A stretch of DNA of 64,000 bases, taken from assembly GCF_030158815.1 (NCBI RefSeq), contig NZ_BPFZ01000016.1, forward strand, positions 1 through 64,000, written 5' to 3'. This document shows, in pieces, positions 1-64,000 of this stretch; position 1 is the first letter of the stretch, and each line of letters opens with the position of its first letter. The stretch is from Candidatus Phycosocius spiralis. GTDB lineage: Bacteria; Pseudomonadota; Alphaproteobacteria; Caulobacterales; Aquidulcibacteraceae. Below the pieces are notes generated by a model. The model was not told where the DNA came from and made no database searches. It worked only from the letters and a program-made list of their open reading frames with translations. The position numbers and the translations under genes were made by a program.

Positions 1-272
1 CCAATCATTAAGCATAATAAAATTGCTATGACATAAGCAGGATAAATTCGACGAATTCTTTTTCGTGCAAAATCAAGTTTTGTAGTGCTATTTAGATAAC
101 TTTGTGTAACTAAAAAACCACTAATGGAAAAAAATCCTTTTACTGCAAAATCTGAGTTAAACAACAATAAAAAGCGACTAAATTCTGGAGCTTGTGTTAG
201 GGAAGCAAGGTGAGCGAAAACAACAATGAATGCCAGGACGATTCTTACGCCGTCAAAGTTATTTTTGTCCAT
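1..272 (-). CDS. Acyltransferase 3 family protein, N-terminal part (runs off the left edge)
   Basis: The minus-strand frame opens with ATG at 270-272 and stays open to the window edge, giving about 90 residues starting MDKNNFDGVRIVLAFIVVFA. It has the N-terminal pattern of OafA/YrhL-type membrane acyltransferases: a first membrane helix containing a histidine (VVFAHLASL), then the GFFSISGFLV helix, then an RKRIRRIYPAY segment leading to the next helix. Such proteins transfer acyl groups, often acetyl, to cell-surface sugars; the substrate here cannot be told. The gene is visibly more AT-rich than its neighbours, which hints at acquisition by transfer. The C-terminal three quarters lie outside the window. 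Confidence 0.8.
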   Translation of the reverse strand, partial: MDKNNFDGVRIVLAFIVVFAHLASLTQAPEFSRFLLLFNSDFAVKGFFSISGFLVTQSYLNSTTKLDFARKRIRRIYPAYVIAILLCLMI

Positions 273-619
273 TTGAAGCGTAACTCTAATTCTTCTGTAG
301 CGCTGGTTTTGCCCTGATCAAGGCAAGAATGATATGGCTTTATGAAAAGGGATGCTCTTAGTCTTGCCATGCACTCATATATTGCGATGTTTCACTAACC
401 CAATAGCATGCTTAAAGCTATAGCTGTTAAAGCAACTTCATGACCCATGCGCTTATAGTCTCGATTTTCCCGCATGGTTTACCTCAGCCCAATGATCCTT
501 AACCTGAGTTAATAATGGGTGAAAGGTACATCATGCGCTTCACAATAATCAGTTTTGGATTGCAGAAAAAAGCCTGCAACCTGAAGCAGCTGGCTATAGA
601 GTTGAATTTCTGGGCCGTT
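273..619. other. Intergenic stretch without a convincing gene
   Basis: Between the acyltransferase start and the transporter stop I see no convincing gene. Two short minus-strand frames exist: an open run of about 35 codons directly after the transporter stop, ending near 516 (GPEIQLYSQLLQ...), and a 26-codon ATG frame (MRENRDYKRMGHEVALTAIA...). Neither has a recognisable family or good ribosome-binding context. They could be gene remnants or noise. The promoter of the acyltransferase should lie in the right-hand part of its upstream DNA, but no clear -35/-10 pair stood out. Confidence 0.4.
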
Positions 620-2281
620 CTAATGGTCGAGGCTTCGCTTGAAAGTTTCTGGCAATAAAATCAGACCAAGAATGGCTGTCAGTCCTGCAATTAGGACCGG
701 ATACCAAAGGCCATAATAAATGTCCCCCGTTGCTGCCACCATTGCAAAAGCTGTGGTTGGCAAAAATCCACCAAACCAGCCATTACCAATGTGATAGGGC
801 AGGGACATCGACGTGTAGCGGATATGGCTGGGGAAAATCTCAACCAACAGTGCCGCGATTGGACCATAAACTGCGGTAACCAAGATCACCAGATAGAAAA
901 GGATCGCTATGACCATGGGTTTATTGATGGTTGCTGGATCAGCTTTAGCAGGATAGCCAGCCTTGGTTAAAGCGGCTTTGAGGCTGTCTTGATACTTGGT
1001 GATCGCGGCTTTTTTATCGGCCCCTGTGACCACATTAGGATCTGGGGCCACATAGATTTCGGTCCCAATTTTAACTGAAGCGATCGTGCCAATTGGTGCG
1101 TCAACACGCTGATAACTCACCCCACTTTTGGCTAAAAAGAATTTGGCAATGTCGCAGCTTTTGGTATCAAATTTGTTTTTCCCAACCGGGTCAAATTGAA
1201 CCGAACAATCGGCTTTATTGACTGTTACACTTACAGGGGCCGATTGTTGGGCCTGAGCCAATGCGGGGTTAGCGGCTTGGGTAAGTGCATGAAACACCGG
1301 GAAATAGGTGAGAGCTGCCAAGGCGCATCCGGCCAAGATAATCGGCTTACGACCGATTTTATCTGAAAGCCAACCAAAGAATACAAAGCCTGGTGTACCT
1401 AAAACCAAAGCAACCGCGATAAGAATATTGGTGGTTGCCCCATCGACCTTGAGCATTTTTTCTAGGAAGAACAAAGCGTAAAATTGACCTGTGTACCAGA
1501 CAACGGCTTGGCCTGCGACTGCACCGATCAAGACAATGATCACCCATTTTAAGTTTGACCAGGTGCCAAAGGCTTCTGTTAGTGGGGCTTTAGATGTTTT
1601 TCCTTGGTCCTTCATTTTTTGGAACACAGGGCTTTCATTCAACTGCATGCGGATCCAGATCGAGACCGCCAATAAGACGATGGAGATCAAGAATGGTATG
1701 CGCCAGCCCCAGACTTTAAAGGTTTCTTCGCCTAAGTTGCTGCGAACCCCTATGACAGTGATCAGGGCGGCAAACAGGCCAAGTGTGGCCGTGGTTTGGA
1801 TCCAGCTGGTATAAAGACCGCGTTTGTTTTGGGGAGCATGCTCTGCGACATAGGTTGCTGCCCCACCATATTCGCCTCCCATGGCTAAACCTTGTAACAG
1901 TCGCAACCCAATTAAGATGATTGGTGCTGCGACGCCAATACTTGCATACGATGGTAAGAGACCCACGGCAAACGTCGCAAGCCCCATCAGACCCATCGTT
2001 ACCAAAAACGTGTTCTTACGTCCAACCAAGTCACCGATGCGGCCAAACACCAAGGCCCCAAATGGACGAACAGCAAACCCCGCTGCAAAGGCACCCAGTG
2101 CAAGTATAAAGCCCGTGGTCTCATTCACACCAGAAAAAAATTGGGCAGAAATATAGGTCGCCAGAAGACCGTACAGGTAAAAGTCGTACCACTCAAAGAC
2201 GGTACCTAGCGAAGATGCACCGATGACTAAGCGATGGCTTTGGCTTTTCGCTAAATCCTCTATTGTGGATATATTAGCCAT
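620..2281 (-). CDS. MFS transporter of the metabolite:H+ symporter (MHS) type with a large periplasmic insert
   Basis: This 553-residue inner-membrane protein has the MFS core. The TM2-3 signature reads GRIGDLVGRKNTF, and GGEYGGAATYVAEHAP with LNESPVF is typical of the metabolite:H+ symporter branch (ShiA, KgtP and ProP relatives). The second half carries WLSDKIGRKP. Between TM9 and TM10, roughly residues 340-455, lies an extra soluble segment of about 110 residues with two cysteines (KADCSV and KSCDIAK); MFS topology places this loop in the periplasm. From memory, related alphaproteobacterial transporters carry a similar insert. The substrate is probably a small organic acid or osmolyte, but nothing nearby fixes it. 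Confidence 0.85.
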   Translation of the reverse strand: MANISTIEDLAKSQSHRLVIGASSLGTVFEWYDFYLYGLLATYISAQFFSGVNETTGFILALGAFAAGFAVRPFGALVFGRIGDLVGRKNTFLVTMGLMGLATFAVGLLPSYASIGVAAPIILIGLRLLQGLAMGGEYGGAATYVAEHAPQNKRGLYTSWIQTTATLGLFAALITVIGVRSNLGEETFKVWGWRIPFLISIVLLAVSIWIRMQLNESPVFQKMKDQGKTSKAPLTEAFGTWSNLKWVIIVLIGAVAGQAVVWYTGQFYALFFLEKMLKVDGATTNILIAVALVLGTPGFVFFGWLSDKIGRKPIILAGCALAALTYFPVFHALTQAANPALAQAQQSAPVSVTVNKADCSVQFDPVGKNKFDTKSCDIAKFFLAKSGVSYQRVDAPIGTIASVKIGTEIYVAPDPNVVTGADKKAAITKYQDSLKAALTKAGYPAKADPATINKPMVIAILFYLVILVTAVYGPIAALLVEIFPSHIRYTSMSLPYHIGNGWFGGFLPTTAFAMVAATGDIYYGLWYPVLIAGLTAILGLILLPETFKRSLDH

Positions 2282-2312
2282 GATTGCCTCCCAGTTTAAA
2301 GTTTAAGTTGGC

Positions 2313-3718
2313 TTAGAAGACGTATTTGCCAACAAATTCGAGGCGATCGAGATCGCCGTTGGCCCCATTGACCAATTCTCGCTGCCCATGTCGGTATTCG
2401 ACACCTAGGTCGAAGCCTTTGACGGGAGACCAAAACACATTGCCCGCGATGCTGCTGGCCGATTTATTGAAAGTGGCAAGAGAGACGGCACTTAGCGCGC
2501 TATCATAATCAGCCTCTTGATAGCTCGCCATCAAAGTTGAGCGTACGGTCGGCGTAAAATTGATGCGAAGTGCTGCAAAGCCTGCAAAGTTTTTCACTTC
2601 CTTGAGGTCGTTGGTGGCTGCGACATAAATTGTATCAGGGGCAAAGTTCAGGCCCAGATAGCGCCCGATACCCGTGCCGTAGCTTCCCATGAAGCGGAAG
2701 TCATAGCGATTGGACGGCCCAAAATTAAACCGGCCCGCCACACTGGCACCATAAGCCGAACGCGCGTCACCAATGGTGCCATTATCCACTGACAAGCGTC
2801 GCGCGATACCCGCAACTGACATTTCACCTTTAGCGAGTTTGAAATTGAGGCGCCCGACCAAATCAGGAACGGTATCATCATCATTTTCAAGCAGTGCTGG
2901 AGCACCAGAATTGGCACTCGCCGTCTCGGGATTTTCGACTGCGAGCTGCAACGTCGTCATCGCGTTTAAGGGCGTCGTATAGCGGATCAAAGGCTGACGG
3001 GCGAAGACGCTGCCCTCGGTTGGGCCAATAAAGTCGGTACTTTCAGGCAAAGCGCCGACATTTTGAAAGGTGGACCATTCTTCGCCAATCGTTAGCTTGT
3101 CGAATTGGACGTAAGCGCGACGTAGTGCGAAGTCATAGCCGTTGGTTGTGCGCTCTGACCCTTGGGTGCCGGCTGCGGTTTGAAAATCGGCTTCGACAAG
3201 GCCTTTGAGTGTATGTCCCGCGATTGGTGTTTCGGTTGCTAGGAAAATGCGGGTTTGTTTGGTTGAAAAATCATTGTCGATATTCTCACGAACCCCGCCA
3301 ACTGGAATGGTTTGGGGCAGATAAAAATCGCGCCCCAGATCGGCGGCCGCAACATCACCACTGCTATAGCGGCTGAAGGCCATAACGGTTTTAACAAAAC
3401 CACCAAGCTTGAAGTTAGTTGCCCCGACGGGAAGCCATCAGCGGCAGGAGCGGGCCCGACAGCGGGTGCTGGGGTTGATACCAATTGTACCGGCACGGTG
3501 GCCATTTGGGCGCGCAGCTTTTCGTTTTCTGCTTGGGTTTGGGTTAATTGGGTTTGCACCGTTCCAAACAGCTTTTCCAGCGCGGCAACGCGCGCTTCAA
3601 GTTCTTGCTCTTTAGCGGTTTGGGCTTGAACCGGCGATCCCAAAATGGCGATGCTTGCAACACTTAGAACCAAGAATTTGCTCAAACTTCCAATGTCGTG
3701 CAGTTTCAATCTTTCCAT
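2313..3718 (-). pseudogene. DcaP-like trimeric porin, split by one apparent single-base frameshift
   Basis: The first reading frame (start 3718) encodes a signal peptide ending VQAQ, then a predicted coiled coil (LEARVAALEKLFGTVQTQL) and a Pro/Ala linker. The second frame, ending at 2313, encodes the beta barrel and finishes in FVGKYVF with a terminal Phe, as outer-membrane proteins do. The frames join at 3429-3431: one extra C in the CCC of the coding strand would give ADGFPVGATNFKLGGFVKT, exactly the DcaP-family layout of about 468 residues. DcaP porins admit negatively charged and small organic solutes. The gene is either a recent one-base deletion or a sequencing error. It is divergent from acs, so a role in organic-acid uptake is a possible inference. 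Confidence 0.8.
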
Positions 3719-3904
3719 GGCTGTTTCCCCGTTGTCGATGCCACCATTTTGATGTGCATCTGTGTTTGATTGGGGTCATTTTCACCTGTTCGTGAGAAGT
3801 CGCATAGATAGACTTTGGTCTAGGGTGTGCAGTGTCGCACAATGGGCTAAGACGTCCTTAAATCACGCCACAGCCAAGCTGGCGCAAAAGTGGGAGGCCA
3901 TCAG

Positions 3905-5830
3905 ATGACAGCGATTTATCCAATCCCCGAGGAATGGGCAAAAAAAGCCGTGATTTCACAGGCTGGGTATCAAGCAGCTTACGCGCAGTCGATCCAAGAT
4001 CCAGATCGTTTTTGGACAAAAGAGGCGTCTCGTATCGATTGGATGGTGCCATTTTCCAAAGTACAAACCACGAGTTTTGAGGAGGCTGACTTTGGTATCT
4101 CATGGTTTGAAGATGGTGTGTTGAATGTCTCTGCCAATTGTATGGATCGCCACTTGGTCGAGCGTGGGGATCAGGTAGCGATTCTTTGGGAAGGCGATGA
4201 CCCCAGTCAAACCCGTAAAATCACCTATCAAGAATTGCACGCCGACGTGTGTCGTTTAGCCAATGTGCTTAAAAAACTAGGTGTGAAAAAAGGCCACCGC
4301 GTTACGCTTTATCTGCCGATGATCCCTGAAGCCGCGATTGCCATGTTGGCCTGCACGCGCATCGGCGCGATCCATTCGGTGGTATTTGGTGGCTTCTCGC
4401 CTGAAGCCTTGGCGGGGCGCATTCAAGATTGCGATTCAAGCCTTGTGATTACCGCCGACGCCGGCCGACGTGGCGGGAAAGTAGTATCGCTCAAAGCCAA
4501 TGTAGATATAGCTTTGAACTCCTGCCCATCCGTAAAAGACGTGATTGTGGTTGCCCATGCGGGCCAGGATACGGCGATGACGGCAGGGCGAGATCATTGG
4601 TATAGTGAGCTTGTTGGCGCCGCTAGCGCGCAGTGCGCGCCTGAGCCGATGAATGCAGAAGACCCGCTCTTTATTCTTTATACCTCCGGCAGTACGGGTA
4701 AGCCCAAAGGCGTGCTTCATTCCACCGGCGGTTATTTGGTTTGGGTCGCCATGACCTTTTCCTATATTTTCAATTATAGAAATGGCGACGTGTTTTGGTG
4801 CGCGGCCGATATCGGCTGGGTCACGGGTCATTCCTATGTTGTCTACGGCCCCCTTGCTAATGGCGCAACGACTTTAATGTTTGAAGGTGTCCCCAATTAT
4901 CCAGACCACAGTCGCTTTTGGCAGATTTGTGACCGTTATCAAGTAAATATCTTCTATGCCGCACCAACCGCTTTGCGCGCTTTGATGCGTGAGGGTAATG
5001 AGTATGTAACCAAGACATCGCGTAAGTCATTGCGTTTGTTGGGCAGTGTGGGTGAGCCCATTAATCCTGAAGCTTGGGAATGGTATTATCATGTTGTCGG
5101 CGAAGGGCGCTGTCCGATTGTCGATACGTGGTGGCAAACCGAAACAGGTGGCGCGATGATCGCGCCTTTACCAGGCGCCATGGCCCTAAAGCCGGGCTCT
5201 GCGACTTTGCCAATGTTTGGCGTTGTCACCGAACTCGTGGACGCAGAAGGGCGCGTTTTAGATGGACCAGGTGAGGGTAATTTGTGTTTAACCCGCAGTT
5301 GGCCCGGCCAGATGCGCACCATTTGGGGCGATCATGACCGCTTTTTCCAGACCTATTTTTCGACTTATCCAGGCAAATATTTTACAGGCGATGGCTGTCG
5401 GCGCGATGAAGATGGCTATCACTGGATAACCGGGCGTGTGGACGATGTGATCAATGTGTCGGGCCACCGAATGGGAACTGCAGAAGTGGAAAGTGCTTTA
5501 GTGGCCCACGCCAAAGTCGCCGAAGCGGCTGTGGTCGGATATCCCCATGACATTAAAGGGCAGGGCATTTATGCTTATGTGACGTTGAATTCAGATGCAA
5601 CCGCCAGTTCAGAAGTGAAAGATGATTTGATAAAATGGGTGCGCAAAGAAATTGGCCCTATCGCCACGCCTGATGTGATCCATTTTGCCCCTAGCCTGCC
5701 CAAAACCCGTAGCGGCAAAATCATGCGCCGGATTTTGCGCAAAATTGCTGAAGGTGATGTCTCAAACCTTGGTGACATCACGACCTTGGCGGATCCTTCG
5801 GTAATTGAGAGTTTGATCGCCACACGGTGA
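3905..5830 (+). CDS. acs: Acetyl-CoA synthetase (AMP-forming)
   Basis: This enzyme activates acetate with ATP and CoA to acetyl-CoA, AMP and pyrophosphate in the cytoplasm. The protein has 641 residues, normal for Acs. It shows the ANL adenylation signature [11 protein letters not shown] (residues about 259-269), DTWWQTETG in the core, and TRSGKIMRR near the C-terminus, whose lysine (K605) matches the acetylation-controlled lysine of Acs. ATG 3905 is chosen over the GTG at 3890 because GGAGG at 3893-3897 sits seven bases before it. A crbR-like regulator follows after seven bases and a broken crbS-like kinase lies beyond, the arrangement of the acetate-switch control system. Confidence 0.95.
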
Positions 5831-5837
5831 TAATCCG

Positions 5838-6458
5838 ATGTCTGCTACCATTCTGATCGCGGATGATCATCCACTTTATCGTCAAGCGCTTGCCATGGCC
5901 GCACGCCAGATGCGACCTGACGCACGTTTGGTTGAATGCGCGAATCTATCTTCTGCGTTGCGCGAAGCCAATGCGGCAGACGATCTAATCTTAATCCTGC
6001 TTGACCTCAAAATGCCGGGCGCTGAGGGCTATTCGGGGGTTGCGCTTCTGCATGCTGAGAAACCTGGTGTGCCGATCTTGGTCGTATCTAGCGAAGAAGC
6101 CATAGATGCCGCCAAAAATGCCCTGCGCTTCGGTGCGGTAGGATTTATTGCCAAATCTGCTGACTTAAGCGTCATTGAAGGCGCGATTGGTGACGCCTTG
6201 GCCGGGCGTCGTCTTGCCCCGCCGATAGACAGCGATCTTGACCCAATCGCGGCTGAAATCACCAGCCTGACGCCAACCCAACTGCGGGTTTTGCTTGGGG
6301 TCATGCAAGGGCTTTTGAATAAGCAAATCGCCTTTGACCTTAAAATCAGTGAGGCCACGGTCAAAGCTCATATGACGGCGATTTTAAAGAAACTCGATGT
6401 CCAAAACCGCACCCAAGCGGTGTTGGCAGCACGTGCGCTTGGGCTTGCACTTCGCTAA
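5838..6458 (+). CDS. crbR: NarL/LuxR-type response regulator, CrbR-like
   Basis: This 206-residue protein has an N-terminal receiver domain (acidic pair in ADDHPLY, phospho-acceptor Asp in LILLDLKMPG, Lys in FIAKSA) and a C-terminal LuxR-type helix-turn-helix (SLTPTQLRVLLGVMQGLLNKQIAFDLKISEATVKAH, abridged here to its ends: SLTPTQLRV and SEATVKAHM). It starts seven bases after acs and is probably cotranscribed with it. In Vibrio and Pseudomonas, CrbR paired with the SSS-domain kinase CrbS activates acs when acetate is to be consumed. The adjacent kinase gene here is decayed, so the signal input of this regulator is uncertain. The symbol rests on context and domain type, not on a verified alignment. 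Confidence 0.8.
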   Translation: MSATILIADDHPLYRQALAMAARQMRPDARLVECANLSSALREANAADDLILILLDLKMPGAEGYSGVALLHAEKPGVPILVVSSEEAIDAAKNALRFGAVGFIAKSADLSVIEGAIGDALAGRRLAPPIDSDLDPIAAEITSLTPTQLRVLLGVMQGLLNKQIAFDLKISEATVKAHMTAILKKLDVQNRTQAVLAARALGLALR

Positions 6459-6477
6459 ACGCGATGAAAGGGCCAAT

Positions 6478-8680
6478 TTAGGTGTGAAGCCAGCGTTCCA
6501 GAACATATGGATCAACAGGCTTGGCGAGCACCGGCACATGCTGCGCGGCTGCGCGCGCCCCAATCGAAGGGTCTAAAGAAGCAGTGATCAAAGCAAAGCG
6601 CGCACCGGGCTTTTGTTTGGCTAATTCATCAATTATTTCAAGGCCATACATATTTGCCGTGGGTTCAGGCGAGCTTAATCCATCGGCTAGTGCTAAGTTG
6701 AAATCAACCAGTGCAACGTCAAATTCAGACCCGAAACCAAGCGCTTCCTGGGATGTTCGCATAAGGAACGCTTTATGACCAAAGCCACTCAGGAAGCTAT
6801 GCATGGCTTGTTGAATAACTAGATCATCCTCGATCACTAAAACGCGCAATGGCTTTTGGATGATTGATGTAGGGCCCGCGGCCACACGCTGTACAAGCTT
6901 ATCTGGTAAACTATCTTGCTGCGACGCAATCGGTAGGGTCACACTAAAACGACTACCATGACCGACACGCGATTGCATGGAGATGGTGTGCCCAAGCAGG
7001 CGCGCTATACGCTCCACAATTGCTAAACCAAGACGAATACCGCCTTCACCCGAAGTTGAAAGGCGCTCACACTCACGGAAAATGCTCTGTTACTGATGGC
7101 TCGGAATGCCGGAGCCGGTATCAAACACGTCAATCCGCACATGGGTGCCGAGCCGACGCACACCCACGACGATACCGCCGCTGTCAGTATAGCGTATGGC
7201 GTTGGACAGGAAGTTTTGCACAATCGACTTGAGCAATGCAGGGTCGGTATGAACCCAGATATTGCGGCTCACTAGCCGCAATTCTATCCCCTTTTCTTCG
7301 GCCAGAGGGGTTATGGTTTCTTTGAGTTCTCCAAGAAACGGGGGCAAATGGAAAATCCTAGGGACGGGCACAACCCCACCCGCATCCAACTTGGCGGCTA
7401 AGGCATCTTGATTGGTTCGATAAGTGGCTAACACTAAAATAGGCGCAAATTGTGCCATTGCTGCAAAGGCCACCAAACCAATTGCGGCGAGGGGTTGTTG
7501 GTCAGATATACGCAAAGCCCAAATGAGCTACACCCATAATGGTGCCAATCACGAACCGGCGCGCCAAAAACAAGGTGTCGCCAAAATCCGCAGTCGCCGC
7601 ATCAGCACGTTTGCGCAATAAGGCAGGTGCGACCAAATCATTTGAAACCATGGTGGCAAGTGCAATGGTCTCGACCAGCACCATCGAGGTGGCAGCAGAC
7701 AGGCCCCCTAAAAATACGAATACCGCAATAAAAGTATGGCCTCGCGATAGGGGCAGTCCCAAGACGAATAGATCCGGGCTGGCGGACGACGGGAGGAAAG
7801 CGATACCCGCTGCGGCAATCGGCACCACCACCAATAAAGTCGCCAGCATATAAACAACAAACGGCCAGCGTGCTTGTTCGACATCACGGCTAGATGTTGC
7901 GCCAATCACCATGATGTAAAATTGCCTGGGCAGAGCGATAATCGCCGCCATCGACATAAAGGTGAAAACAAAAAAATCGGCATTAATCTTGCCGGGATCG
8001 AAAATCGTGGCCACGCTTTGAGAAGTGGCCGTTAGGACGCTTGGTGTTTCTTGACCAAACAGCATGATCGCGAGCGATGCGACCACTAAAAGTGCAATCA
8101 GCTTCACAACTGATTCAAATCCCACCGCAAATAAAACAGCATCATTGCGCGAGGAGGCTTCATAGCGGCGCGTGCCATAAAGCATGGCCCATAGCGCCAA
8201 GAGGCCCGCCGAAACACAGGCGATAACAGGGATGTTCTGGACGCCTGAAACCAAGGCAAAGGTCGTGCTTAGGGACCGTAATTGTAGGGCAATATAAGGA
8301 ATTGAGCCCAACAACGCCAATATTGTAACCAAGGCTGCCACCACCCGGCTGCTACCAAATCGGCCACCAATGAATTCAGAGATGGAGTTTGCCCCATCGC
8401 TTTTCACCGCATCGATCATGCGGATCAAAAAGGCCCGGCCGAATAAAAGCAGAATGGGTCCAAGATAAATCGGCAGATAGGACCACCCGTCCGCAACCGC
8501 ACTGCCAACGGCCCCATAATAAGTCCAAGTGGTGCAATAGACGCCTATCGCAAACGCATAGGCAGGGCCACGCAGCGCGGACTTCAGCTTCTCGCTACTT
8601 TTGCCCTCCGCCCAGGACGCAAAAGCAAATAATAACCCTGCGTAAAGCAAGGCCAAAATAAATGGCAAGGCACCTTGCAT
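6478..8680 (-). pseudogene. crbS: CrbS-like sodium/solute symporter-histidine kinase, decayed
   Basis: Read from 8680 leftward, the first part encodes about ten membrane helices of an SSS/SLC5 domain (SNSISEFIGGRF-like segment, LPRQFYIMVIG). The frame then breaks near 7502-7515 and continues in another frame with the next helix. It jumps at about 7405-7420 from ATYR straight into AAKLDAGGVV, the end of a kinase dimerisation domain. The last helices, the PAS region and the H-box are absent. The HATPase part is cut by an in-frame TAA at 7090-7092 (SHQ*QSIFRE). A receiver domain with VALVDFNL ends the gene. Intact relatives are, from memory, about 1100-1200 residues; here some 730 codons remain. 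No active kinase can be made as one chain. Confidence 0.85.
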
Positions 8681-8841
8681 GCGTATTCCACCCTTTTCAC
8701 CCAGCGTGACAATGGAGGGGCCCGATGTCTAGGCTTATTTCTGAGGATCGGACCCAGCTAGAATTTGTTTGAGAACAGCGGTGCGAATTGCCTGACAGGC
8801 CAGCACAGACTATGGCAGTCCTGAAAGAGAAGGTGATCGCT

Positions 8842-10191
8842 ATGCGCATGTCGCGCTATTTTCTGCCCGTAACAAAAGAAACCCCTGCCCATGCAGAAAT
8901 CATCTCCCATCAATTGATGCTGCGCACCGGCATGATCAAGCAGCATTCTGCTGGCATTTATTCGTGGTTGCCGCTTGGCCTTAAGGTCTTGCAAAAAATT
9001 GAAGCCATCGTGCGCCAAGAGCAAAACCGTTCCGGCGCGCTGGAAGTTTTGATGCCAACCATGCAGGGGGCAGATCTTTGGCGTGAGAGTGGGCGTTATG
9101 ATGCTTATGGTGCTGAGATGTTGCGCATCACCGACCGGCACGAGCGCGACCTATTGTTTGGGCCTACTGCCGAAGAAGTGGTCACTGATATTTTCCGCAA
9201 TCATGTGCGCTCCTACAAGGAGTTACCGCTTAATCTCTATAACATCCAATGGAAGTTCCGTGATGAAGTACGCCCACGGTTTGGCGTGATGCGCGGGCGT
9301 GAGTTCTTGATGAAGGATGCTTATAGCTTTGATTTAGACGAAACTGGTGCCCGCGATGCCTATCGCAAAATGTTTCTTGCCTATCTTAAAACCTTTCAGC
9401 GCTTGGGCTTGAAAGCTGTACCCATGCGGGCTGATACAGGCCCGATTGGTGGCGATTTAAGCCATGAATTTTTGGTCTTAGCCCCCACGGGCGAAAGCGG
9501 TGTTTATTATGACGCGATTTATGATGAAACCGATTGGGCGAGCTTGGATATCAGCTTTGACAATACACCCAAAGCACGTGCAGCGCGCGCAGAGACCGTT
9601 GATCGCATCGTTAAAGCCTATGCTGCGACCGATGAAATTCACGATGAAGTAAGGTTTAATGCCGAAGTAACCCCGGATCGGCGCCGTACCGGGCGCGGCA
9701 TTGAAGTGGGCCATATCTTCTTTTTTGGTACCAAATATTCTGCACCCATGCATGCCAAAGTGGTAGGCCCAGACGGCAAGGATTGCTTGGTACAAATGGG
9801 TTCTTACGGGATTGGCGTGTCGCGTTTGGTTGGTGCCATCATTGAAGCCAGCCATGATGAGCATGGCATCATTTGGCCTGATGCAGTTGCCCCTTATGAT
9901 GTTGGCATTATCAGCTTGCGGGCAGGTGATAGCTTAGTGGATGGGACGTGTGAGCAGGCCTATCAAACCCTGCTTAATGCGGGCCTTGACCCCCTTTACG
10001 ATGATCGCGATGATCGGCCTGGTGCAAAATTTGCCACCATGGACCTCATCGGTGTGCCTAACCAATTGATCGTGGGGCCTAAGGGGCTTGTAGCTGGCTT
10101 GGTTGAGGTCAAAGACCGTAAATCCGGGGCTAAAGTGGAAATGCCGCTAGAAAGTGCTTTGGCTTGCCTATCCACAAAGGCCCCTGCATGA
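8842..10191 (+). CDS. proS: Prolyl-tRNA synthetase, short alphaproteobacterial form
   Basis: This class II synthetase charges tRNA-Pro with proline. It has about 449 residues and lacks the INS editing domain found in the long bacterial form, as usual in Alphaproteobacteria. Motif 2 is visible as [21 protein letters not shown] (split: [20 protein letters not shown]), motif 3 as [10 protein letters not shown], and the C-terminal anticodon-binding domain follows. The start is set at ATG 8842 (MRMSRYFLP), preceded by GAAGGTG at suitable distance; an upstream ATG at 8788 adds residues that do not resemble the family. Its stop overlaps the lolC start by four bases (ATGA), indicating translational coupling. 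Confidence 0.95.
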
Positions 10192-11465
10192 GCCATGGTC
10201 GCGCCCGCCCGTTTGGCGTATGGGAACGCACTCTTGCCGCGCGTTATCTGCGTGCGCGCAAGCAGGACGGTGGCGTCGCGCTGATTTCCCTAATTAGCTT
10301 TATCGGCATTTTTCTAGCCGTCGCTGTTTTGATCATCGTGATGAGCGTGATGAATGGCTTTCGCGCCGAGCTTTTGGGCCGCATTCTAGGCGTCAATGGT
10401 CATGTCTTTGTCGATGTTCGCAATATGCCTATTCCCCAAGCGCAGGCAATCCTTGTTAAAGCCCAAGCGCTGCCCGGTGTTGTCGATGTCATGGCCAAGG
10501 TGGAAGGCCAAGTGATGGCGGTGGGCCAGGGTGGTGCAGTTGCCCGCGGCGCGATGGTGACTGGGCTTTCGCGAGCAGATTTTATCAAGCTCAAGTTGGT
10601 CTCATCCAATATAGTCGGGGGGAATTTGAGCACTTGGGGCAAGGGTGAGTATGGTGGTGATGAGATTGCCATGGGCTCAAGACTGGCTGAAGCTTTAGGC
10701 ATATTGCCTGGCGATTATGTTCAACTGATCTCACCCCAAGGTGCCTCCACCCCTTTTGGCACTACCCCGCGCATAAAAGATTATCGGGTGTCGGCGATTT
10801 TTGACATCGGTATGAGTGAATATGATGCCACCTTTATTTATATGCCAATAAAACAGGCCCAGTTGTTCTTCTCAAAAGAAGCCAGTTGGGATAGCCTTGA
10901 AGTGCGGATGAAAGATCCCGATGATGCTGATCAATTGGCGCAATCGGTTGTAAAGCTTGCCGATAATCGCTTTGTTACCACATGGCGGCAACAATCAGAA
11001 AGCCTGGTTTCGGCTTTGCAGGTAGAGCGTAATGTGATGCGCTTGATCTTGATGCTGATCGTGGCCATTGCCGCCATGAACATTATTTCTGGCTTGGTGA
11101 TGCTCGTCAAAAACAAAGGTCGCGACATTGCGATTTTGCGTACCATGGGAGCCACGCGAGGCTCCATCATGCGCGTCTTTATGATGGCGGGGGCAAGCGT
11201 TGGGGTTCTAGCGACCTTGGCGGGCGCTGTTGGGGGCACTTTGTTTTGCCTCAACATAGGGGCGATCCAAAAGGGCGTTGAGTTTATTTTTGGTCCGGTC
11301 TTTAACGCCGACATCTATTTTCTAAGCCAAATCCCGGCCAAGGTAGAGTGGCATGAGGTAATAACTACCGCACTATTTGCCGCCATCGCCAGCGTCGTGG
11401 CGACGCTGCCACCTTCTTGGCGGGCTTCCAAGCTCGATCCGGTTGAGGCTTTGCGTTATGAATAG
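10188..11465 (+). CDS. lolC: Lipoprotein-releasing ABC transporter permease LolC/LolE
   Basis: This inner-membrane permease, together with the ATPase LolD, extracts outer-membrane lipoproteins for transfer to LolA. The protein has about 425 residues. It shows an N-terminal helix after [11 protein letters not shown], a large periplasmic domain, and three C-terminal FtsX-type helices ([20 protein letters not shown], where the [14 protein letters not shown] coupling helix is diagnostic). It begins in an ATGA overlap with proS and ends overlapping lolD by eight bases, so proS, lolC and lolD look like one operon. Only one permease gene is present, suggesting a homodimeric LolC/E-type complex rather than the separate LolC and LolE of enterobacteria. 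Confidence 0.93.
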
Positions 11466-12138
11466 TCCAGTTTTGCGTTTAACCGATTTGCGCCGGATTT
11501 ATGCGACCAAAGCCGGCCCGCTTGAAGTTCTCAAGGGCGTGAACCTCACCATCATGCCCGGCGAAATCGTAGCTTTGATTGGCCCGTCGGGATCTGGCAA
11601 GTCATCCTTGCTCCATGCCGCTGGCCTATTGGAGATCTTTCAAGGTGGGCGGGTTGAGCTTGCTGGCATTGATGCGACGGCACTACCCGACGCCGCCCGC
11701 ACGGCCTTACGCCGTACCGCACTGGGCTTTGTATACCAGTTTCACCACTTGTTGCCGGAGTTTACAGCCCGCGACAATGTGGCGCTGCCCCAATGGATCG
11801 CTGGCGTCAGCCAGAACGAGGCTAAAGCCCGCGCACAAGCGCTATTGGAACTTATGGGGCTGAAAGATCGCGCAGAACACCAGCCCGGCGAATTATCAGG
11901 GGGCGAGCAGCAGCGAGTGGCGATTGCGCGCGCTTTAGCTAATCAGCCGGCCTTGTTGATCGCCGACGAGCCCACCGGCAATCTTGATCCGACCACTTCG
12001 GCCTTTGTGTTTGAAACCTTTCGTAAGGCCACGCGGGAGGAGGGGACTTCTGCTCTCGTCGCTACCCATAATGTGGATTTGGCGCGCCAGATGGACCGCG
12101 TGTTCCGTCTCGACAATGGCCGTCTCGTTGAAGGCTAA
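11458..12138 (+). CDS. lolD: Lipoprotein-releasing ABC transporter ATP-binding protein LolD
   Basis: This 226-residue ATPase powers lipoprotein release from the inner membrane. It has the Walker A GPSGSGKSS, a Q-loop region (LGFVYQFHHLLPEF, typical of LolD), the ABC signature LSGGEQQRVAIARAL, Walker B LLIADEPTGNLD, and the switch histidine in ATHN. The start ATG 11458 lies inside the last codons of lolC. No strong terminator follows before the LexA-controlled promoter at 12193, so some read-through toward the small downstream gene is possible. Confidence 0.95.
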   Translation: MNSPVLRLTDLRRIYATKAGPLEVLKGVNLTIMPGEIVALIGPSGSGKSSLLHAAGLLEIFQGGRVELAGIDATALPDAARTALRRTALGFVYQFHHLLPEFTARDNVALPQWIAGVSQNEAKARAQALLELMGLKDRAEHQPGELSGGEQQRVAIARALANQPALLIADEPTGNLDPTTSAFVFETFRKATREEGTSALVATHNVDLARQMDRVFRLDNGRLVEG

Positions 12139-12192
12139 GTTTCTTTTCAAACTATGCCATCGGCTGCAATTGTCATGCACAGAGGGCTTGTT

Positions 12193-12221
12193 TTGAGAAC
12201 AAAACATGAATAGAACATAAT
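12193..12221 (+). promoter_or_regulatory. Promoter of the sidA-like gene
   Basis: TTGAGA (12193-12198) and CATAAT (12216-12221) are separated by exactly 17 bases and match the housekeeping sigma-factor pattern closely. The -10 hexamer overlaps the LexA box, so a bound LexA would block RNA polymerase. Transcription would start roughly 10 bases before the ribosome-binding site GGAGA at 12232-12236. Confidence 0.7.
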
Positions 12222-12227
12222 AAGAAC
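12213..12227 (+). promoter_or_regulatory. LexA (SOS) box, GAAC-N7-GAAC
   Basis: GAACATAATAAGAAC is a perfect match to the alphaproteobacterial LexA operator, a direct repeat GAAC-N7-GAAC (GTTC-N7-GTTC on the other strand). It covers the -10 element of the promoter ahead of the 28-codon gene at 12243. A further GAAC half-site at 12197-12200 is not at the right distance to form a second box. Confidence 0.8.
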
Positions 12228-12242
12228 ACACGGAGATTTAAG

Positions 12243-12329
12243 ATGGCCCAACTTCAAGATGCAGCAGCCTTCGCTGCAATTCTGGCTTTTACGCTTATGG
12301 CCTGGGGCTGGGGTGCTGTTATCGGCTGA
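12243..12329 (+). CDS. sidA: SidA-like SOS-induced inner-membrane micropeptide (cell-division inhibitor)
   Basis: This is a 28-residue peptide with a short polar start (MAQLQDAAA) and one hydrophobic helix rich in Ala, Leu and Trp (LAFTLMAWGWGAVIG). It has a ribosome-binding site GGAGA at 12232-12236, a LexA box on its promoter, and its own terminator. In Caulobacter, SidA is a 29-residue LexA-controlled membrane peptide that blocks division by acting on FtsW/FtsN after DNA damage. Size, membrane helix and SOS control all fit. The position directly before dnaE also agrees with my recollection of the Caulobacter locus. Sequence identity to SidA could not be tested here, so the name is an inference from architecture. 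Confidence 0.75.
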   Translation: MAQLQDAAAFAAILAFTLMAWGWGAVIG

Positions 12330-12347
12330 GGATGGTTTAAGTTCTGA

Positions 12348-12369
12348 TGTCGGCTGGGGCTGACATTTT
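12348..12369 (+). terminator. Rho-independent terminator after the sidA-like gene
   Basis: A seven-pair stem (TGTCGGC with GCTGACA, one G-T pair), loop TGGG, is followed by TTTT at 12366-12369. It lies 18 bases after the stop codon and separates the small gene from dnaE, so the micropeptide is probably a monocistronic unit. Confidence 0.65.
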
Positions 12370-12424
12370 CCTGCAAGTCCTGTCACACTAGCACCATGGT
12401 TTTTGGGTCGTAGTGGGGTCTTTG

Positions 12425-15400
12425 ATGGTAGAGTTTAAGGGTGTTGGGCATGGAAACACAGGTTTTATAAATGAGACGCCCAAGCCACGTCCTGCAATGG
12501 GGCCAAAGTTCGTGCATCTGCGTGTGCGATCGGCCTATTCTCTTTTAGATGGGGCGATGACCGTTAAAAACCTTGCAGACATTGCGGCCAAATCTGGCTG
12601 CGCTGCTGTTGGCATTTCTGACCCTAATCTTTTTGGTGCTTTGGAATATTCAGAAGCCATGGTGGAGAAGTGCATACAGCCAATCATGGGATTGTGTCTG
12701 CCCGTTTGCTTTTTAGCAAAAAAGCCAGCAAGCCAGCCCGGTCCAGATGGAAACATTGCTCTAATTGCCCAAAATAGTGCCGGATGGGCCAATTTAATGG
12801 CTTTATCGAGCCAATCATTCCTGGATATCCCTGCTGGCTCCTTACCCCATGTGACACTGGCGCAAGTTCTAGCCCACCATGAGGGGGTGATCTGTCTCAG
12901 CGGTGGTCGCGAAGGCATTGTCTCGCGCGCATTAATGGCCAATTTAGAGGCTGAAGCGGCATTTTTGGTTGAGCAATTACGCACAGCATTTAAGGACCGA
13001 TTTTATATTGAGCTACAGCGCCACGCTATGGCGGATGAGGCGATTACAGAGCCTCAATTGATTGATTTAGCCTATCATTTGTCCTTACCCTTGGTGGCCA
13101 GTAATGACGTCCGCTTTGAAAGCCCAAATCGACATGGCGCGCAGGACGTATTAATGTGCATTGGCCAAGCCACCCGCGTGGCCGATGAAAAGCGCGATCG
13201 CGTGTCGCCGCATCATTGCTTCAAAAGCGAAGCCGAAATGATCGAATTATTTTCCGATTTACCAGAAGCCCTCGACAACAGCGTGGATATCGCGCGCCGT
13301 TGTGCGGTACGTCCCTTGGTACGGTCTCCAATCCTGCCCCGGTTTCCCTCCACGGAAGGCCGCGATGAGCCTGAAGAACTTGCCACCCAGGCACGTGCCG
13401 GTTTGGAAGCCCGGCTCGCCAAGAGGCCACCGGTTATGGCGCGGGAAATCTATCAACAGCGCTTGGAGCATGAAATCAATGTGATCAATCGGATGGGCTT
13501 TGCAGGCTATTTCCTCATCGTGGCTGATTTTATCAAATGGTCAAAGGAAAATCATATTCCGGTGGGGCCGGGGCGGGGCTCCGGGGCGGGATCTCTGGTC
13601 GCTTATTCTTTGACCATTACAGATCTTGATCCTTTGGCCTTTGGCTTGTTGTTTGAACGCTTTTTGAACCCAGAGCGCATTTCCATGCCCGACTTTGACA
13701 TTGATTTTTGTCAAGAAAAGCGTGATCTTGTCATTGATTATGTACAAAAGAAATATGGTGCAGACCGGGTAGCGCAAATCATCACCTTTGGCACCTTACA
13801 AGCGCGTGCGGCGCTGCGCGATGTCGGCCGGGTGCTCGACATGTCCTATGGCCAAGTCGATCGACTAGCCAAGCTTGTGCCCAATAATCCAGCGGCTCCG
13901 ATCAGTTTAGCCCAAGCCATTAAGGAAGAGCCGCGTCTTAGAGAAGAAAGCGGGCGGGACAGCGATGTCCGCATGCTTCTAGAAACAGCTATTGAACTAG
14001 AGGGTCTTTATCGCAACGCTTCCACCCACGCCGCAGGTGTGGTAATCGGCGACCGCCCGTTGCACCAATTGGTACCCCTTTACAAGGATCCAAGATCAAG
14101 CCTTCCTGCCACCCAGTTCAACATGAAATGGGTAGAGCCTGCGGGCCTTGTCAAATTCGATTTTCTAGGTCTTAAAACTCTAACTGTCATCCAACGCGCA
14201 CTTGATTTTTTGAAGCTTCGCGGCGTTGAGGTAGATCTCGACACTTTGCCCTTTGATGATCCTAAGACCTATGAATTATTAGCTTCGGGTAAAACCATGG
14301 GTGTGTTTCAGCTTGAAAGTCAGGGCATGCGCGATACGTTGCGCAAAATGCGGGCCGATACGCTCGATGACATTATTGCTTTGATTTCTCTCTATCGTCC
14401 TGGCCCTATGAAGAATATTGAGACCTATTGTGATGTGAAATTCGGTCGCAAGCAGGCGGATTATCTTCACCCTAGCCTTGAACCCATTTTGAGAGAAACC
14501 CAAGGCGTCATCATTTATCAAGAACAGGTGATGCAGATTGCCCAAATTCTTTCGGGCTATTCACTGGGGGAAGCGGATTTATTACGCCGTGCTATGGGGA
14601 AGAAAAAGCCCGAAGAAATGGCAATGCAAAAGGATCGTTTTGTTTCAGGTGCCACAGAGCGCGGCGTCGAAGCGGAATTGGCCGACCACATCTTTGAGCT
14701 GGTCAGTGAGTTTGCGGGTTATGGATTTAACAAATCCCATGCCGCCGCTTATGCTGTTATCGCGTACCAAACGGCATGGCTCAAGGCGAATTACCCAGTA
14801 GAATTTATGGCCGCCTCCATGTCCTTAGACGTGGATGACACCGATAAATTGGCCGCTTTTGTCCAAGAAGCCAAAAGCATGAAGATTAAGATTTTATCAC
14901 CTGATTTAAACTCATCCGATGCAGATTTTAGTGTGCAAGGTGATGCGATCCGCTATGCGCTTGGCGCAATTAAAGCGGTCGGAGTTGCTGCCATGAGGCA
15001 AGTCGTGGCAAATCGAAATGCCCAAGGCGTATTTAAATCCTTGCACGATCTTGCCGAACGCGTCGATCCAAGGCTATTAAGTCGGCGCACGTTTGAGACT
15101 TTAGCTAAGGCTGGCGCTTTTGATAGCATTGAGCCTAATCGGGCATTAGTGTTTGCGGCCACAGATCAATTGGTGGCCCATGCCAATGCCGCAGCTAGTG
15201 ATCGACAAAGTGCACAGACGAGCTTGTTCGGCGATAGCGCCCTACCCCCAAGGGCTCCCCTTCCTAGTGTCAAACCTTGGACTTCGCAAGAACGCTTGGA
15301 TTATGAATTTCAAGCCCTTGGTCTGTTTTTATCGGGTCATCCACTGGAGGATCTCACAGATGCTCTGCGGCGACGCCAAACCGTATTTTATTCAGAAATC

Positions 15401-15919
15401 TCCTCCAAAATGCAAGGTGTCGACGCCATATTTAGGATGGTAGGGGTTGTACGTGGGCGTAAAGAGCGCCCAGCCCGGGATGGGGGAAAATTTGCTTGGG
15501 TGACTTTAAGCGATCCAACCGGTGAATTTGAGGTAATGATCATGCCCGAAGTGCTAGATGATGCTCGCGCTTTATTGGACCCTGGCACTTCCATCAGCTT
15601 TCGCGCCAAGGCTCGGCTGCGCGATGGTGACTTAAAGCTAACCGCAGAACATATTGAATGGCTCGACCAAGCCGATCTTACAGGGTGCAAGGGCGTGAAG
15701 GTCTTTTTGGAACGGGGGGCAGCTTTGAGCGACCTTGCTAAAGTCACACAAGCCCTTCGTAATAGCCCATCCTCGAATTGTGGTGAGTTGCGCATCGTCG
15801 TTGAATTATCCGATGGCAGCGAAGTCGAGCTGCAAGCTCCGGGCCGTTTTCCCATTGATGTCTCTGCCCGCCGAGCCCTTAAAAGTGCAGCGGGTGTTCA
15901 ATCCGTCGCTGAGTTTTGA
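12425..15919 (+). CDS. dnaE: DNA polymerase III alpha subunit
   Basis: This is the replicative polymerase catalytic subunit, about 1164 residues. Visible parts are an N-terminal PHP domain (FVHLRVRSAYSLLDGA, then SDPNLFG), the palm with PDFDIDF (about residues 422-428, catalytic aspartates), GRGSGAGSLVAY, the fingers and helix-hairpin-helix region, and a C-terminal OB fold (DAIFRMVGVVRGRKERPA and following). It has the E. coli DnaE layout, not the SOS mutasome DnaE2 type. The start is uncertain: GTG 12413, ATG 12425 and ATG 12497 are all in frame and none has a strong ribosome-binding site. ATG 12425 is a compromise; family N-termini fit 12497 equally well. Confidence 0.93.
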   Translation: MVEFKGVGHGNTGFINETPKPRPAMGPKFVHLRVRSAYSLLDGAMTVKNLADIAAKSGCAAVGISDPNLFGALEYSEAMVEKCIQPIMGLCLPVCFLAKKPASQPGPDGNIALIAQNSAGWANLMALSSQSFLDIPAGSLPHVTLAQVLAHHEGVICLSGGREGIVSRALMANLEAEAAFLVEQLRTAFKDRFYIELQRHAMADEAITEPQLIDLAYHLSLPLVASNDVRFESPNRHGAQDVLMCIGQATRVADEKRDRVSPHHCFKSEAEMIELFSDLPEALDNSVDIARRCAVRPLVRSPILPRFPSTEGRDEPEELATQARAGLEARLAKRPPVMAREIYQQRLEHEINVINRMGFAGYFLIVADFIKWSKENHIPVGPGRGSGAGSLVAYSLTITDLDPLAFGLLFERFLNPERISMPDFDIDFCQEKRDLVIDYVQKKYGADRVAQIITFGTLQARAALRDVGRVLDMSYGQVDRLAKLVPNNPAAPISLAQAIKEEPRLREESGRDSDVRMLLETAIELEGLYRNASTHAAGVVIGDRPLHQLVPLYKDPRSSLPATQFNMKWVEPAGLVKFDFLGLKTLTVIQRALDFLKLRGVEVDLDTLPFDDPKTYELLASGKTMGVFQLESQGMRDTLRKMRADTLDDIIALISLYRPGPMKNIETYCDVKFGRKQADYLHPSLEPILRETQGVIIYQEQVMQIAQILSGYSLGEADLLRRAMGKKKPEEMAMQKDRFVSGATERGVEAELADHIFELVSEFAGYGFNKSHAAAYAVIAYQTAWLKANYPVEFMAASMSLDVDDTDKLAAFVQEAKSMKIKILSPDLNSSDADFSVQGDAIRYALGAIKAVGVAAMRQVVANRNAQGVFKSLHDLAERVDPRLLSRRTFETLAKAGAFDSIEPNRALVFAATDQLVAHANAAASDRQSAQTSLFGDSALPPRAPLPSVKPWTSQERLDYEFQALGLFLSGHPLEDLTDALRRRQTVFYSEISSKMQGVDAIFRMVGVVRGRKERPARDGGKFAWVTLSDPTGEFEVMIMPEVLDDARALLDPGTSISFRAKARLRDGDLKLTAEHIEWLDQADLTGCKGVKVFLERGAALSDLAKVTQALRNSPSSNCGELRIVVELSDGSEVELQAPGRFPIDVSARRALKSAAGVQSVAEF

Positions 15920-16012
15920 GGGATGTGTGAGTGGTTGTGCTTGACACTCCCCTTTTCTTTTCGCGCGTGGGGGCATTATCTTTAATTCTCAGATATTCTA
16001 AACAGGAGAGCC

Positions 16013-17329
16013 CTACCCAAACACCCGCGCAAAAATCGTATCGACTTGGGCAAAATGGTGGCTGTCATCGAATAGGCTGGTTAGATGGTCGGACCGTAAA
16101 AGCGCTGTGACTTTTGGGTCAGCGCGCAAGCGTGTTAGAAAAGCGTCACTCGGACGAGGGCTGGGCATGGACCACACCGCCATCGCATTGGCCTGCACCA
16201 AACTATAGGCCTCTTCGCGGCTGGCACCGGCTTGGGTGAGGGCTAAGAGAACGCGTTGGGAATTATGCAAGCCGCCCAATAAATCGAGATTGGCTTTCAT
16301 CCGATCTGGATAGATCAAGAGCTTTTCGACCACCCCCGCTAACCGATGCAAGGCAAAATCAAGATGGATAGTGGCGTCAGGCCCAATCCCGCGCTCCACA
16401 CTTGAGTGGGAGATATCGCGTTCATGCCACAAGGCGACATTTTCAAGCGCGGGTACAGCGGCAGAGCGCACCAGACGCGCCAAGCCTGTCAAATTCTCCG
16501 TCAAAACTGGATTGCGCTTATGGGGCATTGCTGAGGAGCCTTTTTGACCTTCTGAGAAGAATTCTTCGGCCTCGAGTACTTCGGTACGCTGCATATGGCG
16601 GATTTCGGTGGCGAGACGCTCAATTGATGAAGCAACTACCGCCAAAGCACAAAAGAAGGCGGCATGGCGATCACGCGGGATCACCTGGGTGGAAACAGGC
16701 TCAATGGTAAGGCCCATTTGAGCTGCAACATGGGCTTCCACGCGCGGGTCGATTTGCGCGAACGTACCAACAGCACCAGAGATAGCACAAGTGGCAATCT
16801 CGGCCTTGGCGGCAACCAAACGGTCCTTGGCGCGGGAAAATTCGGCATAAAAGCCCGCCAAAGTGATACCAAAAGTGGTGGGCTCGGCATGGATGCCATG
16901 GCTTCTCCCAATGCGCACACTGTACATATGCTCTAAGGCGCGGGTTTTAAGGGCCGCCAACACCCGCTCTACCCCGCAAACCAAGAGATCACTCGCACGC
17001 GCTAATTGCACCGATAAGCAAGTATCCAGCACGTCAGAGCTCGTCATGCCCTGATGCACAAAGCGTGCTTCAGGCCCCACGATTTCGGCCAGATGGGTCA
17101 AAAAGGCGATCACATCATGCTTGGTCTGCGCTTCAATCTCATCAATGCGCGCGACATCGAACGTGGCGTTCCCGGCCTTTTCCCAAATCTTTGCCGCTGC
17201 TTGCTTAGGGATGACGCCCAATTCAGCTAGTGCATCTGCGGCATGGGCCTCAATCTCAAACCAGATTTTAAAGCGGGTTTGAGCATCCCAGATGGCGATC
17301 ATTTCAGGGCGGGCATAGCGGGGGATCAT
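16013..17329 (-). CDS. purB: Adenylosuccinate lyase
   Basis: This enzyme catalyses two purine-pathway steps: SAICAR to AICAR plus fumarate, and adenylosuccinate to AMP plus fumarate. The protein has 438 residues and belongs to the fumarase/aspartase superfamily. It carries the signature loop GSSAMPHKRNP (mobile Ser-containing catalytic loop), TSSDVLDTC (substrate binding) and RSHGIHAEPTTFG with the catalytic His. It begins MIPRYARPEM, as family members do. It is convergent with dnaE and divergent from nothing close, with the spinster-type transporter gene next upstream on the same strand about 110 bases away. Confidence 0.95.
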   Translation of the reverse strand: MIPRYARPEMIAIWDAQTRFKIWFEIEAHAADALAELGVIPKQAAAKIWEKAGNATFDVARIDEIEAQTKHDVIAFLTHLAEIVGPEARFVHQGMTSSDVLDTCLSVQLARASDLLVCGVERVLAALKTRALEHMYSVRIGRSHGIHAEPTTFGITLAGFYAEFSRAKDRLVAAKAEIATCAISGAVGTFAQIDPRVEAHVAAQMGLTIEPVSTQVIPRDRHAAFFCALAVVASSIERLATEIRHMQRTEVLEAEEFFSEGQKGSSAMPHKRNPVLTENLTGLARLVRSAAVPALENVALWHERDISHSSVERGIGPDATIHLDFALHRLAGVVEKLLIYPDRMKANLDLLGGLHNSQRVLLALTQAGASREEAYSLVQANAMAVWSMPSPRPSDAFLTRLRADPKVTALLRSDHLTSLFDDSHHFAQVDTIFARVFG

Positions 17330-17441
17330 GGTTGAAGCTTTCGCAAATTGGATTAGGCATCAAGAATAGATTGCCAACACGTTTGCGCTGGCAATCCTAG
17401 GGAAGCGGATGTGTGCCAAGAAGGACCAGTCGCGCTTCAGG

Positions 17442-18875
17442 TCAAGTCGCATTTGCTTCAGCTTCGGTGGCTTGCAAATCCTCAACGATGGTTTTTCGGG
17501 CCAGAATGAAGAAGATAATCGCTAAAATGCCCACCGATGAGGTCGTCAAAAGGGACCATCTAATCCCCTCAGCCTGCGCGATTTTACACATCTGGTCAGC
17601 TGCCGTCTGCGCACCACCCTTGCAGAAACTGGAATAATCAAAGCCAGAGCCTAAAGTTAAGAAGTGATGTTGGGCAAAATAGTCTGAGAAAAAACCGATG
17701 GCGGTGGGCCCAGCACCCAGACCGATCATATTGACAACAAACAACATGATAGCCACCGCCGTCGCGCGCGTGCGTGGCTGCACCAAGCTTTGGACCGCAG
17801 CATAGACAGGCCCGTACCACAAGGAATTCAACAAGGTTGGTATCGCAAGCAATAAAATGGCAATAGAAGCTGATTGGGCGAACATGGCCAACCAGAAAAA
17901 CGGGATACCGAGCATAAAAGCAACCAAAGGCACACTCATATAAGCGCGCTGATCTTTCCTTGCCGCCTTATCGGCCAAAATCCCGCCGATTAAGGTGCCC
18001 ACAACCCCTGACACTAAGGTCATACCCGCCATAGCACCACCACGTTCAGCCAATCCCATTTCATGCACACGGGTTAAAAAAGAGGGTAAAAAATAGGCAT
18101 GACCATAGCCTAAAAAGGAAACCGTGGTGGCCGCCAGCACAGCGTACCAATAGGATTTTTTGGAGCGAAGCTCCACCAAAGCGTCTTTGAAACTTGGGGC
18201 AGTACTGGAATGGGCTTTGGTAATTAAGCCCAAACTCCGGGGCTCTTTAAGGGTGATCCAAGCAAGGATGCCGATCACAATACCCGGTAAACCAACAGCA
18301 AAAAAAGCAGTTCGCCAGCCAAAATGCTGGGCGATCAAAGCCCCAATGATAAAGCCCAACGCCGAACCAATAGGAACCCCTAAAGAGTAAAAGGCCAGCG
18401 CCGATGCACGCTTATCTGGGCTTACATAATCAGATATTAAGGAGTGGGCAGGGGGGGTACACCCCGCTTCGCCAACCCCAACTCCGATGCGTGACAACAA
18501 CAAGTGAGTAAAGTTCTGAGCCGCACCTGATACAGCGGTAAACCCACTCCAGACCACCACAGCTATTGAGATTATTCTAACCCGGTTTCCCCGTTCTGCA
18601 ATGCGCGCTATAGGTATTCCAAGCAAGGTATAGAAAAAGGCAAATGCCAAGCCGCCCAACAGGCCCAATTGTTTGTCACTAAGGCCCAGAGATTGTTTAA
18701 TCGGCTCTGCCAATATCGCGACAATCTGGCGATCCACAAAGTTTAGGGTGTAAATTACCAACAACACCCACAATGCGTAGCGGACGTAAGCCGGGCTAAA
18801 AGGTCCTTCATGTGTGGGCAGAGGCATTTTATTGTTTGTATCGACCGATTTGGCCCCGTCTGTGGTCTCGCGCAT
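17442..18875 (-). CDS. Spinster-type MFS transporter
   Basis: This is an inner-membrane protein of about 477 residues with twelve predicted helices. The opening YALWVLLVIYTLNFVDRQI and the SDKQLGLLGGLAFAFFYTLLGIPIARIAE segment are typical of the spinster-related MFS branch common in Caulobacterales and sphingomonads. GVGEAGCTPPAHSLI is the conserved TM4-5 motif. The start at 18875 (MRETTDG) is chosen because AGGGG lies about nine bases upstream; a longer frame to 18932 lacks such a site. The substrate is unknown; bacterial members are often annotated as sugar or lipid exporters without proof. Confidence 0.85.
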   Translation of the reverse strand: MRETTDGAKSVDTNNKMPLPTHEGPFSPAYVRYALWVLLVIYTLNFVDRQIVAILAEPIKQSLGLSDKQLGLLGGLAFAFFYTLLGIPIARIAERGNRVRIISIAVVVWSGFTAVSGAAQNFTHLLLSRIGVGVGEAGCTPPAHSLISDYVSPDKRASALAFYSLGVPIGSALGFIIGALIAQHFGWRTAFFAVGLPGIVIGILAWITLKEPRSLGLITKAHSSTAPSFKDALVELRSKKSYWYAVLAATTVSFLGYGHAYFLPSFLTRVHEMGLAERGGAMAGMTLVSGVVGTLIGGILADKAARKDQRAYMSVPLVAFMLGIPFFWLAMFAQSASIAILLLAIPTLLNSLWYGPVYAAVQSLVQPRTRATAVAIMLFVVNMIGLGAGPTAIGFFSDYFAQHHFLTLGSGFDYSSFCKGGAQTAADQMCKIAQAEGIRWSLLTTSSVGILAIIFFILARKTIVEDLQATEAEANAT

Positions 18876-19055
18876 CTGGCTGTTTCCCCTCTGCACAGGT
18901 CTAAGGCCTGCCTTTGCTGATCGGCCTAGCATCTAGATGTTGGTGGAAAAAGCAAGGGCAGGTCACTTCAAGCTTAAGTGAGGCTTCAACGGTCCCTTAG
19001 GTATAAAAAACCATGATACACAGATTCGTGATAAAAAAATGCCGATTAATAAGAC

Positions 19056-19084
19056 TTGACCAATCCTGTGCGCATGTTTATGCC
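19056..19084 (+). promoter_or_regulatory. Possible ilvB promoter
   Basis: TTGACC at 19056-19061 and TATGCC at 19079-19084 are 17 bases apart, just upstream of the leader peptide. The -35 is good and the -10 is weak, so the call rests partly on position. Confidence 0.4.
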
Positions 19085-19112
19085 TCTTAACTAAGTTTGG
19101 GGAGACACCATC

Positions 19113-19166
19113 ATGCGCAACGTCGCATACGCACTTGTGATCAGGCCGCGCGGGGGTGGGGGATAA
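19113..19166 (+). CDS. ilvB leader peptide (attenuation control)
   Basis: This 17-residue frame, MRNVAYALVIRPRGGGG, has an excellent Shine-Dalgarno sequence (GGGGAGA at 19099-19105). It packs Val, Leu, Val and Ile codons into its middle, the signature of a branched-chain amino-acid leader. It ends 31 bases before an intrinsic terminator and 96 bases before ilvB. When charged Val, Leu or Ile tRNAs are scarce, a ribosome stalled here should favour an antiterminator over the terminator. Attenuation of ilvBN is on record for Caulobacter; the details here are inferred. Confidence 0.8.
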   Translation: MRNVAYALVIRPRGGGG

Positions 19167-19197
19167 TTCCCTCGCTTCCATGCGGCGTTGCACCAAT

Positions 19198-19221
19198 GGG
19201 GCTCAACAGGCCCCTTTTTTT
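19198..19221 (+). terminator. Attenuator terminator of ilvB
   Basis: A GGGGCT/GGCCCC stem of six pairs (the last a T-G pair) with loop CAACA is followed by seven T residues (19215-19221). It stands between the leader peptide and ilvB. The upstream segment 19146-19187 contains complementary GCCGC and GCGGC, and GGGGA with TTCCC, able to form competing hairpins. Confidence 0.8.
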
Positions 19222-19262
19222 ATACCTCAAATCCAGCCATAAGACTTTTTTGGAACACTGCC

Positions 19263-21059
19263 ATGTATGACACCCACACCAAGGCCGCCGCCAAAATCGC
19301 CAACAAGCCCATCGAAATGACAGGGGCTGAAATTCTGGTGCGCGCTATGCAAGAAGTGGGTGTGGATACGATATTTGGCTATCCTGGTGGGGCGGTTCTG
19401 CCGATTTATGATGCTTTGTTTCAGCAAGAAACCATCCAACACATATTGGTGCGCCATGAACAAGGCGCTGGCCATGCGGCAGAAGGTTATGCACGCTCAA
19501 CAGGCAAATGCGGGGTATTATTGGTGACCTCGGGTCCTGGTGCCACCAATGCGGTAACGGCACTGGTTGATGCCTTGATGGATTCCATCCCCTTGGTATG
19601 TATCACTGGGCAAGTCCCATCGCATTTGATTGGGTCAGATGCGTTTCAGGAGTGCGACACCACCGGGATCACGCGTTCGGCGACCAAGCATAATTATCTG
19701 GTAAAAGACGTCGATGACCTTGAACGGGTGATCCATGAGGCTTTCCATGTTGCGACAACGGGGCGCCCCGGCCCAGTTTTGATCGATATTCCCAAGGATG
19801 TTCAGTTCAAAAAGACGCTTTATCGCGGTAGGCCTCACGATTTATCGCGCAAATATAACCCGCCAACACAACCAGATCCATTAGCCATTGAAAAGGGAGT
19901 TGCCCTAATGTCTTTGGCCAGAAAGCCGATCTTTTATACGGGCGGGGGTGTCGTTAATGCAGGGCCAGAAGCCTCAGTTCTATTGCGCCAATTGGTGGCG
20001 GCAACTGGCTTTCCTGTCACGTCTACCTTGATGGGGCTTGGGGCGTTTCCGGCAAGTAACGAAAAGTGGCTGGGCATGTTGGGTATGCACGGCGCCTATG
20101 AAGCCAACATGGCCATGCATGATTGTGATGTTATGATCTGCTTGGGTGCGCGCTTTGATGACCGGGTGACAGGGCGGTTGGACGCATTCTCCCCCAATTC
20201 CAAGAAAATTCATGTTGATATTGACCCTTCGAGCATCAATAAGAACGTGCGTGTTGATATTGGGATAGTCGCCGATGTCGGCAAAGCGATGGCCGCTATG
20301 CTGGAGCGTTGGAACGCCATTGTCGGTAAGCCTGCCCAATTGTCCGCTTGGAACGCACAAATCGCGCACTGGCGGGCGCGCAAGGGCTTTGCCTACAGGC
20401 AGTCAGGTGAGGTGATTAAGCCCCAATATGCGGTTGAACGCCTCTATGAGATGACCAAGCACCATGAGACCTACATCACCACCGAAGTGGGTCAGCATCA
20501 AATGTGGGCCGCCCAATTTTACCGTTTTGAAGAACCTAATCGCTGGATGACTTCAGGTGGGCTTGGCACCATGGGTTATGGATTGCCTGCGGCCATCGGT
20601 GTGCAATTGGCGCATAAGGACGCCTTGGTGATTGATATTGCCGGGGAAGCCAGCATCCAAATGTGCATCCAAGAAATGAGCTGCGCTGTACAATATGGCC
20701 TGCCGGTTAAAATCTTCATCCTCAATAATGAATGGATGGGCATGGTGCGCCAATGGCAACAATTGCTGCATGGGGAGCGTTATTCGCAAAGCTATTCGCA
20801 CTCCTTACCCGATTTTGTGAAACTGGCCGAAGCCTTTGGCGCCAAAGGGATACGGTGTAAGGATCCTGCTTTATTGGACGATGCGATCCAAGCGATGGTC
20901 GATCACGATGGCCCCGTGATCTTTGATTGCCGCGTCATCAAAGACGAAAATTGTTTCCCGATGATCCCATCGGGTGCCGCCCATAATGAGATGCTGTTGG
21001 GCGATGATGGCCAGGATTTGGGCAGCGCAATTGATGAGAAGGGGCGCCAGTTGGTGTAG
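19263..21059 (+). CDS. ilvB: Acetolactate synthase, large catalytic subunit
   Basis: This TPP-, Mg- and FAD-dependent enzyme condenses pyruvate with pyruvate or 2-oxobutyrate, the first common step of Val, Leu and Ile synthesis. The protein has 598 residues. It carries the catalytic Glu region RHEQGAGHAAEGYAR, the FAD/middle domain (GARFDDRVTGR), and the TPP motif as AGEASIQMCIQE followed by ILNNEWMGMVRQWQ, with Glu where many enzymes have Asp in GDG; as far as I recall alphaproteobacterial enzymes share this. ATG 19263 is used because the first in-frame codon at 19188 lies inside the attenuator. The partner subunit ilvN lies 2.4 kb downstream, not adjacent. Confidence 0.95.
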   Translation: MYDTHTKAAAKIANKPIEMTGAEILVRAMQEVGVDTIFGYPGGAVLPIYDALFQQETIQHILVRHEQGAGHAAEGYARSTGKCGVLLVTSGPGATNAVTALVDALMDSIPLVCITGQVPSHLIGSDAFQECDTTGITRSATKHNYLVKDVDDLERVIHEAFHVATTGRPGPVLIDIPKDVQFKKTLYRGRPHDLSRKYNPPTQPDPLAIEKGVALMSLARKPIFYTGGGVVNAGPEASVLLRQLVAATGFPVTSTLMGLGAFPASNEKWLGMLGMHGAYEANMAMHDCDVMICLGARFDDRVTGRLDAFSPNSKKIHVDIDPSSINKNVRVDIGIVADVGKAMAAMLERWNAIVGKPAQLSAWNAQIAHWRARKGFAYRQSGEVIKPQYAVERLYEMTKHHETYITTEVGQHQMWAAQFYRFEEPNRWMTSGGLGTMGYGLPAAIGVQLAHKDALVIDIAGEASIQMCIQEMSCAVQYGLPVKIFILNNEWMGMVRQWQQLLHGERYSQSYSHSLPDFVKLAEAFGAKGIRCKDPALLDDAIQAMVDHDGPVIFDCRVIKDENCFPMIPSGAAHNEMLLGDDGQDLGSAIDEKGRQLV

Positions 21060-21171
21060 GGGGGAATTGGTCGTCAAAAGACTGGGAGCCAACATTTGCG
21101 TCACTATTGACACCGCAAATTAGCGACGACTTCCTGCCTGAGCTTATAACGATTTTAAGTGGGACTTGTTT

Positions 21172-21390
21172 ATGACCGAGATTATGCTGCAGCTTTTGCC
21201 ATCATTACTAGTACAGGTAATATTAGGTATTTCTATTTGGAGGCTGCTGAAAAAAGAGGGGAAAGGCAAGGAGGCGCAGGTATTATGGTGCGCAATTCCA
21301 GTTGTTGGAATGTTTGTTTGGCTCGTGCCAATCATGCTTTTTCTTGGTCGAACAGCTGAACGCTTGAAAGAAATGGATGACTCAAGATAG
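21172..21390 (+). CDS. Small two-helix membrane protein, unknown
   Basis: This 72-residue frame begins MTEIMLQLLPSLLVQVILG. It has two hydrophobic segments (about residues 5-23 and 38-60) separated by a short Lys/Gly/Glu-rich loop (KKEGKGKEAQ), and a charged tail (RTAERLKEMDDSR). The composition is protein-like and the layout resembles small inner-membrane proteins, but I recognise no family. It stands alone between ilvB and the hicAB module, with only a modest GTGGG ribosome-binding sequence about ten bases upstream. It may be a cargo gene of the same inserted segment as the toxin-antitoxin genes. Confidence 0.5.
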   Translation: MTEIMLQLLPSLLVQVILGISIWRLLKKEGKGKEAQVLWCAIPVVGMFVWLVPIMLFLGRTAERLKEMDDSR

Positions 21391-21623
21391 CCAGATTGTA
21401 GGCGTGCAGCCGTCAAGGCACGCTCCGCTCGATGGCCTCGACTGCCACAATCATACGGCCCCCCCAAAGTCGAAGTGAAAGCCCGCCAATTCAACCGGGT
21501 CAAGCGCAGAAGCGAAGCGTCCCTTGACGCGACTGAACTGTGAAAAAACATAATTGAAACAAGGTTTTGCGTGACGCAATGGTCACCAAAACCGTTCCAA
21601 GGCGTCTCCCTTAAACAGATCCC

Positions 21624-22016
21624 CTACCGCCCCACAATTTCATTATGCGCGGCCTGCGCCAGAAACGCGCTGCGGGTTAGTTTGCGGGCGGAGGCAGCGG
21701 TATCGATGGCGGCAAGGATGCCGGAATCTAGCGAGATATTGATACGCGTCGGGGTGTTGTTGGCAGGGATGTAGGGCACCAAAATCAAAAAGGCACCGCT
21801 TGCTAAATCTTCTTTAGCTAGTTCACGGATAACTTCGATACTGGATGGCTCAATCACACGATCATTATTCTCAAAATAGAGCGACACAGCGTCGGTGGCT
21901 TCACGCACAACGCTTTCCAAGTTATCGGCCGCCGAGAAACAGCCCGCTAAATCTGGAAATGAGACGCCAAAAGCGCTGTCTTCGTCCTTATGGACGACTC
22001 CGTGAAAATATCGCAT
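21624..22016 (-). CDS. hicB: HicB-type antitoxin
   Basis: This is a 130-residue antitoxin. The N-terminal HicB fold reads MRYFHGVVHKDEDSAFGVSF then PDLAGCFSAAD, a degenerate RNase H-like domain that masks the toxin. The C-terminus (TRINISLDSGILAAIDTAA and following) is a ribbon-helix-helix DNA-binding domain that should repress the operon. ATG 22016 is chosen because AAAGGA lies six bases upstream and the family begins MRY; in-frame ATGs at 22031 and 22037 overlap the end of hicA. Both genes are complete, so the module looks functional. Confidence 0.9.
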   Translation of the reverse strand: MRYFHGVVHKDEDSAFGVSFPDLAGCFSAADNLESVVREATDAVSLYFENNDRVIEPSSIEVIRELAKEDLASGAFLILVPYIPANNTPTRINISLDSGILAAIDTAASARKLTRSAFLAQAAHNEIVGR

Positions 22017-22027
22017 CGCGTTTCCTT

Positions 22028-22210
22028 TCATAGCCACCCTGCCATTTTTGCAATCGAACGTGCCGTGTCGATGGGCAAGTCCTTCTTTGGATGCGGGACA
22101 ATCACAACCATGCCGTCTTTCGCAAATTTGTTATGTGAGCCTTTTATCGCCACAAGCACAAACCCATCGGACAAAAGTCGCCTGACGACTTTTTTGCTGT
22201 CGCGTTCCAT
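22028..22210 (-). CDS. hicA: HicA-type mRNA interferase toxin
   Basis: This 60-residue toxin has a double-stranded RNA-binding-like fold with the catalytic histidine in KGSHNKF (residues about 24-30). The C-terminus PHPKKDLPIDTARSIAKMAGW is the usual HicA ending. It cleaves mRNA when free of HicB. It precedes hicB and its stop lies just upstream of the antitoxin start, the normal hicA-hicB order with coupled translation. The module is divergent from the AbrB-type antitoxin gene at 22380, with about 170 bases for both promoters. Confidence 0.9.
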   Translation of the reverse strand: MERDSKKVVRRLLSDGFVLVAIKGSHNKFAKDGMVVIVPHPKKDLPIDTARSIAKMAGWL

Positions 22211-22379
22211 CGAAGTGAGCTAATTTAAGATCGTAGAAATGTCAAGAATTGTGTAGAAAAATGTGTATAAACTCCCATTTACACGGGAACTTTTGTGCCT
22301 TCTTAATACTCACCAATCTTGCAGTGACACGGTCTAAGTTTTACTTTAGTATTACCGCTCATAATCAAAGGACGCAGTC

Positions 22380-22715
22380 ATGAGCGAAGGCTTAGTCTCT
22401 ACCAAGGGGCAAGTGGTGATACCAAAGCCCTTGCGGGATGTATTTGGGATCAAACCCGGTTCTAGAATTCGATTTGCAGATGAAAATGGCCAATTGGTTG
22501 GCCATGTTGTGCCAGAAGATGCCTTTCCCGCTGTCGATGTCTTGATCGCCCAAGCCCGGGCGCTGACAGCACCGCAGATAGCTGATTTTGGTGATGCGGC
22601 GGGCAAAGAAGTCATTGAAGACGGATGGATTGCCCCGGGCAATGCGCTGAAAATGGACGAGCAAGACTTGATCTCAGCATGGAACGCCCATGTGCAAAGG
22701 GCAAACTGTGCTTGA
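22380..22715 (+). CDS. AbrB/MazE-type antitoxin
   Basis: This 111-residue protein has an N-terminal swapped-hairpin AbrB domain (STKGQVVIPKPLRDVFGIKPG, here abridged: TKGQVVIPKPLRD) that binds DNA, and a longer C-terminal part that would wrap the toxin. AAAGGA lies about nine bases before its ATG. Its last 26 bases overlap the frame of the mazF-like gene that follows, as in coupled antitoxin-toxin pairs. That toxin frame has a premature stop, so this antitoxin may now act only as an autorepressor or as protection against related toxins. Confidence 0.85.
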   Translation: MSEGLVSTKGQVVIPKPLRDVFGIKPGSRIRFADENGQLVGHVVPEDAFPAVDVLIAQARALTAPQIADFGDAAGKEVIEDGWIAPGNALKMDEQDLISAWNAHVQRANCA

Positions 22716-23046
22716 TCGGGGTGACATCGTTATGGTCGACCTCAAAGGCAGCCAAGGGCGCGAGCAAACCGGATTTCGTCCGGCGCTCGTTTTAACCTCG
22801 TGAGCCTATCACGAGGTGAGTTCAACCGCGATTGTGGTGCCTATTACCTCAAACCCAAGCCCGTGGCCTTTTAAATTGCCTTTGCCAGCAGGTGGGCGCA
22901 TTGCAGGGTATCTTTTGGTCGATCAAACAAAATCTCTCGACCGTACCGCACGCGGGTTTCGGGTGGTTGATCGTATACCAAGGAACATCTTGCACGACGT
23001 TGGCGTGCTCTTGGACCGCTTGTTGAAAGAGCCAGCTTCGCCTTAA
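22690..23046 (+). pseudogene. mazF: MazF/PemK-type toxin with an in-frame nonsense codon
   Basis: The frame gives LDRGDIVMVDLKGSQGREQ, then GFRPALVLTS, a TGA at 22801-22803, and continues in the same frame with AYHEVSSTAIVVPITSN to RIPRNILHDVGVLLDRL, a complete MazF fold of about 118 codons. A single C-to-T change (CGA to TGA) explains it. The codon falls where MazF relatives carry Arg or another polar residue after LTS. Without read-through, only the first 37 or so residues would be made, lacking most of the fold. Selenocysteine decoding is not supported by any visible element. Confidence 0.85.
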
Positions 23047-23070
23047 TTGCCTCAAACATAGACCTTGAAC

Positions 23071-23430
23071 ATGAACTTCATGACTAATCCTGCTAGCTTC
23101 GCCGCGACATGGATCGCCGATTGGAATTCCCATGACGTCGAAAAAATCCTCGCCCATTATGCGCAGGATGTGATCTTTCATTCCCCGAAAGTGGCTATCC
23201 GCACCATGGCTGCGAAGACCTTTTTTACCAGCCGCGCCGAAATTCGCCCTTACTTCAGTTTTGCTTTTGAAATTCGCCCTAAGCTGCAGTTTACACTCGT
23301 TAAAATCTGCCAAGATGAAAAGGGAATGGCACTGATCTATCACGATGAGACCGGGGCTACAGCGACTGAACTCATGGATTTGAACGAACAAGGACAAGTG
23401 ATGTTTGCACGCGTCCTCTATGACCGCTAA
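23071..23430 (+). CDS. SnoaL/NTF2-like domain protein
   Basis: This is a 119-residue cytosolic protein with the NTF2-like cone fold pattern: an N-terminal helix (FAATWIADWNSHDVEKILAH) leading into YAQDVIFHSP, then beta strands ending in MDLNEQGQVMFARVLYD. Family members are small enzymes or ligand-binding proteins, and the sequence does not point to one substrate. ATG 23071 is preferred over TTG 23065; a further ATG at 23080 is possible. The gene lies between the broken mazF and ilvN, 32 bases before ilvN, and may be transcribed with it. Confidence 0.75.
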   Translation: MNFMTNPASFAATWIADWNSHDVEKILAHYAQDVIFHSPKVAIRTMAAKTFFTSRAEIRPYFSFAFEIRPKLQFTLVKICQDEKGMALIYHDETGATATELMDLNEQGQVMFARVLYDR

Positions 23431-23462
23431 AGCTCTCTTAATCAGCTAGTCGAGACCCAGCC

Positions 23463-24005
23463 ATGACACAACCCGGTTCTGCTTACTTTATTCAGGAAGG
23501 CGAAAGCCCGATCATTCGTACGACTTTAGCGGTGATTGTTACCAACGAACCGGGCGTTCTTGCGCGTGTGGTGGGGCTATTTTCGGCACGCGGCTATAAT
23601 ATTGAAAGCTTGACGGTGGCCGAAACCGATCATGATGCCCATACATCACGCATTACCATTGTTACTTCGGGAACGCCTGGTGATCTTGACCAAATCCGCG
23701 CGCAATTGGGCCGATTGATCCCGGTGAAACGTGTGATTGATTTTTACGGCGATAGTGAGGCCGTCTCGCGCGAATTGGCTTTGATTAAAGTGGTTGGCAC
23801 TGGCGATGTTCGTGTGGAAGCTATGCGCTTAGCAGATGCGTTTAAGTGCCGGATCATGGACGCGGGCTTGGATTGTTTCACCTTTGAATTAACCGGGAGT
23901 TCCAAGAAACTTGATGATTTCATCAATTTGATGCGCCCACTTGGTTTGGTTGAGGTGTCGCGCACCGGGGTTGCAACCATCCGGCGCGGGAAAGAGGCGA
24001 TTTAG
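23463..24005 (+). CDS. ilvN: Acetolactate synthase, small regulatory subunit
   Basis: This 180-residue regulatory subunit activates IlvB and confers feedback inhibition, usually by valine. It has an N-terminal ACT domain (TLAVIVTNEPGVLARVVGLFSARGYNI, here abridged: NEPGVLARVVGLFSARGYN) and the C-terminal ALS_ss_C domain ending LMRPLGLVEVSRTGVATI. In most bacteria ilvN follows ilvB directly; here 2.4 kb of toxin-antitoxin and small genes separate them. Whether it shares the ilvB attenuated transcript or has its own promoter is unclear; no strong promoter was seen just upstream. Confidence 0.95.
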   Translation: MTQPGSAYFIQEGESPIIRTTLAVIVTNEPGVLARVVGLFSARGYNIESLTVAETDHDAHTSRITIVTSGTPGDLDQIRAQLGRLIPVKRVIDFYGDSEAVSRELALIKVVGTGDVRVEAMRLADAFKCRIMDAGLDCFTFELTGSSKKLDDFINLMRPLGLVEVSRTGVATIRRGKEAI

Positions 24006-24008
24006 CCC

Positions 24009-24689
24009 ATGAAACCAATCTATCGCTATACCACCATTTTATTGGCCGCTGGACTTTTGGGCTTGGTGATTTTTCTAATTGGCCAACAAAAGCCCAAGGA
24101 GCAGGCCTTATTCCTCGGCGTGGATGGCGATCCGCGCATGCGTCTATGCGATGGGCCCAAGGATGGCGAATGGGCCGATCCCGCGATCTTGAAAATCATG
24201 GCTCTGGACGCGCCATTAAAACGCAGGAACAACGATAATGCAGCTTATCGGATCGCAGTACTGCGACCGGCCAATCAAGATAATCTTGCAATCACCTTCA
24301 CCAGTCCAAAAGATATATCTGGTCGATATGAAATTGTGCGCTGGGATGGAACAACCATGAATAGGGTGACTGGCACGCTCAATCAAGCGGACTCGGCCAG
24401 CTTGATTTTTGCTATTGAGGATGCTCGGATCTGGGGTAAGCTCAAGCCCACGATTGAAACCTTGGCGCGCGCCGGCCAAGCAACCGCAGTGATTGAAGTG
24501 CGCACGCCCATCCAGGATCGGTGTATTACTACCCGCTATGATGATGAACGCGTCGCCCCACTTCTAGAAGTGTTTGCCGAAAAACTAAGCTTGGAGCCCG
24601 CAAGCTTGCCTTTGACGGGCTTGGTGGCGCCCAAGGCCAGCTTCATCCCCGTTAAACCGGCCGCCCCCGCAACCAAACCAGCCCTTTAG
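24009..24689 (+). CDS. Membrane-anchored protein of unknown function
   Basis: This is a 226-residue protein with a single N-terminal anchor helix (about residues 8-25, YTTILLAAGLLGLVIFLIG) and a periplasmic domain with three cysteines or so, including MRLCDGPKDGEW and DRCITTRYDDERV. The tail is Pro/Ala/Lys-rich (VKPAAPATKPAL). I recognise no family. It starts three bases after the ilvN stop, so it is almost certainly cotranscribed with ilvN, and a second exported protein follows. A role in amino-acid metabolism is not implied by its sequence. Confidence 0.7.
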   Translation: MKPIYRYTTILLAAGLLGLVIFLIGQQKPKEQALFLGVDGDPRMRLCDGPKDGEWADPAILKIMALDAPLKRRNNDNAAYRIAVLRPANQDNLAITFTSPKDISGRYEIVRWDGTTMNRVTGTLNQADSASLIFAIEDARIWGKLKPTIETLARAGQATAVIEVRTPIQDRCITTRYDDERVAPLLEVFAEKLSLEPASLPLTGLVAPKASFIPVKPAAPATKPAL

Positions 24690-24700
24690 GAATTCATTTC

Positions 24701-25309
24701 ATGTCCTCATTTCGTTTTGTAGTTTGTGCGGTATTGATTTCGTTTCTAGGCCTGATGCCACAAGCCGTTGCTGCGCAAACCAGTCCGCCTGAAGTTGCGC
24801 AAGTCAGTTCTGCTAAGCCTGAGTGGCGGCGCAACGATCCTGCATCCAAGGATGAAAGTGAAGATCTTTTGGGGGCTGACCGGGCTTTTGCTGCGACCTT
24901 GGCCGTACAAGGGCCCCTAGCAGCCTATCAAGAGGTGATTTCACCTCAAGGTATCTTACACGATGCATCGGGTGCTTCCCCGGAAGGCTCTGCTGGTGTG
25001 AAAGCCCGCTTTGCCAGTTTCCCTGCCGATGTCAGCTTTGAGCGTGAGCCAGAAGGTGTTTTGGCGAGTAATGGTACTGGCTCAACTTGGGGGCGGTATG
25101 TGATCAAAAAGGGTGATAAGTCTTTAAGTGTAGGCCGCTACATCAGCGTTTGGCGGCGCGAAGAAGGCATTTGGCGTTTGTTGACTGAATTGGCGGCAGG
25201 GCGGCCAAGTCAACAAGCCGCAACTGCGGTGGGCCCTTTGCCGCGGCGCCCACCCACGGCTGGTCAAAGTCCAGACCAAAGCGCAACTCCCGCCAGCACC
25301 AAGCCTTAA
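24701..25309 (+). CDS. Exported SnoaL/DUF4440-like protein
   Basis: This is a 202-residue protein with a clear signal peptide (cleavage after about AVAAQ, residue 26). A mature domain follows, in which DRAFAATLAVQGPLAAYQEV, the G-ILHDASG segment and a final SVWRREEGIWRLLTEL strand pattern resemble the DUF4440/SnoaL NTF2-like fold. The C-terminus is Pro/Ser/Gln-rich and probably disordered. It follows the anchored protein by 11 bases and precedes ilvC. Its function is unknown; the fold suggests binding or conversion of a small molecule in the periplasm. Confidence 0.7.
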   Translation: MSSFRFVVCAVLISFLGLMPQAVAAQTSPPEVAQVSSAKPEWRRNDPASKDESEDLLGADRAFAATLAVQGPLAAYQEVISPQGILHDASGASPEGSAGVKARFASFPADVSFEREPEGVLASNGTGSTWGRYVIKKGDKSLSVGRYISVWRREEGIWRLLTELAAGRPSQQAATAVGPLPRRPPTAGQSPDQSATPASTKP

Positions 25310-25411
25310 GTGGTTAGTGCATGTAACTAAAGTAGCATGCTGAGGGCTTGGATTGACCTGCAGGAAAAAAAACGCTCTTAACCCCAATCAAATTGCTCGC
25401 AGGCTGCATAA

Positions 25412-26464
<1,053 letters not shown>

Positions 26465-26677
26465 GCGGTTAGGTGCTTAGGTTGATGACCTTTCAATTCG
26501 ATCAACCGATGCGCGAACCACGATAGGAATGTTCATAGCTTGTATCGACAACCAGTTATCGGCCTGACTATATGTCTGCCCAACACAACCATCTATTTAT
26601 CAAGAAATATGAGCAGTTTTTATGGCGTTGACCAATGCGAAAACACGCTCGATGGGGGTAATCCAGAGGGCGGTTTA

Positions 26678-27004
26678 TCAGGTCTGGATGGTTGCTAGCC
26701 TCGCTATGACGTCCTCGAGAATTGCGGCTGGCAATTGATCGACTTTGCGACCGCCGCGCTGGATAATGTCTAAAACGCGCGGCTGGTCGCACCGAATGAT
26801 CCCGGTGGTTTGGATGCCAGAAATAGGGACTGCAAAGCCTGATCGCCGCGCGAAATCACCCCCGTTGGTAATGGGCAATACAACGGGCAGCTTGGTTGCA
26901 AGGTTGAAGGCCGTCGGCGAAACGATCAAGACGGGCCTGCTTCCCCTTTGCTCGCGACCTAAAGTGGGGTCTAATGACACCAGATAGATGTCGCCTCGGT
27001 TCAA
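26678..27004 (-). CDS. mazF: MazF-type mRNA interferase toxin
   Basis: This 108-residue endoribonuclease toxin has the complete PemK/MazF fold: NRGDIYLVSLDPTLGREQRG, then RPVLIVSPTAFN, LPVVLPITNGG, and a C-terminal DQPRVLDIIQRGGRKV region. TTG at 27004 is the probable start. It overlaps the mazE stop (TTGA) and gives the usual MNRGDIY beginning; a longer frame to 27040 runs into mazE and adds unrelated residues. Unlike the mazF at 22690, this copy is intact. Confidence 0.88.
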   Translation of the reverse strand: MNRGDIYLVSLDPTLGREQRGSRPVLIVSPTAFNLATKLPVVLPITNGGDFARRSGFAVPISGIQTTGIIRCDQPRVLDIIQRGGRKVDQLPAAILEDVIARLATIQT

Positions 27005-27258
27005 AGTAGCTCTCCACCAATTGCTGGCGCATCCAGCCAATCACGATCTTGCATATCGGAATCATAATCGTAATCTGATTGGGCAAGAAGATCGTCCAAA
27101 TTGTATCGAAGTGGTGCGGTGGCTTCTACCACCAGCTTAGCGCCATCCAGCGAGACCCCGACGCTTGAACCTGCTTGAAGCTGCAAGACATCCAAAATGG
27201 CAGGCGGAACCGCAAGCATCACAGAGCCGCCAACTTTGCGCAGTTTTGTGGTGTGCAT
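27001..27258 (-). CDS. mazE: MazE-type antitoxin
   Basis: This 85-residue antitoxin has an N-terminal AbrB/MazE DNA-binding domain (TTKLRKVGGSVMLAVPPAIL, then LQLQAGSSVGVSLDG) and an acidic C-terminus (QSDYDYDSDMQDRDWLDAP) that would bind the toxin groove. It precedes mazF with overlapping stop and start. A perfect 13-base inverted repeat lies just upstream (27271-27300) and is a likely autoregulatory operator. Confidence 0.88.
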   Translation of the reverse strand: MHTTKLRKVGGSVMLAVPPAILDVLQLQAGSSVGVSLDGAKLVVEATAPLRYNLDDLLAQSDYDYDSDMQDRDWLDAPAIGGELL

Positions 27259-27270
27259 GTGTCTAATGTC

Positions 27271-27300
27271 CTTTATGTTATATTTTTATATAACATAAAG
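27271..27300 (-). promoter_or_regulatory. Perfect inverted repeat upstream of mazE, probable operator
   Basis: CTTTATGTTATAT (27271-27283), spacer TTTT, and ATATAACATAAAG (27288-27300) form a perfect 13-base inverted repeat, 12 bases before the mazE start codon. MazE-MazF complexes bind palindromes over their own promoter, so this is the expected operator position. The AT-rich core could also hold the -10 region. Confidence 0.7.
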
Positions 27301-27499
27301 TTGGCGTTTCCGCAATGTGCTCAAGCCAGACGATTGCTCTTTGTCGAAAGCGCTGTTTTGTTCCTTGAAGGTCAATCGGGCACCTTGGCAGAATGTATCG
27401 GCGCTAGCTCCCAATTTGATTTACGTGGGGAGGAGTCCTATTTTTCATTAGGGCTGCAGGGAATAACGTTTAAGCGCTTGGGCATGGCGGTGTTGTGGG

Positions 27500-27895
27500 C
27501 TAGGTCGCAACCGATATTGCCAGCCCACCGCTAGCTTGGCTCATCCGGTGATCGTTGGTCCATAACGCATCACAACCATGATATTGCGCACAGGCTAGGT
27601 GAAGCGCGTCAGGCATCTTCAATCGATTGCTCGCTACCAATTGGGCACCTTGTCGGAAGATCGCTTCGTTCAATTCAAAAAGTTGAAGCCGTCGAAAGAA
27701 ACTCTCGTATTCTTGGATCAAGAAGCTGTTGCCAATGCGTATCGGGCCAACCAAGCATTCGGCCATAACTAGATGTGAAGTGGCAAATTCAGCTGTTGGT
27801 GACGCTGTAATTTTGCGAACAACCGCATCGTGAAATGCGGATGAGGGTTCAAGCGCATAAACGACAATGCAACTATCGAGGTAGATTAGTCCCAT
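27500..27895 (-). CDS. vapC: VapC-type PIN-domain ribonuclease toxin
   Basis: This 131-residue PIN-domain protein shows the acidic active-site residues in IYLDSCIVVYALE, SHLVMAECLVGP (Glu), KMPDALHLACA (Asp) and LWTNDHRM (Asp). VapC toxins cut tRNA or rRNA. The gene overlaps the upstream antitoxin by ten bases. All catalytic positions are retained, so it is probably active. Confidence 0.9.
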   Translation of the reverse strand: MGLIYLDSCIVVYALEPSSAFHDAVVRKITASPTAEFATSHLVMAECLVGPIRIGNSFLIQEYESFFRRLQLFELNEAIFRQGAQLVASNRLKMPDALHLACAQYHGCDALWTNDHRMSQASGGLAISVAT

Positions 27896-28149
27896 GAAGC
27901 CCGTGCATCTTGAATATCAGCTTCAATTTGATTGTGATCGCGCTGTGACTTTGAAGACTTGCGGGATGTCAACCAAGCTGAAAGCGCCGCACCACTTCCG
28001 GGCGATCCAAGCTCAGCACCATTTTGCTCTAATGGGACAAGACGGATCACGGGTTTGCCGCGGTTTGCAATCACCACTTCTTCGCCCGCCTGCGCACACT
28101 TCACAAGCTCCGACAGGCGATTTTTGGCTTCAAGGATATTCACCTGCAT
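27886..28149 (-). CDS. vapB: Phd/YefM-type antitoxin (VapB role)
   Basis: This 87-residue antitoxin starts MQVNILEAKNRLSELVKCA, then GEEVVIANRGKPVIRLVP, the Phd/YefM fold that dimerises to bind DNA. The C-terminal half is charged and probably folds on the toxin. It is the first gene of the pair and overlaps vapC. Phd-type antitoxins with PIN toxins are common in Proteobacteria. Just upstream, GCTA repeats (GCTAACTTACTAGC) may form part of the operator. Confidence 0.88.
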   Translation of the reverse strand: MQVNILEAKNRLSELVKCAQAGEEVVIANRGKPVIRLVPLEQNGAELGSPGSGAALSAWLTSRKSSKSQRDHNQIEADIQDARASWD

Positions 28150-28553
28150 GGCGCTAGCTCCGAACTTGGCTAACTTACTAGCATAATCTGGCTAGAAATG
28201 GAAGGGCCGTGGGAAGCCGTGCGATCTATTGCTCCACTGCACCCATCCTGAGCCATACCCTTTACAAAACAAACCGACATCGTTAGGAACGCCACTCTTG
28301 CTTGGACCGGCTGTGGGAAACTTTGGTTTCTCAGACGCGGGACGATTAAAGCGCAGGGTTCATGCCGCCGAAAAGGGCATGTCGCCTCTGATGGCGCGGT
28401 CGCTCGCGTCTATGCTGCTTCGACCCCGTCAGTTGGCCTTTCCACGCTAAATAAGGTTTGCGCAACCCGATGCGCCGCCAGTCAAAAGGCGGGGCAGCGG
28501 ATATGTTTGATGTTTGACATGTGGTCCTAGATGACCGCTTCGCGAGGTTAAAA
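28150..28553. other. Gene-free leader between vapB and rpsJ
   Basis: No supported gene lies in these 404 bases. They hold the divergent control regions of vapB and of the ribosomal operon. A hairpin at 28472-28495 (GCGCCGCC pairing with GGCGGGGC, one mismatch, eight-base loop) sits 58 bases before rpsJ and could be part of an S10-operon leader. TTGACA at 28514-28519 has no matching -10 and is too close to the gene to act. No clear promoter could be assigned. Confidence 0.4.
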
Positions 28554-28862
28554 ATGTCTCAACAGACCATCCGGATCAGGCTTAAAGCCTTCGATCACCG
28601 GGCGCTGGATCAGTCCGCTAAGGAGATTGTCTCTACGGCAAAGCGCACAGGTGCAATGGTGCGGGGTCCTGTACCTCTGCCAACGCGCATCGAACGTTTC
28701 ACGGTCAACCGCTCGCCACATGTCGATAAGAAGTCGCGTGAGCAGTTTGAAATTCGCACGCACAAGCGCGTGCTCGATATTGTAGACCCAACACCCCAAA
28801 CGGTGGACGCGCTGATGAAGCTTGACCTCGCGGCCGGCGTTGACGTCCAAATTAGTCTGTAA
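28554..28862 (+). CDS. rpsJ: 30S ribosomal protein S10
   Basis: This 102-residue S10 sits in the 30S head and also pairs with NusB in transcription antitermination. It shows [20 protein letters not shown] and the conserved [20 protein letters not shown] end. ATG 28554 is preceded by GAGG. It is the first gene of the S10-spc-alpha superoperon. In many relatives rpsL, rpsG, fusA and tuf come directly before it; here a vapBC module does. Confidence 0.97.
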
Positions 28863-28872
28863 GGACACGGCT

Positions 28873-29619
28873 ATGCGTACAGGTTTGATCGCAAAGAAAC
28901 TGGGCATGACACGCGTGTTTGCTGCTGACGGCGCACATGTTCCCGTGACGGTGCTCGCTCTTGAGGGCTGCCAAGTCGTTGCCCAAAAGACTGACGACAA
29001 AGACGGTTATACCGCACTGCAAGTAGGTGCAGGTGCCCGCAAGGCTAAGAATGTGACCCAGCCGATGCGCGGTCACTATGCCAAAGCAAACGTTGAGCCA
29101 AAAGCCAAGTTGCGCGAATTTCGCGTTAGTTCAGACAATTTGGTTGATGTCGGCATGGAATTGACCGCAGATCACTTTATTGCGGGTCAGAAGGTAGATG
29201 TTTCTGGCATCACCATCGGACGTGGCTTTAGTGGTGCGATGAAACGGTGGAATTTTGGTGGCTTACGCGCCTCACATGGTGTGTCGTTGTCGCACCGTTC
29301 ACATGGGTCAACTGGTCAACGTCAAGATCCCGGTAAGGTGTTTAAGGGCAAGAAGATGGCCGGACACTATGGTGTGGAGCGCGTGACCACTCAGAACCTT
29401 GTTATTGTCCGCACCGATGTCGAGCGTGGCTTGATATTGATCCGTGGCGCTGTACCTGGTGCTGAAGGTTCTTGGGTTGAAATTCGCGATGCTGTGAAGT
29501 CGGCAGCACCTGCTGGCCTGCCCAAGCCTGCCGCTTTCCGTAAGTCTGGCGATATGAAAATCGTGCAGCCTGAAGTCGAAGTTGCGGCTCCTGTTGAAAC
29601 TGAAGTGGGAGCCGAATAA
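28873..29619 (+). CDS. rplC: 50S ribosomal protein L3
   Basis: This 248-residue L3 is an early-assembly 23S rRNA binder whose central loop reaches the peptidyl-transferase centre. The loop contains [19 protein letters not shown], with the Gln that PrmB methylates in E. coli. It is about 40 residues longer than E. coli L3 because of an acidic, Val/Pro-rich C-terminal tail (after [12 protein letters not shown]), as often in Alphaproteobacteria. Its stop overlaps the rplD start by one base (TAATG). Confidence 0.97.
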
Positions 29620-30257
29620 TGAAACTCGACGTTGTGAAATTAGATGGTAGCAAAGCAGGCTCGGTTGAGCTTGATGATGCTATCTTTGGTGTGGCACCGC
29701 GTGCCGACATCTTACACCGCGTCGTGCGCTATCAGTTGGCTAAGCGACGCGCTGGTACCCATAACACTCAAAACCGTGGTGATGTTTCGCGCACCCACTC
29801 CAAGTTCGGTAAGCAAAAAGGTTCTGGCGGCGCACGTCACGGTTCCCGCAACGCCCCGATCTTCCGTGGTGGTGGTGTAGCCCACGGCCCACACCCCCGT
29901 TCACACGCCCATAGTTTGAACAAAAAGGTTCGCGCTTTGGGTATGAAAATGGCTCTCTCGGCTAAGGCTGCTGAAGGCTCCTTGATCATCCTTGATCAAG
30001 CAGCTCTAGATGCACCCAAAACGAAAGTCTTGTTAGAAAATTTTGGCAAGCTTGGTTTGACCAATGCGTTGGTCATTGGTGGCACTCAAGTGGATACCAA
30101 CTTCCAGCTCGCAGCGCGCAATGTTCCTAATGTGGATGTTCTGCCAGCTGCTGGCCTCAATGTGTACGACGTCCTGCGTCGCCACAAGCTGGTTTTGTCG
30201 CGTGAAGCGATTGAAGCCATCTCGGCACGCTTTGCTAGCAAAGGGGAGGCTGCGTAA
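29619..30257 (+). CDS. rplD: 50S ribosomal protein L4
   Basis: This 212-residue L4 lines the polypeptide exit tunnel with an extended loop. The segment [20 protein letters not shown] then [16 protein letters not shown] is the conserved tunnel loop. In E. coli L4 also represses its own operon; I cannot confirm that here. It shares one base with both rplC and rplW (TAATG overlaps), typical of tightly coupled ribosomal genes. Confidence 0.97.
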
Positions 30258-30553
30258 TGGCACTTTCCGAACGCCACTATGATACCATCCTCGCTCCTTG
30301 GATAACCGAGAAGGCTACTTTACTTTCCGAACTAAACCAAGTGATTTTCCAGGTTCCATTGACTGCAACCAAGCCTGCCATCAAAGAAGCGGTCGAAGCC
30401 CTTTTTAAGGTGAAGGTAAAAGCCGTCAATACCATTCGCGTTCAAGGTAAGACCAAGCGCTTTAAGGGCGTGATGGGCAAGCGGAACGATTTCAAGAAAG
30501 CAATCATCACGCTGGTCGATGGCGAGACGATTGACGTGACGACGGGGCTTTAA
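30257..30553 (+). CDS. rplW: 50S ribosomal protein L23
   Basis: This 98-residue L23 lies at the tunnel exit and forms the docking site for trigger factor and SRP. Family hallmarks seen are [18 protein letters not shown] at the start and [20 protein letters not shown] in the middle. It starts in a TAATG overlap with rplD, and rplB follows after three bases. Confidence 0.97.
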
Positions 30554-30556
30554 GGA

Positions 30557-31390
30557 ATGGCACTTAAATCTTTCAAGCCGACCTCTGAGGGTCGTCGCCA
30601 ATTGGTGATCGTGGATCGCAAATCCTTGTTCAAGGGCAAGCCGATCAAAGCGTTAACCGAAGGTTTGACTAAAACAGGGGGGCGCAACAATACAGGTCGC
30701 GTGACGTCCTTCCGGTCCGGCGGCGGGCATAAGCGCACTTATCGCATCATCGATTTTAAGCGCCGCAAGTGGGACATGCCCGCAACGGTTGAGCGTTTGG
30801 AATATGATCCAAACCGCACAGCTTTTATCGCACTGATCAAATATGAAGATGGGGAGCTCTCCTACATCGTGGCTCCTCAGCGCCTTGGCGTTGGTGACAC
30901 GATTGTGGCGGGTGAAAAAGTTGACGTGAAGCCAGGCAACGCGATGTTGTTAAAATCGATCCCAGTGGGTACCATCATCCACAATGTTGAGATGAAGCCT
31001 TTGAAGGGTGCGCAAATTGCCCGCTCCGCAGGATGCTATGTCCAATTGGTGGGTCGCGACACCGGTTATGCGCAAATTCGATTGTCTTCTGGTGAGTTGC
31101 GCATGGTTCCAGATAGCTGCATCGCGACCATTGGTGCGGTTTCTAATCCCGACAATATGAACGAAAACTCAGGCAAAGCCGGTCGTTCGCGTTGGTTGGG
31201 TATTCGTCCATCGGTTCGTGGTGTTGCCATGAACCCGGTCGACCACCCCCATGGTGGCGGTGAAGGCCGCACCTCAGGCGGTCGCCACCCCGTAACCCCT
31301 TGGGGTAAGAAAACCCGCGGTCCAAAAACCCGCAGTAACACGACGACTGACCGGTTAATTATCCGCCGTCGTCACGAAAAAAAGGCTTAA
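30557..31390 (+). CDS. rplB: 50S ribosomal protein L2
   Basis: This 277-residue L2 is required for subunit joining and peptidyl-transferase activity. The conserved loop [20 protein letters not shown] with the essential histidine is present. So are the N-terminal [14 protein letters not shown] and the basic C-terminus ending in RRRHEKKA. Length and motifs are fully normal. Confidence 0.97.
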
Positions 31391-31394
31391 GACT

Positions 31395-31673
31395 ATGCCT
31401 CGTTCGGTATGGAAAGGTCCGTTTGTGGACGGCAACCTCCTCGCCAAGGCGGAGAAGGCGACAGATTCCCCACGTCGTGAAGCGATTAAGACTTGGTCGC
31501 GTCGCTCTACCATCATGCCACAATTCATTGGCCTTACGTTCCAGGTGCATAATGGGCACAAATTTGTACCTGTGAATGTCTCCGAAGAGATGGTTGGCCA
31601 TAAACTTGGCGAATTTGCTCCAACCCGGACCTATTATGGTCATGGTGCGGACAAGAAGTCGAAGCGGAGGTAG
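31395..31673 (+). CDS. rpsS: 30S ribosomal protein S19
   Basis: This 92-residue S19 forms a head complex with S13 and contacts the A-site finger. It begins [20 protein letters not shown] and ends with [19 protein letters not shown], both standard. It follows rplB by four bases and precedes rplV by three. Confidence 0.97.
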
Positions 31674-31676
31674 GCG

Positions 31677-32057
31677 ATGTCAAAAGCAAAAACCCCGCGC
31701 GCATTGTCTGACAAGGAAGCATTGGCTCAAGCGCGTAATCTTCGCACCAGCGGCCAAAAGCTCAATCTCGTGGCGCAAAGTATCCGTGGCTTGAAAGCAG
31801 ACAAGGCTTTGGCTGAACTCCAGTTCTCGCCCAAGCGTATCGCCATTGATGTACGCAAATGCCTGCAATCGGCGATAGCTAACGCAGAAAACAACCATGG
31901 CCTCGATATCGATGCGCTGGTGGTAGCTCATGCCTATGTTGGCAAAGGTCTGGTTATGAAGCGCATGAACACCCGGGCTCGCGGTCGCGGCGCTCGTATT
32001 GAAAAGCCTTTCTCGCACATCACCATTGTTGTGCGTGAGTTGGAAGGAGCGGCCTGA
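31677..32057 (+). CDS. rplV: 50S ribosomal protein L22
   Basis: This 126-residue L22 contributes a long beta-hairpin to the exit-tunnel constriction, seen as [20 protein letters not shown] near the C-terminus; this is the region where macrolide-resistance changes occur in other bacteria, and no unusual alteration stands out. It shares one base with the rpsC start. Confidence 0.97.
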
Positions 32058-32848
32058 TGGGTCAAAAGGTCAATCCAATCAGCATGCGTCTGGGCATCAA
32101 CCGGACGTGGGACAGCCGCTGGTATGCCAACACTGGCGAATACGCCAAACTGTTGCACGAGGATATCGCTGTGCGCGCCTTCTTGAAAAAGAAGCTGAAA
32201 CAAGCAGGTGTATCGCGCATCGTGATTGAGCGTCCACACAAGAAGTGTCGCGTCACGGTTTATACGGCGCGTCCAGGCATTGTGATCGGTAAGAAGGGCG
32301 AAGACATTCAAAAGCTGCGCAAGGATTTAACTGGGATCGTCAAGGATGGGGAAGTCTTCTTGAACTTGGTGGAAATTCGTAAGCCAGAACTTGACGCAAC
32401 TTTGGTTGCTGAAAGTGTTGCTCAACAACTTGAGCGCCGCGTGGCTTTCCGCCGTGCTATGAAGCGGGCGATGCAATCATCCATGCGTATGGGCGCTGGT
32501 GGCATTCGTATCACTGTTGCAGGTCGTTTGGGTGGTGCGGAAATCGCGCGTACTGAATGGTACCGTGAAGGTCGCGTGCCATTGCACACCCTGCGTGCAG
32601 ACGTCGATTATGGTGTAGCAGAAGCCACCACAGCTTACGGCATCATCGGCATTAAATGCTGGGTGTTCAAGGGAGAAATCTTTGAACGCGACCCATTGGC
32701 ACAAGATAAGCGTGCTGCTGAAGTTGGCGATACCCGTCCTCGCCGTGATGGCGATCGTGAAGATCGTCGTCCCCGTAACGACCGTAATGATCGTGACAAC
32801 CGTGGCCGTGGCCGCGGTCGTGGCGACGCCGCTCAAGCTGAAGCGTAA
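32057..32848 (+). CDS. rpsC: 30S ribosomal protein S3
   Basis: This 263-residue S3 helps form the mRNA entry channel. The KH domain is visible around [20 protein letters not shown] and the C-terminal domain through [19 protein letters not shown] tail of about 35 residues rich in Arg, Asp and Asn ([19 protein letters not shown] and RGRGRGRGD) extends beyond the E. coli length, a common but variable alphaproteobacterial feature. Confidence 0.97.
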
Positions 32849-32863
32849 GGGAGTACCAAACTT

Positions 32864-33286
32864 ATGTTGTCACCTAAACGTACCCGCTTCCGCAAGCAGT
32901 TTAAGGGCCGTATCCACGGTCTGGCGACTGGGGGTGCGACTTTATCCTTTGGCATGTATGGCCTGAAAGCCTTAGCCCCGGAGCGTGTAACCGCCCGTCA
33001 GATTGAAGCCTGCCGACGTGCCATCACGCGGCAAATGAAGCGTCAAGGGAAAGTTTGGATCCGTATTTATCCTGACGTGCCTGTATCGAAAAAACCCAAT
33101 GAAGTGCGCATGGGTAAAGGTAAAGGTTCGCCAGAATTTTGGGCCGCAAGGGTAAAGCCTGGTCGGATCATGTTCGAAATCGATGGTGTTGCACAAGAGA
33201 TCGCCGAAGAGGCATTGCGTCTTGGTGCCGCCAAATTGCCAATTGCGTGCAAGATTATTTCACGTGCCGACTTCGGTCTGGCGTAA
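32864..33286 (+). CDS. rplP: 50S ribosomal protein L16
   Basis: This 140-residue L16 lies near the A-site and helps position aminoacyl-tRNA. It opens [19 protein letters not shown] and contains RITRQMKR-like [19 protein letters not shown], with the [18 protein letters not shown] loop whose Arg is hydroxylated in some bacteria. Length is normal. Confidence 0.97.
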
Positions 33287-33299
33287 GGGAGCGTCCACC

Positions 33300-33500
33300 A
33301 TGAAAGCCGCTAATGCGCGGGCTTTGACGCCCGATCAATTGCAAGAAGAGCTACTCAAACTGAAAAAAGAGCAGTTTAACTTGCGTTTCCAACGTGCGAC
33401 GGGCCAACTCGAAAAGACCCATCGCATTAACCAAGTCCGCAAGGACATCGCGCTCGTCAAGACGATGATGCGCGAGAAAACCACAGCAACGGCTGTATAA
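33300..33500 (+). CDS. rpmC: 50S ribosomal protein L29
   Basis: This 66-residue helical protein sits at the tunnel exit next to L23. It begins [18 protein letters not shown], continues [19 protein letters not shown], and ends after [14 protein letters not shown], all standard. The ATG at 33300 follows GGGAGCG; a longer upstream frame overlaps rplP and is not real. Confidence 0.96.
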
Positions 33501-33510
33501 GGAGTAAACG

Positions 33511-33750
33511 ATGCCAAAGCGTATGATGCAGGGCGTCGTGGTGAGCGACAAAGGCGACAAGTCCATTGTTGTGAGGGTTGAACGAACCTTTCTTCACCCA
33601 GTCCTTAAAAAGACGGTGCGCCGCTCGAAGCGCTACCATGCCCATGATGACGCGAATGCGTACAAAATGGGTGAGGTCGTGCAGATCCAAGAATGCCCGC
33701 CTAAGTCCAAACTGAAGCGGTGGGAAGTGATTGGTCGCGTCGGCAGCTAG
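33511..33750 (+). CDS. rpsQ: 30S ribosomal protein S17
   Basis: This 79-residue primary 16S rRNA-binding OB-fold protein starts [20 protein letters not shown] and contains [18 protein letters not shown], with [12 protein letters not shown] near the end. AAGGAG precedes the start. A 36-base gap before rplN is the largest so far in the operon and is unremarkable in sequence. Confidence 0.97.
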
Positions 33751-33786
33751 GGCTGTCCGATACGGGCTAATAGAAGAGGATCGACT

Positions 33787-34155
33787 ATGATTCAGATGCA
33801 AACAAATCTGGATGTCGCGGACAATTCCGGGGCTCGTCGCGTCATGTGTATAAAAGTACTTGGCGGGTCGAAGCGTCGCTATGCGTCCGTCGGCGATGTG
33901 ATCGTTGTTTCGATTAAAGAAGCAATTCCACGTGGCCGCGTGAAGAAGGGTGACGTCCGCAAGGCCGTTGTCGTTCGCGTCGCAAAAGACATCAAGCGTA
34001 AAGATGGCTCCACCATTCGGTTTGACCGGAGTGCTGCTGTACTTGTCAACAATGCCAATGAACCCATTGGCACACGGATTTTTGGACCGGTTCCGCGTGA
34101 ACTTCGCGCTAAGAACCATATGAAAATCATTTCGTTGGCTCCGGAGGTGCTCTAG
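33787..34155 (+). CDS. rplN: 50S ribosomal protein L14
   Basis: This 122-residue L14 takes part in the inter-subunit bridge with 16S helix 14. It starts [20 protein letters not shown] and ends [17 protein letters not shown], the conserved termini, with the usual [14 protein letters not shown] loop between. It begins the spc section of the superoperon. Confidence 0.97.
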
Positions 34156-34156
34156 A

Positions 34157-34477
34157 ATGGCTGCGAAACTTAAAAAAGGTGACAAGGTTGTTGTCCTGAC
34201 GGGCAAAGATAAGGGCAAGACAGGTGAAATCACCAAAGTTCTACCCAAGGAAAATCGTTTGGTGGTCCAGGGTGTGAATGTAGTCAAAAAGCACCAAAAG
34301 CAGACCCAAGCCCAAGAAGCGGGCATTCGTTCGTTTGAAGCCCCTCTTCAGATCAGCAATGTTGCTTATATGGACCCTACAGATGGCAAGCCAACAAGGG
34401 TCGGTTTTAAAACCTTGGATGACGGCCGCAAGGTCCGTTTCGCCAAGCGTTCGGGGGAGGTTATTGGCGATGTCTGA
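34157..34477 (+). CDS. rplX: 50S ribosomal protein L24
   Basis: This 106-residue KOW-domain protein initiates 50S assembly. The KOW motif [20 protein letters not shown] is complete and [16 protein letters not shown] follows, as in other L24 proteins. It starts one base after rplN ends and overlaps rplE by eight bases. Confidence 0.97.
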
Positions 34478-35030
34478 GACCCAAACATATGAAGCCCGTC
34501 TCAAAACGGACTATAAAGCACGCATCCGCGCCGCCATGCAGGAAAAGTTTGGCTATACCAACCCGATGCAGATCCCGCGCCTTGATAAGATCGTGATCAA
34601 TATGGGGGTGGGTGAATCGGTTGCTGACAGCAAGAAGATGCAATCTGCCTTAGCTGCTTTGAGTGCGATCGCTGGCCAAAAGCCAGTCACCACAAAGGCT
34701 CGTAAATCGATCGCAGGCTTTAAGCTGCGCGAAGGCATGGCGGTTGGTGCAAAGGTAACCCTGCGCGCTGAACGCATGTATGAGTTCTTGGACCGTCTGA
34801 TCACCATCGCGCTTCCACGCGTCAAGGACTTCCGTGGCTTGAACGGCAAATCTTTTGACGGCCGGGGCAATTATGCCTTGGGCCTGAAGGAGCATTTGGT
34901 GTTCCCTGAAATCAACTATGACCTAGTCGATCAGATTTGGGGCATGGACATCATCGTCTGTACGACGGCTCGCACGAATGATGAGGCGAAAGCCCTTCTG
35001 ACCGAGTTTAACTTCCCGTTCCGGAACTGA
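34470..35030 (+). CDS. rplE: 50S ribosomal protein L5
   Basis: This 186-residue L5 binds 5S rRNA and contacts the P-site tRNA. It contains [19 protein letters not shown], then [20 protein letters not shown], and ends [15 protein letters not shown]. The start is ATG 34470, giving [12 protein letters not shown]; the longer frame from 34335 runs inside rplX. The overlap with rplX suggests coupling. Confidence 0.97.
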
Positions 35031-35034
35031 TATC

Positions 35035-35340
35035 ATGGCCAAGAAAAGTGCTATCAACCGCAATGACCACCGCAAAGCTTTGGTGAAGAAATTTGCAGCC
35101 AAGCGCAATCGCCTTAAGGCGATTGCTACGGATGAAAATCTCCCGCTGGAAGAGCGTTTTGCGGCTCGTTTGAAGCTGGCGGAGCTTCCGCGCAACTCGG
35201 CTCAAAACCGTGTTCGCAATCGCTGCGAGGTGACAGGTCGTCCCCGCGCATTCTATCGTAAGCTGCGTATGTCGCGGATTGCCCTGCGGGACCTCGCGTC
35301 CACAGGCATGATCCCTGGCATGACAAAAGCTAGCTGGTAA
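35035..35340 (+). CDS. rpsN: 30S ribosomal protein S14 (zinc-independent form)
   Basis: This 101-residue S14 is the long form without the two CxxC zinc motifs. It begins [19 protein letters not shown] and ends [21 protein letters not shown]. Its length and lack of zinc ligands match the usual alphaproteobacterial type. It lies four bases after rplE. Confidence 0.97.
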
Positions 35341-35352
35341 GGGAGGGTTGTC

Positions 35353-35748
35353 ATGCAGATGAACGATCCCGTCGGCGACATGCTCACACGTATCCGCAAT
35401 GCTCAAATGCGGAACCGTGCGACCGTGACCACGCCTAAATCCACGCTTCGTGCTCGTGTCCTCGATGTTCTCGTGGCTGAAGGCTATATTCGTGGCTATA
35501 GCGATATTGAATTAAACGGCAAGGTTGAGTTGGAAATCCAACTCAAGTATTTCGACGGTGCGCCTGTGATTGATACGATCAAGCGCATTTCAAAGCCTGG
35601 ACGTCGTGTGTATTCTTCTGTCAAGGATCTTCCGCTTGTGCGTAATGGTCTGGGCATTGCTATTCTATCCACGCCTAAGGGTGTGATGTCGGATACGGCC
35701 GCCCGGGCTCATAATGTCGGCGGTGAAATCCTTGCGCATGTGTATTAA
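35353..35748 (+). CDS. rpsH: 30S ribosomal protein S8
   Basis: This 131-residue S8 binds the central domain of 16S rRNA and in E. coli also represses the spc operon. It contains [20 protein letters not shown] and the C-terminal core [23 protein letters not shown] 35353 lies five bases after GGGAGGG; ATG 35359 is an alternative two codons in. Confidence 0.96.
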
Positions 35749-35760
35749 GGGGGGCTGTTG

Positions 35761-36291
35761 ATGTCACGTATCGGCAAACAACCTGTTGCTTTAGCAGGCG
35801 CAACCGTCACAATTGATGGAGACCTGATCAAAGCGAAAGGCCCAAAAGGCGAATTATCCTTCAAGCTGCATGAGCAAATCTCGGTCGCTTTGCAGGATGG
35901 TGCGATTGTGGTTACCCCTAAAAACGATAGTAAATTAGCTCGTTCATTATGGGGCATGTCGCGTTCTATGATTGCCAACATGGTTCTAGGTGTCACCAGA
36001 GGGTTTGAACGTACACTTGAACTGGTTGGGGTGGGCTATCGTGCCGCTATGAGTGGTAAGGATCTTGAATTATCGCTCGGCTATTCTCACCCTATCATTT
36101 ATAAAGCGCCAGCTGGTGTAGCTTTTGCCGTGCCCAAGCCTACTGAAATCAAAATCACCGGCAAGGACAAGCAAGAGCTAGGTCAAATTTGCTCGGAAAT
36201 TCGTAAATATCGCCCCCCTGAGCCTTATAAGGGTAAAGGTGTGCGTTATGAAGGCGAAACCGTCCGTCGCAAGGAAGGCAAGAAAAAGTAA
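35761..36291 (+). CDS. rplF: 50S ribosomal protein L6
   Basis: This 176-residue L6 lies near the factor-binding site. It starts [20 protein letters not shown] and shows the duplicated fold with [18 protein letters not shown] and the C-terminal [23 protein letters not shown] 35761 is preferred to TTG 35758. Its last base is the first base of rplR. Confidence 0.97.
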
Positions 36292-36647
36292 TGCCATCGT
36301 CATTAGCATTAAAGACCAAGCGCACGCTGCGCACGCGCTCCCGTCTAAGGGCTTTGGCCAACGGCCGCTTACGGCTGTCGGTGTATCGCTCTTCAAAAAA
36401 CATTTCCGCACAAATTATCGACGACACCAAGGGTGTTACATTGGTTTCAGCTTCATCTTTGGAGGCAGTGATGCGCACTGCCGACGGAGTTAAGCTGGAT
36501 TATGCGGTTGCGGTTGGAACACTACTCGCGCAGCGCGCTCTTGAAAAAGGTGTTAAGCAAGTGGTGTTTGACCGTGGTGGATATTTGTATCATGGGCGTG
36601 TCAAAGCGCTCGCCGACGCCGCGCGTGAAGCCGGTCTTGAGTTCTAA
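36291..36647 (+). CDS. rplR: 50S ribosomal protein L18
   Basis: This 118-residue 5S rRNA-binding protein has [20 protein letters not shown] and the conserved C-terminal [20 protein letters not shown], ending GLEF. All features are standard; it overlaps rplF by one base and is followed by rpsE after 12 bases with AAGGAGA in the gap. Confidence 0.97.
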
Positions 36648-36659
36648 GGAGAAGATCTG

Positions 36660-37226
36660 ATGGCTCGAAGGCCAGAACGTGAACAAAAGAATGAAGAACG
36701 CGACAGCGAATTTGTCGACCGTCTCGTCGCGATCAATCGCGTCGCGAAGGTGGTCAAGGGTGGTAAAAACTTTGGTTTTGCGGCACTTGTTGTTGTTGGT
36801 GACGAAAAAGGTCGTGCAGGCTTTGGCAAGGGTAAAGCACGCGAAGTGCCTGAAGCGATCCGCAAAGCCACCGAAGAAGCCAAGCGTCGCTTGCAGCGTA
36901 TTCCGCTACGCGAAGGCCGAACCCTTCATCACAATGCCGCAGGGCGTTGGGGTGCAGGTAAGGTGATTGTGCGCTCCGCACCTCCAGGTACCGGCCTGAT
37001 CGCCGGTGGCCCGATGCGTGCGGTATTTGAAGTCTTGGGGATCAAGGATGTCGTATCCAAGTCCTTGGGCTCTTCAAACCCATATAACATGGTGCGCGCC
37101 ACGTTTGACGCTTTGGGGGAGCAGATTTCTCCACGCCAAGTCGCCAATAAGCGCAATCTTAAAGTCGCAGACGTTTTGGTTCGTCGCAAAGACGGTGCCA
37201 GCGGCGTTGAAGGCTCGGAGGGTTAA
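36660..37226 (+). CDS. rpsE: 30S ribosomal protein S5
   Basis: This 188-residue S5 takes part in mRNA unwinding and decoding fidelity. The N-terminal dsRBD-like domain contains [20 protein letters not shown], and the loop [20 protein letters not shown] follows. The C-terminal domain contains [20 protein letters not shown]. Length is in the alphaproteobacterial range. Confidence 0.97.
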
Positions 37227-37228
37227 TC

Positions 37229-37414
37229 ATGGCGATTGTGGTTGTTAAGCAAACGGGTTCGCCCATTCGTCGTCGCTTTGACCAGCGTGAAACTCTGGTT
37301 GGGCTTGGTCTGAACAAGATGAACAAGGTTCGTGAACTTGAAGATACCCCTGCCGTACGCGGGATGATCGCCAAGGTCGCGCATTTGGTTCAAGTCGTGG
37401 AGGAGCGCACCTAA
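37229..37414 (+). CDS. rpmD: 50S ribosomal protein L30
   Basis: This 61-residue L30 shows [20 protein letters not shown] and [19 protein letters not shown], the complete family pattern. It starts two bases after the rpsE stop. L30 is not universal but is common in this class of bacteria. Confidence 0.96.
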
Positions 37415-37432
37415 GCGTGCGTTAGGTACACC

Positions 37433-37918
37433 ATGAAACTCAATGAATTGTCTGACAATGAAGGCGCAACCAAAGCCCGCATGCGGGTTGGTCGTGGCGT
37501 AGGCTCTGGTAAAGGCAAAACCTCTGGCCGCGGTGTTAAGGGTCAGAAGTCGCGTCGCGGCGTCTCGATCAATGGCTTTGAAGGCGGACAAATGCCAATT
37601 CATATGCGCGTGCCAAAGCGTGGCTTCAATGCCCGTTCCAGCAAGGATCATGCTTGGGTAAATCTTGGCCTCTTGGCTAAGGCGATCAAAGCAGGTCGTC
37701 TGGACGCAAAAAAACCTATTGATGAAGCAGCTTTGGTGGCCTCGGGCTTAGTGCGTCGTGTACGAGATGGCGTTCGGATCCTGAATAAAGGAGAGATCGG
37801 CGGCAAGGTTGAGTTGATCGTCACAGGCGCTTCTGCGGCTGCGATTGCTGCGATTAAAGCGGCGGGCGGCACGATTACCCTAACTGGCAAGGCCAAAGCA
37901 GAAACGCAAGCAGCCTGA
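37433..37918 (+). CDS. rplO: 50S ribosomal protein L15
   Basis: This 161-residue L15 is a late-assembly 23S binder. The N-terminus is the usual Gly/Arg-rich extension ([20 protein letters not shown] and [19 protein letters not shown]) and the globular domain ends [13 protein letters not shown]. Two terminator-like hairpins follow it before secY. Confidence 0.97.
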
Positions 37919-37924
37919 GCCCTT

Positions 37925-37972
37925 GAGGTGTGATGCGCAATCTCCGATATGGGGGGGTGCGCACCTCTTTTT
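37925..37972 (+). terminator. Terminator-like hairpin 1 between rplO and secY
   Basis: GAGGTG (37925-37930) pairs with CACCTC (37962-37967), with extra GC-rich pairing inside, and is followed by TTTTT (37968-37972). It starts seven bases after the rplO stop. It may reduce rather than stop transcription into secY. Confidence 0.5.
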
Positions 37973-37973
37973 G

Positions 37974-38008
37974 GCGCGCCAGGCGGTCACCCGCTTAGGC
38001 GCGCTTTT
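37974..38008 (+). terminator. Terminator-like hairpin 2 between rplO and secY
   Basis: GCGCGCC (37974-37980) pairs with GGCGCGC (37998-38004), with an inner GCGG/CCGC stem, followed by TTTT (38005-38008). It directly follows hairpin 1, making a tandem pair 25 bases before secY. Confidence 0.5.
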
Positions 38009-38032
38009 ACATTTTGGAAGGCATAACGGTCC

Positions 38033-39400
38033 ATGGCTTCAGCTGCCGAACAACTTGCACGTAATTTGAATTTCTCTTCGTTTGCGAAGGCGAAGGATTT
38101 GCATGCGCGGATTCTATTTACCGTCTTTGCCTTGGTCTGTTATCGTTTGGGCACATTCATACCCATTCCTGGTATTGATATTGTTGCTTTCGCACGTGCC
38201 TTTTCTCAAGCCCAGCAGGGCATTTTGGGCATGGCCAACATGTTTTCTGGCGGTGCGGTTGAGCGTTTGGCGATCTTTGCCCTCAATGTGATGCCCTACA
38301 TATCTGCTTCCATCATCATCCAGCTTTTATCCTCCTTTCCCGGGCGATTTGAACAGCTGAAAAAGGAAGGGGAGGCGGGTCGCGCCCAGCTTAACCAATA
38401 TACACGTTATCTCACCGTTGTCCTGGCGATTGCCCAATCCTTGACGATTGCCAATGGCCTAGCGGGTTCGCCCGGCATAGTGCTTGATCCCGGCCCGCTC
38501 TTCATTGCTTCGACTGTCATCACCTTAACAGGTGGTACGTTGTTATTGATGTGGATTGGTGAGCAAATTACATCGCGCGGCATTGGCAATGGCGTATCCT
38601 TGATCATTTTTGCTGGGATTGTCGCGGAAGTCCCCAAAGCTATTTTCCGCACCTTGACTTTGGCGCGGGAAGGCTCAGTCTCTGGATTTGCCATCTTGGT
38701 GCTGGTCTTGGTCTTAGCCTTGGCGATTGTATTGATTGTATTTGTAGAGCGTTCCCAGCGCCGCATCGTTGTGCAATATCCCAAGCGCCAAATTGGCAAT
38801 AAAATGTCCATGGGTGAGCAGTCGTTCTTGCCACTCAAGATCAATACTTCAGGGGTTATTCCGCCGATTTTTGCCTCTTCGCTCTTATTGTTGCCTGCAA
38901 CCGCCGCCGGCTTTTTAGCAAGTGGTCAGTTGCCCGATAATGCACCAGATTGGCGAGTGATCTTGCAAGAAGGGGTGCGTGCGACAGCAGCCCTGTTGGG
39001 TCATGGTAAACCCTTGTTTATCTCATTGTTTGGTGCCCTCATTGTCTTTTTCTGCTTTTTTTATACTTCTATTGTTTTCAATACAGAAGAGACGGCGGAT
39101 AATTTACGCAAACATGGCGGTTTTTTGCCTGGTATCCGCCCTGGCGCGAAGACAGCAGAATATCTTGATCTGGTGATGAGCCGCTTGACGCTTATTGGCG
39201 CTGTCTATCTGGTCATTGTCTGTTTGGTTCCTGAAATCCTCATTTCAAGCTTTGGGATGCAGTTTTATTTGGGCGGCACCTCTTTATTGATTGTCGTATC
39301 CGTGACAATTGATACGGTGGCACAAATTCAATCGCACATGCTGGCGCACCAGTATGAAGGCATGATCAAAAAGTCGAAGCTAAAAGGGCGAGGACGCTAA
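38033..39400 (+). CDS. secY: Protein translocase subunit SecY
   Basis: This 455-residue central channel of the Sec translocon has ten membrane helices. The N-terminal helix region RILFTVFALVCYRLGTFIPI, then PGID, precedes the plug; GIGNGVSLIIFAGIV and the cytosolic loop YPKRQIGNKMSMGEQSFLPL are conserved. It ends AHQYEGMIKKSKLKGRGR. It follows rplO as in the usual spc order but after tandem hairpins. About 143 bases then separate it from adk. Confidence 0.97.
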   Translation: MASAAEQLARNLNFSSFAKAKDLHARILFTVFALVCYRLGTFIPIPGIDIVAFARAFSQAQQGILGMANMFSGGAVERLAIFALNVMPYISASIIIQLLSSFPGRFEQLKKEGEAGRAQLNQYTRYLTVVLAIAQSLTIANGLAGSPGIVLDPGPLFIASTVITLTGGTLLLMWIGEQITSRGIGNGVSLIIFAGIVAEVPKAIFRTLTLAREGSVSGFAILVLVLVLALAIVLIVFVERSQRRIVVQYPKRQIGNKMSMGEQSFLPLKINTSGVIPPIFASSLLLLPATAAGFLASGQLPDNAPDWRVILQEGVRATAALLGHGKPLFISLFGALIVFFCFFYTSIVFNTEETADNLRKHGGFLPGIRPGAKTAEYLDLVMSRLTLIGAVYLVIVCLVPEILISSFGMQFYLGGTSLLIVVSVTIDTVAQIQSHMLAHQYEGMIKKSKLKGRGR

Positions 39401-39543
39401 TTGGTATCTGGGCCTAAGGGGTTTAGGGGCAAATCAGGTTCTACGGTCTCAGCACGTCTAGTTCTACATATAGGGATATAGGGTCAGTTCTCTCGTTTTA
39501 GCTCTCGACTTTGCGACATAGACCCTAGGGGGGGGGAATACGA

Positions 39544-40119
39544 ATGATAAATTTAATCTTATTCGGCCCTCCAGGTGCTGGTAAGGGCACCCAGGCAAAG
39601 CGCCTTGTGGAAGGGCGCGGATTTATTCAACTCTCAACCGGGGACATGTTGCGGGCAGCACGCGCATCGGAATCTCTGCTTGGTCAGCGCGTAGCAGCGG
39701 TAATGGATTCAGGCTCATTAGTCTCCGATGAGATCGTCATAGAACTCATTGACGACCAGATCAGTCAGAATTTGAGCGCACACGGATTTATCTTTGACGG
39801 CTTTCCACGCACGCTCGCCCAAGCTATAGCGCTCGACGGTCTTTTGAAGTCGCATGGGCATCGTATTGATCGTGTAATCCGCCTCGTAGTAAATGATGAT
39901 GAGCTTTTGGCCCGCATCACCAAGCGCTTTAACGAGCAAGGGCGCTTGGATGATAATCCTGTGACTTTTGTCACCCGACTTGCAGCCTATCACAGTCAAA
40001 CCGCGCCCCTGATCCCGTTTTATGCAGACCGCGGCATTTTACGTGAAGTCAATGGCATGGCCGCGATGGATGCTGTTTCTGCGAGTATTGATGCGGCTCT
40101 GGCGGGATTGAAGGGCTAA
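39544..40119 (+). CDS. adk: Adenylate kinase, short-lid form
   Basis: This 191-residue enzyme interconverts AMP plus ATP and two ADP. The P-loop is GPPGAGKGTQAK (residues about 7-18), the AMP site includes LSTGDMLRAA and GFPRTLAQA, and LID residues follow RITKRFNEQGRLDDNP. The LID is short and lacks the zinc-finger cysteines of long-form enzymes, typical for Alphaproteobacteria. It lies between secY and rpsM, a common arrangement in this class. Confidence 0.95.
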   Translation: MINLILFGPPGAGKGTQAKRLVEGRGFIQLSTGDMLRAARASESLLGQRVAAVMDSGSLVSDEIVIELIDDQISQNLSAHGFIFDGFPRTLAQAIALDGLLKSHGHRIDRVIRLVVNDDELLARITKRFNEQGRLDDNPVTFVTRLAAYHSQTAPLIPFYADRGILREVNGMAAMDAVSASIDAALAGLKG

Positions 40120-40391
40120 GTATCATTGGGTTAGGAGCGGATAATTAGGGGCAATTCCTTACACAGCTGCAAAGCTAAAACAGCGTCTTTCGTCTAGGAC
40201 GGCTTTGGTGCAGGCCCTGCCTACCCCTAAGGCCTAACATCATTGTAAAGCGGATTTGTGCCAGAAAGGGCACCAAAAGCGCGTCTAAGTCTCTGCAGGC
40301 TTAGGCCATATCGGGCTCAAACCTTCTTCTGGCATTACGAAGGTAGGCGGCGGCTGCCCTCCCCATGCCCCATCCATTTCAGCAAGATCCG
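40120..40391. other. Gene-free stretch after adk
   Basis: I see no supported gene here. Several short inverted repeats occur, such as GTGCC/GGCAC at about 40258-40273 and ACCTTC/GAAGGT at about 40320-40343, but none is followed by a T run. The stretch separates adk from the promoter and leader of rpsM. Confidence 0.4.
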
Positions 40392-40420
40392 TTGACTTCA
40401 CTGCGCCATAGCATTATCAA
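40392..40420 (+). promoter_or_regulatory. Probable rpsM promoter
   Basis: TTGACT (40392-40397) and TATCAA (40415-40420) are 17 bases apart. It would give the alpha section (rpsM, rpsK, rpoA, rplQ) its own promoter, with a leader of about 165 bases. A second TTGACT at 40422-40427 has no good partner. Confidence 0.5.
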
Positions 40421-40437
40421 ATTGACTTCCGTTATAG

Positions 40438-40488
40438 GACGCATGCTGGCCGACCGGGATGACCGGATGGTTGGCTATGCGTCTTTTT
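40438..40488 (+). terminator. Long hairpin with T run in the rpsM leader (attenuator or adk terminator)
   Basis: The stem runs from GACGCAT (40438-40444) pairing with ATGCGTC (40477-40483), through a G-T-rich middle, to CCGG/CCGG at the top with loop GATGA: about 20 pairs, one bulge (T40476) and one A-A mismatch. TTTTT follows at 40484-40488. Lying downstream of the likely promoter and 105 bases before rpsM, it could attenuate the alpha operon; it also ends any transcript coming from adk. Confidence 0.6.
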
Positions 40489-40592
40489 GCGCATTCCAAG
40501 CTTGTTCCTAAAAAAACAAGTTCCAAAACAATAGATTGACCTCATGGCGCAGATCCTCCGATAGGGGGTGGGGCTGTGAATGGAGAGACAAA

Positions 40593-40970
40593 GTGGCCCG
40601 GATAGCTGGCGTCAACATACCGACGAACAAGCGCGTAATGATCGCGCTACAATATATTCATGGCATTGGCCCTGCAAAAGCAAAGGAAATTTGCGAAAAA
40701 GTTTCCATCACGCCAGAGCGGCGCGTCAATCAGTTGACGGATGCGGAAGTGCTGCAGATCCGCGAAACCATCGATCGCGAATATGTGGTTGAAGGCGATC
40801 TACGCCGTGAAGTATCGATGAACGTGAAGCGTTTGATGGACCTTGGCTGCTACCGCGGCTTGCGTCACCGTCGTGGTCTTCCTGTTCGGGGTCAACGCAC
40901 ACACACCAACGCCCGCACCCGCAAAGGCCCTGCAAAGCCGATCGCTGGTAAGAAGCAAATCAAGCGCTAA
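40593..40970 (+). CDS. rpsM: 30S ribosomal protein S13
   Basis: This 125-residue head protein contacts tRNA and 50S. It starts at GTG 40593 ([15 protein letters not shown]), with GGAGAG five bases upstream; the longer frame from 40536 adds non-family residues. It contains [13 protein letters not shown] and ends with [19 protein letters not shown], the conserved Arg/Lys-rich tail. It opens the alpha section of the superoperon. Confidence 0.96.
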
Positions 40971-41023
40971 TTTTTCTCCCCCAACGGGCGTGAGCCCGCT
41001 GGCTTTCGTCTGGAACCGACACA

Positions 41024-41413
41024 ATGGCAAAAGAAACCACCCGCGTCCGTCGCAAAGAGCGTAAGAATATCGCTCATGCGGTGGCACATGTGAACTCAAG
41101 TTTCAATAATACGATGATCACCATCGCAGACCCACAAGGCAATGCAATTTCTTGGTCATCCTCTGGCATGATGGGCTTTAAGGGCTCACGCAAGTCCACC
41201 CCTTATGCGGCCCAAGTTGCAGCTGAGGATGCAGGTCGCAAAGCAGCTGAGCATGGTGTTCGTAACCTCGAAGTCAATGTGTCTGGTCCAGGATCTGGCC
41301 GTGAGAGTGCGCTGCGCGCGCTTCAGTCAGTTGGGTTCATCATCAGCTCCATCCGCGATGTCACCCCTATTCCACATAACGGCTGCCGCCCACCAAAGCG
41401 TCGTCGCGTTTAA
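41024..41413 (+). CDS. rpsK: 30S ribosomal protein S11
   Basis: This 129-residue platform protein forms part of the E-site mRNA path. [20 protein letters not shown] and the C-terminal [19 protein letters not shown] are conserved. About 50 bases separate it from rpsM and 80 bases from rpoA. Confidence 0.97.
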
Positions 41414-41494
41414 GTTCGCACGGGTCATTTCACCCGCTTTGGTTGGAAATTGATTTGGCGAGCGAAGGTTCGCCCCTAAAACATAGAGGATTGC

Positions 41495-42514
41495 ATGGTG
41501 CTCGAGAAAAATTGGAAGCTGTTGATCCGCCCAGATAAGACGGTCATCGAACATGGTTTTGACCCAAGCCGCAAAGCCAAGCTGATCGCAGAGCCGCTAG
41601 AGCGTGGCTTTGGCATGACATTGGGCAATGCGTTGCGCCGGGTTTTATTGTCCTCGTTGCGCGGCTCTGCCATCACTTCAGTGCAGATTGATGGCGTGGT
41701 GCATGAGTTTTCGTCCATCGCCGGTGTACGTGAAGACGTGACAGACATCGTGTTGAACATCAAAGGTGTGGCCTTGGTCATGCATGCAGAAGGTCCAAAG
41801 CGCATGACCTTGCGTGCGCAGGGGCCTGGTGAAGTCACAGCAGGAGAAATTCAAGCTGGCAGCGACATTGAGATCTTAAACCCAGAGCAAGTCTTATGTA
41901 CCTTGGATGATGGCGCTGAAATCCGCATGGAATTTACCGTTGAAAACGGCAAAGGCTATGTCACAGCTGACGCCAATCGCCCAGAAGATGCGCCAATCGG
42001 CTTGATCGCGGTCGATGCGCTTTATAGCCCTGTGAAGCGTGTGGCCTATAAGGTTGAAAACACCCGCGAAGGCCAAGTTCTCGACTATGACCGTCTGGTC
42101 ATGGAAGTGGAAACCAATGGTGCCATGACGCCAGAAGATTCAATTGCCTATGCCGCGCGCATCATCCAAGATCAATTGGATGTCTTCATCAATTTCGAAG
42201 AAGCCAAAACCAAAAAGGTCGAAGAAAGCCGCCCAGAATTACCGTTCAACCCTGCTTTGTTAAAGCGCGTGGAAGAGTTGGAATTGTCGGTGCGTTCGGC
42301 CAATTGTCTCAAGAACGACAACATCATCTATATCGGCGATCTGATCCAAAAGACCGAAGCCGAAATGTTGCGCACACCAAACTTTGGTCGCAAGTCCTTG
42401 AACGAAATCAAGGAGGTCCTCGCTCAAATGGGTCTCCATTTGGGTATGGAAGCGCCTAACTGGCCCCCAGAAAATATTGACGAACTTGCAAAGAAGTTTG
42501 AAGACCAAATGTAA
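41495..42514 (+). CDS. rpoA: RNA polymerase alpha subunit
   Basis: This 339-residue subunit nucleates polymerase assembly (N-terminal domain; [20 protein letters not shown]) and binds UP elements and activators through the C-terminal domain ([20 protein letters not shown], then [18 protein letters not shown]). The start gives [15 protein letters not shown], normal for Alphaproteobacteria. It is followed by rplQ after 44 bases. Confidence 0.97.
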
Positions 42515-42558
42515 TCAAGACGCAACGTCGCGAGACGTCGCCAGATGGAGAACTCGTT

Positions 42559-42966
42559 ATGCGCCACGGGCACGGACACAGGAAACTTAACCGGACACAT
42601 GAACATCGCACCGCCATGTTTGCGAATATGGCAGCAAGCTTGATTAAACATGAGCAGATTATAACAACTCTGCCCAAAGCGAAGGAATTACGACCTGTGC
42701 TGGAGCGTTTGGTCACTTTAGCAAAAAAAGGCGATTTGGCTTCGCGCCGCCAGGTAGCTTCGCGCATGCGTGATGAGACCCAAACCAAAAAGCTGTTTGA
42801 GGTTATCGGCCCACGCTATGCTGATCGCGCCGGTGGTTATTTGCGCATCATGAAAGCGGGCTTTCGTCATGGTGACAATGCCGCCGTTGCCGTGATTGAG
42901 TTCGTAGACCGCGACATTGCCGCCAAGGGTAAGGATTCTGGCCCAGTGGCAGGCGCCGACGAATAG
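42559..42966 (+). CDS. rplQ: 50S ribosomal protein L17
   Basis: This 135-residue L17 is the last gene of the superoperon. It starts [20 protein letters not shown] and contains [20 protein letters not shown], and [17 protein letters not shown] near the end. A strong intrinsic terminator begins 25 bases after its stop. Confidence 0.97.
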
Positions 42967-42990
42967 TCGTTAATACGTTTGAATACAATG

Positions 42991-43018
42991 AAAGCCGCTC
43001 CTTTGGGGCGGCTTTTTT
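42991..43018 (+). terminator. Rho-independent terminator of the ribosomal superoperon
   Basis: AAAGCCGCTCC (42991-43001) pairs with GGGGCGGCTTT (43005-43015) around a TTT loop, eleven pairs including one T-G, with the T run extending to 43018. It is the strongest terminator in the window and ends the rpsJ-rplQ cluster. Confidence 0.9.
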
Positions 43019-43170
43019 GTTTTGACATTTAGTGCGCGCAGCAACAGCGTAATTCAACATCCGCGTACGCATGCGCAACTCATGCTGCGCGGTCCAACTG
43101 GCCAAGTCAGAAAGCATCATTGCTGCCACGCTCGCCTTTGATTATCGTCCGGGCTAACCTATAAGCCCCC

Positions 43171-43722
43171 ATGCCCCGCCTCATTCTCTTCAACAAGCCC
43201 TATGACGTCCTCTGTCAGTTTTCGGGCGGGGAGGGGCGTCTGACTTTGGCGGACTTTATTGACGTACCCAGCGTTTATCCGGCCGGGCGTCTTGACCGCG
43301 ATAGCGAGGGGCTTTTGCTTTTAACCGATGATGGCAAGTTGCAAGCGCGCATATCGGACCCCCGGTTCAAACTGCCTAAGACCTATGTCGTCCAAGTGGA
43401 GGGTATTCCCTGCCATGAGGCACTTGCCAAACTCGCAGCAGGGATCACCTTAAATGACGGTACAACGCGACCTGCGCAAGTGTCGCGTATAGACGATCCG
43501 AACCTGTGGCCGCGTGATCCCCCCATTCGGGTGCGAAGAGCCATTCCGGATTCTTGGTTGGTGCTGACCATAAGTGAGGGCCGTAACAGGCAGGTGCGTC
43601 GGATGACGGCCGCTGTGGGTCACCCAACCCTTCGCTTGATAAGGGTCAAGATTGGAAATTGGACCTTGGGGACTTTGTGTCCTGGTCAATGGTGTGAGTT
43701 TGCTGTGGATTCCATCTGTTAA
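43171..43722 (+). CDS. rluE: 23S rRNA pseudouridine synthase, RluE-like (RsuA family)
   Basis: This 183-residue enzyme isomerises a uridine in rRNA. The catalytic Asp lies in [18 protein letters not shown] (D42), the RsuA/RluB/E/F version of the motif. [20 protein letters not shown] is the second conserved segment. There is no N-terminal S4 domain and the protein starts directly [13 protein letters not shown], which is the RluE layout; E. coli RluE modifies U2457. The target here is inferred from that resemblance. Confidence 0.88.
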
Positions 43723-43789
43723 TGCAGCTGACTGCATTGTCATCATTTCGCCACTTGCACAACCTAGGAACAAGGCTTTCATAGCATGT

Positions 43790-45271
43790 ATGGAAAAGCC
43801 AACAACAGATAGGGGCCAGATCGGCATGTGGAAATGGGTTGCCGCTTCGGTTTTAAGTGCCGCTTTTGGGGCTGGATTGGTTTCTGCTTTACCATTCGCA
43901 AAGCAAGTGGGGTTTGGAACGCAAAGCCCGTCAATTGCGCCTTTGGCTAAGGCACCAAGCCAGCCTGTGCAGGGCCGCGTGGTTCCAGCCACAAAAGCGG
44001 ATGCCATCTCCTCTTACGCCCCGATTGTGCGGCGTTCTTCCATGGCTGTGGTCAATGTCTATGCCCGTTCAATTCAAAAAGGGCGGGTGGCGATTGATTT
44101 TTTCGGCGGCGCATTCCGGATTCCTGATCGTGCCAGCCAAAGCCAAGGTTCGGGCGTGATAGTGCGCGATGATGGCATTATCGTTACCAATAATCATGTT
44201 GTGCAGGGTGCAACCGAATTGGTGGTCGTTTTAGGCGATCGCCGGGAGTTCCCAGCCCAGGTTGTTCTAACCGATCCGCGCACCGATCTTGCGGTCCTGC
44301 GCATCGACACCAAGGGTGAGCGTTTAGTTTCGCTGCGATTTGCTGATACCACGACGGCACAAGTCGGCGATCAGGTCATAGCAATCGGCAATCCGTTTGG
44401 AGTTGGCCAAACTGTCACCGCGGGTATTATCTCTGCTTTGGCGCGCACCGATGTTGGCATTACCGACTTTAGCTTTTTTATTCAGACCGATGCGTCGATC
44501 AATCCAGGTAATTCAGGTGGTGCATTAGTCGATATGAATGGTGATTTAGTGGGTGTTAACACGGCAATTTATTCGGGCTCCGGTAATTCAGCAGGTGTTG
44601 GGTTTGCGATCCCTGCTGAAATGGTACGACGCGTGGTGGAAGGGGCAGTAACAGACGGGAAAGTTATACGTGCTTGGACTGGGATTAAGGGTCAGAATGT
44701 GGATGCAGAAGTTGCGCGCACATTGGGTTTATCACGTCCCGGTGGCGTATTGGTGACCGAGATTTATCCAAACTCCCCCGCCGCTCTTGCAGGGCTAAGG
44801 CGTGGCGATGTGGTTACAAGTTTTGCCGGAGCCCCGGTCAGTGACGATTCAGGCTTGCGTTATCAAGCCGCAACCCGCAAACCCGGCGAAGTGGTGGAGT
44901 TTGGCTTTCAGCGTCAAGGTCAGGTAAAATCCAGCAAAGCCGCTTTAACCTCGCCACCAGGCGAGGCGCAGACCCCTCAAGTCCTGTCGGGTCGGCATAG
45001 TTTTGATGGCGTGCGCGTTGTCTCGCTCTCGCCAGCTATAGCTGAAGAACAGGGGATTGATCCTTTCACCCGTGGTGCCTTTGTTGTCGGAGTTGACGGC
45101 TCCCGTGAGGGAGCCCGCGCTGGGCTTCGACCAGGGGATGTGATTGTTGAGATTAATGACCAGTCGGTTGCAACGGCCGCAGATCTGGCTGAGCGTTTGA
45201 ACCGCGGGCGCCAAGGCAAGGTGACGATCCTGCGCGGGGACCGTCTTATCTCCGCCATATTGTTCTTGTGA
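43790..45271 (+). CDS. DegP/HtrA-type periplasmic serine protease with two PDZ domains
   Basis: This is an envelope quality-control protease of about 493 residues. An N-terminal anchor or signal helix (MWKWVAASVLSAAFGAGLVS) is followed by the trypsin-like domain with catalytic triad H136 (TNNHVV), D166 (RTDLAV) and S242 (NPGNSGGAL). Two PDZ domains follow, the first around GVLVTEIYPNSPAALAGLRR and the second around GSREGARAGLRPGDVIVEI. ATG 43790 is preferred; ATG 43826 is also possible, and the longer frame overlaps rluE. Its stop overlaps the GTG start of rarA (GTGA), so the two are coupled. Confidence 0.92.
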   Translation: MEKPTTDRGQIGMWKWVAASVLSAAFGAGLVSALPFAKQVGFGTQSPSIAPLAKAPSQPVQGRVVPATKADAISSYAPIVRRSSMAVVNVYARSIQKGRVAIDFFGGAFRIPDRASQSQGSGVIVRDDGIIVTNNHVVQGATELVVVLGDRREFPAQVVLTDPRTDLAVLRIDTKGERLVSLRFADTTTAQVGDQVIAIGNPFGVGQTVTAGIISALARTDVGITDFSFFIQTDASINPGNSGGALVDMNGDLVGVNTAIYSGSGNSAGVGFAIPAEMVRRVVEGAVTDGKVIRAWTGIKGQNVDAEVARTLGLSRPGGVLVTEIYPNSPAALAGLRRGDVVTSFAGAPVSDDSGLRYQAATRKPGEVVEFGFQRQGQVKSSKAALTSPPGEAQTPQVLSGRHSFDGVRVVSLSPAIAEEQGIDPFTRGAFVVGVDGSREGARAGLRPGDVIVEINDQSVATAADLAERLNRGRQGKVTILRGDRLISAILFL

Positions 45272-46563
45272 GTGATTTGTTTACTCAATCGAACTTGGAA
45301 GGCGATCTCCATCGTCCTTTGGCAGATCTTATGCGGCCAAAAAGTTTGGACGAGGTGGTGGGCCAAGCCCATCTCTTAAATCCGCAAGGCGCGATTGGGC
45401 GCATGATTGGCCAAAAGCGCTTGTCCAGTATGATCCTATGGGGGCCGCCGGGGGTTGGCAAAACCAGCATTGCGCGCCTTTTGGCTGATGCGTCCGATCT
45501 TGAATTTAATTCCCTGTCGGCAGTGTTTTCAGGCGTGGCCGATTTACGCAAAGCATTTGAAGCTGCCGCTCATTTACGCACCACGGGTCGGGGCACCTTA
45601 TTGTTTGTTGATGAAATCCATCGCTTTAACCGCGCCCAACAAGATGGTTTTTTGCCCTATGTTGAAGCTGGTATTGTAACCTTGGTGGGAGCCACCACGC
45701 AAAACCCCAGTTTTGAATTGAATAACGCCTTATTGTCACGCACGCGAGTTTTTGTCCTCAAGCGGCTGGAGACTGATGGGCTTACTGAGCTGTTGCGCCG
45801 GGTTGAAGCTTTTTATGGCCGCGCCGTCCCGGTAACGGATGAGGCATGCACCCTTCTGATGGATTTTGCTGATGGCGATGGCCGCCATTTTCTAACGCTT
45901 CTAGAAGAGGTTTTTGCATTACCCATCGACACTTTGATGGATCGCGAAGCCTTGGCCCAATTTCTTCAGCGCCGTGCGCCCGCCTATGATAAGAATAAGG
46001 ATGAGCATTATAATCTGATCTCGGCTTTGCATAAGTCGGTAAGGGCAAGCGATCCAGATGCTTCGCTTTACTGGCTGGCGCGGATGCTCCAAGGTGGGGA
46101 AGATCCCCTTTTTATAGCCCGCCGTCTGGTCCGAATGGCCAGTGAAGACATAGGTTTGGCCGACCCAACGGCTCTACGGGTCGTCATGGCAGCGCGCGAT
46201 GCCTTTATGTTTCTGGGGCCGCCAGAGGGTGAGTTGGCGTTGGCGCAAGCAACCTTGCATCTAGCCTGTGCGCCTAAATCTAATGCGATTTATATTGCTT
46301 TTAAAAAAGCGCAAGCCTTGGCGACGCGCACCGCAGAACTTCCCCCACCTGCCCGTTTCCTCAACGCTCCGACCAAGTTTATGCAAGATCAAGGCTATGG
46401 CGTCGGCTATCTCTACGACCCTGATGTTCAAGGCGGAGTATCTGGTCAATCGGGCTTCCCAGATACAATTGGCCCTCAAGACCTATACACCCCAACAGAA
46501 CACGGGGCCGAGGCGCGCATCCTTGAAAAGCTAGCTTCTTGGCGCGCCCTTCGTCGTGGGTGA
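45268..46563 (+). CDS. rarA: Replication-associated recombination protein A (RarA/MgsA)
   Basis: This 431-residue AAA+ ATPase acts at stalled replication forks. Walker A is WGPPGVGKTS, Walker B LLFVDEIHRFNRAQQDGFL, and sensor region GATTQNPSFELNNALLSR. The C-terminal tetramerisation part contains EHYNLISALHKSVRASDPDA and ASEDIGLADP, all typical of RarA. It starts with GTG overlapping the protease stop. Confidence 0.95.
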   Translation: MSDLFTQSNLEGDLHRPLADLMRPKSLDEVVGQAHLLNPQGAIGRMIGQKRLSSMILWGPPGVGKTSIARLLADASDLEFNSLSAVFSGVADLRKAFEAAAHLRTTGRGTLLFVDEIHRFNRAQQDGFLPYVEAGIVTLVGATTQNPSFELNNALLSRTRVFVLKRLETDGLTELLRRVEAFYGRAVPVTDEACTLLMDFADGDGRHFLTLLEEVFALPIDTLMDREALAQFLQRRAPAYDKNKDEHYNLISALHKSVRASDPDASLYWLARMLQGGEDPLFIARRLVRMASEDIGLADPTALRVVMAARDAFMFLGPPEGELALAQATLHLACAPKSNAIYIAFKKAQALATRTAELPPPARFLNAPTKFMQDQGYGVGYLYDPDVQGGVSGQSGFPDTIGPQDLYTPTEHGAEARILEKLASWRALRRG

Positions 46564-46737
46564 CAACGGCTTCTGAGGGCGGAACAACAAGCCATCACTC
46601 ACCCTAAGATCATTTATGTTTGATCTACAGACACAGGAATATAAGACCCGATCACATGGATCAAACCTCATGGTCAGACTGGTCAAGTGTTGTATGATAG
46701 AGCGGTCAACTCAGATTTAAGGCGCAATGGTGGCACT

Positions 46738-47139
46738 GTGAAGCCAGTGAATAGATGCATGTTTGCCCTGTTAATCCTCTTGTCAGCAACAACCAAAACT
46801 CAATCGCAAAGCACTGAAAAGATTGTTGGCTTTCAAGCGGGGCACATGCGACCACGCTGGAGGGTGTCATTTGTGGCTATAGGGATGCGACTTACGACCT
46901 GCCGACAGCTGAAGGTCAGACGCTTCATATACTCCTGACGCTGACAAACAGATCCTGCTATTTCAATGTGTTCGAGCTAGGGCAGCAATATGGCGTCCAT
47001 ATCGGGTCAGCATTGGTCATGAGTTTGGTCGCAGTCCGGCCAAGGCTGGGCCTATCGGATTCAAAATTACCCGATGCGCAATGCTGCGCGACGCCATGAT
47101 TATTGTCGATACCACCTGCCTATCGAACAAACGGGCTAA
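46738..47139 (+). pseudogene. Decayed PliG-like lysozyme-inhibitor gene (three frameshifts)
   Basis: No long frame is open here, but joining three frameshifts restores one secreted protein. A signal peptide (MFALLILLSATTKTQSQS from 46759) leads to GFQAGH. After a frame change at about 46846 comes ATTLEGVICGYRDATYDLP, then QTLHILLTLTNRSCYFNVF and YGVHIGS. After a second at about 47013 comes GHEFGRSPAKAGPIGFKIT. After a third at about 47072 comes MRNAARRHDYCRYHLPIEQ and a stop at 47137. The pattern NRSCYFNV...VHIGS...MRNAARR...Y-L resembles periplasmic PliG/PliI-type inhibitors of animal lysozymes. Each shift fits a one-base deletion. The family name is from pattern memory, not an alignment. 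Confidence 0.7.
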
Positions 47140-47149
47140 TCGAATGACT

Positions 47150-47179
47150 CTAGCACACATGTCCCTAGCACACATGGCG
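47150..47179 (+). repeat. Two-copy 15-base tandem repeat
   Basis: CTAGCACACATG occurs at 47150-47161 and again at 47165-47176, giving two 15-base units that differ only in the last three bases. It lies just after the PliG-like remnant in a stretch (47140-47432) with no supported gene. Confidence 0.6.
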
Positions 47180-47432
47180 TGGAAGCCACGATACACTCAT
47201 GGTTCAAACCATGGATGCAGCGACCCCAACTGCATGTTCATCACAAGCTGGAACCCTCAAAGGAGGGGCGGTTAATCTTTGGAAGGATCAAGCTCGGCCG
47301 TGTGGTTACAAAAGGGTCAGTCGTTTCAAATCTCCCCCAAACAATCGCGTTAGGCCGTCGTGAGTAGGCAAGGCCTAGATCAGCGCCTTCCAAGACAAAG
47401 GTGATATGGCGCACAGGATATTGTCTGACTGG

Positions 47433-48410
47433 TCAAGAACCATCATCTTGGACCTCTGTTACCGCGCGCGGTAGTTTGAAGATCACATCTTCGCGGCTGA
47501 CGATCACTTCTTGCAGACTAACAGCAAAGCGGGCTTGGCAGGCTTCGATCACCGAGGCGACAAGATCTTCAGGTGCGCTGGCACCTGCTGTTAGGCCTAA
47601 GGTTTCAACACCGTTGAACCAGCTCCACTCAATGTCGTTGGCATCATCGATCAAATGCGCTGCTTTAGCGCCTGCGCGCCGGCCAACCTCGACCAAGCGA
47701 ATAGAGTTTGAGGAAGTTTTAGAGCCAATGACCAGTAACAGATCGGCCTGACGGCTAAGCGCTTTGACGGCTTCTTGACGATTCGTAGTGGCGTAACAGA
47801 TATCTTCCTTATGGGGCGGCGAAATCGTGGGAAATTTGGCCTGTAGAGCCGCCACAATTTCGGCTGTGTCATCGACCGATAGCGTCGTTTGGGTCACAAA
47901 GGCCATATTGTGGGGGTTTTTGGGCGCGAATTCGGCCACATCATCAAGATCTTCTACCAAAGTCACAGCACCTTGTGGCAATTGACCCATAGTACCAATC
48001 ACTTCTGGATGACCAGCATGTCCGATCAGTACAATTTCGCGACCTGCATCAAAATGACGTTGGGCTTCCACATGGACTTTTGAGACCAAGGGGCAAGTCG
48101 CATCCAGATAGATCATATCGCGTCTTTGCGCCTCTTGTGGTACCGATTTGGGCACGCCATGGGCCGAAAAAACCACAGGTCGATCGCTTGGACATTCATC
48201 TAATTCTTCAACAAATACAGCACCAAGACGCTTTAAACGCTCCACAACATGCACATTATGTACAATTTCATGGCGTACATAGACAGGTGGGCCCCATTTC
48301 TCGATTGCCCGCTCTACAATCTGGATCGCGCGGTCAACTCCAGCACAAAAGCCACGCGGTGCTGCCAGCAAAATCGTCAATTTGGGGGACTGAATTTGGA
48401 CGTGCGACAT
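47433..48410 (-). CDS. ispH: 4-hydroxy-3-methylbut-2-enyl diphosphate reductase
   Basis: This [4Fe-4S] enzyme produces IPP and DMAPP, the last step of the MEP isoprenoid pathway. It has 325 residues. The three cluster cysteines are seen in [11 protein letters not shown] (C22), [11 protein letters not shown] and [11 protein letters not shown], and the catalytic Glu-Thr region in [12 protein letters not shown]. The start at 48410 ([11 protein letters not shown]) has GGAG upstream. A divergent lipoprotein gene starts 130 bases away. Confidence 0.96.
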
Positions 48411-48540
48411 GATTTCTCCGTAGGTGTTGCCATGATGGTGCCGCATTGCGTTGCTTGAAGCACAAGTGACCATTAAAGACATGGTCTATAATTGCGGCAG
48501 TGCCAAGATGGGGTGCTCCGCTTCTTCTGTGGAATGCAAG

Positions 48541-49287
48541 ATGCGCCCCCAAACGATTGCCTTATTGATCACGTCCGTTTTTGTTTTTACCGCTTGCTCT
48601 TCCTTGCCTTTTATGGGCTCGCGTGAGCGGGCAGCCAAAGCTAAACCCCCAATGTCGGAGGCCGATGCCCCATCAGCCCCCACACCAAGTCCAAAGGTGG
48701 AAGCTAAAGCAGGTGATGCTGAAGTGTTAGAAGCCCCGGCTACCCCCCCACCTAAACCCAGCTTTTTATCTGGTCTAGCGAAGCGACTTGGCAGCGATTC
48801 GGGTAAGGCCAATGTAGGCCCATGTCCGGCGGTGCGCGTACTTTATGATGCGCAACGTTTTGTCGAGCTTGACGGTGCTGAACGTTTCGAAAATGTCGGT
48901 TACACTGGTGAGATTTTGAATGTGAGATCAGTTTGTCGTTATGTCGGATCGGATCCAATCACCATCTTTATGCAATTGAATATGGCGTTTGGCAAAGGGC
49001 CTAAAGCCGTGGGGAGTTCCAAGGTTGTGAATTATTGGGTCAGTGTCACGCGCAAGGACATAGCAGTTATTTCCCGCCAGACCTACAAGCAAAACATAGT
49101 TATTCCTTCGGGTAGTGATCGGATTTTTACCCAATCCTTGCCGATTGTGATCAAAATTCCACGCGCCAACAAGGATATCGCAGGGGCCAATTTTGAAGTT
49201 TTGGTCGGCTTTGAGTTGACGCCAAATCAATTAGAATTCAACCGCAACGGCAAACGCTTCCGCGTCGATGCGGGTGTGCCACGCTGA
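48541..49287 (+). CDS. Putative lipoprotein of unknown function
   Basis: This is a 248-residue exported protein. The N-terminus [20 protein letters not shown] carries a lipobox (FTAC, Cys19). A Pro/Ala/Lys-rich linker follows, then a conserved-looking domain from [16 protein letters not shown] through [20 protein letters not shown] to [20 protein letters not shown]. The longer frame from 48451 would place the signal inside the protein. I do not recognise a named family. It ends 11 bases before argS and is probably cotranscribed with it. Confidence 0.75.
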
Positions 49288-49298
49288 TCCAACAGCTG

Positions 49299-51083
49299 AT
49301 GATACCATTTGCCGATCAACTAAGCCACTTGTTGGGGCATGCTTTTTCCAAACTGGGCTTGGACCCGGCTTTAGGTGGGGTTGTGCGGGCGCAAAAGGCT
49401 GAATTTGGCCATTTTCAGTGCAATGGTGCGATGGCTGGGGCTAAGCAGCTTGGCAAGAATCCACGTGACTTAGCCCAAGAAATCGCTAGTCAAGTGTCGC
49501 ACGATCCCCTTATTGGCTCTTGTGAGGCGGCAGGACCTGGGTTTTTGAACATTAAAGTGTCGGATCAGTCCTTTTGTCTGCAAGGTCAAGCCATTGCAGC
49601 CGATCCACGTGCCGGTGCACAATGGGTTGACGTGCCCCGCAAAGTCATCGTGGATTATGCTGGCCCCAATGTTGCTAAATCCATGCATGTAGGCCATTTG
49701 CGCGCAACCATAATTGGCGATTCTATCAAGCGGATTTATCGGTTCCGCGGTGATCAGGTTTGGGGGGATGCCCATTTTGGCGACTGGGGCTTTCAAATGG
49801 GCCTCTTGATTACGGCTTTAGCTCAAGAACAGCCAAGTCTTCCTTATTTTGATCCTGATTTTAGTGGCCCCTATCCTGAATCAAGTCCGGTTGCGCTTGA
49901 TGATTTGGAGCGGCTCTATCCAATTGCCGCCGCCTTGGCCAAAACCGATGCCCATGCCCGCGATCTGGCGCGCAAAGCCACGGCGGAGCTGCAAGCCGGC
50001 CGTCCAGGATATCGCGCCCTATGGTGCCATTTTGTGGCGGTATCGCGTGAAGCTCTAGTGCGTGAGTTTAAGGCGCTTGGCGTGACTTTTGACCTTTGGC
50101 TGGGCGAAAGCGATGCAGACCCCCTGATTGAGGCCATGATTAAGGATCTTGAGGCCAAGGGACTATTGCAAGATGATCAAGGTGCCCGTGTGGTCTTTGT
50201 CCATGATAAAATGGTGCCCAAAAAAGATGGCGGGGAAGGGCCCAATGTTGCACCGCTCTTGGTTGTCTCGTCAGAGGGTTCCGCCATGTATGGCACCACG
50301 GATTTGGCGACCATTGTTGATCGGGTTGCGCGCTTTGGTGTTGATCTGATCATCTATTGTGTGGATCAGCGTCAAAGTGATCATTTTGAGACTGTGTTCC
50401 GCGCCGCCGATAAAGCAGGCTATATGCCACGCTCAGGCTTAGATCACATCGGTTTTGGAACGATGAATGGGCGCGATGGTAAACCGTTTAAGACCCGCGA
50501 AGGTGGGGTCTTAAAGCTTCATGATTTGATTTTGATGGTACAAGAAAAAGCACAGGCCAAAATGGATGAAGCAGGCATAGGTCTGGATTGGCCAAACCAA
50601 GAGCGCGCGGATATTGCCCATAAGGTTGGGATTGCCGCCCTTAAGTTTGCCGATCTACACAATTTTCGCGGCACTTCTTATATTTTTGATCTTGAACGAT
50701 TTTTAAGCTTTGAAGGTAAAACCGGGCCCTATCTTCTCTATGCTGCAGTCCGCATGAAATCGATCCTACGCAAAGCCGAAGAGGCGGGCTATCAGGCAGG
50801 ATCCGTCGGGCTACTGGAGTCAGCAGAGCGGGATTTGATCTTGGTGCTCGATGGCTTTGAATATGCGCTACGTGGCGCTTATGAAAAGCGTGCGCCGCAC
50901 CACTTGGCTGATCATGCTTATCAATTGGCGGGCGCGTTTTCGGTTTTTTACGCGGCATGTCCCATCTTAGGGGCAACCGAAGCCGGCTTGCGTTCCTCGC
51001 GCTTAACCCTTGTGCGGGCAAGTTTGAACCAATTGCTGATTGCGTTAGACCTCTTGGGCATAGAAGCGCCCGAACGCATGTAG
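49299..51083 (+). CDS. argS: Arginyl-tRNA synthetase
   Basis: This 594-residue class Ia enzyme charges tRNA-Arg. It has the N-terminal Add-1 domain ([20 protein letters not shown]), the HIGH-like motif in [29 protein letters not shown], the substitute of the KMSKS loop in [11 protein letters not shown], and the C-terminal DALR anticodon domain ending LGIEAPERM. Length is normal. It follows the lipoprotein gene closely. Confidence 0.96.
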
Positions 51084-51092
51084 TTGGTAGAA

Positions 51093-51302
51093 TTAAGGTT
51101 TTATGCGATAGGTTTCATCGATTTGAGAAAGTCGACTGGGCAGGTTCGACATTATTTCGTTGCGTTCCTTAGCACTATAGTGGCCCCAACGCGCAATTTC
51201 CGGCAAAGTTCTATAACACCCAAGGCACAATTTGGACTGGGGCTCTATGCAACAGATTTTGATGCAGGGGCTTTGGATGGGTTCCCCCACTTTAAGCCCC
51301 AA
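51093..51302 (-). CDS. DUF1289 family protein
   Basis: This 69-residue protein carries the DUF1289 core IQSPCIKICCIEPQSKLCLG then CYRTLPEIARW, with five cysteines likely to bind metal or an iron-sulphur cluster, and a helical tail (SAKERNEIMSNLPSRLSQID). The function of the family is unknown. Its start lies inside the last codons of cobS on the same strand, so the pair is probably translated from one message. Confidence 0.85.
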   Translation of the reverse strand: MGLKVGEPIQSPCIKICCIEPQSKLCLGCYRTLPEIARWGHYSAKERNEIMSNLPSRLSQIDETYRIKP

Positions 51303-52080
51303 AGCCAGGGATTAAAGCAACCAATCCTGCTAAGGCACCCAATTCAGCAGTAGTGGCGCATGCGCCCAAGGCATCCCCCGTTTGGCCGCCCAAATACTTG
51401 CGCGCAGCTAAGGCAATGGTTCCAGCTCCCAATATCGTGCCAAGGACCGTACCAAAAGCAGGACCGATGAAACTGAATTGAAATGCTAGAAGGACTGCAA
51501 CGCCACTGATGGTGGCTCCGATGATTGTTGCGGTGGTGGCTTCTGAGGGTGTTGGCTGGCCCGCGGAGGCCGAAATCCCATCCTCACTTGCTGGGCGTAA
51601 CAAGGTCATGACATGGACCAAAGCGGTGCGCCCCATAGTGCCACTGATAATCAGGCATAGTCCAGCTTGCCAAGATTGGGCGATTTCGGCAATCAAAAAA
51701 ATCTTCAGGATGAGGGCCAACAACAAGGCTGTGCCGCCAAAGGTGCCAATGCGTGAGTCGCGCATGATTTCCAACCGCTCACTAATGGATTTTCCACCTC
51801 CAATGCCGTCGAAAAAATCGGCAAAGCCGTCCTCATGAAATACCCCTGTGGTTAAAACTTGCGCTGCTACAGCAAGGGTCGCAGCAATGTGGACGCTGCC
51901 GTCAAACAGCCACATACCAAGCCCGTAAGCCAATGCCCCGATGAAGCCGGTGACAAGGCCTACCACAGGGGCGGCTTGGAAAGCGCGTGTGATGCGTTCA
52001 CGCGGTAAATCTTCAGGCCAAGTGACAGGCAATCGCGTAAAGAATATCAAGCAAATTCTGGCATCATCAATAATGCGCAT
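51292..52080 (-). CDS. cobS: Adenosylcobinamide-GDP ribazoletransferase (cobalamin synthase)
   Basis: This 262-residue inner-membrane enzyme joins adenosylcobinamide-GDP with alpha-ribazole in the last steps of cobalamin assembly. The conserved acidic motif FHEDGFADFFDGIGGG (about residues 81-96) and RDSRIGTFGG are present, with about six to seven membrane helices around them. It is divergent from cobT, which makes the other substrate precursor, with about 200 bases between them and no visible cobalamin riboswitch. Confidence 0.94.
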   Translation of the reverse strand: MRIIDDARICLIFFTRLPVTWPEDLPRERITRAFQAAPVVGLVTGFIGALAYGLGMWLFDGSVHIAATLAVAAQVLTTGVFHEDGFADFFDGIGGGKSISERLEIMRDSRIGTFGGTALLLALILKIFLIAEIAQSWQAGLCLIISGTMGRTALVHVMTLLRPASEDGISASAGQPTPSEATTATIIGATISGVAVLLAFQFSFIGPAFGTVLGTILGAGTIALAARKYLGGQTGDALGACATTAELGALAGLVALIPGFGA

Positions 52081-52277
52081 GGCGCGACTCGGCTTTGGTC
52101 AATGGGGAAATGGCGTTCCTGCACTTCTCTTAAATGAACTGCGCAAGATTTCGAGATCATATTACTTGATCTTGAGTTGAAGTGCTAAAACTGTGGCGCA
52201 AAAGCCGCACCATGAGGCTGCGTTTATAGGCTGTCATTGGGCTTACTCAATGGCATATCGCGCGCTAGATCAACTTT

Positions 52278-53315
52278 ATGCCCCATGATTCTATTCTTGA
52301 AGCCCAAAACCCTTTCAATGATATTCGAGCTTTAATCACCGATCTGCCCGGCCCGGACGAAGAAGCCAGTGCCCGAACCATAGGCCGTGAAAGCCAATTG
52401 ATTAAGCCACCAGGTGCCTTGGGACGGCTGGAGCATATCTCGATGTGGCTCTCGGCTTGGACCGGCAAGAGCCCACCACAGGTTATTCGCCCGATTGTTG
52501 CGGTTTTTGCCAGTGACCATGGGGTCGCGGCGCGCGGCGTTTCAGCCTATCCTCAATCGGTTACACGTCAGATGATCGAAGCGATTGCTGCAGGGGGTGC
52601 GGCGATTTCTGTTTTAGCCCAACAAGCAGGTGCCGGCTTAAAGGTCTATGACTTGGCGGTTGGCCAACCCACGCCTGATATCGTGACAAAGGACGCCATG
52701 ACCGCCAAGGCATGTGTGGCTACCATGGCTTATGGCATGGAGGTTCTAGCCGAAGGGACTGACCTTTTGGTATTGGGTGAAGTGGGTATCGCCAATACAA
52801 CGGTCGCAGCAGCCATTGCCTTGGCACTCTTTGGGGGTGAAGCTGGTGCATGGACTGGGCCTGGAAGTGGCGTCAGTGGCGATGTGCGACGCGCCAAAGA
52901 GGAAGCGGTAGCCAAAGCTGTTGCTCGATTGGGGGAGGGCCCGCATGATCCCCTCACCGTGCTGGCAAGAATTGGCGGGCGCGAATTTGCTGCCATCGCC
53001 GGGGCAATCTTAGCCGCCCGCCTCCAGCGCATCCCAGTTGTATTGGATGGGTTTGCCGTAACGGCTGCCGCGGCGATCTTGCACCAACTCAACCCACAGG
53101 CCTTAGACCATTGCATCATTGGCCATGTGTCGGCAGAACCTGGTCATCAAGCCTTACTCGACCGACTTGGGAAATCGCCTTTGTTGAATTTGAGTATGCG
53201 GCTGGGCGAAGGTACCGGGGCTGCCTTGGCGGTGTTGATTATCAAGGCTGCCATTGGCTGCCATGCTGGCATGGCGACGTTTGCAGAGGCCGGTGTGGCG
53301 GGACCTAATATCTGA
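52278..53315 (+). CDS. cobT: Nicotinate-nucleotide:dimethylbenzimidazole phosphoribosyltransferase
   Basis: This 345-residue enzyme activates the lower ligand of cobalamin by making alpha-ribazole phosphate. It shows KPPGALGRLE at the start, FASDHGVAARGVSAYP, GEVGIANTTVAAAI and GPGSGV, LDGFAVTAAAAIL, and MATFAEAGVA with the catalytic Glu (about E337). It overlaps selO by one base (TGATG) and is divergent from cobS. No other cobalamin genes are in the window, so this suggests late-stage assembly or salvage. Confidence 0.95.
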   Translation: MPHDSILEAQNPFNDIRALITDLPGPDEEASARTIGRESQLIKPPGALGRLEHISMWLSAWTGKSPPQVIRPIVAVFASDHGVAARGVSAYPQSVTRQMIEAIAAGGAAISVLAQQAGAGLKVYDLAVGQPTPDIVTKDAMTAKACVATMAYGMEVLAEGTDLLVLGEVGIANTTVAAAIALALFGGEAGAWTGPGSGVSGDVRRAKEEAVAKAVARLGEGPHDPLTVLARIGGREFAAIAGAILAARLQRIPVVLDGFAVTAAAAILHQLNPQALDHCIIGHVSAEPGHQALLDRLGKSPLLNLSMRLGEGTGAALAVLIIKAAIGCHAGMATFAEAGVAGPNI

Positions 53316-54730
53316 TGCCCTTCTCACCCCATTATCGACCAGACCCTCAATTTGTTGCCTTAGGGCAGGCGTTCAGTGACCCAGTGACGCCAGCATCGTT
53401 TCCAAGCCTTCGCTTGGTGTGGCGCGATCAGGAGGCTGCGGCTTCTGTTGGACTAGAGACATTAACCGATGTCGAATGGATCGATCATTTTGGCCGGTTT
53501 CAAGCCTTGCCCGATATGGCTCAACCGCCACTGGCCATGCGCTATCATGGTCATCAGTTTCGCAGTTATAATCCCCAATTAGGCGATGGGCGTGGCTTTT
53601 TGTTTGGTCAGCTACGCGATCAATCGGGACGGCTCTTGGATTTGGGAACCAAAGGGTCAGGCCAAACACCCTGGTCGCGTCAAGGCGATGGCCGCCTGAC
53701 CCTTAAAGGCGGGGTACGTGAGGTCTTGGCGGCACGCATGCTCCAAGCCCAAGGGGTGAATACATCAAAGGCCTTAAGCCTGATTGAAACCGGCGAAGCA
53801 CTTGTGCGCCAGGATGAACCCTCCCCCACTAGGTCTGCGGTCTTGGTGCGTCTTCAACATAGTCACGTCCGCTTTGGCACTTTTCAGCGCCACGCCTATT
53901 TTGAGTCCAAAGAAGGTATTGAAGCTTTGGTGGATCATTGCATCGCGCTTTACTACCCGCATTTGTTATCTTTTGATGGCGAAGCGCGCGTCGCAGGCTT
54001 ATTGCAAGAGATCGCAGTAGCTACAGCAAAAATGGTGGCAAGCTGGATGGCGTCAGGCTTTGTCCATGGCGTTTTAAACACCGACAATATGAATGTCACA
54101 GGTGAGAGTTTTGACTATGGACCGTGGCGATTCTTACCCGTTGCAGATGGCAATTTCACCGCCGCCTATTTTGATCAAACGGGTCTTTATGCCTATGGCC
54201 GCCAACCTGAAGCGGGCCTCTGGAACCTCAAGCAATTAGCCTGCGCTTTAAAATTCATTTGCGATGTCGAAGCCTTAACTCAAGCCATTCGCGCCTACCC
54301 CCCTGCCTTTGAGGAAGCGCAAAAGCACGCTTTTTTAACCCGCCTTGGTCTTCAAGTGCCAAGCCAAGCTGCAGATGGTGCGGCCATGCTTGATGCCATG
54401 TTTGCCTTTATGGCGCGCAGTGGCGTTTCCTGGGATGGGTTTTTTCATGATTGGTTTTGTGGGCTCGCCAGTCAATCGCGGGCATTAGCGGGACCTAGAC
54501 GGTACCTTTATGCTGGTAAAGATTTTGACGTCTGGCATAGGTTGTTGGGTCGCATTGAACCCGATAGACTTGGCCGTCTGGCCCATCCTTACTTTGAACA
54601 GCCAGAACCCGTCAGTTTGGATATCACGGAAGTCGAAGCCCTTTGGGAACCCATTGCTCAACGTGATGATTGGACAGCATTTCATGCAAAAATCTCTGAC
54701 ATTGCGGCCCTCGAGGACGCCTTGAGATAG
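53315..54730 (+). CDS. selO: Protein adenylyltransferase SelO (YdiU family)
   Basis: This 471-residue pseudokinase-fold enzyme transfers AMP to Ser, Thr or Tyr of target proteins and is linked to redox stress. Conserved parts include YHGHQFRSYNPQLGDGRGFL, LGTKGSGQTPWSRQGDGRLT, the metal-binding HGVLNTDNMNVTGESFDYGP and RQPEAGLWNLKQLA. It starts inside the cobT stop (TGATG), so cobT and selO are coupled, an unusual partnership that I cannot explain by function. Confidence 0.93.
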   Translation: MPFSPHYRPDPQFVALGQAFSDPVTPASFPSLRLVWRDQEAAASVGLETLTDVEWIDHFGRFQALPDMAQPPLAMRYHGHQFRSYNPQLGDGRGFLFGQLRDQSGRLLDLGTKGSGQTPWSRQGDGRLTLKGGVREVLAARMLQAQGVNTSKALSLIETGEALVRQDEPSPTRSAVLVRLQHSHVRFGTFQRHAYFESKEGIEALVDHCIALYYPHLLSFDGEARVAGLLQEIAVATAKMVASWMASGFVHGVLNTDNMNVTGESFDYGPWRFLPVADGNFTAAYFDQTGLYAYGRQPEAGLWNLKQLACALKFICDVEALTQAIRAYPPAFEEAQKHAFLTRLGLQVPSQAADGAAMLDAMFAFMARSGVSWDGFFHDWFCGLASQSRALAGPRRYLYAGKDFDVWHRLLGRIEPDRLGRLAHPYFEQPEPVSLDITEVEALWEPIAQRDDWTAFHAKISDIAALEDALR

Positions 54731-54831
54731 CCTGTCGCTTAAGAACTAAGGATTTTGATTGTTGGACAAGGAAAAAGAGATCATGCTGGCCTTGCAGTAC
54801 ATGGTGTAACAAGCGGGGGAACACAAGTGGG

Positions 54832-55845
54832 ATGAAAGACGGTGGACCTATGGAGCGTCGGAAGTTTCTAAGCGGTTTAGCGGGCCTTGCTCTCCCGACC
54901 TTAGGACAATCCTTATATGTAAGTGCAGCCTTGGCGCAGAGTATCCCACCCCCAAGTGCAGATTCCATTCTTGTCAAAGGCCAAACACCGATTGTCACCA
55001 TGCAGACGTGGATTGACCTTTATGGTCGTCCAACCGCTGATGTAAAACTCGATGGCAAAGGACCTTTTAAGTTTGTTGTCGATACAGGGTCCAACACGTC
55101 GGTCTTAAGTCCGCGCGTGGCCAGCCTTTTGGCATTAACCGAATTGCCGTCGCGCATGGTTCATGGCGTCACCGGCGTAGCCGAAGCCCGTTTTGCCCGC
55201 ATCGGCCAAATAGAGACGGGCCGATCCATTTCTAACGACTTACCCGTTGCGATCCTGGATGCCCCATCCCTGGATAAGCTCGATGGCATTTTGGGCATGG
55301 ATATGTTTGCCAATCGGCGCATTCGCTTTAATTTTACCTCTAAACGCGTTGACTTAGAGCCTGCCTCTAAGCGTCGTGGCCGCCGACTACCGATTGCCGT
55401 CGAGGTTAAACTACGCCATGGCCTTCTGATTGAAGCGGAAGGCAAAATTGGCAGCGTCAAGGCTAAATGCATTTTGGATACAGGTGGGGATACCACCATC
55501 ATCAATCTGGCGCTTATGGACGCGCTTCGCGCCCGCGCCGTGCGCCGTAATCGGGCGCATGAGGCCCCTGTAATTCTCGGCATAACCAATCAACATCTCA
55601 ATGGCATATGGGCCAATCTTCCAGAGATCAATATGTTGGGCCTCGCCATCAGCAAGATGACAGTCGTCGCGGCCGATGCCCCTGTCTTCAACCTCTGGGG
55701 ACTTGCATCGACCCCAGCCATGCTGGTTGGCATGGACGTTCTAAGCCGGGTGGAAACCTTGATCGTCGATTATCGCCGACGTGAAATTGAGCTGCAATTG
55801 CTCTCCAACATCGTGGGCGATGGGCTTGGTGGTTATCACGGTTAG
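54832..55845 (+). CDS. Tat-exported retropepsin-like aspartyl protease with two DTG motifs
   Basis: This protein has about 337 residues. The N-terminus MERRKFLSGLAGLALP is a twin-arginine signal, so it is probably exported folded. Two retropepsin-like halves follow, each with an Asp-Thr-Gly motif: FVVDTGSNTSVLS near residue 87 and CILDTGGDTTIIN near residue 220. The second half ends with VGMDVLSRVETLIVDY, the expected flap-side pattern. Two DTG motifs in one chain would form a single pseudo-symmetric active site, as in pepsins. ATG 54832 and ATG 54850 are both possible starts. Substrates are unknown. Confidence 0.85.
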   Translation: MKDGGPMERRKFLSGLAGLALPTLGQSLYVSAALAQSIPPPSADSILVKGQTPIVTMQTWIDLYGRPTADVKLDGKGPFKFVVDTGSNTSVLSPRVASLLALTELPSRMVHGVTGVAEARFARIGQIETGRSISNDLPVAILDAPSLDKLDGILGMDMFANRRIRFNFTSKRVDLEPASKRRGRRLPIAVEVKLRHGLLIEAEGKIGSVKAKCILDTGGDTTIINLALMDALRARAVRRNRAHEAPVILGITNQHLNGIWANLPEINMLGLAISKMTVVAADAPVFNLWGLASTPAMLVGMDVLSRVETLIVDYRRREIELQLLSNIVGDGLGGYHG

Positions 55846-55861
55846 GCTGGGGCTTGGGCTC

Positions 55862-56959
55862 TTAAGAGTTGAAGCGGAAATGCATAACATCGCCGTCTTT
55901 GACGATGTATTCTTTACCTTCCAAGCGCATTTTTCCAGCTTCCTTGGCCCCATTCTCGCCTTTGAAAGCCACATAATCCTCATAATTGATGGTTTCTGCT
56001 CGGATAAAGCCTTTTTCAAAGTCGCCATGGATAACACCCGCTGACTTGGGTGCGGTCCAGCCTTGGTGAATGGTCCAAGCGCGCGCTTCTTTGGGGCCAA
56101 CGGTGAAATAGGTTTGCAGGCCCAAGAGGCTATAGCCATTGCGAATAAGCTTGTTGAGGCCGGGTTCATCAAGGCCTGCGGCTTCCAGATATTCTTGAGC
56201 CTCTTCATCCTTAAGGGCAGCAAGCTCAGCTTCCATTTGCGCGCAAATAACCACCGCTTTGGCATTATGCGCTTTGGCATAGGTTTCAACCTTGGCTGAA
56301 AATTCATTTCCAGTGGCGGCGGAGGCTTCATCGACATTACAGACAAAAAGCACGGGCTTGGCCGTTAAAAGCTGCAACATATCATAGGCTTTTTGGTCTT
56401 CTTTAGGTGGGATGAACAAGCGTGCGGGCTTACCTTCATCGAGCAGTTTTTTGGCTTCAAGGCAGAGTTCGAGGGAGAGTTTAGCATCCTTATCGCTCTG
56501 TTTGGTTTTCTTTTCGAGGCTTGGGATGCGCTTCTCCAAGCTTTCAAGGTCGGCCAACATCAATTCGGTCTCAACCGTTTCAAGATCGGCCAAAGGATCA
56601 ATACGCCCTTCAACATGGGTGATATCCTCATTCACAAAACAGCGCGTAACATAGAGTACGGCGTCGCATTCTCTAATATTGCCCAAAAATTGATTACCAA
56701 GACCTTCCCCTTTCGACGCACCGCGAACCAGGCCTGCGATATCCACAAAATTCATGCGCGCTGGAATGATCTCTTTTGATCCTGCAATTTGAGCTAGGGT
56801 GGTGAGACGGGGTTCAGGAACCGCAACTTCGCCAATATTGGGCTCTATGGTGCAAAACGGATAATTGGCCGCTTGTGCGGCAGCGGTCTTGGTCAGCGCA
56901 TTGAAAAGGGTGGACTTGCCAACATTGGGCAGACCCACGATACCACATTTAAATCCCAT
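55862..56959 (-). CDS. ychF: Redox-regulated ATPase YchF
   Basis: This 365-residue Obg-family protein prefers ATP. It has the P-loop GLPNVGKSTLFNALT, the G3 motif DIAGLVRGASKGEGLGNQFL, and NVDEA in place of the GTP-specifying NKxD, in line with ATP use. A coiled-coil insert lies in the middle, and the C-terminal TGS-like domain (FFTVGP-type YFTVGPKEARAW) ends HFRFNS. It is the third gene of rplY-pth-ychF on this strand, an order common in Alphaproteobacteria. Confidence 0.95.
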   Translation of the reverse strand: MGFKCGIVGLPNVGKSTLFNALTKTAAAQAANYPFCTIEPNIGEVAVPEPRLTTLAQIAGSKEIIPARMNFVDIAGLVRGASKGEGLGNQFLGNIRECDAVLYVTRCFVNEDITHVEGRIDPLADLETVETELMLADLESLEKRIPSLEKKTKQSDKDAKLSLELCLEAKKLLDEGKPARLFIPPKEDQKAYDMLQLLTAKPVLFVCNVDEASAATGNEFSAKVETYAKAHNAKAVVICAQMEAELAALKDEEAQEYLEAAGLDEPGLNKLIRNGYSLLGLQTYFTVGPKEARAWTIHQGWTAPKSAGVIHGDFEKGFIRAETINYEDYVAFKGENGAKEAGKMRLEGKEYIVKDGDVMHFRFNS

Positions 56960-57072
56960 CGGGTTTGTCTTTCAGATCTGCAGAATTGGCGCTCTCGGCG
57001 GAAGTTGAGAATAGGTGATGGACGCTCATAGAGAAAGCCTCACAAAAATGCACTCGGTCTCAACATGGCGGC

Positions 57073-57699
57073 TCAATCCTCAAAAGCATCCCCACCGCGC
57101 AGCCAAGCAGGTACCGGCGGGGGAGGGGCAAGGGTGGAGACTTTGGTTTGGAAAGCGTCATGCTTGTCTTCCAGCAGTAAGGGGGTTGTCCGGGCGACCG
57201 CGTTGCACAATGTATCGACCCAAGTCATCTCAGAGGTTGAGAAATCATCAAGTACATGGCTCAACATTTTTTCTCGCCCCGGGTGGCCAACACCAAGCCG
57301 GACACGCTTAAAGCCTGCCCCTGATTGGGCTACGATGGAACGCAATCCATTATGGCCAGCCGTGCCGCCACCAAGTTTGACCCGACACCGACCAGGCGTC
57401 AGTTCCACCTCGTCGTAAAAAACGATGACTTTAGCCAAGGTAATCTTGTGGTAGGTCATAAAACCACCGACACAGCGACCACTTTCATTCATAAAGGTCT
57501 GAGGCTTTACCAGAATAATCTTTTGCGGGCCCACTTCTGTCTCAATCACACCTTCGCGCGCCAGACCTTGCAGGCGACTGCGTTCGACCCCAAAATGATA
57601 CTGGCGCGCAATCTCATCGACGGCCATGAAGCCGATATTATGACGGTTTCTGGCATATTTGCTACCTGGATTGCCTAAGCCGACCAGCAAAAACATCAC
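57073..57699 (-). CDS. pth: Peptidyl-tRNA hydrolase
   Basis: This 208-residue enzyme releases tRNA from stalled peptidyl-tRNA. It has VGLGNPGSKYARNRHNIGF, with catalytic His20 and Asn10, then PQTFMNESGRCVGGF and FYDEVELTPGRCRVKLGGGT. The C-terminal tail is Pro-rich. It lies between rplY and ychF, 72 bases after the rplY stop with a terminator in between, so it may rely on read-through or its own promoter. Confidence 0.95.
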   Translation of the reverse strand: MMFLLVGLGNPGSKYARNRHNIGFMAVDEIARQYHFGVERSRLQGLAREGVIETEVGPQKIILVKPQTFMNESGRCVGGFMTYHKITLAKVIVFYDEVELTPGRCRVKLGGGTAGHNGLRSIVAQSGAGFKRVRLGVGHPGREKMLSHVLDDFSTSEMTWVDTLCNAVARTTPLLLEDKHDAFQTKVSTLAPPPPVPAWLRGGDAFED

Positions 57700-57716
57700 A
57701 TTTCCTCAATCTCAAA

Positions 57717-57750
57717 ACAAAAAAGCCTCGGCTGATACCGAGGCTTTTGA
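57717..57750 (-). terminator. Rho-independent terminator after rplY
   Basis: An eleven-pair perfect stem, AAAAGCCTCGG (57721-57731) with CCGAGGCTTTT (57738-57748), has a six-base loop. On the minus strand it is followed by a T-rich run (TTTTTTGTTTT). It lies 24 bases after the rplY stop and before pth. Confidence 0.85.
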
Positions 57751-57771
57751 AGAATGTACACCCAAGCTTGC

Positions 57772-58365
57772 TTAGGCTTCTTCGGTTGCGTCTTCTTGCT
57801 TGCCGCCACGACCACTCAATGTGGCAACGGTGAAGTCGCGATCGCGAATACTTGGGCGCGCGCCATCGGGCATACGCACAGCAGAAATGTGTATCACATC
57901 GCCGATATCGCGCCCAGCCAGGTCAATGACCAATTCTTCAGGGATTTTACCTGCTGGCACATCTAGAGCAACCGTGTGGCTGACGACATTGAGTGTGCCA
58001 CCCTTTTTGATGCCTGGGCAGGTGTCTTGGTTTAGGAAGTGAACCGGCACTTCCACGGAAATCACTGACGCTTCATCCACACGGTAAAGGTCAAAGTGGA
58101 CGGGTAGATCGGTTACAGGATCCCATTGCACATCACGTGGGATCACGGGCTGGCTTTCGCCACTATGATGCAAATCGACCATATGGGCCAAAAACTTGCC
58201 CGAGCGAATGGCTTTGAGCAAATCCTTGGCCGAAGCGGCAATAGCAACTGGGCCTTTTTCGCCGCCATAGAGAATACCTGGCACAAAGCCTTCGCGGCGG
58301 GTCTGGCGAGCACCACCGGTACCTGTGTGCTGACGCACTTCAACATTGATCACAATGCCGGTCAT
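57772..58365 (-). CDS. rplY: 50S ribosomal protein L25, long (CTC) form
   Basis: This 197-residue protein binds 5S rRNA through its N-terminal L25 domain (RREGFVPGILYGGEKGPVAI) and adds the C-terminal CTC domain, as in most bacteria outside the enterics. It ends in an acidic tail (GGKQEDATEEA). The start at 58365 (MTGIVINVEVRQHTG) is chosen over a longer frame to 58407, because family members begin here. Confidence 0.94.
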   Translation of the reverse strand: MTGIVINVEVRQHTGTGGARQTRREGFVPGILYGGEKGPVAIAASAKDLLKAIRSGKFLAHMVDLHHSGESQPVIPRDVQWDPVTDLPVHFDLYRVDEASVISVEVPVHFLNQDTCPGIKKGGTLNVVSHTVALDVPAGKIPEELVIDLAGRDIGDVIHISAVRMPDGARPSIRDRDFTVATLSGRGGKQEDATEEA

Positions 58366-58534
58366 TCCCGGTCTCCGTTCTTGGGTATGTAAAAGAGGCG
58401 CCACCAACCTGATGGGCGACGCATGAAATTCTTGAACGCGCGGCTATAAGGGAAAACTCGAAAGAACTCAACTACCCCCCACAGCTTACACCGGCATTGC
58501 GCAGTCTCATACTAAGAACGGTAAAGACGAAGCG

Positions 58535-59818
58535 CTAACGGCGTAAAATCACGCGCATAGAAGTATATCCCTTGACGAACGAAGATCGAAGTCGGCGGGG
58601 TTCTGAAACCACTTCAATGGCAGAGTAGCGTTTCAACACTTCTTCCCAAACAATACGGATTTGCATTTCGGCCAAACGATTACCAACGCAGCGATGAATG
58701 CCGAAACCAAATGACAAATGGTTGCGCGCGCGCGGCCGATCGATCCAGAAATCATTTGGCCGCTCAATCGCAGTTTCGTCGCGATTGCCCGAAACGTACC
58801 ACATAACAACTTTATCACCTTTTTTAATCAGCTTGTCGCCCATTTCTACGTCCTCCACAGCAGTGCGGCGCATGTGTGCTAAAGGTGTTTGCCATCGAAT
58901 GATTTCTGAGACCATGTTCGGTATCAAATTAGGATTGTCGCGCAATTTTTTGGCTTCTTCTGGGAATTTTGATAAAGCGTAAACCCCACCGGTTAGAGAG
59001 TTACGCGTGGTATCGTTGCCTCCAACGATCAACAACATCAAATTGCCAAGATATTCGCGTGGCTCCATATTTTTAGTGGCTTCACCACGTGCCAGCATCG
59101 AGATCAAATCTGTGCCATCAGCATGATTGACGCGTTGGTTCCACAAATTGGTGAAATAGGCTAAGCATTCAAAAAGTTCAGCTCTGCGTTGATCTTCGGT
59201 CTCGACGATGCCTCCTGGAACGGGCAGAGCGGTTGTTACATCCGACCAGCGGGTTAATTTGCGCCGATCTTCCCAAGGAAAGTCAAAGAGCGTAGCCAGC
59301 ATTTGCGTGGTCAACTCAACTGAGACTTTATCCACCCAATCGAACTCTTCATCGATCGGCAGTTCGTCAAAAATCAAATTGACGCGTTCACGTATTGTCG
59401 CTTCCATTTTGGCCAAATTCTCTGGCCCAACAATAGGCTGCACAATTTTGCGCTGGGCATCATGCTTGGGGGGGTCCATGGCGATGAACATCGGCAGTAT
59501 GAAATCCTGATCAAAGCTGACGATTGTGATCCCACCAAGAAAGGCATCAGAGGAAAATTGCTGATGATTGATATCCACTGCCATAATGTCATGATAGCGG
59601 GTGATTGACCAATAACCGCCGATACGTGCTTCTTTGCTTTCGCACCAATGAACAGGCGCTTGTTGACGCAAGCGCTCAAAATAAGACCAATGGCAATCAT
59701 GCGTCCAAAGCTCATGCATCGACATGTCGATCTCTTCGAGCGGGACAGACCAAGCACGCTCGGCATGAAAATCTTGGATCGATGTATATTCTGTGGGATT
59801 AAAATTGCCATCAGCCAT
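58535..59818 (-). CDS. Cytochrome P450, CYP153-type (probable alkane/fatty-acid hydroxylase)
   Basis: This 427-residue soluble P450 has the I-helix motif IVGGNDTTRNSLTGG, EIIRWQTPLAHMRRTA (K-helix ExxR), and the haem-binding FGFGIHRCVGNRLAEMQIRI with Cys377. The segments SMHELWTHDCHW and LTTQMLATLFDFPWEDRRKL are hallmarks of CYP153 enzymes, which hydroxylate the terminal carbon of medium-chain alkanes. The start at 59818 (MADGNFNPTEY) has GGGAG upstream. No ferredoxin or ferredoxin reductase gene is adjacent, so redox partners must be elsewhere. A 14-base palindrome lies about 85 bases upstream. Confidence 0.9.
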   Translation of the reverse strand: MADGNFNPTEYTSIQDFHAERAWSVPLEEIDMSMHELWTHDCHWSYFERLRQQAPVHWCESKEARIGGYWSITRYHDIMAVDINHQQFSSDAFLGGITIVSFDQDFILPMFIAMDPPKHDAQRKIVQPIVGPENLAKMEATIRERVNLIFDELPIDEEFDWVDKVSVELTTQMLATLFDFPWEDRRKLTRWSDVTTALPVPGGIVETEDQRRAELFECLAYFTNLWNQRVNHADGTDLISMLARGEATKNMEPREYLGNLMLLIVGGNDTTRNSLTGGVYALSKFPEEAKKLRDNPNLIPNMVSEIIRWQTPLAHMRRTAVEDVEMGDKLIKKGDKVVMWYVSGNRDETAIERPNDFWIDRPRARNHLSFGFGIHRCVGNRLAEMQIRIVWEEVLKRYSAIEVVSEPRRLRSSFVKGYTSMRVILRR

Positions 59819-59900
59819 TGAACATCTCCCTAAGCCGGGCTGATTTTGATCAGTCCATTGCGGCCATAGCGCCACAATTTCAGGATTTTGTCATCCCCGC

Positions 59901-59914
59901 TGACGCATGCGTCA
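59901..59914. promoter_or_regulatory. Palindrome upstream of the P450 gene, possible operator
   Basis: TGACGCATGCGTCA is a perfect 14-base palindrome in the 270-base gap between the P450 start and msrB. Its position, about 85 bases before the P450 start, suits a regulator site. No regulator gene is nearby, so the binding protein is unknown. Confidence 0.45.
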
Positions 59915-60088
59915 TCTTTAACAAGCTTTGAATAAGTGTTTTGTCATATCACAAACGCAATCGACATAGTGATGCACATTGTTCGGCTTTGGATTGGGGA
60001 TAAAGCTTATGTGCTCAGCTTGAAGCTGCGACACTATGGTTTCGGCTTAATTGTGTAGTGTCATCTTAACTGCTTAACTGTGTCGGCT

Positions 60089-60499
60089 TCATTTTTTCGC
60101 CTTAAAGATTAAAACCACACCATTGATGCACCATCTTTGGCCAGTTGGGGGTGGGCCATCTTGAAACACATGGCCTTGGTGGGCACCACATGACGCGCAA
60201 TGGCATTCGGTGCGTGGGTAAAGCAACTTCCAATCGGTTTTGGTTGCCACAGCATCCTGGGAAATGGGTCTTGAGAAGCTTGGCCAGCCAGTCCCTGAAT
60301 CAAACTTATCAACGCTTGACCAGAGTTTGGACCCACACCCAACACAATGATAAATGCCTTCACGCTTTTCAGCATTCAGAGGGGAGGTAAAGGCGGGCTC
60401 AGTCCCTTCTTGTCGGGCGACTTGATATTGGGCGGGGGTAAGAATGGCGCGCCATTCTGCCTCGGTTTTTTCGACACGAAAGCGGTTCGGTTTGGCCAT
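60089..60499 (-). CDS. msrB: Peptide-methionine (R)-S-oxide reductase MsrB
   Basis: This 136-residue enzyme repairs methionine-R-sulfoxide. Zinc ligands are visible as HCVGCG and CASCGAHQG, the substrate pocket as DSGTGWPSFSRPI, and the catalytic Cys in GQRWCINGVVL (C124). Length is normal. It is on the same strand as dinB and the P450, with 50 bases between it and dinB. Confidence 0.95.
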   Translation of the reverse strand: MAKPNRFRVEKTEAEWRAILTPAQYQVARQEGTEPAFTSPLNAEKREGIYHCVGCGSKLWSSVDKFDSGTGWPSFSRPISQDAVATKTDWKLLYPRTECHCASCGAHQGHVFQDGPPPTGQRWCINGVVLIFKAKK

Positions 60500-60549
60500 T
60501 TAATTCTCCTATAGCCTTCTTTACATACGCACAGCGATCGGGTTTGGTT

Positions 60550-61824
60550 TCACCCACCCGTTTTGATCACGCCCTTACCATAACGGGCCAAAATCCCATC
60601 CATAGCACGTTCAAGGGCGGCGTGCTTGGGTGCGTGCTTGGACAATAAGTCCCCCCTGTCGGCTAGATCGGATAGGGCAAAACCTGATAAAGCTACCCCC
60701 ATCAAACGAAATGGGCCTTTGGGAATCTCTTGGGTCAGCATTGGTTTTAGAGCATCCAAAATCACCCGTCCGGTTGCTGTGGGATCTTTGAGAGTCACCC
60801 GCCGCGAGATCGATTTGAATGAACTTGTTTTGAGCTTAAGGGTGACAACTTGCCCAGCTAAGCCTTTGGCACGGCTCAATTGCCCAATCTTAGCACATAA
60901 GCGAATTAAGATGGGCTCTAAATCACTATGAAGCTTCAAGTCGTGGTGGAAAGTGGTTTCTGAGGAAATCGATTTGCGTTCACTGTCAGTCTCCACGCGG
61001 CGATGATCTATGCCATGCGCGATTAGAGCCAGTCGGTCGCCATGCTCGCCATAACGACTTGCCAATTGCCCAGGAGGTGCACCAGCTAGATCCCCAACCT
61101 GCCTGTATCCGTCCCTCTCCAGTCTTTTGGCCAAGGACGGACCAACCCCATGCAAAAAGGAGACAGGCTTTGGCCACAAAATAGCTTTCACATCGCTTTG
61201 AGTCATGATGGCAAAGCCGCGTGGCTTATCCAACTCACTGGCAGTCTTGGCCAAGAATTTATTATGAGAAAGGCCGATGGAAACAGTAAGACCCATGTCC
61301 ACTTCGATTTTGTGTTGAAACCGTGCGAGGGTTTCCACTGGGGGCCCGTTATGCACACGTTGGGTACCTGTCAAATCAAGATAGGCCTCATCTATTGAGA
61401 CCGCCTCCACCAGAGGGGTCAAAGCCTGCATGGCATGGCGGATGGCACGCCCTTCGCGGCTGTAAAGCGCCATATTGGGTGAAACCACATGGGCTTGGGG
61501 ACAAAGCTTGAGCGCTTTAAACATCGCCATAGCAGAGCGAACCCCTGATGCGCGCGCGATGTAACAACATGTTGCCACAACCCCGCGCTTACCACCCCCT
61601 ACAATAACAGGCTTATCGCGCAGTTCGGGTTGATCGCGTTTATGGATCGCGGCAAAAAAAGCATCGCAATCGATATGGGCGATGGCTAAATCGTTGAGTT
61701 GATCATGGTAGATCAGCCGCCTCGATCCGCACGAGCCACAGCGCATCGTGCTTGCAAGGGGCGTCATGCTCGCAGGGGTATGTGTTTGCCCCTGACAAAA
61801 ACAATCGCGACATAGACTTAGCAA
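60550..61824 (-). CDS. dinB: DNA polymerase IV (Y family) with N-terminal zinc-ribbon-like segment
   Basis: This 424-residue translesion polymerase has catalytic residues in IAHIDCDAFFAAIHKRDQPE and VEAVSIDEAYLDLTG. The thumb (VSFLHGVGPSLAKRLERDGY) and little finger follow (KSISSETTFHHDLKL). Ahead of the catalytic core is an extra N-terminal piece with CRDC and CGSC pairs, as in many alphaproteobacterial DinB proteins, which may bind zinc. It is divergent from divK. No LexA box was found upstream. Confidence 0.94.
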   Translation of the reverse strand: MLSLCRDCFCQGQTHTPASMTPLASTMRCGSCGSRRLIYHDQLNDLAIAHIDCDAFFAAIHKRDQPELRDKPVIVGGGKRGVVATCCYIARASGVRSAMAMFKALKLCPQAHVVSPNMALYSREGRAIRHAMQALTPLVEAVSIDEAYLDLTGTQRVHNGPPVETLARFQHKIEVDMGLTVSIGLSHNKFLAKTASELDKPRGFAIMTQSDVKAILWPKPVSFLHGVGPSLAKRLERDGYRQVGDLAGAPPGQLASRYGEHGDRLALIAHGIDHRRVETDSERKSISSETTFHHDLKLHSDLEPILIRLCAKIGQLSRAKGLAGQVVTLKLKTSSFKSISRRVTLKDPTATGRVILDALKPMLTQEIPKGPFRLMGVALSGFALSDLADRGDLLSKHAPKHAALERAMDGILARYGKGVIKTGG

Positions 61825-61899
61825 GGCTCGATTAACTCCCGTGCGATATAAGCATAGATTAAGCTTAGGGTCACGCTAAGCAAAAGATTGGAGCGGAGT

Positions 61900-62319
61900 A
61901 TGGCGGCGTCAGTCGCACCTGAGGAGACCGACCGGTCGTTGGAGGAGTCCAAGCCGAAAAAAACTGTCATGATTGTTGAGGACAATGAACTCAACTTGCG
62001 GCTATTTCGTGACCTCTTGGCTGCCTTCGGCTATCGTACAATCGAAACGCGCGATGGATTGCAGGCGCTAGAGCTGGCACGCTCACATAGGCCCGATTTG
62101 ATCTTGATGGATATTCAATTGCCTGAAATTTCAGGCCTTGACATCACACGGTGGATGAAGGCTGATGACGAGCTGGCCGATATTCCCATCATTGCGGTGA
62201 CGGCTTTCGCCATGCGCGGTGACGAGGAGCGCTTCCGAGAGGGCGGTTGTCAGGATTATCTCTCAAAGCCGATTTCGGTTGCCACCTTTATCGGTGTTGT
62301 ACGTAAGTTCATCGGTTAG
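61900..62319 (+). CDS. divK: Single-domain cell-cycle response regulator DivK
   Basis: This 139-residue stand-alone receiver has a short N-terminal extension. It has [20 protein letters not shown], the phospho-acceptor Asp in [19 protein letters not shown] (D71), [13 protein letters not shown] and [11 protein letters not shown]. In Caulobacter, DivK governs the CckA-CtrA pathway through DivJ, PleC and DivL. The start is ATG 61900 behind GGAGCGGAG; a TTG at 61888 is less likely. pleD follows after 17 bases, the Caulobacter operon. Confidence 0.95.
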
Positions 62320-62336
62320 ATCATGAGGATGCAATC

Positions 62337-63701
62337 ATGACTGCGCGTGTCTTGGTGGTCGATGATGTCGAACCCAATGTGCGCTTGCTGGAGGCCAAGC
62401 TGCAGCACGAATATTATACTGTTATCACCTCCAATTCTGGTGAAGAAGCCATACTCAAGGCATTGCGCGACAATCCAGATGTTATTCTCCTCGATGTCAT
62501 GATGCCGGGTCTTGATGGGTTTGAGACCTGCCGCCGACTTAAAGAAGACTCAGCTACCCGCCATATTCCTGTGGTTATGGTGACAGCTTTGGACCAGCGG
62601 GAAGATCGCATTAAGGGTTTGGCTGTTGGTGCCGACGACTTTTTGTCCAAACCGATCGATGATGTGACCTTGTTTGCGCGCGTTAAGTCGCTGGCGCGGT
62701 TTAAATCCAGCGCCGATGAATTGCGACTGCGCGAGGCTGCGGGACGCCGTATTGGGGTGATTGAGGGGTCTTTAAATCGTGACCTTGGGCTTAATGCACG
62801 CATCCTTGTTGTGGAGGATGATCCGCGTCGTGCTGCACGATTGAAAAAAATTCTCGATGTGGAACAACGGCCTATGTTGATGCAAGATGCCAACGATTTA
62901 GGCCCAATGGGGCAATCTACGGTAGAATTGATGATTATTTCTGCCTCTGGTGTATCCTTTGATGGATTGCGCCTTGCCGCTCATGTCCGGGGCCAAGAAA
63001 ACTCACGTAATTTGCCTATCCTTGCCATTTGCGAGCCGGATGAGAAAGTGCGGGCGTTGCGGGCATTGGAAGTTGGTGTCAATGATTTCATCTATAGACC
63101 TATTGATGATGAAGAATTATTGGCCCGCACCCGCACGCTCGTCCGGCGCAAACGCCATCTCGAGCATTTGCGGCTGATGGTTGATTCCAGCATGGAATTG
63201 GCTGTGACCGATCAGCTAACGGGACTTCATAATCGGCGCTATATGGAGAGCCAGCTCAAAGGGCTTCTGGCGCGTGCAGCACGGGGCGGGCCACCGGTCG
63301 CTGTTTTAATCGTCGATATTGATTTTTTTAAGCGGGTCAATGATTTGTTTGGCCATGATGCAGGCGATGACGTTATTCGAGAATTTGCTCTCCGTCTAGC
63401 CTCCAATTTTCGTCCAAGAGACCTGGCTTGTCGCTATGGGGGTGAGGAATTCGTAGTCATTATGCCCGATACCAATGCCGCAGATGCCACCATGATTGCC
63501 GAGCGCTTACGGTCATCGATTGAAGAGGGCATGTTTAAGGTCGGAGCCGGGCGCCAAGTTCTCGACATTACATGCTCGGTGGGTGTCGCCATTGGGCATG
63601 CGGGTGAACTCGATTTTGAAGCCCTTTTAAAACGTGCCGATGAAGCACTTTATGTCGCAAAACGCAGTGGGCGTAATAAGGTTGTGGCACAAGCTGCTTA
63701 A
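62337..63701 (+). CDS. pleD: Response regulator PleD, diguanylate cyclase
   Basis: This 454-residue REC-REC-GGDEF protein makes c-di-GMP on phosphorylation. The first receiver has VLVVDDVEPN and phospho-Asp D53 in VILLDVMMPG. The second, degenerate receiver follows from about residue 155 (RILVVEDDP). The cyclase domain has the active-site GGEEF at 368-372 and the product-inhibition RxxD at R359-D362 (RPRD). These positions equal those of Caulobacter PleD, which drives the swarmer-to-stalked transition. Confidence 0.96.
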   Translation: MTARVLVVDDVEPNVRLLEAKLQHEYYTVITSNSGEEAILKALRDNPDVILLDVMMPGLDGFETCRRLKEDSATRHIPVVMVTALDQREDRIKGLAVGADDFLSKPIDDVTLFARVKSLARFKSSADELRLREAAGRRIGVIEGSLNRDLGLNARILVVEDDPRRAARLKKILDVEQRPMLMQDANDLGPMGQSTVELMIISASGVSFDGLRLAAHVRGQENSRNLPILAICEPDEKVRALRALEVGVNDFIYRPIDDEELLARTRTLVRRKRHLEHLRLMVDSSMELAVTDQLTGLHNRRYMESQLKGLLARAARGGPPVAVLIVDIDFFKRVNDLFGHDAGDDVIREFALRLASNFRPRDLACRYGGEEFVVIMPDTNAADATMIAERLRSSIEEGMFKVGAGRQVLDITCSVGVAIGHAGELDFEALLKRADEALYVAKRSGRNKVVAQAA

Positions 63702-63743
63702 AAGATGGTTGTCATTCTTCTACAGGGGCAGCGGCCATGAGGT

Positions 63744-64000
63744 TCATTGCCGCCGCGGCCCACCAGCTGAAGTTGGTAAATTAGGATCCGAACCAGGCAA
63801 TTGAATGGGTGCGCGGCCAATTGAGCCAAAAATCTGTTCCAAAAAAGTCACTTCACGTCCCCGCGTCGGCGTGCGTCGGCGATCATAGGCAATGACACGC
63901 CCATCGGCCAAACCGTATTTGCGCACACCTGCCACTTTGTCGCTGTCATCGAAGGAGATCGCGACGATCGATCGTTCTTTGGTTTTAGGGCGATAAAATG
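63744..64000 (-). CDS. bamE: Outer-membrane assembly factor BamE/SmpA, C-terminal part (runs off the right edge)
   Basis: The minus-strand frame is open from the edge to a TGA at 63744-63746, giving about 85 residues. It reads FYRPKTKERSIVAISFDDSD, then KVAGVRKYGLADGRVIAYDR, then the conserved REVTFLEQIFGSIGR with a Pro-rich end. This matches the alphaproteobacterial SmpA/BamE C-terminal pattern, a lipoprotein of the BAM complex. The signal peptide and lipobox lie outside the window. Confidence 0.8.
   Translation of the reverse strand, partial: FYRPKTKERSIVAISFDDSDKVAGVRKYGLADGRVIAYDRRRTPTRGREVTFLEQIFGSIGRAPIQLPGSDPNLPTSAGGPRRQ

What the first reader, a model, noticed from the sequence alone, without database searches (positions are those of the whole stretch)
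12193..12369. SOS-controlled 28-residue SidA-like division inhibitor hidden between lolD and dnaE
A complete minimal transcription unit lies in a gap that gene finders leave empty: promoter TTGAGA-17-CATAAT, perfect LexA box GAACATAATAAGAAC over the -10, ribosome-binding site GGAGA, a 28-codon single-helix membrane peptide, and its own terminator. It matches the known design of Caulobacter SidA. If right, it shows the SOS checkpoint peptide outside Caulobacter proper, with a sequence quite free to drift.
Basis: partly seen in the sequence, partly recalled or inferred. Interest (0 to 1): 0.85.

Follow-up and report, generated by a model that had tools for sequence, protein, structure and literature searches.

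The report
Unannotated SidA-family SOS membrane micropeptide
A 28-residue membrane peptide gene that lies hidden just before the DNA polymerase gene dnaE, behind DNA-damage (LexA) control sites, is very probably a diverged relative of Caulobacter's cell-division inhibitor SidA, and similar peptides sit at the same spot in many other Alphaproteobacteria.

Summary
The micro-gene is real. All nine genomes read from the window's genus hold the peptide between lolD and dnaE; 18 of 19 variable sites are third codon positions (pN/pS 0.027). It is very probably a SidA ortholog: upstream of dnaE, 78 of 80 named Caulobacteraceae loci hold a 29-30 aa one-helix peptide behind LexA boxes; the C. vibrioides one matches NCBIfam SidA (72.4 bits), and its profile aligns with the window's type. 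That curated model misses the window peptide.

The anatomy needs correction: the conserved promoter is TTG(nnn)-17-TAGAAC with two tandem LexA boxes; the claimed -35/-10 pair is not conserved, the terminator is weak, and within the genus the peptide does not drift.

It reaches further: box plus peptide in 44 of 44 and 21 of 22 junctions of two other Caulobacterales families, 15 of 49 in the window's own, 0 of 19 in another, and 11 of 68 in other Alphaproteobacteria. An acidic residue directly before the helix stands in 151 of 155 distinct peptides. Damage induction and division block are inferred from SidA, not tested.

The parts
11458..12138 (+). lolD, lipoprotein-releasing ABC transporter ATPase (upstream neighbour)
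   Evidence: TIGR02211 LolD 250.6 bits, best NCBIfam match though below its 307.75 cut-off
12188..12193 (+). probable -35 element (TTGTTT; TTGCCA or TTGTCA in the eight other genomes of the genus)
   Evidence: Alignment of nine genomes; fit to a Caulobacter-type promoter is recalled
12197..12211 (+).
   Evidence: GAACAAAACAAGAAT in the other eight genomes; the same GAACAAAAC type recurs in many junctions of four Caulobacterales families and, as perfect GAACAAAACnnGAAC, in several other Alphaproteobacteria
12211..12216 (+). probable -10 element TAGAAC, overlapping both boxes
   Evidence: Conserved in eight of nine genomes (L030 reads TAGCAC), 17 nt from the -35
12213..12227 (+). LexA box 2, perfect GAACATAATAAGAAC, over the -10 and expected start site
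   Evidence: a perfect box at this place in eight of nine genomes of the genus, one half-site mismatch in L030
12232..12236 (+). ribosome-binding site GGAGA
   Evidence: 6 nt before the ATG
12243..12329 (+). 28-codon ORF, SidA-family single-helix peptide; acidic D6 directly before the helix
12346..12367 (+). hairpin TGTCGGC-loop-GCTGACA; weak terminator candidate
   Evidence: kept in four of five relatives folded, no T-run there
12413..15919 (+). dnaE, DNA polymerase III alpha subunit (start codon uncertain)
   Evidence: NF004226 1419.2 bits

Best explanation
The ORF is the window genus's ortholog of SidA. LexA sits on two tandem operators that cover the spacer, the -10 and the expected start site, and keeps the gene off. 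After DNA damage RecA-stimulated LexA cleavage frees the promoter, the 28-residue peptide inserts into the inner membrane as one helix, binds the FtsW/FtsI/FtsN septal wall-synthesis complex and holds it inactive until LexA returns. Shown here: the gene, its purifying selection, conserved operator sequences, place and homology. Inferred from C. crescentus SidA: LexA binding, induction, membrane insertion, FtsW target, division block.
For: Peptide in nine of nine genomes of the genus, pN/pS 0.027. Same place, upstream of dnaE, holds a 29-30 aa helix peptide behind a LexA-type box of at most one mismatch in 78 of 80 named Caulobacteraceae loci, 52 of the 78 with a perfect box. The C. vibrioides (L104) peptide matches NCBIfam SidA at 72.4 bits and a Phenylobacterium one (L130) at 63.8, cut-off 35. 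Across 398 genomes of the order 42 pass that model, and the hit in G108 (C1:1739093-1739176) is the peptide read upstream of its dnaE at 1739252. Window-type profile against Caulobacteraceae SidA profile: hhalign probability 84.8, E 6.6e-6 for a single comparison, ungapped over 24 columns; the SidA HMM scores the window type at median 7.7 bits, reached by 0 of 100 shuffles, and the best of 61 helix segments from window proteins reaches 3.6. Acidic residue directly before the helix in 151 of 155 distinct peptides. The genome encodes LexA with a GAACN7GAAC box before it; ssb and an MmcB-like gene carry one too. FtsW is present, 194 of 379 aligned residues identical to C. vibrioides FtsW, with F145 and A246 (suppressor sites named in PMC4211646) kept, A31 not. 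SidA is a 29-residue inner-membrane SOS protein acting on FtsW (PMC4211646, passages).
Against: The curated SidA model does not detect the window peptide at E up to 10; identity to C. vibrioides SidA is only 11 to 21% in the 14-row alignment. Profile scores between such short hydrophobic peptides are modest, and several family pairs are weak or not significant (f3 against f5 0.3%, f1b against f3 4.2%; the reverse HMM test, window type against SidA, has 24 of 1320 shuffles at or above the median). No expression, binding or phenotype data. GAACN7GAAC is not enriched genome-wide (37 sites against 210 for the reversed pattern). In the window's own family the scan finds the unit in 15 of 49 junctions only, so it is dispensable.
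Confidence: 0.85

Rival explanations
1. A SidA homolog by descent that has changed its job: an SOS-induced membrane peptide acting on another target (another divisome protein, a protease, membrane potential) rather than on FtsW.
For: Sequence outside the acidic residue and helix is very variable between genera; the FtsW A31 site differs; no functional test.
Against: Same place, box type, length and acidic signature in the lineages that have it; strong constraint in the genus.
Confidence: 0.1
2. A leader peptide or upstream ORF whose main role is to tune dnaE expression under SOS control, the operator serving dnaE as much as the peptide.
For: Nearly always directly before dnaE; several genera of the family without the peptide keep a GAACAAAACnnGAAT-type box 63-100 nt before the DnaE match.
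Against: Residues, not just translation, are conserved; the homologous peptide of C. crescentus is a proven division inhibitor (PMC4211646, passages); the G013 copy lies on a contig stretch where no dnaE was found; spacing to dnaE varies widely.
Confidence: 0.04
3. Chance ORF and chance LexA box in an intergenic gap.
For: The box alone is near chance level in the window.
Against: Nine of nine genomes, pN/pS 0.027; box plus helix ORF in 86 of 141 junctions against 2 of 1410 shuffled and 0 of 141 reverse strands.
Confidence: 0.01

Closest known systems
SidA of Caulobacter crescentus (CCNA_02004; NCBIfam NF033228)
   Same: Place upstream of dnaE, LexA-type boxes in the promoter, 28-29 residues, short N-terminus with an acidic residue at the membrane edge, one helix, almost no C-terminal tail
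   Different: Sequence diverged below detection by the curated model; the N-terminal arginines of SidA (RVARE) are missing in the window peptide (AQLQD); function not tested
DidA of C. crescentus
   Same: Small damage-induced single-helix division inhibitor working through FtsW/I/N (PMC4211646, passages)
   Different: 71 residues, SOS-independent (DriD), binds FtsN
YneA (Bacillus), SosA (Staphylococcus), ChiZ (Mycobacterium)
   Same: Damage-induced small membrane proteins predicted or shown to act on FtsW or late division (PMC13396833, passages)
   Different: YneA and ChiZ have LysM domains, SosA an extended helix; no sequence relation tested here; low-confidence AF3 models in that paper place SidA on the other side of FtsW TM7
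SulA (E. coli)
   Same: LexA-controlled division inhibitor
   Different: Acts on FtsZ; not widely conserved beyond gamma-proteobacteria (PMC4211646, passages); sequence relation not tested

Membership tests
SidA | Very short (about 29 aa) single-helix peptide | tested here: met
   28 aa, hydropathy maximum 1.88 over 19 residues
SidA | LexA operator sequence in the promoter | tested here: met
   Two boxes, conserved in the genus; binding itself not tested
SidA | Genomic place directly upstream of dnaE, as in C. vibrioides | tested here: met
SidA | Sequence homology to SidA | tested here: met
   Profile-profile 84.8% and HMM median 7.7 bits, 0 of 100 shuffles; modest because the peptides are so short
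SidA | Match to curated equivalog model NF033228 over 35 bits (a detection threshold, not a biological feature) | tested here: not met
   No match at E up to 10; the L076 peptide of the Caulobacter-type family also falls just short, 33.5 bits
SidA | Induction by DNA damage through RecA/LexA | not testable with these tools
   Needs RNA or reporter assay
SidA | Inhibits division through FtsW/FtsI/FtsN | not testable with these tools
   FtsW present, F145 and A246 sites kept, A31 not

The most novel reading that the evidence does not exclude
SidA is not a Caulobacter invention but the best-known member of an ancient, largely unannotated SOS checkpoint family of Alphaproteobacteria: a 25-47 residue single-helix peptide with an acidic residue at the membrane edge, encoded directly upstream of dnaE behind a TTGAC-GAACAAAACnnGAAC type of promoter, and lost repeatedly. 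In some lineages the operator outlived the peptide, which would tie SOS control to the replicative polymerase gene itself.
Probability: 0.65. Interest if true: 0.8.

Novelty: new member of a known kind. Interest (0 to 1): 0.68.

Why it matters
[quoted passage not shown] A short, syntenic ORF before dnaE with LexA-type boxes gives a direct way to look for it. The 155 distinct peptides read here point to one nearly invariant acidic residue at the membrane edge as the feature to test in the SidA-FtsW interaction. The curated 29-residue SidA model passes 42 of 398 genomes of the order and so sees only a fraction of the family.

Tried and rejected
Rfam on the whole window: no match at gathering scores. 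Pfam and NCBIfam on the window peptide: none. The terminator was set aside as unproven. Chance was rejected. In the same test six permuted half-sites in place of GAAC still gave 4 to 33 of 141 junctions with box plus ORF (CGAA highest, 33), because the real ORF stays in place; GAAC gave 86 of 141. A -35-like TTG stands 8-15 nt before a LexA half-site in 49 of 87 junctions with a peptide, against 14 at a control distance downstream, so the -35 is not seen everywhere. Modell 2011, the SidA discovery paper, is not held, so whether it already lists homologs outside Caulobacter could not be checked. Four paper searches on SidA or SOS division inhibitors in related bacteria (listings seen, plus passages of three listed papers) showed no report of SidA outside Caulobacter. 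That f3 holds Caulobacter rests on G108, whose DnaE stretch is 95% identical to that of a named Caulobacter locus (L091).

Rows left out: five of the family's DnaE hits (G036, G065, G067, G074, G083) were not fetched. Of 345 order genomes with a DnaE hit 140 besides the window were fetched, chosen by hand to cover genera (52 of the 60, the rest from the cut list). Of 371 named candidates the tool kept 80. Of 111 class genomes with dnaE 70 were read. The class peptide set (21 peptides) leaves out L342, the least typical of the 11 class hits, and adds relatives and pattern-search peptides, so it is not an unbiased sample. In one search the start codon of each peptide was picked by length and Shine-Dalgarno match, so lengths are partly a choice.

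Full report
The sequence. Between lolD (stop at 12138) and dnaE (about 12413) lies a 28-codon ORF, 12243-12329, with GGAGA six bases before its ATG (neighbours identified). The perfect repeat GAACATAATAAGAAC lies at 12213-12227. The published Caulobacter LexA motif is GTTCN7GTTC, the same motif read on the other strand (PMC12700426, passages).

Is it a gene? In the window's genus all eight other genomes hold the peptide at 93-100% identity, between lolD and dnaE. Across the nine coding sequences 19 sites vary: 1, 0 and 18 at codon positions 1, 2 and 3. pN/pS over all pairs is 0.027. The window and L027 differ by 14 synonymous and no non-synonymous changes. Only residues 3 and 14 vary.

Promoter. 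The spacer holds a second LexA box, GAACAAAACATGAAT (12197-12211), one base from the first. Pairs of boxes recur in many junctions of other families. That TAGAAC fits the Caulobacter-type -10 is recalled. The same genome has perfect boxes before lexA, ssb and an MmcB-like gene, although such boxes are not enriched genome-wide. Binding was not tested.

Terminator. The hairpin 12346-12367 has z = -1.13. It is kept in four of five relatives folded; L028 folds otherwise, and none of the five has the T-run. I do not count it as shown.

What it is. I read the DNA before dnaE in 80 named Caulobacteraceae loci (best 80 of 371). 78 of 80 have a 29-30 aa helix peptide behind a box of at most one mismatch (52 of the 78 with a perfect box); the two others, L128 and L167, have only 223 and 158 bases upstream. 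The C. vibrioides DSM 9893 peptide (L104) scores 72.4 bits against the curated SidA model NF033228, cut-off 35. sidA is CCNA_02004 (PMC10769358, passage) and dnaE is CC1926 (PMC1839093, passage); that these are neighbours across the two numbering systems is my inference. So the gene upstream of dnaE in Caulobacter is sidA, and the window's gene is its positional counterpart. Sequence agrees: profile-profile 84.8% over 24 ungapped columns, and 0 of 100 shuffles reach the median HMM score of the window type against the SidA profile; the reverse test is weaker (24 of 1320 shuffles), and some other family pairs do not match. The curated model itself does not see the window peptide; in the order it passes 42 of 398 genomes.

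How far it reaches. I read 140 further junctions plus the window's. With a box of at most one mismatch and an ATG helix ORF of 24-40 aa the counts are: window's family 15 of 49 (3 of 12 genera), the Caulobacter-type family 6 of 7 (7 of 7 when GTG starts are allowed), two other families 44 of 44 (17 genera) and 21 of 22 (6 genera), one family 0 of 19 (9 genera); reverse strand 0 of 141; shuffles 2 of 1410. The one miss among the 22 (L238) shows the peptide by eye, with damaged boxes. A profile search of 60 genomes of the window's family gives 16 genomes with clear matches (E at most 4e-9) and then a gap (next 4.4e-4), so the rest seem to lack it, some genomes being incomplete. Several genera without it keep a GAACAAAACnnGAAT-type box before dnaE. 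In G013 the peptide and its boxes are on a contig stretch where no lolD or dnaE was found.

Beyond the order. Of 114 class genomes searched, 111 had dnaE; I read 70 junctions, 68 outside the order. Eleven of 68 have a perfect LexA box within 620 nt, and all eleven have a helix ORF of 24-50 codons behind it; shuffles gave a box in 16 and box plus ORF in 1 of 680, reverse strand 0 of 68. A promoter pattern search of 385 genomes hit 40 (45 places listed; 3 for the reversed control). Of 30 loci read, 12 run into dnaE and 12 of these 12 carry a helix peptide. The other 18 do not run into dnaE in the stretch held; by eye they include recA (L388) and ssb (L372), two with a similar peptide near a contig end (L387, L392) and one cut by unread bases (L386). 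The class profile aligns with the Caulobacteraceae SidA profile (91.1%) and with two further Caulobacterales families (96.9%, 94.1%), more weakly with the window's type (35.3%). The lineages are unnamed.

Signature. In 151 of 155 distinct peptides the residue just before the longest run free of D, E, K, R, N, Q and H is D or E (f1 8 of 8, f3 64 of 66, f4 38 of 40, f5 20 of 20, class set 21 of 21). In the window it is D6.

Mechanism. By analogy with SidA (29-aa inner-membrane protein, SOS-induced, acting on FtsW; suppressors in FtsW and FtsI; PMC4211646, passages) the peptide should hold the septal wall-synthesis complex inactive after DNA damage. FtsW is present, with the F145 and A246 sites kept and A31 changed. 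A 2026 paper reports low-confidence models with SidA on TM7 of FtsW (PMC13396833, passages). None of this was tested for the window's peptide.

Verdict. Real gene, probable SidA ortholog, correct core interpretation with corrected anatomy. The larger point is a patchily kept family of SOS-type micropeptides before dnaE across Alphaproteobacteria.

Noticed in passing
L044, L046, L065, L066, L067, L070, L072 (junctions of the window's family): A single LexA-type box GAACAAAACnnGAAT (or close) stands 63-100 nt before the DnaE match although no micropeptide was found there; either a relic or direct SOS control of dnaE.
   Followed up: partly
L011 (G013:C215:2319-2402): A window-type peptide with LexA-like boxes lies on a stretch where no lolD or dnaE was found, so the unit may have moved.
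   Followed up: partly
L037-L064, dnaE starts: GAATC (a GANTC methylation-type site, recalled) stands just before the dnaE start in many genomes of the family; possible cell-cycle control, not examined.
   Followed up: no
L171 (G000:C1:100146-100160): The identical 15-mer GAACATAATAAGAAC occurs a second time in the genome, with no ORF of 100 codons or more starting within about 350 nt downstream.
   Followed up: partly
window 13655-13669 and 25706-25720: Two further perfect GAACN7GAAC sites, inside dnaE and inside a 339-codon ORF that looks like ilvC (name recalled); probably chance.
   Followed up: partly
L217, L235, L236 (family f5): Some genomes have two perfect LexA boxes close together before the peptide, suggesting tighter repression.
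   Followed up: no
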